A stretch of 31,013 nt of DNA. It comes from a virus. The notes under the pieces are model-generated. The model was not told the DNA's origin, did no database searches, and worked only from the letters and a program-made list of their open reading frames with translations. A program made the translations under genes and the position numbers. This document shows positions 1-31,013 of this stretch, piece after piece (the first letter of the stretch is position 1; every line of letters begins with the position of its first letter). The DNA is taken from IMG/VR virus record IMGVR_UViG_3300049596_000098, positions 1 to 31,013 of that record; one strand, written 5' to 3'.

Positions 1-599
1 GCTTCATTCATGCAAGAATATATAATATCAGTATTTAAATCTATAACTTTTTTTGCAAAACCATTATTACCTAATGTTTGACTAATACTCATTTTTTGTT
101 TTGATAATTCACTAGTTTTCTTTCCATAATTCCAGTGCTTATCACCTTTTGGTCTATCTGTTCTTTCAAATGCTAACTTACTTAGCAATTTTTTAGTTTC
201 TTCTGTATGTTGTTTTCTTTTTCTAGGGTCTGGGTTATTTAATCTGTAAAGTTTATTTTTTTCTTTTATTTTTTCAATAGTTGCTATTGTATGTTTTACA
301 GAAGAGTCACCGCCTTTTGTTCTATTATAACCATTTGGAACCATAGAATTTAACTCTTGAATAAACTGTACTTCAAATAGTTTTGCATCTTCTAAAGTTA
401 AATTTTCTTTTAATATCTCAAATTTAAATTTTTCAAACCCGTACTTTTTAATAGCTAAACAAAAAACAACTGCTCTGCTTCTCATTCCTTTGTGTTGTGT
501 AAATCTTCTTTTTATATCAGAAGTAATACCAATATATTTTTTATTATTGACATTATTTGTAAAACAATATAGTGAATAAAATGCTGGAGACTTTGCCAT
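1..599 (-). CDS. GIY-YIG homing endonuclease (partial, runs off window start)
   Basis: I translated this frame by hand; it is open from the ATG at 597-599 to base 1, about 199 codons, so the C-terminus is missing. The N-terminus reads MAKSPAFYSLYC, then KKYIG (residues 20-24), Arg31/Arg32, His36 and a Glu in KLFEVQF (about residue 76). This is the order of a GIY-YIG nuclease core: SLY stands for GIY, followed by YIG, Arg, His and the metal-binding Glu. Behind it, GKKTSELSKQKMS resembles a NUMOD3 DNA-binding repeat and VIDLNTDIIYSCMNEA resembles NUMOD1. Such enzymes cut intron-less or intron-bearing alleles and spread by repair. It is free-standing here, starting 2 nt after the stop of the preceding small gene, so it looks like a selfish insertion in the late operon. 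Confidence in the family is high; the target is unknown. Confidence 0.9.
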   Translation of the reverse strand, partial: MAKSPAFYSLYCFTNNVNNKKYIGITSDIKRRFTQHKGMRSRAVVFCLAIKKYGFEKFKFEILKENLTLEDAKLFEVQFIQELNSMVPNGYNRTKGGDSSVKHTIATIEKIKEKNKLYRLNNPDPRKRKQHTEETKKLLSKLAFERTDRPKGDKHWNYGKKTSELSKQKMSISQTLGNNGFAKKVIDLNTDIIYSCMNE

Positions 600-601
600 A
601 A

Positions 602-754
602 CTATTTCTTTTTAGTTGTTGCTTTAATCTTTTTTTCTTGTTTAAGCATTTGTGTAGTAGGTGCTTTACCAGAACTTTTTGCAGCCCTAATATTATCCCA
701 AAGTCCTCTTTGAGATACACTACCATCTTTGCGCTTTAACATTTGCTTTGCCAT
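602..754 (-). CDS. Small lysine-rich phage protein (50 aa)
   Basis: A 50-residue ORF, ATG at 752-754 and TAG at 602-604. It starts MAKQMLKRKDGSVSQRGLWD and continues NIRAAKSSGKAPTTQMLKQE before a Lys/Thr tail ending TTKKK. The DNIRA...GSGKxPTxxMLKQEKKI pattern is one I recognise from many short proteins near capsid genes in aquatic phages; the function is not known to me. It is very basic and has no membrane segment or cysteine. It lies 1 nt after the 132-aa gene and 2 nt before the homing endonuclease, so it is part of the same transcript. Its 3' junction matches two other junctions in this cluster. A DNA-binding or packaged virion protein would fit, but that is inference. Confidence 0.8.
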   Translation of the reverse strand: MAKQMLKRKDGSVSQRGLWDNIRAAKSSGKAPTTQMLKQEKKIKATTKKK

Positions 755-755
755 C

Positions 756-1154
756 TTACTTTACTTTTTTAAGTCTAGGATTTGCAGCTTTAGCTTTAGC
801 ACTAGCTTTTCTAGTTGATGCAGCTAATATAGCTCCAGCAGCTTGTTTACTAATTCCTTGTTTAGCAGCAATACTAGATTGTACTGATTTAAAACCTGGA
901 TGAGCAGTACCTCCTTTGGCCATTTTTTTATTTTTCATTTTAGCTCCAGAAATTCTATCAGCAGCAGTTGGTTTAGGATTATTATCTATACCAGCTATAA
1001 TAGATAAAATACCAAATGGACTAGTTCCACCAGATTTCATCATAGGTTTTCTTTCAGTAGCACATGCACCTGAAGCAGTTCTTACTTTAGTATTTTTGCA
1101 AGAAGTCTTAACTGCTCTATTAGTAGAAACAATTTTTGTAGAAGCTTTTGCCAT
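756..1154 (-). CDS. Lys/Ala-rich virion-associated protein with KGG motifs (132 aa)
   Basis: It begins MAKASTKIVSTNRAV, carries two glycine-pair motifs (MMKSGGTS near residue 40 and KKMAKGGTAHPG near 80), and ends in a basic helix-like domain. That domain reads HPGFKSVQSSIAAKQGISK, then AAGAILAASTRKASAKAKAANPRLKKVK split over the last 30 residues. The GFKxVxxxIAxKxGIxxxxAxAILAAxxRKAS pattern is a short C-terminal module I recognise in many aquatic-phage proteins of unknown role. It looks like a compact helical, probably nucleic-acid-contacting, domain. There are two early cysteines (SCKN, GACA). The gene lies in a run of five basic proteins downstream of the capsid genes, 2 nt after the preceding stop. 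A capsid cargo or head-associated role is inference. Confidence 0.8.
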   Translation of the reverse strand: MAKASTKIVSTNRAVKTSCKNTKVRTASGACATERKPMMKSGGTSPFGILSIIAGIDNNPKPTAADRISGAKMKNKKMAKGGTAHPGFKSVQSSIAAKQGISKQAAGAILAASTRKASAKAKAANPRLKKVK

Positions 1155-1156
1155 GA

Positions 1157-1735
1157 CTATTTCTTTTTAGGTTTTACTACTCCACCTACTTTTTTAGAAC
1201 TTAATACTTCTTTTTTCATTGAAGTAAGTAAAGGTTTAACATCTTTTCTTTTTACAGTAGTTTTTTTATAACCATTCCTTCCAGTATAAAGTTGATCATA
1301 AGTTGGTTTCCCTTTTGAGTAACCTGTTGTATCAATACTTAATACACCTGATGGACCATTTTTTTTATCTGACATAGAATAGACTGTTCCCTTATTTGTT
1401 GCAACATATGCAGCTGCTGAACCATCCTTTTTATTTACAATTACTTGCTCTTTAGCATATTTATTAGGACCAACTTTTTTTACAGTTTTACCCATTTGTG
1501 CTTTTGCTAATGGTTTTTTAACCATACCACCTTTTTTCATAGTAGCAATACCAGAATCATTTGGACCAGTTGGGCCAGTTTGAGCAATACCATAAATACC
1601 CATCTTTTGATTAGTATTACCTTTAGTTTCTTTTACAACTCCAGCTCCTGGTTTACTGATACTAACACTTTTAGTTGTTCCACCTTTTGCCATTTTTTTA
1701 GTGCCTCCGCATTTTGCACATCCTAACTTTTTCAT
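1157..1735 (-). CDS. Lys/Gly-rich protein with CxxCGG start and KGG motifs (192 aa)
   Basis: The N-terminus MKKLGCAKCGGTKKMAKGGT holds a CxxC pair followed by GG, as in a small metal knuckle. Further motifs are ATMKKGGMVKK (about residue 65) and SKKVGGVVKPKKK at the very end. The middle part (VGPNKYAKEQVIVNKKDGSA and onward) looks more folded, with alternating hydrophobic beta-type stretches; the rest is low complexity and basic. No enzyme motif is seen. It starts 2 nt after the stop of the 468-aa protein and ends 2 nt before the 132-aa gene, so it is co-transcribed. The MKKGGM type of motif is common in aquatic phage proteins but its function is unknown to me. Confidence 0.75.
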   Translation of the reverse strand: MKKLGCAKCGGTKKMAKGGTTKSVSISKPGAGVVKETKGNTNQKMGIYGIAQTGPTGPNDSGIATMKKGGMVKKPLAKAQMGKTVKKVGPNKYAKEQVIVNKKDGSAAAYVATNKGTVYSMSDKKNGPSGVLSIDTTGYSKGKPTYDQLYTGRNGYKKTTVKRKDVKPLLTSMKKEVLSSKKVGGVVKPKKK

Positions 1736-1737
1736 GA

Positions 1738-3144
1738 TTATTTCTTTTTAGATTTAGACTTAACTGCACCACCTTTTTTCATCATCATTTTTTTCTCAGT
1801 ATCAGAAATCTTATCTTTTAATCTTTCTGCTTTAGCTTCATTACCTCTTGCAGAAGCTTTTTCAGCTCTTCTTTCTCTACCAGTATTTACTGCACCTCTA
1901 ATTTTATTTATAATTGTTGCTCTTGGTTGTGAGCTAGTTACATTTGAAGAAGTTGTACTAGTTGAACTTGTAGTAGTTGTTGGTGTTGCTGTAGTTGTTT
2001 TAGAAGGTATAATTGTTCTAGCTTCATCTACTGTTTTATTTGGTATTTGTTGTGCAGGTTTAGTTTCTAATTTACCAACTGGTTCAACTTTTTTAACAGC
2101 AGGTGTAGTTGCTTTTGGAGTAACAGGTTTTTTAACTGGAGGTTTAGTATCAGCTTTTTTAGTATCTGGTTTTACCATTGTTGGAGTTTCATACTTATTT
2201 GAATCTGGATTAAAACCATACCATTTATCTGATGGTGATCTTCCCCATTTATCTTTTCCTGCAACTTTACTTCTATCTCCTGTAAATTTTAATGAACTAC
2301 CATCACCTGGTTGATTACCATCTGCAGCTTTTACAGCTTTATCAATTGCTTTTGGAAGAGAACCTGTTTTCTTTTCAGGAGTTGGTTTTTTAGCATCTGG
2401 TTTTTTAGGATCCATTACATATTTTAAATCACCTTTTTTAGAAGTTGGTGGTTTAACTGTATCTTTTTTAGTATCTTTTTTAACAGGTTTTTTAGTATCT
2501 TTTTTAGATTTATCATCAGCACCTGTTGCATAGTCATATAGTTTTTTAACACCATAACTTGCAGCAGCAACACCTGCAGCAATTACACCAGTCTTTTTAC
2601 CAACATTTTTCAGTTTAGCTAATTTAGCAGCTTTAGCAATCTTAGCCGCTTTTAATGCTGCAGTGTCAGATCCCCTATATCTAGGACCAGTATTTCCTTT
2701 AATCTTAGCATACTTAGCAGTTGTTCCAGGAGCAGCCTTACCTGATCTTTCAACAGCAGTTACTCTTTTAGTTACTGGTTTATTACTTGATGTACCACTT
2801 GTTACAGGTTTAGCTGCAGGCTTATTAGTGTATTTAGAGCCAACACCTGGAGTATTACCTTTAGAAACACCACCACGAGTTCTAGGAGTAGTTGTAGTAG
2901 CAACTGGTTTAGCTGGTGCTTTAACAACTGGTTTATTAGCTGGTTTAGTTGTTTTAACCGGAGCTTTATATCCTTGACCTTTTACAATTTGTCCCATACT
3001 TTTTGAACCAGTACTTGCAGGTTTAGTTGAGTTTGTTGTAGTTTTAGTATTACCACTAGTTAAAGGTTTAAATGTACTTTTACCAGTGCTTGGTGGAGTA
3101 AAAGTAATTCCTTTACTTTTAACTCTTGAATTAGTTTTTGCCAT
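1738..3144 (-). CDS. Low-complexity Lys/Pro/Thr-rich protein (468 aa)
   Basis: Most of this protein is Lys, Pro and Thr in disordered, repeat-like blocks (KPVTKRV, KPVKKDTKKDT, KPPVKKPVTPK), with TTTTSSTSTTSS near residue 400. One hydrophobic stretch, GVIAAGVAAASYGVKKLYDYA (about residues 187-207, given here as its two halves GVIAAGVAAAS and YGVKKLYDYA), could be an amphipathic or membrane helix. The C-terminus has a charged helix (RERRAEKASARGNEAKAERL) followed by MMMKKGGAVKSKSKKK, the same K-GG tag type as its neighbours. Composition like this fits a DNA-coating or capsid-internal protein better than an enzyme. It is co-transcribed with the cluster, 11 nt after the 56-aa gene. The function is unknown, and no homology to a named family is claimed. 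Confidence 0.75.
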   Translation of the reverse strand: MAKTNSRVKSKGITFTPPSTGKSTFKPLTSGNTKTTTNSTKPASTGSKSMGQIVKGQGYKAPVKTTKPANKPVVKAPAKPVATTTTPRTRGGVSKGNTPGVGSKYTNKPAAKPVTSGTSSNKPVTKRVTAVERSGKAAPGTTAKYAKIKGNTGPRYRGSDTAALKAAKIAKAAKLAKLKNVGKKTGVIAAGVAAASYGVKKLYDYATGADDKSKKDTKKPVKKDTKKDTVKPPTSKKGDLKYVMDPKKPDAKKPTPEKKTGSLPKAIDKAVKAADGNQPGDGSSLKFTGDRSKVAGKDKWGRSPSDKWYGFNPDSNKYETPTMVKPDTKKADTKPPVKKPVTPKATTPAVKKVEPVGKLETKPAQQIPNKTVDEARTIIPSKTTTATPTTTTSSTSTTSSNVTSSQPRATIINKIRGAVNTGRERRAEKASARGNEAKAERLKDKISDTEKKMMMKKGGAVKSKSKKK

Positions 3145-3155
3145 GATCTTTCAGA

Positions 3156-3326
3156 TTAACATTTTTTACCTTTACTACCACCCATCATCATTTTAGGTTT
3201 TGGTTGTGGTGAATTAACTTTACCTGGTGTTTTTCCACCTGGAGTTTTTAATACATACACTGGAGAATTGGTTCCACCTACTCTGCCTGTTGCTCTTTGT
3301 TGTACATTTACTTTTGCGTTAGCCAT
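3156..3326 (-). CDS. Small basic protein with MMMGG tag (56 aa)
   Basis: A hand-found ORF of 56 codons, ATG at 3324-3326 and TAA at 3156-3158. It reads MANAKVNVQQRATGRVGGTN, then SPVYVLKTPGGKTPG, and ends QPKPKMMMGGSKGKKC. It carries the Met-run plus GG and the basic tail seen in the next proteins of the cluster, and ends in a single cysteine. It is the first gene after the strong terminator at 3339-3368, and its ATG lies 13 nt below that hairpin, so it needs read-through or a nearby promoter. The codon pattern, the shared tail motif and the tight 11-nt gap to the next gene support a real gene. Function unknown. Confidence 0.72.
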   Translation of the reverse strand: MANAKVNVQQRATGRVGGTNSPVYVLKTPGGKTPGKVNSPQPKPKMMMGGSKGKKC

Positions 3327-3338
3327 GATATATAGTTT

Positions 3339-3368
3339 AAAAAAGTATACCAGAATTACTGGTATACT
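3339..3368 (-). terminator. Intrinsic terminator after the 336-aa gene
   Basis: On the minus strand a perfect 10-bp stem (3359-3368 with 3344-3353, AGTATACCAG) with a 5-nt loop is followed by a run of six T (3339-3344). It sits 11 bases after the stop of the 336-aa gene and just before the lysine-rich cluster. Confidence 0.88.
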
Positions 3369-3378
3369 CTAGAGTTAT

Positions 3379-4389
3379 TTACATATTCCACAGTTTTTCA
3401 ACTTGTGCATTTAAATCCTTTAGTATATCCTCATTTAAAGGGTTTTTTAAGAACTCAGTTACATCAGCAACATTTCTACCAAGTAAACTATTTGACTTAG
3501 TATGATAGATGTGTCCATCTGACTTATTAATAATATACTTAAAAAATATGGAATCTTTGACAATTGCTTTAATTTTTAATGTTTCCATATCTAAAGCAGC
3601 AGCTTCTAAGAAACCTTTTGCAGCTCTTTCTTTGTTTCCTTCTGTACCTTCACCATTAATATGTCTATCCATGTTGTCATAAATAACATCATTAGGTGTA
3701 TGTTTTTTATACTGTATACTTGCAGTATCAACAGATTTAGCAATGTAGAATAATTTAGTACTATTTTTATCAAATAGTTTTTGTAATTCAGCAAGTGCTT
3801 TATTTTTAAGTTTTTTGTATTCAGTTTTAATTCCACTAGTTTCTGTAACTTTATCTAAATAAAATTTTGGTGGAACTGCTTTTGATCTAGCATCATCATA
3901 ACTTCTTGATATAAGAGAAAATCCTCCAGCTTCAACAGCATATAGTTTAATTCTATCATATGGATTAGCAGGATCTAGATATACTGGATCATTACCACAT
4001 GACATATTTATTTTATTCCAAAATTCTTTATTACTTGGGTTAAGTAACTTGATATCATTCCAGAATGTTGGGCTATCAATATCTACTACATTAGCTGCTA
4101 ATTCTTTTTCTAATTCAGCTACTGCAATTCTGATCTCTCTAACTTTTGCAATTCTTTCATCTGCAGGTAATAATTTAATCTCAGGAGCAAATTCATTTAA
4201 TCCTGTTACATATCTTACTACTCCATTTTGTTCTAAGCAAGCTAATTGCTCATAATGTTTAACACCATCAAATAATGATTGGCCATAATGTTCTAATCCC
4301 ATGTTTGACATTGAGTTGTCAAAATAAGGTTTAACAGAGATCTTATTACTCTTGTTAACGTTTAATACTTCTACGTGTGTAAAATCCAT
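3379..4389 (-). CDS. Conserved-looking phage protein of unknown function (336 aa)
   Basis: A soluble, mixed alpha/beta-looking protein starting MDFTHVEVLNVNKSNKISVK. The first third contains YGQSLFDGVKHYEQLACLEQ and a helix AVAELEKELAANV. A later long helical part (KTEYKKLKNKALAELQKLFD) precedes a C-terminal stretch VADVTEFLKNPLNEDIL. There is no signal peptide, membrane segment or catalytic motif that I can name. It is a single-gene unit flanked by terminators on both sides (4429-4456 and 3339-3368), directly after the capsid gene. A head-completion or minor capsid role is plausible from position only. Its leader contains the AAAACCAACA string also found before the scaffold-like gene. Confidence 0.75.
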   Translation of the reverse strand: MDFTHVEVLNVNKSNKISVKPYFDNSMSNMGLEHYGQSLFDGVKHYEQLACLEQNGVVRYVTGLNEFAPEIKLLPADERIAKVREIRIAVAELEKELAANVVDIDSPTFWNDIKLLNPSNKEFWNKINMSCGNDPVYLDPANPYDRIKLYAVEAGGFSLISRSYDDARSKAVPPKFYLDKVTETSGIKTEYKKLKNKALAELQKLFDKNSTKLFYIAKSVDTASIQYKKHTPNDVIYDNMDRHINGEGTEGNKERAAKGFLEAAALDMETLKIKAIVKDSIFFKYIINKSDGHIYHTKSNSLLGRNVADVTEFLKNPLNEDILKDLNAQVEKLWNM

Positions 4390-4419
4390 TTTGTGTTGGT
4401 TTTAAAATGTTTATAATTG

Positions 4420-4427
4420 TAAATATA
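4420..4427 (-). promoter_or_regulatory. Possible -7 box for the 336-aa gene
   Basis: The minus strand reads TATATTTA, one mismatch from the Bacteroidota -7 box TAnnTTTG. It lies between the capsid terminator and the next ATG, about 35 nt upstream of it. No clear -33 TTTG is visible. Confidence 0.3.
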
Positions 4428-4428
4428 A

Positions 4429-4456
4429 TAAAAAAGGAGGAGTTTTATCCCCTCCC
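4429..4456 (-). terminator. Intrinsic terminator after the major capsid gene
   Basis: On the minus strand GGAGGGG and CTCCTCC form a 7-bp stem with one G-T pair and a 6-nt loop, followed by a six-T run. It lies 24 bases beyond the capsid stop codon and so separates capsid expression from the genes downstream. Confidence 0.82.
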
Positions 4457-4479
4457 TTTCTATTTTCTAGTTTGACATA

Positions 4480-6096
4480 TTAGAATGATCCACCTGTGAT
4501 TGGATTTCTCATAACAATTTTCAATACTTTAGTTGGATCTTTAACCCAAATAGCTGGCATTGTTTGAGACATCATTACACGGTAACCGTTGAATTGTCCA
4601 GAAGACTGGAATCCTTGAGATCTACCCATATAATCCATTGTACCATTTTGGTACCACCATTTCAATTGATTATCCCAAGATAATTTCAACATGTAAATGT
4701 TGTCATTAGTGTTATCTGTGATATCAAAGATAATGAATGAATAAGAAGATAATGGGAAACCATCAATAATAGGATTCTCAATATCATTAGTGTGAACATT
4801 ATCAAATGCAGGATTCAATACAAACTTAACATTAGCCAAGAATGGAATAACGTAAGAAGTGTAAGCAAATCCAAAGTTTAAGTCCATACCTTTACCAGTG
4901 ATAGCACCAATATCAGCAGCTTGAATCAATAAACCTGAAGAAATAGCTTCTTGTTTAATTGCTTCATTAACCATACGCATACCACCCATACCTGTTTGAA
5001 CAACAAGTTGACGTTTAGGATCTGGTCCTTGAAATTCAACTTTACCATTAAAGAAGTTATATAACTCACCTCTGAATAAATCCAAGTTAAAGTTATTTTT
5101 GTTATAAATTCTTTTGAAAGAGTTGTCTAACTGTTTCCACAAACCTACAGATAATCTTACATCATCTGGTCCGTCTTGACGTACTCTACCCCCGTGTCCC
5201 CACATAAGGTAAGTCTCAATATCAGATGCAATCTTAGTTAAGTGAGCAGCTTCCATGTTTGTCAAGAAAGTTCTTGATAAATCACCATTGTCAAATGCTT
5301 TTTTAACTGAGTCTTTACCCATTACTTTAACCATATCATCCAAAGATGAAATAGATGGATCTAAACCTTTCAAGTGAGATCTCCAGATTTCAGTTACAGG
5401 AACTGTACCATCTGCATTCATACCACCTTTGATCATTAAATCTGCTCTAGAAGAGATAGAGTAATGAACGTGAGCTTCAGCACCACCAACAAAGTTGTAG
5501 TACTCACGGAATCCTGTGTTAGTTTGGATGTCTGAGAATCTCTCACCATACTCACCTCTAGCAGAACCTTTACGGAATACTTTAGTACCATTAGCTAAAT
5601 AAGCATTATCAATGTACTTGTAGTTATCATTGTTAACTAACTGTACAGTATAGATAAAACCATCACCAATTGGTAAAATGTCTTCAGCAGTAATGTACAT
5701 CTCACAACCGTTGTATTTGTCATAAGTGATGATATCACCATGTCCAAATTCACGCTTGTTCAACTTGATTTTGAAAGTAGAACCTTCAATACCTTTTGCT
5801 GAATTTGCTGGCTCAATGTCTTCAACAATGTAAGGAAGATCAATTGATAGTGGAGTTTGCCATTTATACTCACCACGTGCGTTATCTACATTGATAACAT
5901 TTTTTCCACCAAAAGAAGATAACTGGTATAAAGGCATTTCAACTTTTTGAGCCATAGCCCATAAGTCTACCGGACCTAAATCCATTGGTTCTGCATCTTT
6001 TAGCATGTTTTGTAAATGGTAAGAATCTACATGTGAACTAGCATTGTATGCCGTATCACGCAAGAAAATCCCATTATTTAATACTGGAGTTGCCAT
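4480..6096 (-). CDS. Major capsid protein
   Basis: A 538-residue protein placed after a portal and an acidic scaffold-like gene, which is the standard head order. It starts MATPVLNNGIFLRDTAYNAS. Features resembling major capsid proteins of large Bacteroidota phages are an N-terminal arm, a beta-rich first half (ARGEYKWQTPLSIDLPYIVE), a central helical part (HLTKIASDIETYLMWGHGGR, about residues 295-315) and a beta C-terminus ending RNPITGGSF. That gene's own terminator and an A-rich leader fit a highly expressed protein. I infer the HK97 fold from context and length; no motif proves it. No obvious protease site near the N-terminus is visible. The length is somewhat above the roughly 500 aa that I recall for crAss-like capsid proteins. 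Confidence 0.85.
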   Translation of the reverse strand: MATPVLNNGIFLRDTAYNASSHVDSYHLQNMLKDAEPMDLGPVDLWAMAQKVEMPLYQLSSFGGKNVINVDNARGEYKWQTPLSIDLPYIVEDIEPANSAKGIEGSTFKIKLNKREFGHGDIITYDKYNGCEMYITAEDILPIGDGFIYTVQLVNNDNYKYIDNAYLANGTKVFRKGSARGEYGERFSDIQTNTGFREYYNFVGGAEAHVHYSISSRADLMIKGGMNADGTVPVTEIWRSHLKGLDPSISSLDDMVKVMGKDSVKKAFDNGDLSRTFLTNMEAAHLTKIASDIETYLMWGHGGRVRQDGPDDVRLSVGLWKQLDNSFKRIYNKNNFNLDLFRGELYNFFNGKVEFQGPDPKRQLVVQTGMGGMRMVNEAIKQEAISSGLLIQAADIGAITGKGMDLNFGFAYTSYVIPFLANVKFVLNPAFDNVHTNDIENPIIDGFPLSSYSFIIFDITDNTNDNIYMLKLSWDNQLKWWYQNGTMDYMGRSQGFQSSGQFNGYRVMMSQTMPAIWVKDPTKVLKIVMRNPITGGSF

Positions 6097-6131
6097 TTGT
6101 ATTTATTTATTTGTTTATTTATAATACTTTT
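6097..6131 (-). promoter_or_regulatory. A-rich leader of the capsid gene
   Basis: Directly before the capsid ATG the minus strand contains AAAT/AAAC units in tandem (AAATAAACAAATAAATAAAT) ending TACAAATG. Bacteroidota do not rely on Shine-Dalgarno pairing and favour unstructured A-rich leaders, so this is probably a strong translation-initiation region. That role is inferred from base composition. Confidence 0.45.
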
Positions 6132-7388
6132 TTAAAATCTTTTGAACATGTTGTTACCACCTGTTCTTGAGACTGTGTTGTTTGATCCTGTTTTTCTAGT
6201 CTGTGCTCTCTCTTCATGTGGAATAGATGAAGCAATTTTTTTACCTTCTTCAGTCTTTAACATTCTTACAGTTTTTTCAGTAGCAATCTTAGTACCTTGA
6301 TCTTTAATCTTATTTTTATACCCTTCTGGATCTGCTAATAGCCAAAGAGCTTCAGCAATAAGATCATGTCTTGGTTCTACAAACTGATATTTTTCTAATA
6401 AGTGTCCAAGTAAGTTAGTAGGTTTACCTGATATAGAAGGATAAGCTGGTTGAACTAATCCACTGTATAACATGTTTTGTACTTTCTTATCTAGTTTAAC
6501 ACCATCTAATTCACCTACTGATAATACATTATACACATTATCTGTATATACTTTAGCAGCTTGTACTTGTTGTTCTTTTTTGTTTTCCTGTTCAGCAAGT
6601 TTTCTAGATACAATCTCTTCTTGCATTCTATCTAACTTAGGTTTAAACTGTCTAGCTTTTTGTCCTAACTTATCTACATCTGCCCAGTCTTCAATCTCTG
6701 ACTCTATTTCTTCTGGTGTACCAAAATTAGTAGCATAAAGATATTGTCTTGCAATTTCTGCTTGATGATTCTCATCATCTGCATCAAGTTCAAATACTTC
6801 TTCTACTTGAGCAAGAGTTCTGAATAAACCTTTAAGATCTTGTCCACCATCTGCTACATACTTAGCTGCAGTTTTCAATTCATCAGGTAATGCATTAAAG
6901 AAATCTTTAGGAGCTGCCTCTTTAATCTTTCTTTCTTTCTCTTGAAAGTTGGCTTCAAATAACTCTCTAAAGTCTTTAGTAGTATAATCTTCTAAATCTT
7001 TATCATCATCAAATCCAAATAGAGTACCTTCTTCTATCATCTTAGCTGCTAACTCATGAAGACCTGACTTATCTATCTTTGGTCTTCCTTTGTTACCTGC
7101 ATCCTCTTCCTGAGCAATAAGTCCATCTAACTCATCAATAGTTTCTTGGACTTCTTCCTTAGTAATAGTTTGCTCTGCTGTATCTGGTTTACTTGTTACA
7201 CCAGTTTTACTGTCAAGGAACTCATAATCAGTTTTTTTATCCTTAGTAAAAAGAGATTTCTTTTCCTCTTCTTCTTCTTCTGGTAGCATCACGTTTTCTG
7301 CTCCAGGCATTCCAAATAATTCATCCAAGTTTACATCCACTTGTGATACGGTAGTGCTTTCTTGTGTTGCTTGTTCTTCAGTATTCAT
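6132..7388 (-). CDS. Scaffold-like capsid assembly protein
   Basis: A 418-residue, strongly acidic protein between the portal and major capsid genes, the usual site of a scaffolding protein. Early residues include DELFGMPGAENV followed by six consecutive Glu (about 37-42). The middle is charged and helical (ELADAxxE-type stretches, EQENKKEQQVQAAKVYTDNV). The last residues turn basic (RTGGNNMFKRF), which fits the capsid-contacting tail of scaffolds. There are no cysteines or enzyme motifs; no separate prohead protease gene is seen beside it. Scaffolding proteins guide procapsid assembly and leave or are degraded before packaging. The function comes from position, charge and helicity, not sequence identity. 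Confidence 0.68.
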   Translation of the reverse strand: MNTEEQATQESTTVSQVDVNLDELFGMPGAENVMLPEEEEEEKKSLFTKDKKTDYEFLDSKTGVTSKPDTAEQTITKEEVQETIDELDGLIAQEEDAGNKGRPKIDKSGLHELAAKMIEEGTLFGFDDDKDLEDYTTKDFRELFEANFQEKERKIKEAAPKDFFNALPDELKTAAKYVADGGQDLKGLFRTLAQVEEVFELDADDENHQAEIARQYLYATNFGTPEEIESEIEDWADVDKLGQKARQFKPKLDRMQEEIVSRKLAEQENKKEQQVQAAKVYTDNVYNVLSVGELDGVKLDKKVQNMLYSGLVQPAYPSISGKPTNLLGHLLEKYQFVEPRHDLIAEALWLLADPEGYKNKIKDQGTKIATEKTVRMLKTEEGKKIASSIPHEERAQTRKTGSNNTVSRTGGNNMFKRF

Positions 7389-7501
7389 ATGTTGGTTTTT
7401 ATGTTACTATAAATAATATAGTTATTTTAATGCAAATAAACTTCTAAAATTTAGAATAGTGCAATTTTATTTTTTCATTTTTGGCATTATATGGCTAACT
7501 A
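7389..7501 (-). other. Portal-scaffold intergenic spacer
   Basis: This 113-bp AT-rich gap is the only sizeable break in the head module. On the minus strand it holds a short hairpin (TTCTAAATTTTAGAA) without a T run, then TTTG followed by TATATTATTTATAG, and the string AAAACCAACATATG over the scaffold start. A weak promoter is possible, but no element is convincing. Confidence 0.35.
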
Positions 7502-10252
7502 TTATTTTTTGTTATCAGATTTTCCTTTAACATCATATTTATTTTTGTTTTCTCTGGCTACTTGTAATTGTTTATCAGCAATATTTTGTTGAACCATAAG
7601 TTTTTCTCTTTCTAATTCTGCTTTTTGATTATTGCTAGAAGTCCTATTAGATTCTTTTTGTCTCTCTAAACTCATTTGACTAGTAAACTGTTCTGAGTTT
7701 TGTATCTCTTTTAAAGTATCATTGTAATCAGATTGTTGATTTTGATTAATATCTTGTGTAGCACCAAACCCAGCGGACCTAATTTCAGCAACAAGTATAT
7801 CTCTCTGTCTATCTTTCTCTCCTTTAATGTCCTCAAATTCTCTTTTAAGTTTTTCATCTTGAGCTTTTGCTTGTAATGCTTGATCTTGCATATCTTGTTG
7901 ATGTTTCATTTCTGCATCTTTCTGTGCTTTAATTTTTTGCTCAGAATCTTTAAGCACACTGTTTAATTCAGATATACTTTCTGATTGCATTAATTTTCCT
8001 AAGTCATATATTGAAGCTCCTGTAGTATTATTAGATATAGCCATGTTTTTCAATTGCTCTAATACTGCTCTATAGTTAGCTTTAGTAGTTGCAAATATAT
8101 TAAGATCTCTCATTAATAAATCTGTACCATTAATTTGGAAGTTTACTTTTTCATCTGCAGAAGTCATGTATGATAATCTAGCAGAAGGTTTAGTAGATTG
8201 ATAAAACTGTGCAAGATCTGTTCTCATTTGATGTACTCTTGGCATTAAGTAATCTGAGTGTTGTATGAAGTACATTTCTGTTTGAGCATAAGATGATCCA
8301 ACTGCTTGTTCTACACCTGTTGCAGTTTGTTGAGATAACTGTTGACCCATTCTTTGAGGATTAATACCTATAACTTCATATGCTTGTTGTTTCATATATG
8401 TAGCTAACTGTATTCTTGACATCAACCTGTTAGTCTGTTCTAGGTCTAATTTCTGAAAGTGTTGGAAGTTAAGAGCATTCTCTGTATTAGTAATACTGGT
8501 ATCTAAAGGAAGCATCTGAAAATTCTTCATTGCTACATAAGCTTTAGCTAAATTGTTTTTACCCCAGTCTTCACCCATAGAGTGTCTTGGTAATGCATTC
8601 TGATCTAATAAGATAACTGTACCTAATTCATCTACTAAAATATCTGCTATTTGATTATTGACAATGTTATATCCTATTTGAAAAGGTTTCATTAAATCTA
8701 TTAATGCAGTTGACTTAGTATTTCTATCTGAAAATACTGCACCTTCTACTGGTAGTTTACATCCGTATAAACTATTATCACCTTTAAATTGAAATCTAAG
8801 TGGTCCTATGTTTTGTTTATCAATACCAATATATAAAGGAGTAAATCCACCAGGGTTATTCATACCCCAGAAAGAAGGAATGTTTGGTCCAACTTTAATA
8901 CCACCCCATACCTCATTAATCCAAATCCAGTCTATATGCTCACCATATACAATATTGTCTTTAGTTTTATTTTTAAAGAGTCTTGTATCATACACGGGTG
9001 AGTCTGTTACTTTGTAGTCTTCAGTAATAATTTCTGTAATTACTTCACCTGAGTCAGTAACTTTAGTTAAGTGACCTACTTTTCTTTGAGATTTCCAATA
9101 TGCTGTAGTTACTCTTAATAAATATGCAGTACCTTGATCATAATAATCTTCTCCTTCTCTAAGTATGTAATTAACAATATCTCCTCCATTGAATATACTA
9201 TTAGCTGCTGCAGTAGAATATTGTCTGAATCCTAATGAAGGCATGTTAGTATTCCACTCATGTGATTTAGTAGCATCATAAAATGATCCGTCATTTTGAG
9301 TACCACCAATGTTATATCCTGCTGATCTGATAGGATAGATAGCTTCTAATGATGCCATCTGATCTTCATTCATCATATATCCATACTTATCAATAACATC
9401 TGCTACAGTTAACATGTCAGTTTTACCAACCCAATTAGATTGAGATATATATCTTGCATCAGGAGACTTGTGATAAAATGTTAGTACAGGATTCCATAAT
9501 TCTACATCATAATCATCTTCCATCATACGCATATGCCAGAACTCTCTGTCTGTAATAAGCATATCTCTAAAACCTCTTTCTTCTAACTCATCCATTCTGA
9601 ATCTTTCAGTATCTACTTCATGTTGATGAGAAGCCCATTGCTCTACTATAGATCTGTAATCTTTTTTAAAGAATTGTTCTATTTCAGGTAATGTTTTAAG
9701 TTTTTCTGGATTTAATTGTTCTTGTGCTTCTGGAGATTCTGGATTAAGACCTTGCTCAATTAATGCAGATGTTATCTTCATCTGTGCATCTTGCATTAAT
9801 GTATCTTCTACCATTTGTCTTTTTTGCTCCATCATATCATTATATGATCCTTCATCAACAGCACGGTATGTTAACTTACTTGATCTTTTAGCAAATTCAG
9901 CTACAAGAACATTAATTACATTAGGTATAATTGGGTAAAATTTAAGTTCAAGTGCAGAAGAATCTTCTTTAGTAAGAGTTTCAATTATATCTCTATAATC
10001 ATTATCTTCCTCTACAATGTAATCAGACTTATCAATAACACCTTTAGCTAACTTATAGTTTTTCATTAACCTACGGGCATTTCTTTTAATCTGTTTAAGA
10101 CCATTCCACTCTAACCAGTCAAGATTCCAAGCTGCCCACTTATCATCTTTTTCTACTTTAGGAATAAACTGTAAAGGTTGAGTTATACTACCTAACCTGT
10201 TATGTTCTGTCTTTGCTCCTTTTTTGAGCTGTAATGCGTTGAAAACTTGCAT
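7502..10252 (-). CDS. Portal protein
   Basis: A 916-residue protein just after the large terminase, the size and place of portals in crAss-like and related Bacteroidota phages. Portal-like features are the early segment FYPIIPNVINVLVAEFAKR (about residues 105-123), followed by an acidic/Met-rich helical region, a long beta-containing stem/wing part (YYDQGTAYLLRVTTAYWKSQ) and a helical crown-like part (QQLSQQTATGVEQAVGSSYA). The last roughly 140 residues are very rich in Gln, Lys and Glu and should form a coiled coil, ending YDVKGKSDNKK. The portal is the dodecameric ring through which DNA enters the head and to which terminase docks. It begins 6 nt after the terminase gene's stop. Confidence is high from length, motif and neighbours. 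Confidence 0.88.
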   Translation of the reverse strand: MQVFNALQLKKGAKTEHNRLGSITQPLQFIPKVEKDDKWAAWNLDWLEWNGLKQIKRNARRLMKNYKLAKGVIDKSDYIVEEDNDYRDIIETLTKEDSSALELKFYPIIPNVINVLVAEFAKRSSKLTYRAVDEGSYNDMMEQKRQMVEDTLMQDAQMKITSALIEQGLNPESPEAQEQLNPEKLKTLPEIEQFFKKDYRSIVEQWASHQHEVDTERFRMDELEERGFRDMLITDREFWHMRMMEDDYDVELWNPVLTFYHKSPDARYISQSNWVGKTDMLTVADVIDKYGYMMNEDQMASLEAIYPIRSAGYNIGGTQNDGSFYDATKSHEWNTNMPSLGFRQYSTAAANSIFNGGDIVNYILREGEDYYDQGTAYLLRVTTAYWKSQRKVGHLTKVTDSGEVITEIITEDYKVTDSPVYDTRLFKNKTKDNIVYGEHIDWIWINEVWGGIKVGPNIPSFWGMNNPGGFTPLYIGIDKQNIGPLRFQFKGDNSLYGCKLPVEGAVFSDRNTKSTALIDLMKPFQIGYNIVNNQIADILVDELGTVILLDQNALPRHSMGEDWGKNNLAKAYVAMKNFQMLPLDTSITNTENALNFQHFQKLDLEQTNRLMSRIQLATYMKQQAYEVIGINPQRMGQQLSQQTATGVEQAVGSSYAQTEMYFIQHSDYLMPRVHQMRTDLAQFYQSTKPSARLSYMTSADEKVNFQINGTDLLMRDLNIFATTKANYRAVLEQLKNMAISNNTTGASIYDLGKLMQSESISELNSVLKDSEQKIKAQKDAEMKHQQDMQDQALQAKAQDEKLKREFEDIKGEKDRQRDILVAEIRSAGFGATQDINQNQQSDYNDTLKEIQNSEQFTSQMSLERQKESNRTSSNNQKAELEREKLMVQQNIADKQLQVARENKNKYDVKGKSDNKK

Positions 10253-10258
10253 ATTCTT

Positions 10259-12463
10259 TTATTTTAAATTTTTAAATGGTGATCTGTTAAATTTTTGATT
10301 TTCACCTAATCCACTTCTACCCATATGTCTAAAAGGACTACTCTTTAAGGTATACAAATTTTTTGAATTTTCCAATTTTTTACTTGCTTCATCTCTCACA
10401 ATTCTTTTTGTGTAACCCATATTAGCTTGTTGGATTTTAAGAAATGAAACTAATGCAGAAAAAGCTACTAACCTATCCACGTTGAGTCCATCTTGATAAG
10501 CCTGCATTTCCCTCAGTAACATTATATCCGGTATTCTTTCTACACCATAATGTATCTTTACAGTAGTACCATCATCTTTCTGTATATGATCTATCTCTTC
10601 AGTTAAGAAATCTTGAGTATAACTGATCATATGGTTCTTAAATAGTACACCTGTATTTCTCCATCCGTATTCCTGGAATACATTTGCATTAGATCCTAAA
10701 TCTTTTAAGAATACTATTTTGTTTCTTGGTACTAGATATCTTTGTTTTTTTCTTGATATCATGTGATTTATAAATTGAGATATATTATTCTCTACTATAG
10801 TCCATGCATTATACCATTCAATTATTAATTCTAGTCTCTCATGTGTTTTATTAATATCATCAAATCTTCCGCACCATGCTGCTACAATTTTATCTCTTTC
10901 TATAAATGTCTCAGCCTCACCATTAGTAACCTTAGTTACTTCAACTGGAGCTTTCATTATATATATAGAACATAGTGAGTCTGAGGTAGTTGTCTTTCCC
11001 TCTGCAACAGGGTCAATACTGCCATAGTACATACCAAATGTAGGATCTGGTACTGGTCTTTCCCATACTACTAACGTACCTGTTTTATCTTCTGTCTTCT
11101 TAGATATAGGAAACTCAGCTATTGGTAATTTATTAGTAGCTTTTACTTTTACTTTACCGGTTTCATCTCTAGATATATCAAGAAACTCTGAAGAGTATTC
11201 TTTTTCTTCTATTCTTTTTATCTGAGCATTTACAAGATGTGGTGGGAATTTAGCCTCTTTTCTAAATGCAAATGCCTCTTCTATATTTCTTGGATGCTGA
11301 GATACCTCAAGTTGATAATCTTTAGGTTCTTTATTTTTCTTGATTTCCTCAAAGTATTCATCTAAAGCAATTAATGCTTCTTGGACAAGTGAATTACCAT
11401 AATCATCTATATATGGTGGCATAGACCATTGTTCAGGTATAAACAATCCTGATTCTCCCCATGTATTATCTTTATCTATTAGATTGGTTTTAACTGGATA
11501 TATATCATTACTGGCTGGATCAAGTATCATTTTCTTTAAAGGACCACATTGATCAAGATCCCCTACTGATCCCGCAGCAATAAATAATCCTGTAGTAATC
11601 ATACCAGACTTAAGTGCTGGTTTAATATATCCAAAGGTTGTATCCATCTTGGGAGCAATTCCTGCTTCTTCATGAAAGAAGAACTTAACCGGACCCCCAA
11701 CACCATTTGTTGGATCTTTTTCAAAAGACATACCTTGCATAGTACCTTTAAGTCCTATTTCAGCTTTTCTATCTCCTTTTCTTATCTCAATTTTTTGTTG
11801 CCACATCATTACTTTATCTGGAGACATAGGTCTATACCATGCAGTATGTTCATTTAAGAATGCTGCATACTCAGATAAGAATTTCCAGGTACCTTTCTCA
11901 TTGATATAATCTTTAAGTGACGCACCCATTTTTAAAGTAACCCCAGCTTCAAACCATAACTGATTGATAAGTTTACCTGCATGAAAGTATGAACTAGCTA
12001 TCTGTCTTTTTTTAAGAATAGCTACGTGCATGTAATTTATTTCTGCAAGTATCTCATATAAGGCCATGTGATATTGTGCATCTCTTATTTTAGCAAATCC
12101 AAACTTTTGCTCTTCCTTATCAAAGATAGGTAAGAAGTTTAACCACATATAATAATCTCTTGTAAGGAACCAAGTTTTAGATCCTGATTTAATTATTACA
12201 CCTAATCTACATTTAGCTTTTTGGTCATCCCAATAATTAATAAAATCTTTAGATTTAAATGGGGCTACACAATATACTTTTTCTATATTGAATTTTGTTG
12301 ACTCAGATATAAATATTTTATTACTTACATCATCAAACTCATATTCACCGGGCTCTTTAAATAATGCAAACACAAACTCACCAAATTCTTTTCTTGTATC
12401 AAAAGATGTAGTAGTCCATGTTCCATTATCCCAGGTGGGAATATCCGTGTACATATTTTCCAT
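10259..12463 (-). CDS. terL: Terminase large subunit
   Basis: A 734-residue packaging motor. The ATPase part has a degenerate Walker A region, ILKKRQIASSYFHAGKL (about residues 149-165), where KRQ...S replaces the classic P-loop. It is followed by Walker B with catalytic Glu in KFFFHEEAG (260-268) and the coupling motif AAGSVGD (296-302). The RNase H-like nuclease part begins at YGSIDP (Asp484), continues with a Glu in VENN (558) and a late Asp in NVDRLVAF (663). The enzyme cuts concatemeric DNA and pumps it through the portal. Start and stop are tight to the flanking genes (TAATTATG at the 5' junction). A small terminase subunit is not obvious; candidates are the neighbouring 171-aa and 120-aa proteins. 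Confidence 0.93.
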   Translation of the reverse strand: MENMYTDIPTWDNGTWTTTSFDTRKEFGEFVFALFKEPGEYEFDDVSNKIFISESTKFNIEKVYCVAPFKSKDFINYWDDQKAKCRLGVIIKSGSKTWFLTRDYYMWLNFLPIFDKEEQKFGFAKIRDAQYHMALYEILAEINYMHVAILKKRQIASSYFHAGKLINQLWFEAGVTLKMGASLKDYINEKGTWKFLSEYAAFLNEHTAWYRPMSPDKVMMWQQKIEIRKGDRKAEIGLKGTMQGMSFEKDPTNGVGGPVKFFFHEEAGIAPKMDTTFGYIKPALKSGMITTGLFIAAGSVGDLDQCGPLKKMILDPASNDIYPVKTNLIDKDNTWGESGLFIPEQWSMPPYIDDYGNSLVQEALIALDEYFEEIKKNKEPKDYQLEVSQHPRNIEEAFAFRKEAKFPPHLVNAQIKRIEEKEYSSEFLDISRDETGKVKVKATNKLPIAEFPISKKTEDKTGTLVVWERPVPDPTFGMYYGSIDPVAEGKTTTSDSLCSIYIMKAPVEVTKVTNGEAETFIERDKIVAAWCGRFDDINKTHERLELIIEWYNAWTIVENNISQFINHMISRKKQRYLVPRNKIVFLKDLGSNANVFQEYGWRNTGVLFKNHMISYTQDFLTEEIDHIQKDDGTTVKIHYGVERIPDIMLLREMQAYQDGLNVDRLVAFSALVSFLKIQQANMGYTKRIVRDEASKKLENSKNLYTLKSSPFRHMGRSGLGENQKFNRSPFKNLK

Positions 12464-12465
12464 AA

Positions 12466-12981
12466 TTAACTATCATAAGATAAACCAATTCCTCCTCTAA
12501 CTTTACTAGATTGCTCTTCCTGTAAATCTTTATATACTCCTTTAAAAGAAGCTCTAATAAGATCAAAGTTTTTTGCTGCAGCTACAAGTGAATTTATATT
12601 ACCATCTCTTCCTGCAGTAATTGGAGTAGTCTCCATATATCTAGCTAATCTATCTAACATAGATGCCATACCTTTATATGCTCTATATGTAGGAGTCTCA
12701 TATAATCTTTGACAGAATACTAATGCTTGATGTATTGTTTTATCCTCAGTAGAAAATTCAGCTTTAATCTCAGCTAGAATTAAATCTTCTTTATCTATCT
12801 CTGGTGTGTGAAAAAATGGATTCATATCAGGATTAGGACATGTCATATAAAACAAGTACTGGTATATCTTAATGTAGTTTTCTGGATATTCATCCATAAC
12901 ATCCTTAAGTGCATGTAGTGTATAACAATGTTCAGTTGGTATTACTACATTATTTTGTACATCAAATAGTTTTATTAACAT
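12466..12981 (-). CDS. Unknown protein next to terminase (171 aa)
   Basis: Mostly helical, soluble, starting MLIKLFDVQNNVVIPTEHCY. Other recognisable stretches are YLFYMTCPNPDMNPFFHTPE and YETPTYRAYKGMASMLDRLA, the latter clearly helical. I recall similar proteins beside the terminase in Bacteroidota phages but know no function. Position immediately before the large terminase (stop 2 nt before its ATG) allows a small-terminase or packaging-accessory role; no helix-turn-helix is evident. It begins 2 nt after the nuclease gene's stop, so the three are translated from one transcript. Confidence 0.72.
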   Translation of the reverse strand: MLIKLFDVQNNVVIPTEHCYTLHALKDVMDEYPENYIKIYQYLFYMTCPNPDMNPFFHTPEIDKEDLILAEIKAEFSTEDKTIHQALVFCQRLYETPTYRAYKGMASMLDRLARYMETTPITAGRDGNINSLVAAAKNFDLIRASFKGVYKDLQEEQSSKVRGGIGLSYDS

Positions 12982-12983
12982 GT

Positions 12984-13790
12984 TTATAATGATTTAATTA
13001 TAGCTATAACTTCTTCTTTTAAATATGGTATCTCCATTGGTATTACTTGTTTAATTTCCGGATCTCCTTGATCAGTATATTTAGTAATAGGATACCCCCA
13101 TTCATCTACTCCATCTAAGTCAAATGTAACATGATGTATAAACAGTTTACCTGGTTTTAATTTTGGGTTGTGTTTCAACATAATATACATATATATACTT
13201 AATTGTAGTGCATAGTGGTTAAAATTACAATCATCCAAATGTGATACAGGGTCCTGTAATTTGTCACTAATCCCATCCCAATCCTTATATGATTCAACAT
13301 CAATCTTCTTATTTGTCTTATAATCAATGATATTAATTTTATCATTAACTACTTCTACTAAATCTGATTGACCACATATACCTGCAGACTTTAAATAAAC
13401 CATATGTTCAGGATATACACCTTGTTCTAATTTTTGAGAAGGAGCATACTTTAAATTGTTTACTTCAGGTACCGGAGTTATTATTGGTATTATCACACCA
13501 TCTACTTCTAATGAAGATAGACTGCATAGATCTGATTCTCTTTGATTATGATAAAAGGTCCCTAATGATGTAGCTCTTAGTGCTTCATTATCCCAGATTT
13601 CAATTATCTTTTCTGGTGCTATACCAAACCATTTTGATTTTTTTTGTTTAGAGCATTTAGCAGCTATTTTAACTTTATCAAATGGCTTTTTTAATTTTGA
13701 TATAAGACTTGTTACACTAGTCCATTTGATAGATTCTTCACCTTCAATACTAGTATAACTATGGTCATCTGCTTTAAATACTATACTCAT
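12984..13790 (-). CDS. RecB/Cas4-type PD-(D/E)XK nuclease
   Basis: A 268-residue protein with the full set of RecB-family nuclease residues in order: GTFYHNQRE (His81 with the following Glu), GQSDLVEV (Asp143), INIIDYKTNKK (Asp156, Lys158) and NHYALQLSIYMY (Gln196, Tyr200). These bind two-metal catalytic ions and match the RecB/AddB/Cas4 exonuclease core. The N-terminus (SYTSIEGEESIKWTSVTSLI) resembles the lead-in found in phage PD-(D/E)XK proteins. No helicase domain or Cys cluster for iron-sulfur is seen. Lying in the packaging operon, it may trim or resolve replicating DNA for packaging, or degrade host DNA; the role is inference. Its ATG overlaps the stop of the 104-aa gene by 4 nt. Confidence 0.88.
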   Translation of the reverse strand: MSIVFKADDHSYTSIEGEESIKWTSVTSLISKLKKPFDKVKIAAKCSKQKKSKWFGIAPEKIIEIWDNEALRATSLGTFYHNQRESDLCSLSSLEVDGVIIPIITPVPEVNNLKYAPSQKLEQGVYPEHMVYLKSAGICGQSDLVEVVNDKINIIDYKTNKKIDVESYKDWDGISDKLQDPVSHLDDCNFNHYALQLSIYMYIMLKHNPKLKPGKLFIHHVTFDLDGVDEWGYPITKYTDQGDPEIKQVIPMEIPYLKEEVIAIIKSL

Positions 13791-14101
13791 AATTGTGCGT
13801 TTTCTATAATTGTATCAGCTAAAATAATTGATGCTTCATCATTTGATGCCAACATACTTTTAATATTATTAACTTCTTCTTGAGTAAATTTACCTTCTAA
13901 TCTAAGTATACTTAATGATAAAAACTTATTTTGAAGTTCTAATTTTTCTATTTTATTTAATAATACCTCTGTTGGAATATAAGCACTTTTATTACTACTT
14001 GTTATTTGACTCCATATAACATTACTTGTATCAGGAGCAGCACTACCAATATGATTAGGTGCATATAGACCTTGTGCTGTTAAATTTGTTTCAGTTGTCA
14101 T
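13787..14101 (-). CDS. Unknown small protein (104 aa)
   Basis: The first 50 residues look extended and Thr/Ser/Asn-rich (MTTETNLTAQGLYAPNHIGS); the second half is a likely coiled coil (LLNKIEKLELQNKFLSLSIL) followed by EEVNNIKSMLASNDEASIIL. No motif is recognised. Its stop overlaps the nuclease ATG (ATGA), which suggests translational coupling; its start is 2 nt after the cysteine-rich gene. It could partner the nuclease, but only the coupling supports this. Confidence 0.7.
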   Translation of the reverse strand: MTTETNLTAQGLYAPNHIGSAAPDTSNVIWSQITSSNKSAYIPTEVLLNKIEKLELQNKFLSLSILRLEGKFTQEEVNNIKSMLASNDEASIILADTIIENAQL

Positions 14102-14103
14102 AA

Positions 14104-14403
14104 TTATAATTTTTCTAGTTTATCTTCATCTTCTTCTGTGATAACTGCTTTCCATCTCAAGTCCGGACACTCTGATGATAATGATCTTGTTTTAAATGTA
14201 AGTGAGCAGCCACATAAATTACAACATGGTTGCGTCCCTGGCATTACACATGATGAACCTTTAGTATCTTTTCTTACACACATATTACATAATTCCATTC
14301 TATCTGCTGCAATCTTTTCTACAAAGGCATCTCTTATTACAGAATTTTTAATACCCTCCATAATTTGCTTTCTATTATGCCAAATCTTCTCCAGTTTTCC
14401 CAT
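14104..14403 (-). CDS. Cysteine-rich putative zinc protein (99 aa)
   Basis: Eight cysteines fall in a pattern that fits two zinc sites: ELCNMC (39, 42), Cys52, QPCCNLCGC (60, 61, 64, 66) and SECPDLRW (79). The CCxxCGC...KTRS...CP..W arrangement is one I recognise in small Bacteroidota-phage proteins of unknown role. The N-terminal 35 residues are basic and helical, and the C-terminus is acidic (TEEDEDKLEKL). It may be a transcription or nucleic-acid accessory factor, but nothing proves that. It overlaps the end of the IHF-like gene by 29 nt in another frame and is followed after 2 nt by the 104-aa gene. Confidence 0.8.
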   Translation of the reverse strand: MGKLEKIWHNRKQIMEGIKNSVIRDAFVEKIAADRMELCNMCVRKDTKGSSCVMPGTQPCCNLCGCSLTFKTRSLSSECPDLRWKAVITEEDEDKLEKL

Positions 14404-14761
14404 CTGCTTTGTCTTTTAAAAATTTATCTTTAATTTCTTTATCTGCTTTTAGCATTTTATCTGCTTTCTCCAATAATATAACTTTAGCCTCTATTCTTTT
14501 CTTATAGTTATAATTGGCCATAGTATCCGTATTTAGTGTTTCAATACTATTATGATACTTATCCAAGAGTGCAGTAACTAATCTAGGTTTAATAGACATG
14601 ATTCCTAAACCATCTAAGTTTATTCTGATATGATTTAACTCAGTTAAGTTTTTTCTTATCTCTTTATAGTAGAAAGTCATAAAATTATCTACAAGTGTTT
14701 CTGAGATATTTAAATCTTCAGCAACTTGTTTGTATAATGTATTAGGTTTTTTTGGGATCAT
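14375..14761 (-). CDS. IHF/HU-like DNA-binding protein (128 aa)
   Basis: The first 75 residues follow the HU/IHF fold pattern: helices VAEDLNISETLVDNFMTFYY and KEIRKNLTELN, then the turn-and-strand motif HIRINLDGLGIMSIKPR (about residues 44-60), matching the GxG...R strand of the family. The DNA-arm region is followed by a charged helical tail (EKADKMLKADKEIKDKFLKD) not found in ordinary HU. IHF-like genes are typical members of the late region of crAss-like phages, which supports the overall placement. It may bend or compact phage DNA or aid terminase at the packaging site. Its ATG overlaps the preceding stop (ATGA), and its end overlaps the cysteine-rich gene by 29 nt. Confidence 0.72.
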   Translation of the reverse strand: MIPKKPNTLYKQVAEDLNISETLVDNFMTFYYKEIRKNLTELNHIRINLDGLGIMSIKPRLVTALLDKYHNSIETLNTDTMANYNYKKRIEAKVILLEKADKMLKADKEIKDKFLKDKADGKTGEDLA

Positions 14762-15120
14762 CTTCCTAAAAATTTATAATCTAATAATATATCTCCTTCT
14801 GTTTGTACTTGCAAGGTAGGATTTAATCTAATGAGTTTTTTATCTACATCATCTTTAATTACTAACATTGTTTTCATTGCTTTATTAACTGCATTTCTAA
14901 CTGTTTGTGGTGACTTAAATATCATCTGTTCTTCAGAAGAAGCATCATAACAAAAATGAGTTAATTCAATAGGTCCTGACATGCTCAACAATGTTAAACA
15001 GTTTAAGTCAGAATCACTCACCACTATATGATTAATATAGCAGTGAGATAATATCTGAAACTTAACAATTTCCCATTTTGGCATTACAGCACGTTTCTGT
15101 ACTTGATTTACTAATGCCAT
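14758..15120 (-). CDS. Probable small DNA-binding protein (120 aa)
   Basis: Reads MALVNQVQKRAVMPKWEIVK, then a helical region with DLNCLTLLSMSGPIELTHFC and SPQTVRNAVNKAMKTMLVIK, which has the shape of a winged helix-turn-helix with a recognition helix in TVRNAVNKA. It ends NPTLQVQTEGDILLDYKFLG. I recall similar proteins beside IHF-like genes in Bacteroidota phages, where they are usually left as hypothetical. A regulator or a small terminase subunit would both fit. It begins 6 nt after the 91-aa gene and its stop overlaps the IHF-like start. Confidence 0.7.
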   Translation of the reverse strand: MALVNQVQKRAVMPKWEIVKFQILSHCYINHIVVSDSDLNCLTLLSMSGPIELTHFCYDASSEEQMIFKSPQTVRNAVNKAMKTMLVIKDDVDKKLIRLNPTLQVQTEGDILLDYKFLGR

Positions 15121-15126
15121 AAGTTC

Positions 15127-15402
15127 CTATTGAGTTTTAAGTTTTCTTTCTTGTTCTGGTGTTGGTGCGTCTAGATCATCTTCACCTTCAGTAGGTGGAT
15201 TCATCATCATTGCAAGTTGATAGTTAATACTTGTTCTTTTGAATCTAGCCTCATCAATTTCACATAGTACTTTCTCATACTCTAGTTGTGCTGTTAAATA
15301 AGGAATTGATTCTGTGTAAAATTTAAGCATATCAGCCTTTCTTTCTGCTAATTCTTCTGCTGTTAATTCTACTTCTTCTTGATGTTGGTTTTCTTTACTC
15401 AT
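15127..15402 (-). CDS. First gene of the packaging operon, unknown (91 aa)
   Basis: An acidic, largely helical protein: MSKENQHQEEVELTAEELAE, then a long helix SIPYLTAQLEYEKVLCEIDE, and a Pro/Glu-rich tail. The YLTAQLEYEKLL-type helix is familiar from small Bacteroidota-phage proteins, but I know no role. It is the promoter-proximal gene of the terminase transcript: a TATATTTG box lies 24 nt before the ATG, and the terminator of the lysis cassette lies upstream of that. Confidence 0.7.
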   Translation of the reverse strand: MSKENQHQEEVELTAEELAERKADMLKFYTESIPYLTAQLEYEKVLCEIDEARFKRTSINYQLAMMMNPPTEGEDDLDAPTPEQERKLKTQ

Positions 15403-15425
15403 GATATATATTTTAAAAGTTTATA

Positions 15426-15433
15426 CAAATATA
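15426..15433 (-). promoter_or_regulatory. Promoter -7 box for the packaging operon
   Basis: The minus strand reads TATATTTG, an exact TAnnTTTG match to the Bacteroidota -7 element, in the gap between the lysis terminator and the first packaging gene. Position relative to the terminator and ATG makes this one of the better promoter candidates; a -33 TTTG at proper spacing is not clear. Confidence 0.5.
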
Positions 15434-15464
15434 TACAAAATAAGTTTAAACTTATAGTATTTAA

Positions 15465-15498
15465 AATAAAAAACTCAGGTATGTTATTTACCTGAGTT
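15465..15498 (-). terminator. Strong terminator closing the fibre/lysis transcript
   Basis: On the minus strand a perfect 10-bp stem AACTCAGGTA / TACCTGAGTT (15489-15498 with 15472-15481) with a 7-nt loop is followed by a six-T run. It lies 23 bases after the stop of the last lysis-cassette gene. Confidence 0.92.
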
Positions 15499-15520
15499 CT
15501 AAATTATAGATTAGTAGTAG

Positions 15521-15679
15521 TTATCTATTTTTGATTGTAAAGTTTAATATAGTCAGCATATAAAAACTTCTATCTATATCAAATTCAATAGTAAAAAAGT
15601 CTAAAGCTCCAAGACGGACTCTTATACACACTTTATCCCATTGTTTATTTTTTATCTTCCAAGCATTTCTTAATTTCAT
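15521..15679 (-). CDS. Small protein at end of lysis cassette (52 aa)
   Basis: A hand-found ORF: ATG at 15677-15679, TAA at 15521-15523. It reads MKLRNAWKIKNKQWDKVCIR and ends FYMLTILNFTIKNR, with a hydrophobic-alternating middle (LGALDFFTIEFDID) that looks like beta strands rather than a membrane helix. The start overlaps the stop of the L,D-transpeptidase-like gene (ATGA), and the terminator follows closely, so it belongs to that transcript. Function unknown; a lysis accessory or unrelated virion peptide are both possible. Confidence 0.68.
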   Translation of the reverse strand: MKLRNAWKIKNKQWDKVCIRVRLGALDFFTIEFDIDRSFYMLTILNFTIKNR

Positions 15680-16278
15680 ACTGCTGTTATATCTTTAGAT
15701 TCTATTAATGTATAGGTAAAGTGATTACCATGTATCTTTGCTGCTAGTTTACAAATCTTCATAAACTCATCAAAGTCTTTTACTCTTTTAAATACTTGAC
15801 ATCCTTCTGACCAGTTTTCTACCCATGTAGAGTCTTGACCTGCTTTGTGAATATTAATACCAAACATACCATTATCTCTAGTTGTTTCATCAAAGGTCAT
15901 GTCTTTATTGTTATCTCTAAAAACTGCTACAGTACCGTTTCTTTGACATAAGGCTTCATATTTACCTTGGTGCTTATCAATAGACCACACACCTCTATAT
16001 TGTCCAGGAATAAGTCTTGCTACACCTTTAGAATTACTATACTGCATTACACCTTTTTTACCTGGCTCAGTTGTATTCATCCATTCATGATATTGCCATA
16101 TGCCTTTAGCATCTTTATATGATATTGTAATAATATCATCAAATACATTAGTAACTTTTTTACCGGTAGAACTATTGCGTACTCCTACTATATTAACATC
16201 ATAGCTTTTGTTTGCTACATCATCAAACCACTTGTAGCCTTTAGAGTTAATAGCATTTCTAATTTGACTTAAAATCAT
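15676..16278 (-). CDS. L,D-transpeptidase-like peptidoglycan enzyme (probable endolysin)
   Basis: A 200-residue soluble protein with the catalytic signature MFGINIHKAG (His144) followed by NWSEGCQVF (Ser157, Gly159, Cys160). This His-x(n)-S-x-G-C arrangement is that of the L,D-transpeptidase/YkuD-like cysteine fold, also used by phage peptidoglycan enzymes. Upstream strands such as PGQYRGVWSIDKHQG and GTVAVFRDNN fit the beta-rich fold. There is no signal peptide, so export would need the holin candidate at 17195. It probably cleaves or remodels cross-links between peptide stems; whether it acts as hydrolase or transferase cannot be read from sequence. It follows the permuted NlpC-type gene in the lysis cassette and is translationally coupled to the 52-aa ORF. 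Confidence 0.78.
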   Translation of the reverse strand: MILSQIRNAINSKGYKWFDDVANKSYDVNIVGVRNSSTGKKVTNVFDDIITISYKDAKGIWQYHEWMNTTEPGKKGVMQYSNSKGVARLIPGQYRGVWSIDKHQGKYEALCQRNGTVAVFRDNNKDMTFDETTRDNGMFGINIHKAGQDSTWVENWSEGCQVFKRVKDFDEFMKICKLAAKIHGNHFTYTLIESKDITAV

Positions 16279-16316
16279 AACCTATTATTTATTGATTAAA
16301 CTTGATTATAAAAATA

Positions 16317-16324
16317 CAAATTTA
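16317..16324 (-). promoter_or_regulatory. Possible -7 box before the L,D-transpeptidase-like gene
   Basis: The minus strand reads TAAATTTG, matching TAnnTTTG, and overlaps the stop codon of the preceding gene 38 nt before the ATG at 16278. The gap here is 43 bp, wider than most in this cassette. Weak evidence in AT-rich DNA. Confidence 0.3.
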
Positions 16325-16813
16325 AATTACAATTTCATAAAAGAAATTAGCTTTACACCATTCATAAAGATCTTGAGGTGAAAACTTATATGCTTTTTCT
16401 ACTCCATATATCCAGGCAATATATTCAGAACAATACATTGCTTTAGTTGTATCTCCTTTTTCTACCCATTTACCTGTTAGCAATTCAATTGGTTGTCTTA
16501 TAAGTAAACTTTCAAAGTCATATGCTGTATGTCCTACTTTTGTAAGTGCTCTTTGTGCAAATGTTTTTTCATTTACTAAGTTAGATGATCTATGTACAGT
16601 AATATTGTAATTGTATTTTTTTAACCAATCATTTAATGGTCTTACATTAACACCATCTATTTGTGCATCTAATATATATGGTTGTCCCCATATTTCTATA
16701 AATACTGCTGAGTGGCTAAATTTAGATTTAGTAGCTTTTTTAATTAATCTACTCAATAATTTTTTACCACTACAATGTAATATATCTCCTGTTTTTAAAA
16801 ATGTAGGATTCAT
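16322..16813 (-). CDS. Permuted NlpC/P60-type (YiiX-like) cysteine hydrolase
   Basis: A 163-residue protein with the circularly permuted papain-like order. FLKTGDILHCSG (Asp10) comes first, then the catalytic His in KFSHSAVFIE (His34, Glu40), and the nucleophile Cys near the end in AMYCSEYIAWIYG (Cys128, Glu130). This is the YiiX/DUF830-type arrangement, used for amide or thioester bonds in cell-wall peptides or lipids. The gene lies between a one-TM coiled-coil protein and an L,D-transpeptidase-like enzyme, so a role in host wall breakdown is likely. No signal peptide is visible. Its ATG overlaps the previous stop by 4 nt (ATGA). Confidence 0.82.
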   Translation of the reverse strand: MNPTFLKTGDILHCSGKKLLSRLIKKATKSKFSHSAVFIEIWGQPYILDAQIDGVNVRPLNDWLKKYNYNITVHRSSNLVNEKTFAQRALTKVGHTAYDFESLLIRQPIELLTGKWVEKGDTTKAMYCSEYIAWIYGVEKAYKFSPQDLYEWCKANFFYEIVI

Positions 16814-17121
16814 TTTACACTTTTAAGTTGAATAGTAATTAGTTTACCAACTGTATCGGACAACTCACCAATTTTAGTAGCCATATTCTTAATCTCTTGT
16901 TGAGTTGTTTCTGTGATCAACTGATATTTAAGTCTATGCTCTTGTTCAAGTAATTCTATTTTGCCTTTTAATCTACCCTCTTCTTCTGTGTGAGCTTGAT
17001 CATTAGATTTAAGAATTTGTACATCTGCTATTATTGATGTGTGTGTTGTCTTTAAAAAGTACCCTATAAGTGTAATAATAAAACCTATACAGAATAAACC
17101 TATTGTAATTATTGAATCCAT
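16810..17121 (-). CDS. One-TM coiled-coil protein of the lysis cassette (103 aa)
   Basis: A single N-terminal membrane helix (SIITIGLFCIGFIITLIGYF, about residues 3-22) is followed by a charged coiled coil (EGRLKGKIELLEQEHRLKYQ and beyond) to the end. This topology matches XhlA-like holin partners and inner-membrane spanins. The coiled coil has several Gln/Glu-rich heptads (TQQEIKNMATKIGELSDTVG). It is coupled to the NlpC-type gene by an ATGA overlap. An outer-membrane spanin partner is not seen beside it; the lipoprotein at 28967 is the only lipobox candidate in the window. Confidence 0.75.
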   Translation of the reverse strand: MDSIITIGLFCIGFIITLIGYFLKTTHTSIIADVQILKSNDQAHTEEEGRLKGKIELLEQEHRLKYQLITETTQQEIKNMATKIGELSDTVGKLITIQLKSVK

Positions 17122-17194
17122 AGTAATAAAAATAAAAAATAATATATACTCTAATATAGTTAAATTTTGCTAGATACAGTACACTTTTTTAAAA

Positions 17195-17407
17195 TTAATC
17201 TACTGGTTCTACGGTTAACTGTGATAATGTGGCAGTTACAGTTCCAGCTAATAATAAATATCCACTAGCTGATACCAATAATGCAGGTAATGCTACAGGA
17301 GAAGCAACAATTATTCCTCCAATTGTTCCTGCTATAATACCAATTTTTTGCATTTTTTTCCAAAATGTTGGAGTCTTAGCACCCCATCTGTCTTTAAGTG
17401 TTTTCAT
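17195..17407 (-). CDS. Holin candidate, two membrane segments (70 aa)
   Basis: After a basic start (MKTLKDRWGAKTPTFWKKMQ) come two hydrophobic segments, IGIIAGTIGGIIVASPVA and PALLVSASGYLLLAGTVTA, split by a Pro, then a short tail SQLTVEPVD. Size, charge and topology are those of small phage holins, and the LKxRWxxxTPxFWKKxQK start is one I recall from Bacteroidota-phage holin-like proteins. It heads the lysis cassette after the fibre genes. A 73-bp AT-rich gap follows before the coiled-coil gene. A holin would release or permit passage of the two wall enzymes downstream. Confidence 0.72.
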   Translation of the reverse strand: MKTLKDRWGAKTPTFWKKMQKIGIIAGTIGGIIVASPVALPALLVSASGYLLLAGTVTATLSQLTVEPVD

Positions 17408-17409
17408 AA

Positions 17410-17652
17410 TTATAATTCAAATTGGTTTCTGATTTCTAAAGGCACATTATCCATTTGCTCAAACTGTGCAAATAGTAATGGTGTCATTTCAGTAATAAAA
17501 GCTGGTGTTTCAGCAATTGCTACAGCTTCATTTTCAAAAGTTTTATATGTTGCTATATAATTCTCTATTAATGAACTTGAAGGTTTTAAGCATACATTTG
17601 CTTCTAAGTCATCTTCAATAATTGTTATTGGTATTAGTATAAACTTTTCCAT
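17410..17652 (-). CDS. Unknown acidic small protein (80 aa)
   Basis: Starts MEKFILIPITIIEDDLEANV and continues ENYIATYKTFENEAVAIAET, ending MDNVPLEIRNQFEL. It is acidic and probably mixed alpha/beta. No motif is recognised. It lies between a fibre-module protein and the holin candidate; both flanking junctions have the form TAATTATG with the longer shared string AATTATAATTATG. Similar small ORFs follow other large fibre genes here. Confidence 0.65.
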   Translation of the reverse strand: MEKFILIPITIIEDDLEANVCLKPSSSLIENYIATYKTFENEAVAIAETPAFITEMTPLLFAQFEQMDNVPLEIRNQFEL

Positions 17653-17654
17653 AA

Positions 17655-18428
17655 TTATAATTGTGAGTATACTCCTAATTTCATTAAATCAAATTGTCCT
17701 GTACTAGTTACAGAGGTTGCTGACATACATCTACTTGCAAATAAATTTAATGCTTGTGATGTTGCTGGTAAATCTGTTGAAATTGTACCAGTAGCAACTG
17801 CACCAGTTTCATTATTAATTACTCTATATATAACACTTGTAGACATTGGTTCATTATATAATATTATACTATATACAGTTGTTGAAATAGCTCCTACTGT
17901 TCTATTTGCAGGAAAGTCAACTCCTAAATCTATTTTACTAGCTGTACCAGTAGCATCATTACTAAATACTTGTAAATTAGTATCACCTACTTCACTACCA
18001 ACACCAACTATATTAGTTAAGGTACTTACTAAAATTCCAGATGCAGTTCCATAAGCTAAGTCAGTTGTTTGACCTGCTAATCCATAAAATTGTTGACATC
18101 CAGCAGAATAAGAAGTATCTGAAATATTAAAATCACAAACAAATCTAAATCCACCATGTATATACCATAATAAAGCAGAACCTCTTATTCCTGTATATCT
18201 ACCACCAGATACAACACTTGCATAATATCTAAGTCTTATTTGTTTTGATACAAGATTAGTAGATGCAACTGATTGAGCTAATGTAGAAGCAGAAGCAGAA
18301 GCAACCAATCCACCATCTGCTTGTACAGTTGTAGAGTTATTATTATATGTAAAACCTCTAAATACCTCTGTAGGTTTTAGATACATTACATCTAAAACTT
18401 CTTCAGCCCAATATGATCCTCCTGCCAT
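17655..18428 (-). CDS. Fibre-module structural protein (257 aa)
   Basis: A beta-rich Ser/Thr/Gly/Ala-rich protein starting MAGGSYWAEEVLDVMYLKPT, followed by EVFRGFTYNNNSTTVQADGG. Typical phage-fibre stretches include RYTGIRGSALLWYIHGGFRF and TDLAYGTASGILVSTLTNIV. Aromatic and Gly positions suggest a beta-sandwich tip or adaptor domain. No enzymatic residues stand out. It is the last large gene of the fibre module, before the small ORF and holin candidate. A receptor-binding or tail-fibre role follows from composition and place only. Confidence 0.65.
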   Translation of the reverse strand: MAGGSYWAEEVLDVMYLKPTEVFRGFTYNNNSTTVQADGGLVASASASTLAQSVASTNLVSKQIRLRYYASVVSGGRYTGIRGSALLWYIHGGFRFVCDFNISDTSYSAGCQQFYGLAGQTTDLAYGTASGILVSTLTNIVGVGSEVGDTNLQVFSNDATGTASKIDLGVDFPANRTVGAISTTVYSIILYNEPMSTSVIYRVINNETGAVATGTISTDLPATSQALNLFASRCMSATSVTSTGQFDLMKLGVYSQL

Positions 18429-18433
18429 AATAT

Positions 18434-18781
18434 TTAGTTTAAAATTATTTCTATTTCACTTACTTCTATACCAAATGTTATAGCCATTTTTACTCTAAAT
18501 CCTAAGTAGTAAAGATATGTAGTAGCATCAGTATAACTTAAACCTGTTGGTACTTCATCTTTAACTTGAACATACAAAGCATTTGTTTCTTCTTCTGTAA
18601 CAGGATATAAGTTAGATGAAATAACTTGACCTACTTCAGATACATATTGAAACATGTACAATGAATTAAATGATACTTCTAATTGTTGATTACAAGTTGA
18701 TAAAATACCTTCTACTATTCCAGTTTCTTGACCTGCTATTCCATTATTATAAGTTACAGGCACTAATGTTTTTAATTTCAT
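18434..18781 (-). CDS. Unknown small protein between fibre genes (115 aa)
   Basis: Reads MKLKTLVPVTYNNGIAGQET and TGIVEGILSTCNQQLEVSFN, then helical YVQVKDEVPTGLSYTDATTY and an end GIEVSEIEIILN. The first half looks like a small beta domain. It has one Cys. No family is recognised. It lies 10 nt after the YadA-like fibre gene and 5 nt before the 257-aa gene, so it is in the fibre transcript. It may be an assembly factor or adaptor for one of them. Confidence 0.65.
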   Translation of the reverse strand: MKLKTLVPVTYNNGIAGQETGIVEGILSTCNQQLEVSFNSLYMFQYVSEVGQVISSNLYPVTEEETNALYVQVKDEVPTGLSYTDATTYLYYLGFRVKMAITFGIEVSEIEIILN

Positions 18782-18791
18782 ATTATTTATT

Positions 18792-20048
18792 TTAAGCGTA
18801 AATTACCTCTGTTGTATCTATTACTGCAGTCCATTGGATGTTAGTTGCAGTTGCTCCAGTTACTTGCACTCTAAGACCTCCGTTTGTTGTATCTGCTGCA
18901 AGTGTTGGTGTTCCCCAACCTGGAGTATTTTGTACTACATTTACATTTGAAATATTTAATGTTGTAGCTGTTGCGTTTGCACCTCTTACAATGAATCCAT
19001 CAATATCCCAGACTGCTGCGTTTACACTACCTGATTGCTTACCTACAATGCTACCTTTGAATCTATATGCAGATTGGTTTGATAGTATTACTTGATTATT
19101 TGTAGCCGCTGCACTTGAGTTTGTAGTAATAGTAGTTGTTGTGTTTCCAGTAGTTCTTTCGTGCAATATAAACTTAGATACTTGAGCATCACCACTTGTG
19201 CCTTCTTGACCACTTGCGTATGCTTGTCTTCCATCTATTCCAAATGTATGAGCTTGTCTACCAAAAGAAAATGAATATGAACCATTACTTATATTTAATT
19301 GACCTAAAGCTGTTGAATTTAATCCACTTGCTGTATTGGCTTCTCCAATAGCAACAGACCGTGTACCACTTGCAAGGTTATAAGTTGAAATATTTCCACC
19401 TATTGCAACAGAACTTGTTCCACTTGCGTTATTAAATCTTCCTATTGCTACACTATTAAGCCCATTTGAAAGGTTTTCATTACCAAAAGAATATGAATTT
19501 GTATTAGTTGAACTATTATTTTGCCCAATAGCAACAGAATTACCACCAGTAACACTATTATTTAAACCAGCCGCTAAACTACTTGCCCCAATTGCAGTGT
19601 TATTTGCACCTCCTAAAATTGTGGAAAAATTGCCACTTGCTACCATTACTGCACTTGAACGTGACATTTGTAAATCTAGCGCAAATTGACCTCTTTTATT
19701 ACCACCAGCAAAAGTATTGTCGGGAATAGCCGCAAGTAAAGCACCTCCTGCTTTAGGTATAATTGCAAAGTCTACATTTGTAGTTGCTGAAAGAGCTGTT
19801 AAACTATCTACAGGAACAGTAGCATTAGGTGCTGTTGTGTTTTGTGCTTCAGTGAAATATGTTAAACCACCAGCTGCACCAAATATTTCTAATACTGTTC
19901 CAGTTGAATCTTTATAATGAACTAACTTATCTGTTAAATCATAAAAGTAAGTTGAATTAGATACACTTGCCCAATCAGCACTTGAAGCTGTTGTTACCGT
20001 GTATTTTAAACCTACTACTGGGGAACCTGTTACTGTTATTACTGCCAT
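18792..20048 (-). CDS. Tail fibre with YadA-head-like repeats (418 aa)
   Basis: Residues 1-57 (MAVITVTGSPVVGLKYTV...KDSTGTVLEIFGA) form a likely anchor shared with the 274-aa fibre gene at 25540. Residues about 60-140 resemble a linker common in phage fibres (YFTEAQNTTAPNATVPVDSL, then GGNKRGQFALDLQMSRSS). Residues about 141-270 are YadA-head-type repeats with NSVAIG, TSVAIG, RSVAIG and NSTALG every 14-16 residues, which build a trimeric left-handed beta roll. The end (VWDIDGFIVRGANATATTLN ... NTPGWGTPTLAADTTNGGLR) matches a C-terminal domain I know from many phage fibres. It should form a trimeric adhesive fibre; the receptor is unknown. Confidence 0.85.
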   Translation of the reverse strand: MAVITVTGSPVVGLKYTVTTASSADWASVSNSTYFYDLTDKLVHYKDSTGTVLEIFGAAGGLTYFTEAQNTTAPNATVPVDSLTALSATTNVDFAIIPKAGGALLAAIPDNTFAGGNKRGQFALDLQMSRSSAVMVASGNFSTILGGANNTAIGASSLAAGLNNSVTGGNSVAIGQNNSSTNTNSYSFGNENLSNGLNSVAIGRFNNASGTSSVAIGGNISTYNLASGTRSVAIGEANTASGLNSTALGQLNISNGSYSFSFGRQAHTFGIDGRQAYASGQEGTSGDAQVSKFILHERTTGNTTTTITTNSSAAATNNQVILSNQSAYRFKGSIVGKQSGSVNAAVWDIDGFIVRGANATATTLNISNVNVVQNTPGWGTPTLAADTTNGGLRVQVTGATATNIQWTAVIDTTEVIYA

Positions 20049-20049
20049 G

Positions 20050-20343
20050 TTATAAATTTATAAAATCGTTAAATAGTATTTTTTGTTCATCTGTCAAATC
20101 TTCATATAAAAATTCTGTAAATGTATCCAATGTTAGAAAAAACACCAGTCTAGTTATTGGATTAATAATGTTTATTGAGATGAATAACCATTCATTCTCC
20201 ATAGTTTTCATCATTGCAATACAGTTATCTACAACTACTTTTTGTGAATTTGTCAGCTCCGATAATAACAAAGATGATACTGAATCATCACTAAATCTTT
20301 TAATGATTTGCCCGTTGATAATGTCTATTTTAATTAGTTCCAT
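20050..20343 (-). CDS. Unknown small protein after the large spike gene (97 aa)
   Basis: Reads MELIKIDIINGQIIKRFSDD, a helical region LLLSELTNSQKVVVDNCIAM, then MENEWLFISINIINPITRLV and an acidic end LTDEQKILFNDFINL. The MELI..., EW and LTxxQ positions resemble the 72-aa ORF at 25300, which hints at related small proteins paired with large fibre genes. Not a membrane protein despite hydrophobic stretches. It lies 5 nt after the 994-aa spike gene and 1 nt before the YadA-like fibre. Confidence 0.65.
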   Translation of the reverse strand: MELIKIDIINGQIIKRFSDDSVSSLLLSELTNSQKVVVDNCIAMMKTMENEWLFISINIINPITRLVFFLTLDTFTEFLYEDLTDEQKILFNDFINL

Positions 20344-20348
20344 AATAT

Positions 20349-23333
20349 TTATAATAATAAGTTTCCTTGTGCATCAGCAGTATTAACTAACAACTGAGTA
20401 ACATTAGCATTAACCGCAGTAGTTGAACCTTCAAATGTATTTAATCCCCAAGTCATTGTTACAGCAGATGTAGCGTGTAAACAGTTAGCTGATGCATTTG
20501 TAACAGCTAATGAACAATTTGATAACCAAACGTTACCACTACTAATTTTTTGAAATGCATGTCCACCAGCATTATTCCATTTACAAGTAATTGATACTAA
20601 TTTTATTGTGTTTTTATACCCAGCACCAGCACTCCTAATCATAGCTATAGCACCATCACTTGTCGCTGTACCTCCATTGAACGATACATCATTAACATCG
20701 TTACCATCTTGTAAGTATACACCATTTCCTGTTGCTGAATATCCGTTACAATTTTTAAATGTACCACCATAAGCATTTAACCCAATATAAGAAGAAGAAA
20801 TACCAACACAATTAATCCATAAACCTCCATTGCTAGAGTGAATACCTTTTTCTGTAGTACTTCTGCCAACACTGTTGTATATCTTGGCAGAACTAACGTT
20901 ACTACCAAGACCTAATCCAGCAATTGATTCCCCAGTTATATTTGTATAAGTTCCGCCCCCAGAAATTAGGACTCCATAGGTGAAAGAGGATATAGAATAA
21001 CCATAAATATTTGTTGCTGACACACACGTAGCTGTTACATAAAAACCAGTCCCACCTCCAGAACTGACTATTGATTTAACATTTCTAAAGATACCAACAC
21101 TAACCGCACATCCAGTAACTCCTGCTGAGACATCAGTTACCAATCCGTTATATCCTTCCATAACTTTACAGTTGAATATAGCTGTAGTATGTGCTGTATT
21201 TACAGTGTCTTTTGTCAATCCCCCATAAAAGTATATTTCACTACTTGCCCCAGTTATATTCCAAACACTACTTGAGCCACTTGCTGACGATCTGATTGGG
21301 TAAAAATTAATTATATTACAAATAACTGTAGATGCATTATCTATAAAGCAATGCCCAGCAATATTAGAATATGTGTATGTATATCCGTTACCATTAATAT
21401 TTACTCCATTTTTAAGAGTGATAGTTACGTTACCAGTTTCAATAACGTTTGCAAATTGTACAATAGTGTCACCAGTTACCGCTACTGCCATTGCTAGTGT
21501 AAGTGTTGCGTAAAAAGTATAAACACCACTTGTGTTTGCTATACCAAATATTCCTGAAGATGATGTAATTGCCTCAAAAAATGGTATAGACGTAATTCCT
21601 ACGTTTGTATTTGCTAATCCAAGTAAGTTAGTAGAGTATCTTGCCCCGTATTTAGTACTAGTGGGATTATTTACTTTCCACTCTCTTTCTAAAACTGTAA
21701 AGTTTCCCCCCCAAGCGTCAACACGGAAAATTCTCCATTTTGTACTTGCACTTCCTATATTAGATACTGCATACGTCCCATTATGTGCTTGATTTACTTG
21801 GTCTTTAACAAGAAACCTACGTCCAGCAGTTAATGTTACACCATTTATAGAAGGAAAAGTTCCATTGACAGTTGCTTCCAAAAATGCACCTGATCCAGGT
21901 AATGTTGGATTGGTTCCAGATGTATAAGTACAAGTAGGTAGCGGAGCAGAAGTAACAGTATCTATATGTAATACTGGCGTATTTTGAATCCCTACTACTG
22001 TGGTTGTAAATACAATATTACTTGTGCCAACAACTGGATCAACTGTTTTTTGTAGAAAAGCCAAGTTAGATAAAGTTGAACCACCAAATATATTTATTTG
22101 TAAAGGATATAGTTCAGTTTGAGTATCTGCATCAGTTGTTCTTGTAATAATAAATGGCTGTGTAAGACTTCCAAGCTGAGTTACTACATATATACCGTTT
22201 TGAGTCTGGTTTGATTGACTTCTAACTAATATTATTTGATCTAATGCAGTTACAACATTATCAATTCTATCTGTAAAAGATATAGTTGATAATTGACCAT
22301 TAACATTACCAGTTAAAGTGGCTCCAACACCTAAAGTACCATTATTATACGTGCAAGCCTTTAACGCTTCTGTTGTTCCTAAATCTGCAAATAAAACAAC
22401 TTGATTTGTTGGAGTACTGTTTGGAGGTTCATTTTTCCAAAGCCCTGATACTCCATCATAAGTAAGAACCTCCCCATCTCCTAACGGAGTCGTAATAATA
22501 TCTACATCATTAAGTTGACTAAGATTATTAGGTTTGTTATTAAATGTATTCCAATCTGTAGAAGAAAGGTACCCATCTGTTAGTGTATCTGCTTGAGGAA
22601 TACTAATAGCAGGTGTTGTACCTCCTGAAGATACTACTGGAGCTGTTCCTGTTACATTTGTAACTGCTCCTGTTGGTATAACTTGATTTAATGTTGTTAA
22701 GCCTACTGAATAATGTTGACTACCTTCTGTTCTAAAGTTTACAGTTTGAGATACACCAGTAGTATTTTGCATTGATATTCTTACTACTATTCTATCTGTA
22801 GTTAATAATGTAGTTGCTAGAAATACACCGTCAGATACATACATTGTAGTAGTAGTAGACATTCCTGTAACTATCTCAGGATCAGGAGTAAAAATCAATG
22901 TTTCTATTCCACCTAAATCTCTTTTGTATACAGTAGGTCTTATTATCCAATTTTGACCTGCTGCTACTGCATTAAAATGTAAAAAGAATTGCCATAATCC
23001 TCCTGGTATTTGTGTTGTACCAGGTATACCACTAGGTGTTTGATACTCAGCAATTACAGAAGTTACTCCTCCTGCAACTGTTAATGGTACAACTTGTTCT
23101 ATTGCACTAGTAACAATTGATGAAAATTCTTTATAAGGAGACTGATCTACAGTTTGGTTTAAGTAATATGTAGTATTACCTGATCCACCAGGAATAGTAA
23201 CAGTAACATCACCACCTATTGTAGATGCATTAACACCTGAACCTACAAAGTCAATGCTGTTTACATCTGCCGTTATTATTGCAGATTCTTCTAAAACTGC
23301 AATTCTTTTCTTTATGTTTATATCTGTACTCAT
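20349..23333 (-). CDS. Large beta-helix tail spike (994 aa)
   Basis: The N-terminus (IKKRIAVLEESAIITADVNS, IDFVGSGVNASTIGG) carries one copy of the DExT...GxGV...VTIP module repeated in the neighbouring 371-aa protein. Residues about 60-215 are a beta domain, then a linker with LTDGYLSSTDWNTF. Residues about 312-447 and 453-588 look like two copies of one fibre domain (LFADLGTTEALKACTYNNGT / LHIDTVTSAPLPTCTYTSGT, each later with NGIYVV or NGTYAV). From about 595 to the end is a right-handed beta-helix, opening TITLKNGVNINGNG and rich in Asn/Gly/Cys turns. Such spikes often bind or cut surface polysaccharide; no catalytic residues can be assigned. Its ATG overlaps the previous stop (TAATG). 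Confidence 0.85.
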   Translation of the reverse strand: MSTDINIKKRIAVLEESAIITADVNSIDFVGSGVNASTIGGDVTVTIPGGSGNTTYYLNQTVDQSPYKEFSSIVTSAIEQVVPLTVAGGVTSVIAEYQTPSGIPGTTQIPGGLWQFFLHFNAVAAGQNWIIRPTVYKRDLGGIETLIFTPDPEIVTGMSTTTTMYVSDGVFLATTLLTTDRIVVRISMQNTTGVSQTVNFRTEGSQHYSVGLTTLNQVIPTGAVTNVTGTAPVVSSGGTTPAISIPQADTLTDGYLSSTDWNTFNNKPNNLSQLNDVDIITTPLGDGEVLTYDGVSGLWKNEPPNSTPTNQVVLFADLGTTEALKACTYNNGTLGVGATLTGNVNGQLSTISFTDRIDNVVTALDQIILVRSQSNQTQNGIYVVTQLGSLTQPFIITRTTDADTQTELYPLQINIFGGSTLSNLAFLQKTVDPVVGTSNIVFTTTVVGIQNTPVLHIDTVTSAPLPTCTYTSGTNPTLPGSGAFLEATVNGTFPSINGVTLTAGRRFLVKDQVNQAHNGTYAVSNIGSASTKWRIFRVDAWGGNFTVLEREWKVNNPTSTKYGARYSTNLLGLANTNVGITSIPFFEAITSSSGIFGIANTSGVYTFYATLTLAMAVAVTGDTIVQFANVIETGNVTITLKNGVNINGNGYTYTYSNIAGHCFIDNASTVICNIINFYPIRSSASGSSSVWNITGASSEIYFYGGLTKDTVNTAHTTAIFNCKVMEGYNGLVTDVSAGVTGCAVSVGIFRNVKSIVSSGGGTGFYVTATCVSATNIYGYSISSFTYGVLISGGGTYTNITGESIAGLGLGSNVSSAKIYNSVGRSTTEKGIHSSNGGLWINCVGISSSYIGLNAYGGTFKNCNGYSATGNGVYLQDGNDVNDVSFNGGTATSDGAIAMIRSAGAGYKNTIKLVSITCKWNNAGGHAFQKISSGNVWLSNCSLAVTNASANCLHATSAVTMTWGLNTFEGSTTAVNANVTQLLVNTADAQGNLLL

Positions 23334-24448
23334 TAGTATACTTTTTGTAATGTAAAGTTATATGATTTAATAGTATTTCCTGCATTACCTGTATTAAACA
23401 TAGCAGTAATAACTAATTCATTATTTATTGTTGTATCAAAAGTTGTAGTATTAATAGTACTTAGAACAAATCCTTCATAGTTAGTTCCTCCATTTCTAAT
23501 ATATGAAAATAAACCACCTGATGAAATTGATGCAACACCTGCTCCTCCTAATGTTCTAACTGTAAAGTATAAATTTAATGTCCAAGATTTATTAGTTGCT
23601 GCAGCTAGTGACACTACACCTGTATCAGCAAGAATTGCACCTGCTACTGTTTTAATATGAATATGTATTGTTGCTGAACTTATAGATGAAATTATTCCAT
23701 CTAATGCTGTTGTAAAAGAATCACCAATTGAAAAAGCATTTGCTGGAACAGATAAAGTACCTACTCCTGCACCTATAATACTTTGTTCTGCAATACCTGT
23801 TACACTTGGTCCAGTTACTGTTTGAGCATATAAACCATAAGATGTTGATGGAACATTTCCTGGAATTGTAACAATAGTTTTACCACTTCCATTAGTTGCA
23901 GTTACTCCTGTACCTTGAAAATCAATTATTGGTTGTTGAGTTAAATTAGTGCCTTCTTCTTGAATTGTAGTGTATGCAGGTGGTGTTGGAATAGTTACAA
24001 CTGTTTCTCCTCCTGCATCTGAAGCAGTAACTCCTGTTCCAACAAATTTTAAAGTAGATCTTTGTGGTAAAATTGTACTTTCATCTTTTACAGTATTATA
24101 TGCTTGGATATCATGGTTATCAATTTTCTGCCAAACACCTCCTTCAAAAATTGCCCAATCAGAAACTTGCCAATCAGTTACACCATTTAAATTAGTAGTA
24201 CCTGCTACACTTACAATATAAAAATCACCTGCTGTTCCTACACTACTAGTTAAAGTTGGACTATTAAGAGTTGCATCCCAAAGACCTTTATAAGTTAAAC
24301 CTGTTGGTGGAGATGGAATATATACTGTAGCTGAACCTCCTACACTACTTACAGTAACACCAGATCCGGTGAAATTTATAATGTCATTAGAAAGCACAGT
24401 TGTACCTTCATCTTGTACAATTGTTTTTGTAGAGATTTGAGTACTCAT
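23333..24448 (-). CDS. Fibre/adaptor protein with three GTGV repeats (371 aa)
   Basis: Three copies of a roughly 38-residue beta module lie at about residues 9-46, 118-155 and 161-198. Each has the pattern DEGTxL, an I/L-x-F-x-G-T/S-G-V stretch and an ending such as VVTIP. Between copies 1 and 2 sits a domain of the type KGLWDATLNSPTLT ... GDFYIVSVAGTTNLNG ... WAIFEGGVWQKID, familiar from many phage fibres and probably carbohydrate-binding. The last 170 residues are a Ser/Thr/Gly-rich beta domain. The module also occurs once at the start of the 994-aa spike, so the two proteins may stack or share an attachment site. The genes share one base (TAATG), which implies coupled translation. Confidence 0.78.
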   Translation of the reverse strand: MSTQISTKTIVQDEGTTVLSNDIINFTGSGVTVSSVGGSATVYIPSPPTGLTYKGLWDATLNSPTLTSSVGTAGDFYIVSVAGTTNLNGVTDWQVSDWAIFEGGVWQKIDNHDIQAYNTVKDESTILPQRSTLKFVGTGVTASDAGGETVVTIPTPPAYTTIQEEGTNLTQQPIIDFQGTGVTATNGSGKTIVTIPGNVPSTSYGLYAQTVTGPSVTGIAEQSIIGAGVGTLSVPANAFSIGDSFTTALDGIISSISSATIHIHIKTVAGAILADTGVVSLAAATNKSWTLNLYFTVRTLGGAGVASISSGGLFSYIRNGGTNYEGFVLSTINTTTFDTTINNELVITAMFNTGNAGNTIKSYNFTLQKVY

Positions 24449-24453
24449 ATGTA

Positions 24454-25059
24454 TTATGAATTATATGTAATAAGTAATTCAGTACCTGTTCCGTCATATG
24501 TAAATGTAGAAGCAGCATAATAATTATTAATGCCATCAGGTCCAAAACTTACTGATTCACCCGGTTTAATTGTAGCACCTAAAAAAGTTCCATCACCTAT
24601 TCCTACATTTGCTATAGAAAGACTATATGTTATTGGAGCAACTGTACCTGCTGCAGATGTTCTAATATAATTAGGAGTTCTAGTAACAGCTGATGTATTA
24701 TTTACTATTTGAGCTAAGTAAGTATTAGGATTAATATAAGTAATTGGTGCAACTGGTGTACCTGGAGTATTTGTTCCTGCTAAATAATAAACGGGTGGAT
24801 CAAATGTTCCCGTACCTGCATTATAAATTCTTATCTCTAACCAAGTAACATCATTAGCATCAATAACTAAAGCTGCTTCATATTCAGTTCCTGCTTGAAT
24901 AGCAGTTAATATTTGGTTAAGTAATGAATCAACATTAACAGTATTATTATTAATATCAACTAAATTGTCACAGGCGCATTCTTGGCCATATAACATTTTT
25001 AATTGCCATGGCATATTGGTACCCTTGCCACCATATGTTTTTAAATTTCCTACAGACAT
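24454..25059 (-). CDS. Structural protein, tail/fibre adaptor type (201 aa)
   Basis: The start MSVGNLKTYGGKGTNMPWQL followed by KMLYGQECAC is a motif I remember from many phage structural proteins (GNLKTxGxKGxNxPxQL). A linker helix with VDSLLNQILTAIQAG follows, then beta-rich sequence (AALVIDANDVTWLEIRIYN, PITYINPNTYLA) and an end EYxLLITYNS-like segment, TGTELLITYNS. The motif suggests a virion protein at the tail or baseplate. It is the first gene after a TATATTTG box, so it opens the second fibre transcript. No enzyme residues are seen. Confidence 0.75.
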   Translation of the reverse strand: MSVGNLKTYGGKGTNMPWQLKMLYGQECACDNLVDINNNTVNVDSLLNQILTAIQAGTEYEAALVIDANDVTWLEIRIYNAGTGTFDPPVYYLAGTNTPGTPVAPITYINPNTYLAQIVNNTSAVTRTPNYIRTSAAGTVAPITYSLSIANVGIGDGTFLGATIKPGESVSFGPDGINNYYAASTFTYDGTGTELLITYNS

Positions 25060-25108
25060 AATAATTTGATTTTATATATAATAATATACGTAAAAGATTC
25101 TAGATATA

Positions 25109-25116
25109 CAAATATA
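25109..25116 (-). promoter_or_regulatory. Promoter -7 box for the second fibre group
   Basis: Exact TATATTTG on the minus strand, directly after the T tract of the terminator at 25116-25144 and about 50 nt before the ATG at 25059. The terminator-promoter pairing supports it; the -33 element is not clear. Confidence 0.48.
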
Positions 25117-25144
25117 AAAAAGAAAAGCCACATTACTGTGACTC
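25116..25144 (-). terminator. Intrinsic terminator after the first fibre group
   Basis: On the minus strand AGTCACA (25137-25143) and TGTGGCT (25126-25132) form a 7-bp stem with one G-T pair and a GTAA loop, then TTTTCTTTTTT. It begins 7 bases after the stop at 25151. Confidence 0.78.
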
Positions 25145-25150
25145 TTATTT

Positions 25151-25303
25151 TTAATTTTCTCTAACTAGTTCTATTTCTGGTTCAGAATATAAAACTCTTA
25201 ATGCTTGTGTTATCATAGCTGCATCTTGTAAATTAAATGCTCCTTTAAGGAATGCTTGATTTAAAGCTTGCTCAATTACTTGTTTTGCTTCTAATTCTTT
25301 CAT
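25151..25303 (-). CDS. Small helical protein, end of first fibre group (50 aa)
   Basis: A hand-found ORF, ATG at 25301-25303, TAA at 25151-25153. It reads MKELEAKQVIEQALNQAFLK, then GAFNLQDAAMITQALRVLYS and EPEIELVREN. It looks like two short helices with a conserved-looking GxFNLxxAxxxxxAL pattern that I recall from small phage ORFs. The start overlaps the stop of the 72-aa gene (ATGA) and a terminator follows at once. It could be an assembly helper for the fibre upstream; that is a guess. Confidence 0.68.
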   Translation of the reverse strand: MKELEAKQVIEQALNQAFLKGAFNLQDAAMITQALRVLYSEPEIELVREN

Positions 25304-25518
25304 ATTGCTTGTAATTCAGTTATTTGTAAATTAGTAAGTCCTTCAACAAACCACTCTTTACCCATCATAATGCGGATATGCTCTACATTACGTGTTACTG
25401 TTGCAGTTTCTTCTTCCGTTAAAGTTTCTTTAGCATTTAATTCTGCAATTAATGCAACACTATCATATGCTGCTGATATTGATTTTGCAATTTGTTCTGC
25501 TGTTAATTCTAATTCCAT
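25300..25518 (-). CDS. Unknown small protein after a fibre gene (72 aa)
   Basis: An acidic helical protein, MELELTAEQIAKSISAAYDS, then VALIAELNAKETLTEEETAT and VEHIRIMMGKEWFVEGLTNL. Its M...EW...LTxxQ pattern resembles the 97-aa ORF at 20050. No known family. It lies 21 nt after the 274-aa fibre gene and is coupled to the 50-aa ORF by an ATGA overlap. Confidence 0.66.
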   Translation of the reverse strand: MELELTAEQIAKSISAAYDSVALIAELNAKETLTEEETATVTRNVEHIRIMMGKEWFVEGLTNLQITELQAI

Positions 25519-25539
25519 AATGTTTATTTTTTATTTTTA

Positions 25540-26364
25540 CTATGCAATTTGTAATGGAATTTTATAGTCCACTCCATTAATTTTTACTGCCCAAGCTTTA
25601 GTAGGCACAAGTGCTTCAGTTGTAACTGCTCCTGCATTTATTCCTACACTACCTACTACAAATTGATTATTTGCAGTTGCAGTAGCCAAATAACCTATTA
25701 TAACTGACCGACTAAAATTTCCACTGTCAGTAAAAGCCCCTAAAGCTATATTAGAACCACCTGTAGTATTATTTAATAATGCTTGAAATCCTATAGCAGT
25801 ATTATTACCACCAGTAGTATTTTGTCTCAAAGCTTGTGAACCTACAATAGTATTTGCAAAACCAGTAGTATTTGTATACGCAGCTTCTATACCAATTGCA
25901 ACGTTATCATTACCAGTAGTATTTGAACGTAATGTTCCATAACCTATTGCTGTATTAAATAAACTACTAACATTTGAATATAATGCTAACGTTCCTATAC
26001 CTGTATTTCCATAACCAGTAGTATTTGAACTTAATGCTCCAGAACCTATTGCTGTATTTGCAGATCCTGTAGTATTTAATCTAAGTGCTTCCTCTCCAAA
26101 TGATGTATTTGTACTGTCATTACCTTTACCATTATTCCATATAGTAAGATCCGTTGCATTAGATTCTAACCATGCTGGTAATGATGCAGAAGCACTAAAA
26201 ATAGTTTCAATTGCACCAGTAGAATTTTTAAAATAAACTAAACCATCAGATAAATCTAAAAAATTTGTATTATTTGCTACAGATGCATGATCAGCTACAC
26301 TATCAACACGTACTGTGAAAGGTACTCCTCCAACTTGTTTGCCTATTACTGTTACTACTGCCAT
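25540..26364 (-). CDS. Tail fibre with 17-residue NTAIG repeats (274 aa)
   Basis: Residues 1-57 (MAVVTVIGKQVGGVPFTVRV ... KNSTGAIETIFSA) align with the start of the 418-aa fibre, about half the positions being identical, and probably attach the fibre to the same virion site. Residues 86-204 are seven copies of a 17-residue repeat of the form N-T-A-I-G-x-x-A-L-x-x-N-T-T-G-x-x, with a partial eighth. This resembles YadA-like or other beta-solenoid repeats. The end, AWAVKINGVDYKIPLQIA, is a short terminal domain. A trimeric adhesive fibre is likely. It starts 5 nt after the 67-aa gene. Confidence 0.82.
   Translation of the reverse strand: MAVVTVIGKQVGGVPFTVRVDSVADHASVANNTNFLDLSDGLVYFKNSTGAIETIFSASASLPAWLESNATDLTIWNNGKGNDSTNTSFGEEALRLNTTGSANTAIGSGALSSNTTGYGNTGIGTLALYSNVSSLFNTAIGYGTLRSNTTGNDNVAIGIEAAYTNTTGFANTIVGSQALRQNTTGGNNTAIGFQALLNNTTGGSNIALGAFTDSGNFSRSVIIGYLATATANNQFVVGSVGINAGAVTTEALVPTKAWAVKINGVDYKIPLQIA
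25753..26109 (-). repeat. Seven 51-bp coding repeats in the fibre gene
   Basis: Codons 86-204 of the 274-aa fibre repeat every 17 residues (51 bp), with the core N-T-A-I-G and A-L-x-x-N-T-T-G. DNA-level copies differ at many third positions. Copy number could change by slippage or recombination and alter fibre length. Confidence 0.8.
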
Positions 26365-26369
26365 AATAA

Positions 26370-26573
26370 TTATTTATTACTAATCATTAATACAAATGCA
26401 TCCCATACTTCTTTATCTTTTTTTGTAAGCTTAGCATAATATACTTCACCCATTGATGTAAAGAATTTGGATTGCTTAATTGTTCTAATACCATTTTCTT
26501 CACTTAACTGAACAACTAATTGGTTTAAAACTTGACCTCCGTTTTCTGCTTCTAATTTATCTATTGAATCCAT
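26370..26573 (-). CDS. Unknown small protein between fibre genes (67 aa)
   Basis: Reads MDSIDKLEAENGGQVLNQLV, VQLSEENGIRTIKQSKFFTS and ends TKKDKEVWDAFVLMISNK. Soluble, mixed charge, no motif recognised. It sits 1 nt after the 452-aa beta-helix gene and 5 nt before the 274-aa fibre. Position between two large fibre genes is the only functional hint. Confidence 0.65.
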   Translation of the reverse strand: MDSIDKLEAENGGQVLNQLVVQLSEENGIRTIKQSKFFTSMGEVYYAKLTKKDKEVWDAFVLMISNK

Positions 26574-26574
26574 T

Positions 26575-27933
26575 TTAGTAATTTATTATAGAGTTACCTC
26601 TGTTATCTTGTGTATTTAATGCTAAGTTTATTAAAGATGCTGAATAACCTAATGATCCAGCAGGACCTTTGAATTTATTATCTACTAAGTAGATGCCTAC
26701 AGCTCCTACATTTATACCTAATGCAGAAACATTTCTTGTTGTAAATTTACAGTCTATAAATGAAGTATTAACAAGAGGTAAGTTTGCACAATGACCAGCT
26801 GCGTTATCCCATCTACATATAAATCTACAATCTTCAAATAATACTTCTGAACCAGACAAGAATGATCCACCTGTAGCTGCTAAGTTACTTATAAATGTAC
26901 AATTGCTATACCATGTACCTATTCCTACAAAGTATAAAACATTGGCTGTTTGTGCTACAAAAGTACAATCACTTACTGCACCGTCTTGATTAAGACAATA
27001 TATAGGAGCTGCTGCACTTGATTCAGAATAACTATTACGTAGTGTACCTCCACCTTCTACTTTACATGTAAAGTTTGGAGCTCTCATCCAACAAGCATCA
27101 ACAAAACCTCCATTTAAAAATACTGATCTATGAGCTGTTGATTCAAGTCTACTGTTATTTAATCTTGCTCCTGCAACATGGGCTCTTGCACAATATTTAT
27201 TAGATACTGTAGAATAAACTTCCATATTTGAAGCTACTCCTGCTAAGTATAAAGCATGACCATTAATAGTATCTTGATTTCCTCTATTTGGTCCAAAAGC
27301 TCTTATTTTACAATTATCAAAAACAGCAGTATTAGCTCCTTGAAACATACCCTCATTTGCAATTACATTTGCATCAGTCACTGTACCTACAGAATATACA
27401 CCATTAGAAAAATTGTTTCCGGTACCATCTAAAATAGCAGGGATAGATATTTTGCTTGAAGCATTTAATACGTATAGGCCATAGTTAGAACTCACTTGTA
27501 GACTTATAGTACCATTGAATATAACAGTGTTTACGAATATTCCATTATCAGTAATATATGCAGAATCATCTACTCTTAATGTATTACCATTTAAGTTTAT
27601 ATTTATACCGTTTTTAAGAACTAAATTTACACTTAGATTAGTACTTGTCTCTAAAGTAATTGCATTTCCAAAATCAAAAAAAGGTATTGCATCTTCATAA
27701 GTATCATAGTAAGTTTTTTCACCTGCAGAATCAGATAATGACCAAATACCAAAAGGCACTGTAGGTGTAGGTATACTACTTAAAAAATCAGCTACTGATA
27801 TACCTGTAGGTTTATAACCTCCTCCATATTTAGAATCTCTTGTACCAAGAATAATTAAATCTTGATCTTCAGGAACTTTTTTCATCATCTTACTTGAAAT
27901 AAGATTCAGAAAATTAATTAAGTTATTTAACAT
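26575..27933 (-). CDS. Beta-helix tail spike (452 aa)
   Basis: The N-terminus (FLNLISSKMMKKVPEDQDLI, then KPTGISVADFLSS) resembles that of the 179-aa protein at 28267 and is probably the virion-attachment part. From about residue 95 a right-handed beta-helix begins with VNLVLKNGININLNGNTLRV and continues with Asn/Cys/Gly turns (ISxxGLYVLNA, CKIRAFGPN, CRFICRWDNAAGHC). The end NLALNTQDNRGNSIINY matches the end of the 994-aa spike in pattern (L-x-x-NT-x-D-x-x-GN). The two beta-helices therefore look homologous. Likely a surface-glycan-binding or depolymerising spike; active-site residues cannot be named. It lies just after a terminator that also carries a TATATTTG. Confidence 0.82.
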   Translation of the reverse strand: MLNNLINFLNLISSKMMKKVPEDQDLIILGTRDSKYGGGYKPTGISVADFLSSIPTPTVPFGIWSLSDSAGEKTYYDTYEDAIPFFDFGNAITLETSTNLSVNLVLKNGININLNGNTLRVDDSAYITDNGIFVNTVIFNGTISLQVSSNYGLYVLNASSKISIPAILDGTGNNFSNGVYSVGTVTDANVIANEGMFQGANTAVFDNCKIRAFGPNRGNQDTINGHALYLAGVASNMEVYSTVSNKYCARAHVAGARLNNSRLESTAHRSVFLNGGFVDACWMRAPNFTCKVEGGGTLRNSYSESSAAAPIYCLNQDGAVSDCTFVAQTANVLYFVGIGTWYSNCTFISNLAATGGSFLSGSEVLFEDCRFICRWDNAAGHCANLPLVNTSFIDCKFTTRNVSALGINVGAVGIYLVDNKFKGPAGSLGYSASLINLALNTQDNRGNSIINY

Positions 27934-27952
27934 CTTTATTATTTTAGTTAAT

Positions 27953-27989
27953 GTAAAAATACCACAAATATATTATATCTGTGGTATTT
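27953..27989 (-). terminator. Terminator hairpin with an embedded TATATTTG box
   Basis: On the minus strand AAATACCACA (27980-27989) and TGTGGTATTT (27957-27966) form a perfect 10-bp stem; the loop-side sequence includes TATATTTG (27965-27972). The T tract is five long, then ACAT. It lies 13 bases past the stop at 28002 and about 20 before the ATG at 27933, so it may stop one transcript and start the next. Confidence 0.72.
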
Positions 27990-28001
27990 ATATTTTTTTA
28001 A

Positions 28002-28238
28002 TTAAGCAGGTTCTACTACAGGTGCTTTTGTAGTTTTAATATTACCTGTATTACCATCACGGTAATATACTCCTAATCCAAATTTTTTATATATTTCTCC
28101 AGGCTTATAAGCTTTAGTAAAAAAATTATATAATTCAGTTAATGCTACTGCTTTTTCTTCTAATGATACTGAGTTATTCATCAATACTGATGCATATATT
28201 TTAATATCTGCTTCTTTTAATACTGTTGATACTGCCAT
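28002..28238 (-). CDS. Unknown small protein (78 aa)
   Basis: Reads MAVSTVLKEADIKIYASVLM, NNSVSLEEKAVALTELYNFF and then AYKPGEIYKKFGLGVYYRDG with a Lys/Thr/Pro tail. The first half is helical, the tail probably extended. Not recognised. It lies 28 nt after the 179-aa structural gene and is the last gene before the terminator at 27953, suggesting it serves with that protein. Confidence 0.66.
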   Translation of the reverse strand: MAVSTVLKEADIKIYASVLMNNSVSLEEKAVALTELYNFFTKAYKPGEIYKKFGLGVYYRDGNTGNIKTTKAPVVEPA

Positions 28239-28266
28239 AATACTTAGTTTTTATAGTTTATATTTA

Positions 28267-28806
28267 TTAATTAATTGTGTATAATTCATAATATACATAC
28301 AACTCACCATCCCAGTTATTAACTCCGGCTATTGCAGGATTAGCATTATAAAGATTAAACTCTAATCCAGTTGTAGCTCCTATAGCAATCAAGTGTGGAA
28401 TTGCATTATCCGTTATAGTGTTTTTATAATATACAGAATACTGTACATATACATTATCTCTATTGGCTACAGTAAGATCTAAATCTAAATTATCAATAAC
28501 AAAAGTTACTGAAGAACCGTAAGCTGCATCAGGAGTTAAAGGAGCAGATGTTCCCATATTAAGGATATCAATAATACCACGGGGAGTATCTACTATTACA
28601 GTACTAGTAACTGCAATATCTAATTCATAGTGTTTAGTATTACCAATATTACCTGATTGCACTGCATCATTTAATGTCATTGCAACTGTAAGATACTTAT
28701 CATCTCTTTTTGTTGATGGTGCTGCAACAGCAACTAGAGATCCTTCTGGAGCAACGGTAGTTAAACGTTTTGCTTTAATCCAGGAAATAAAATTTAAAAT
28801 GTCCAT
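28267..28806 (-). CDS. Phage structural protein, first of the fibre module (179 aa)
   Basis: The start MDILNFISWIKAKRLTTVAP, followed by a KRDDKYLTVAMTLNDA stretch, matches an N-terminal pattern I remember from structural proteins of Bacteroidota phages (FISWIxxxRxVTxVxP...RDDxYLxxAIxVxDL). A related start is visible in the 452-aa spike. The rest is a beta-rich domain (SSVTFVIDNLDLDLTVANRD, YVQYSVYYKN) ending WDGELYVYYELYTIN. It may be an adaptor or a short fibre at the head or tail. The gene follows a terminator-rich 160-bp gap. Confidence 0.7.
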   Translation of the reverse strand: MDILNFISWIKAKRLTTVAPEGSLVAVAAPSTKRDDKYLTVAMTLNDAVQSGNIGNTKHYELDIAVTSTVIVDTPRGIIDILNMGTSAPLTPDAAYGSSVTFVIDNLDLDLTVANRDNVYVQYSVYYKNTITDNAIPHLIAIGATTGLEFNLYNANPAIAGVNNWDGELYVYYELYTIN

Positions 28807-28855
28807 GATTATTTATTTTTAATATATATATACTATAATATACAAAAAAGTTTTA

Positions 28856-28890
28856 TAAAAACAAAATCCCAGAAAATTAATCTGGGATTT
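28856..28890 (-). terminator. Terminator after the lipoprotein gene
   Basis: On the minus strand AAATCCCAGA (28881-28890) and TCTGGGATTT (28864-28873) form a perfect 10-bp stem with a 7-nt loop, followed by TTTTGTTTTT. It is immediately preceded by TTAGGTAAGG (28891-28900), an element also before the terminator at 30630. Confidence 0.85.
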
Positions 28891-28900
28891 CCTTACCTAA
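28891..28900 (-). promoter_or_regulatory. AGGTAAGG element before a terminator
   Basis: The minus strand reads TTAGGTAAGG, directly abutting the terminator stem at 28856-28890. The same string followed by AAA and a stem occurs at 30661-30673, and AGGTAAGG recurs at 30894-30901. Function unknown; it could be an RNA-level signal that acts on the adjoining hairpin. Confidence 0.45.
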
Positions 28901-28966
28901 TGTGTAAAAATTAACAGCCTAACAGAGAATTATAGCCTTAAGTTATTGCAATGTATAAATAATATT

Positions 28967-29191
28967 TTAATTAACTATACTTCTTAATTTTTTATTTTTA
29001 AATTTTTTTGATTTATGTATACTTCTTCTAGCTGAAGCCCTTGCTTTATTCATTTGTTTTTTAACTCTAAGGTCTTCTTTATATACAAGTTTATTACGCA
29101 TTGCTACATCATCATTATGACTCCCACCTTGATTATAGTTAGGACCAGATGTTGCACATGAATACAATAATAATATCAAAATCCATTTCAT
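28967..29191 (-). CDS. Small lipoprotein (74 aa)
   Basis: A short signal peptide MKWILILLLYSC carries a lipobox ending at Cys12, so the mature protein should be acylated and membrane-anchored. The mature part is very basic (KKQMNKARASARRSIHKSKK) and disordered. The gene overlaps the DUF3310 gene's stop by 4 nt (ATGA). Size and lipobox fit an outer-membrane spanin subunit, but it lies about 12 kb from the lysis cassette, so this is uncertain. It may also be a host-surface modifying lipoprotein. Confidence 0.75.
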   Translation of the reverse strand: MKWILILLLYSCATSGPNYNQGGSHNDDVAMRNKLVYKEDLRVKKQMNKARASARRSIHKSKKFKNKKLRSIVN

Positions 29192-29601
29192 TTTTTCAGT
29201 TCAGTTATTCTTCTTTTTAAATATACTTCAGCTTTTTCCAGATCCTCTAACTCTTTAGTAGCATCTTTCTTTCCAGCTCTTGCTATGTACTTAATTACAT
29301 TACCTAAGTAAAAGTCTTTATCTAATCCCCATGCCTCAAGCACATTGAACACTTCATAAGGATTATTAGGACCACCATAATGAGCTGGCCTTAATGGATA
29401 AGGTTTAGCATTTAAATCTGGTAATGTAACTGGTGTAGGTTTTGCTCCTGCAAAAGAATCTTTTCTGATATAATCTTTATACATTTCTTGGCTTTTATTT
29501 GCAGCAAGTTCAGCCATAATCTTTAAACTTTTAGTATATGTATTAGATGTCTCAGGTTTTCCTACCATCCTTTTATAATCATCACAAACTAAATTACCCA
29601 T
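29188..29601 (-). CDS. DUF3310-domain phage protein (137 aa)
   Basis: The C-terminal half has the DUF3310 pattern: PAHYGGPNNPYEVFNVLEAW, then FYLGNVIKYIARAGKK and ELEDLEKAEVYLKRRI. This family is frequent in phages and sometimes labelled nucleotide kinase-like, without a proven reaction. The N-terminal 70 residues are a helical extension. I chose the ATG at 29599-29601 (MGNLVCDDYKR), which lies 1 nt after the GroES-like stop; upstream ATG at 29625 or GTG at 29631 would lengthen it by 8-10 residues and overlap that gene. Coupled to the lipoprotein gene by an ATGA overlap. Confidence 0.83.
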   Translation of the reverse strand: MGNLVCDDYKRMVGKPETSNTYTKSLKIMAELAANKSQEMYKDYIRKDSFAGAKPTPVTLPDLNAKPYPLRPAHYGGPNNPYEVFNVLEAWGLDKDFYLGNVIKYIARAGKKDATKELEDLEKAEVYLKRRITELKK

Positions 29602-29602
29602 C

Positions 29603-29893
29603 TTACCAAACAATTGCAATGTCATATTCACTTACCATCAACTTGATACCTCCATCAACTTCAATTGCTTCTGCACCTTTGATAGCATTAACACCAATGT
29701 AAACTACATCACCTGCTTTAATTGTAGTAACATCTTCACCAATTGCATACACTGTTAACTTGGTCCATTTCTTCATGTCCTCAGAATCCATATGTGCTTT
29801 ATCAGCTTCACTTAATTCAATCACAGATTCTTTTCTTTCTGGTTGACTGATTAATACTCTGCGTCCTTTTAGACTTTTAATTGCTTTACTCAT
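29603..29893 (-). CDS. GroES-like co-chaperonin (96 aa)
   Basis: The order of segments follows GroES/Cpn10: KSLKGRRVLISQPERKES (first strand with RRVL), a mobile-loop-like acidic stretch ELSEADKAHMDSEDMKK, VYAIGEDVTTIKAGDVVYIG (residues 48-67, the vG-GD-V core), and the end GGIKLMVSEYDIAIVW (like the DI-A of GroES). Length 96 aa is normal for the family. Phage GroES substitutes such as T4 gp31 cap the host GroEL so that the large capsid protein can fold, and location upstream of the structural genes fits. The mobile loop is not the usual GGI type, so host-GroEL contact may differ. Confidence 0.75.
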   Translation of the reverse strand: MSKAIKSLKGRRVLISQPERKESVIELSEADKAHMDSEDMKKWTKLTVYAIGEDVTTIKAGDVVYIGVNAIKGAEAIEVDGGIKLMVSEYDIAIVW

Positions 29894-29953
29894 AATATTA
29901 TATTTTAATTATCCAGTAAAGATAATAAATTTATTAAACAATTAAAGTTTAAA

Positions 29954-29990
29954 CAAAAAAATAAGTCTAGACTTTTTACATCTAGACCTA
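29954..29990 (-). terminator. Terminator in the gap before the GroES-like gene
   Basis: On the minus strand AGGTCTAGA (29981-29989) pairs with TCTAGACTT (29963-29971), 9 bp with one G-T pair, then ATTTTTTTG. A TATATTTG box lies 61 bases upstream at 30051-30058. The GroES-like gene starts 61 bases below the T tract, so it needs read-through or another promoter. Confidence 0.8.
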
Positions 29991-30050
29991 CCATTGAGTA
30001 ACCAATTAAAACAAGAACCATTATTAATCGCAAAACAAATAATGATATCA

Positions 30051-30058
30051 CAAATATA
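30051..30058 (-). promoter_or_regulatory. Promoter -7 box before the gap transcript
   Basis: An exact TATATTTG on the minus strand, 5 bases after the stop at 30063. With the terminator at 29954-29990 it would give a transcript of about 90 nt without a long ORF. The -33 TTTG at usual spacing is missing. Confidence 0.45.
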
Positions 30059-30062
30059 AGTA

Positions 30063-30326
30063 TTATTCAAACACCTTATACATTCTATTAAAATTTTTTT
30101 CTGGCATCAAAGTATATTCCCCGTACCAGTCTTTTATAACATAGTCCCCCGGGGTTAATTTAATTTCACCATTATTAGTAGTAAGAAAAAAGCTATCAAA
30201 TTTTTTTCCATCATAATTAATATGTCCTGCAAAATCTTCATCCCCGGAAATCTTAATAGCACATTCCTCTGTACCATCCCATTGCATAGCCTCAACACTC
30301 TTAGGCCTTTCTCTATATAATTTCAT
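30063..30326 (-). CDS. Small phage protein of the PGDY type (87 aa)
   Basis: Starts MKLYRERPKSVEAMQWDGTE and ends LTPGDYVIKDWYGEYTLMPE plus a FNRMYKVFE tail. The YRxxPxxVEAxQW start and PGDYIIKGxxGExxxxxPxxFxxxYE end are a well-known pattern in small phage proteins of unknown function. Probably a single compact beta domain. The upstream neighbour has a related C-terminus, so the pair may have arisen by duplication. It overlaps that gene's stop by 4 nt (ATGA). Confidence 0.8.
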   Translation of the reverse strand: MKLYRERPKSVEAMQWDGTEECAIKISGDEDFAGHINYDGKKFDSFFLTTNNGEIKLTPGDYVIKDWYGEYTLMPEKNFNRMYKVFE

Positions 30327-30604
30327 ACTTCTGTATATGTTGTTTCAAATATTTCTTTTTCTACTAGCCATCTTTCACCTTGTATACCAGTACATACATA
30401 ATGTTTTCCAAACTCACCTTTAAGTTCTTGATTCTCCAATGTAGATACATAAGGTATTGTTGGTTCTGGTGCTGAAATCCCAAACTGAATATCATCTCTT
30501 CCACTTGCTAGTTCACGATATGTCCATGTGAATCCATCCTCATCACCGGGCTCAAATATCTTAGCTTTTACTGTAGCTATTTTTCTATACTCCTTCATGC
30601 TCAT
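30323..30604 (-). CDS. Small phage protein related to the PGDY type (93 aa)
   Basis: Starts MSMKEYRKIATVKAKIFEPG, then DEDGFTWTYRELASG, and ends GKHYVCTGIQGERWLVEKEI plus FETTYTEV. The end has the same spacing as its neighbour's (H/D-YV-x(4)-GE-x(6)-E-x-x-F-x-x-x-Y). I chose the ATG at 30602-30604: the frame is open to a TTG at 30619, but that TTG is part of a TATCTTTG promoter-like box. An ATG at 30598 is a further option. It is the first gene after the non-coding leader region. Confidence 0.75.
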   Translation of the reverse strand: MSMKEYRKIATVKAKIFEPGDEDGFTWTYRELASGRDDIQFGISAPEPTIPYVSTLENQELKGEFGKHYVCTGIQGERWLVEKEIFETTYTEV

Positions 30605-30616
30605 AATTTTAAAATA

Positions 30617-30624
30617 CAAAGATA
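30617..30624 (-). promoter_or_regulatory. Possible -7 box before the first late gene
   Basis: The minus strand reads TATCTTTG, a TAnnTTTG match, 13 bases before the ATG at 30604 and just below the terminator at 30630-30660. This leaves a very short leader, so it may not be the true start region. Confidence 0.38.
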
Positions 30625-30629
30625 ATAAT

Positions 30630-30660
30630 AAAAAACAAAACCTCCAGATTACTCCAGAGG
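30630..30660 (-). terminator. Terminator of the second short transcript
   Basis: On the minus strand CCTCTGGA (30653-30660) pairs with TCTGGAGG (30641-30648), 8 bp with two G-T pairs and a GTAA loop, then TTTTGTTTTTT. It is preceded by TTAGGTAAGGAAA (30661-30673). Confidence 0.8.
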
Positions 30661-30673
30661 TTTCCTTACCTAA
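30661..30673 (-). promoter_or_regulatory. AGGTAAGG element before a terminator
   Basis: The minus strand reads TTAGGTAAGGAAA directly before the terminator stem at 30630-30660, as at 28891-28900. Unknown function. Confidence 0.45.
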
Positions 30674-30705
30674 CCTAATAACGTCAATTTTAAATAATGC
30701 TACAG

Positions 30706-30713
30706 CAAATATA
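30706..30713 (-). promoter_or_regulatory. Promoter -7 box for the second short transcript
   Basis: An exact TATATTTG on the minus strand, 16 bases below the terminator at 30729-30776. The transcript to the terminator at 30630 would be about 65-75 nt and lacks an ORF. Confidence 0.45.
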
Positions 30714-30728
30714 ATAAACTATTTTAAA

Positions 30729-30776
30729 TAAAAAACCCCAGGTAGTAATTCTTGATCAGAGAAACTTTCCTGGGGG
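30729..30776 (-). terminator. Terminator of the first short transcript
   Basis: On the minus strand CCCCAGG (30769-30775) and CCTGGGG (30736-30742) form a 7-bp GC-rich stem around a 26-nt loop, followed by TTTTTTATTT. The long loop is unusual for a simple terminator. Confidence 0.7.
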
Positions 30777-30862
30777 TAGTAAAGTTATAGACATTGTCCT
30801 TTCCCTTACTGAGAAGTCCAAACCTGGGACGCTGATCTTACGGGAAGCGTGTCTGGCACATG
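30729..30862 (-). ncRNA. Candidate structured RNA or attenuator leader
   Basis: Between a TATATTTG box and a terminator lies a segment of about 130 nt with higher G+C than its surroundings. Short pairings are visible on the minus strand: GTCC...GGAC, AGACA with TGTCT, GATCAG with CTGATC. CCCAGGT (30822-30828) and CCCCAGG (30769-30775) can both pair with ACCTGGGG (30736-30743), the 3' arm of the terminator, so two exclusive folds are possible. No tRNA arm pattern and no known RNA family is recognised. Confidence 0.45.
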
Positions 30863-30865
30863 ATA

Positions 30866-30873
30866 CAAATATA
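30866..30873 (-). promoter_or_regulatory. Promoter -7 box for the first short transcript
   Basis: An exact TATATTTG on the minus strand, followed by TATCATG. It lies just upstream of the GC-richer segment and below a short ATTCC/GGAAT inverted repeat. No -33 TTTG at the standard distance. Confidence 0.48.
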
Positions 30874-30893
30874 TAACAATTCCCCGGAATACA

Positions 30894-30901
30894 CCTTACC
30901 T
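30894..30901 (-). promoter_or_regulatory. Third AGGTAAGG element
   Basis: The minus strand reads AGGTAAGG, then TGT and the small inverted repeat ATTCC/GGAAT (30879-30890) and TTGTTA. It resembles the two elements that sit before real terminators, but this hairpin is weak. Confidence 0.38.
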
Positions 30902-30924
30902 ATAATAAATAAATGCACTTATGG

Positions 30925-30970
30925 ATTTTGTACATGCAAGAGATGGAGGTGGACACATTTTGTATATGCA
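30925..30970. repeat. 14-bp direct repeat, 32-bp period
   Basis: ATTTTGTACATGCA (30925-30938) and ATTTTGTATATGCA (30957-30970) differ at one base. Their 32-bp period is about three helical turns, so a protein could bind both on the same face of the DNA. It lies upstream of the first TATATTTG. Confidence 0.6.
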
Positions 30971-31013
30971 GTAAGTTGTAGTGGGCCCTTGCTACAAAAC
31001 CCCCCGCCCCTCA

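Follow-up and report, generated by a model that had tools for sequence, protein, structure and literature searches.

In phage lambda, the late genes are headed by a late promoter, a short RNA and a terminator (the late leader, with 6S RNA, tR' and Q). Lambda Q and HK022 put let RNA polymerase pass terminators, put being an RNA that acts in cis. Phage T4 makes two small stable RNAs, C and D, of unknown role, which are encoded beside tRNAs in its tRNA cluster. The homo-oligomeric phage RNAs known to us, GOLLD and ROOL, are all giant and of unknown purpose. As described in the sections of PMC12286853 consulted here, both belong to phages and prophages and often lie close to tRNA islands. GOLLD is conserved at its 3′ part and less so at its 5′ part, has no known function, and has many members longer than 800 nt that form cage assemblies; the self-complementary centre of its one symmetric kissing loop (L21a) switches a dinucleotide from GC to CG, which is given in the same sections as support for an intermolecular kissing loop. 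ROOL is a large multi-domain cage, a homo-oligomer with kissing loops, and OLE is a large bacterial RNA forming a homodimer, in which the internal tetranucleotide of L9.3 switches among GGCC, GAUC and AGCU in support of intermolecular bridges (same sections).

The RNA described here, RNA1 or unit 1, resembles GOLLD and ROOL as a phage RNA, one with a tRNA gene directly upstream in part of its loci though not in the window, resembles GOLLD in a conserved 3′ and a less conserved 5′ part, and resembles OLE and GOLLD in a self-complementary apical loop whose centre switches, in RNA1 among GATC, GGCC, AGCT and AATT. Those three are large ornate RNAs of hundreds of nucleotides, whereas the RNA1 family measures about 130–200 nt (129–197 nt as trimmed), has another structure, forms a small unit that ends in a terminator of its own and matches none of them in Rfam. 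The likeness to T4 RNAs C and D, as small phage RNAs beside tRNAs, is one of description. Unlike in the lambda late leader, new promoter boxes follow most terminators here, and RNA1 itself is conserved and mobile. We read unit 1 as a stand-alone structured phage RNA of ~130 nt that probably dimerises through a kissing loop, with the neighbouring units 2 and 3 as separate things, and give this reading a probability of roughly 0.68.

The window, the whole 31,013 nt (31 kb) IMG/VR contig analysed, carries a late gene block on its minus strand. PHROG matches to a crAss-type terminase (TerL), a portal and a major capsid protein lie downstream of the region of interest on the same strand, so the late-gene label of the sequence-only reading holds. 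The region itself forms the upstream end of this block, and the window ends at position 31013. A near-identical contig (L002) extends past this end, and in the relatives L005, L008, L018 and L023 small frames on the other strand lie beyond it; thus, the region lies close to the turn from one arm to the other. Forty relatives, found through a neighbouring 96-aa ORF that matched nothing in PHROG or Pfam, formed the comparison set. The features discussed first are as follows.

30873-30866, minus strand: promoter −7 box P1, TATATTTG, at the site of a 5′ hairpin (P0) in full-length homologs
30731..30861, minus strand: unit 1, structured RNA (RNA1), with its ends placed by the box (5′) and the T tract (3′)
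30776-30736, minus strand: terminator hairpin T1, followed by a T tract, −17.2 kcal/mol
30713-30706, minus strand: promoter −7 box P2, TATATTTG, from the consensus match and the shuffle test
30629..30702, minus strand: unit 2, ending in the TTAGGTAAGGA-hairpin-TTTTG terminator T2
30664-30637, minus strand: terminator hairpin T2, −16.9 kcal/mol
30617..30624, minus strand: promoter −7 box after T2, TATCTTTG, directly before the next ORF
30604-30323 and 30326-30063, minus strand: two ORFs between units 2 and 3, with PHROG 419 matches
30058-30051, minus strand: promoter −7 box P3, TATATTTG, from the consensus match
29954..30047, minus strand: unit 3, a two-hairpin leader with terminator T3, preceding thymidylate synthase in relatives
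29992-29960, minus strand: terminator hairpin T3, −14.7 kcal/mol
29916..29954, minus strand: stretch with the box-like TATCTTTA, resembling by eye the thymidylate synthase 3′ end of relatives

TAnnTTTG is the −7 consensus of Bacteroidota. The sequence-only reading had placed three TATATTTG boxes here (giving their 3′ ends), each followed by a strong terminator hairpin, and all three pairs were found in place and above shuffle expectation. When the last 1100 nt of the contig were shuffled 100 times with dinucleotides preserved, terminators of −12 kcal/mol or lower occurred 0.08 times on average (maximum 1) and TATATTTG boxes 0.18 times (maximum 2), as compared with three of each observed. Weaker controls gave four matches to the looser TAnnTTTG vs a mean of 1.14 (maximum 6, 200 shuffles) and, in a simple scan for terminators over the final 5 kb, which missed T1, three terminators vs 1.3 expected (sd 1.1); sigma-70-type sites numbered 27 vs 29.5. 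Across the window, six of the nine TATATTTG occurrences lie between ORFs on the coding strand, and such DNA makes up 2120 of the 31013 bases. A box, TATCTTTG, after T2 (30624-30617) and the box-like TATCTTTA after T3 (29924-29917) had been overlooked. The proposed stacking is borne out for units 1 and 2, which are contiguous; it does not extend to unit 3, which follows ~570 nt further on, past the two ORFs. For units 1–3 taken together, relatives were not found to lack both boxes and hairpins, although unit 1 is missing from single relatives. The three units differ in kind.

RNA1 is built from three hairpin domains.

30816..30859, minus strand: domain A hairpin, GUGCCAGACACGCU-UCCCGUAAGAUC-AGCGUCCCAGGUUUGGAC, indicated by covariation and also occurring without the rest in other phages
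30778..30810, minus strand: domain B hairpin, AGUAAGG..CUUUACU, the least well supported of the three
30736..30776, minus strand: domain C, the terminator hairpin, with covarying lower and upper stems
30753..30758, minus strand: TGATCA, the palindromic hexamer of the hairpin C apical loop and proposed kissing-loop contact

Of the 50 sequences of set A2, 27 went into a covariance model, R1; sequences displaced by MAFFT around stem A were excluded, as were most that lack P0. R1 matched the window at 30731-30888 (112.5 bits, E 4.6e-30). Conserved pairing across related phages had been named as one check to make, and the results indicated strong covariation. Both-side changes were present at 14 of 32 pairs in A3, the 27-sequence set, and at 27 of 31 pairs in A6, which holds 70 sequences, one per locus (the window, 51 earlier loci and 18 R1 matches). 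Double-change cells in A6 numbered 329 vs 93.8 in shuffles, none of 500 shuffles reaching as many, and 91.7% of cells were paired vs at most 46.0% with slid partners, figures to be read with A6 having been fitted to R1, so that the fit favours R1's own pairs, and with the contigs sharing descent, so that the counts are not independent. Domain B had 77.5–79.4% paired cells in A3 and 76.4–76.6% in A6 and carries a variable extra hairpin in relatives. The upper stem of hairpin C varied as UUCU/AGAA, CUGU/ACAG, UUGU/ACAA, CUGC/GCAG and UCUC/GAGA, with about three of 34 upper stems not fully paired, and invariant internal loops stand beside the covarying domains. Full-length members have the additional 5′ hairpin P0, which the window copy lacks, having the promoter box in its place.

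In seven loci (L086, L089, L122, L130, L143, L154 and L158), a further 5′ hairpin was seen by eye just before P0, with a near-invariant loop TGATACTGTTG and a variable yet paired stem; the RNA may be longer in these phages. Two other structural candidates were rejected: a GATCAG/CTGATC pseudoknot between domains A and C, which is broken in L036, L038 and others, and a conserved short ORF, whose frame is lost in relatives (one-base deletions in the best frame in L033 and others). A Y RNA with a phage TROVE partner was likewise set aside, TROVE being found in 0 of 19 IMG/VR contigs and in one of four named phages (crAss001).

The loop centre of hairpin C was a self-complementary hexamer in all 70 A6 copies, in four sequences (TGATCA 62, TGGCCA 3, TAGCTA 3 and TAATTA 2), as well as in all 34 distinct hairpins with intact lower stems. 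Within one hairpin, no pairing is possible among the four central bases. If the outer T and A are taken as constant, a random centre would be palindromic once in 16 by our own estimate, so that three coordinated switches are unlikely to arise by chance, the switch resting on the three other sequences in eight copies since 62 of the 70 are TGATCA. A weaker control, a shuffle allowing a palindrome anywhere in the loop, gave 0.249 per loop. Given the precedent of OLE and GOLLD, this palindrome switching leads us to infer a homodimer, in which two RNA1 molecules probably join by a kissing loop at the tip of hairpin C.

The same palindrome is conserved at the DNA level, and in the window group RNA1 lies near the turn between the divergent arms, as would suit a DNA element in this divergent region, with proteins binding at its palindrome and hairpins or with an origin formed by them. 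However, G-U pairs also keep the pairing, the T tract is strand-specific (at least five T at the 3′ end in 70 of 70 unique copies), and RNA1 occurs in other contexts, after tRNA genes or, judged by eye, a lysozyme-like gene; we consider such a DNA-level role very unlikely.

In the relatives, other structured or repeated sequences were seen. A motif recurs about 20 nt before the ATG of each small leftward frame of the divergent arm (L018:1000-2100 and L023:1000-2400), reading leftward, by eye, about CCAACTCATAACTAT or CCATTTTATAACTA; it is a candidate early promoter, perhaps for a virion RNA polymerase. Upstream of the first box, L018:2201-2280 and L038:1930-2030 contain a long inverted repeat in which pairing survives base changes (GGTGC/GCACC vs GGTAC/GTACC), possibly one more structured unit.

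The spread of RNA1 was followed with a terminator-loop pattern, which matched 105 stretches of IMG/VR DNA, and with R1. The comparison used 70 unique copies, each with 170 or more upstream bases, drawn from the pattern matches and from earlier loci (a set differing from the 70 sequences of A6), after exclusion of copies cut by contig ends and of the only two bacterial matches to the loop pattern, both of which lacked the flanking RNA and were taken as chance; a 20-base pattern gave no match in bacterial genomes. R1 had a single strong match per contig (E ≤ 1.4e-29) in 35 of 39 contigs searched whole, which is no survey because 29 of the 39 had been chosen through a pattern match from the RNA; weaker matches (E 6e-5 and above) were mostly the opposite strand of the same place. 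The four contigs without a strong match were G003, where the site is cut by the contig end, G006, G010 (121 kb) and G011 (85 kb). A tRNA ends 4–8 nt upstream of RNA1 in 17 of 59 loci; in the window, neither ARAGORN nor Rfam found a tRNA or tmRNA gene, and unit 1 itself matches neither.

RNA1 was 89–97% identical in six relatives whose flanking genes are 67–81% identical at the DNA level. The copy of L072 is 94% identical, and none of six other compared parts is shared with that contig, the TerL of which has 42% identity to those of Flavobacterium elemoviruses and 63% to that of MW202828, and scores far above the TerL of other contigs against PHROG 6681. In L005, an insertion in RNA1 leaves 48 of 123 bases in one match. 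The position of RNA1 differs between lineages, some relatives having it after T2 rather than before. At the covered site it is absent in the close relatives L010, L011, L012, L014, L016, L018 and L023, and this absence, together with that of a strong match in G010 and G011, shows RNA1 to be dispensable. On these comparisons, RNA1 behaves as a mobile cassette.

A TAnnTTTG box within 60 nt after the terminator was present in 56 of the 70 unique copies, vs a shuffle mean of 8.05 (maximum 16), and a box before RNA1 in 15 of 70 vs 2.8 in shuffles, these boxes being consensus matches and not mapped transcript starts. The sequence-only reading had proposed several short terminated RNAs, and this is supported for unit 1, which has both a covarying structure and such a box past its terminator. 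It had also proposed leaders whose terminators are overcome by antitermination. Applied to RNA1, this would make it a cis-acting attenuator attached to the late transcripts, with a phage factor or RNA1 itself letting the polymerase pass the terminators. RNA1 does lie on the TerL strand, 1.4–21.5 kb upstream, in 16 of 16 contigs that contain both (G027 and G028 being apparent near duplicates), with the window as the 17th, and the host RNA polymerase is believed to transcribe the late genes of crAss-like phages (PMC8375218 and PMC10136315, in the sections consulted). Against it, the frequent box past the terminator is a trait that lambda Q-type leaders lack, the genes downstream of RNA1 differ, a search of 18 contigs for proteins with a NusG domain found none, and RNA1 is missing both in close relatives and in G010, a contig with a TerL match. 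Since boxes follow most terminators of the family as well as T1 and T2 (T3 being followed by the box-like TATCTTTA) and a NusG-domain protein was not found, antitermination lacks support as a general mechanism, and for RNA1 we judge it unlikely; a leader of this kind fits unit 3, as set out below.

RNA1 as a riboswitch for the gene behind it would agree with the layout of a structured RNA whose terminator precedes a gene. The downstream proteins, however, are many and different-looking (judged by appearance, with Pfam naming only a few), and the separate box after the terminator in most copies would give these genes a start of their own, so that we hold a riboswitch to be extremely unlikely. 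One downstream protein of 224 aa, in L097 and others, matches the C-terminal domain of arginine-tRNA-protein transferase (PF04377, 8.7e-8). In a TerL frame of 1094 aa (G038:C1:77256-80165), the match is split, with profile positions 78-550 and 552-722 lying about 1 kb apart, an intein-like insertion.

For the stand-alone RNA, the following course is envisaged. Host RNA polymerase, which we infer from the thinking on crAss-like late genes noted above, would start RNA1 at the TATATTTG box, and transcription would stop at its own terminator. Covariation shows its fold of three domains, A, B and C, least well for B, and domain C serves as both terminator and hairpin with the conserved palindromic loop. 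Two molecules would then be joined by the kissing loop suggested by covariation, and RNA1 would act in trans or as a scaffold, while the genes behind it would start from their own boxes.

Unit 2 is of a different kind. A second terminator of the T2 type lies in the window at 28896-28859, and terminators with a TAGGTAAG lead were found in 39 distinct entries among the loci compared, at two places in the window; we read unit 2 as a putative recurrent promoter-terminator separator. On another reading, the whole region would be punctuation only, with strong terminators insulating divergent and late transcripts and short RNAs as by-products. Such an arrangement recurs at another gene border of the window, where a terminator is followed by a box (25153-25109), and it remains our reading of unit 2. 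For unit 1 it leaves the covarying domains, the invariant internal loops and the switching palindrome unexplained, and as an account of the locus it seems to us quite improbable. At 28966-28807, 17194-17122 and 7501-7389, stretches resembling TATATTA..GTATATAT stand near the next ATG without a TAnnTTTG box, and in these late intergenic regions they are a possible second type of late promoter. At the other contig end (1-552, minus strand), a partial frame has, by eye, a GIY-YIG-like start, NKKYIGITSDIKRRFTQHK, and perhaps encodes a homing endonuclease.

Unit 3 has its counterpart in relatives of the L018 type, in which a box, a hairpin, a spacer and a terminator follow in the same order and lead directly into a thymidylate synthase gene (PF00303, 5e-61), its ATG following the T tract with no TAnnTTTG between. 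RNAalifold on 12 sequences gave 18 pairs, seven with changes on both sides. Because the unit leads thymidylate synthase in these relatives, the gene is missing in the window lineage and a 3′ remnant appears to follow T3, we favour reading unit 3 as an orphaned leader, probably the former leader of the lost gene.

The search was extended to known families and named phages. With Rfam 15 at gathering cut-offs, cmscan gave no match in the window and only tRNAs in 12 family loci, with no GOLLD, ROOL or OLE; by E-value, unit 1 gave six weak matches, none to those three (best ncS54, 18.6 bits against a cut-off of 43), and in sets of three and 12 further loci, any matches were confined to tRNA, tmRNA and a single weak plastid one. 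Using blastn against INPHARED and PLSDB, RNA1 found only one 24-base match (E 5), and domain A queries found three weak partial matches in one search and none in a second. R1 gave nothing convincing in crAss001 (first 100 kb), phi14:2 (first 50 kb), elemovirus 6-3D and MW202828 (~50 kb each) or 24 kb of MA9V-3, the best E of the named-phage search being 0.16. No description of RNA1 was found in the literature searched, including the consulted sections of PMC8040213, PMC8375218, PMC10136315 and PMC12286853. RNA1 is thus a family shown neither by Rfam 15 nor by the literature searched.

Domain A also occurs outside RNA1. Its inner pattern matched at least 120 IMG/VR stretches, and the terminator-loop pattern was absent from all 85 further domain A loci. 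R1 recognised 23 of the 85 as full homologs with other loops (E ≤ 4.4e-17), and the remaining 62 had a weak match or none, that is, no full model match; in some of these 62 the element is a short hairpin resembling a terminator, preceded by a box and P0, and in 24 a tRNA or tmRNA gene lies no more than 400 nt away. In five loci (L201, L210, L211, L237 and L251), tmRNA genes were seen on the same contig piece as the domain A elements. In 12 domain A loci, cmscan by E-value placed no Rfam family at the element. Among 86 distinct contexts, the sequence of the outer stem is free and its pairing is kept: the mean score was 6.91 vs 5.06 with partners swapped (maximum 5.45 of 50), a test chosen because A5 mixes two registers and contains one wrongly cut sequence, and five of the 86 contexts lacked a stem of four pairs.

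These observations lead to a wider reading, which we advance tentatively and at slightly less than even odds: crAss-like and related phages would encode a new class of small self-dimerising RNAs, in which domain A (GCA/UGC closing UACCRUAAGAWC) would be a mobile module used in several phage RNAs, some by tRNA or tmRNA genes, and dimerising phage RNAs near tRNAs would be a general device instead of one confined to giants such as GOLLD and ROOL. Domain A is also a handle for locating many more such RNAs. If confirmed, RNA1 would represent a structured RNA missing from Rfam 15, found in Crassvirales and related phages, and an RNA of 130–200 nt with the signature of GOLLD and ROOL that is small enough for gels, mutants and crystals, so that the role of homo-oligomeric phage RNAs would become directly testable.
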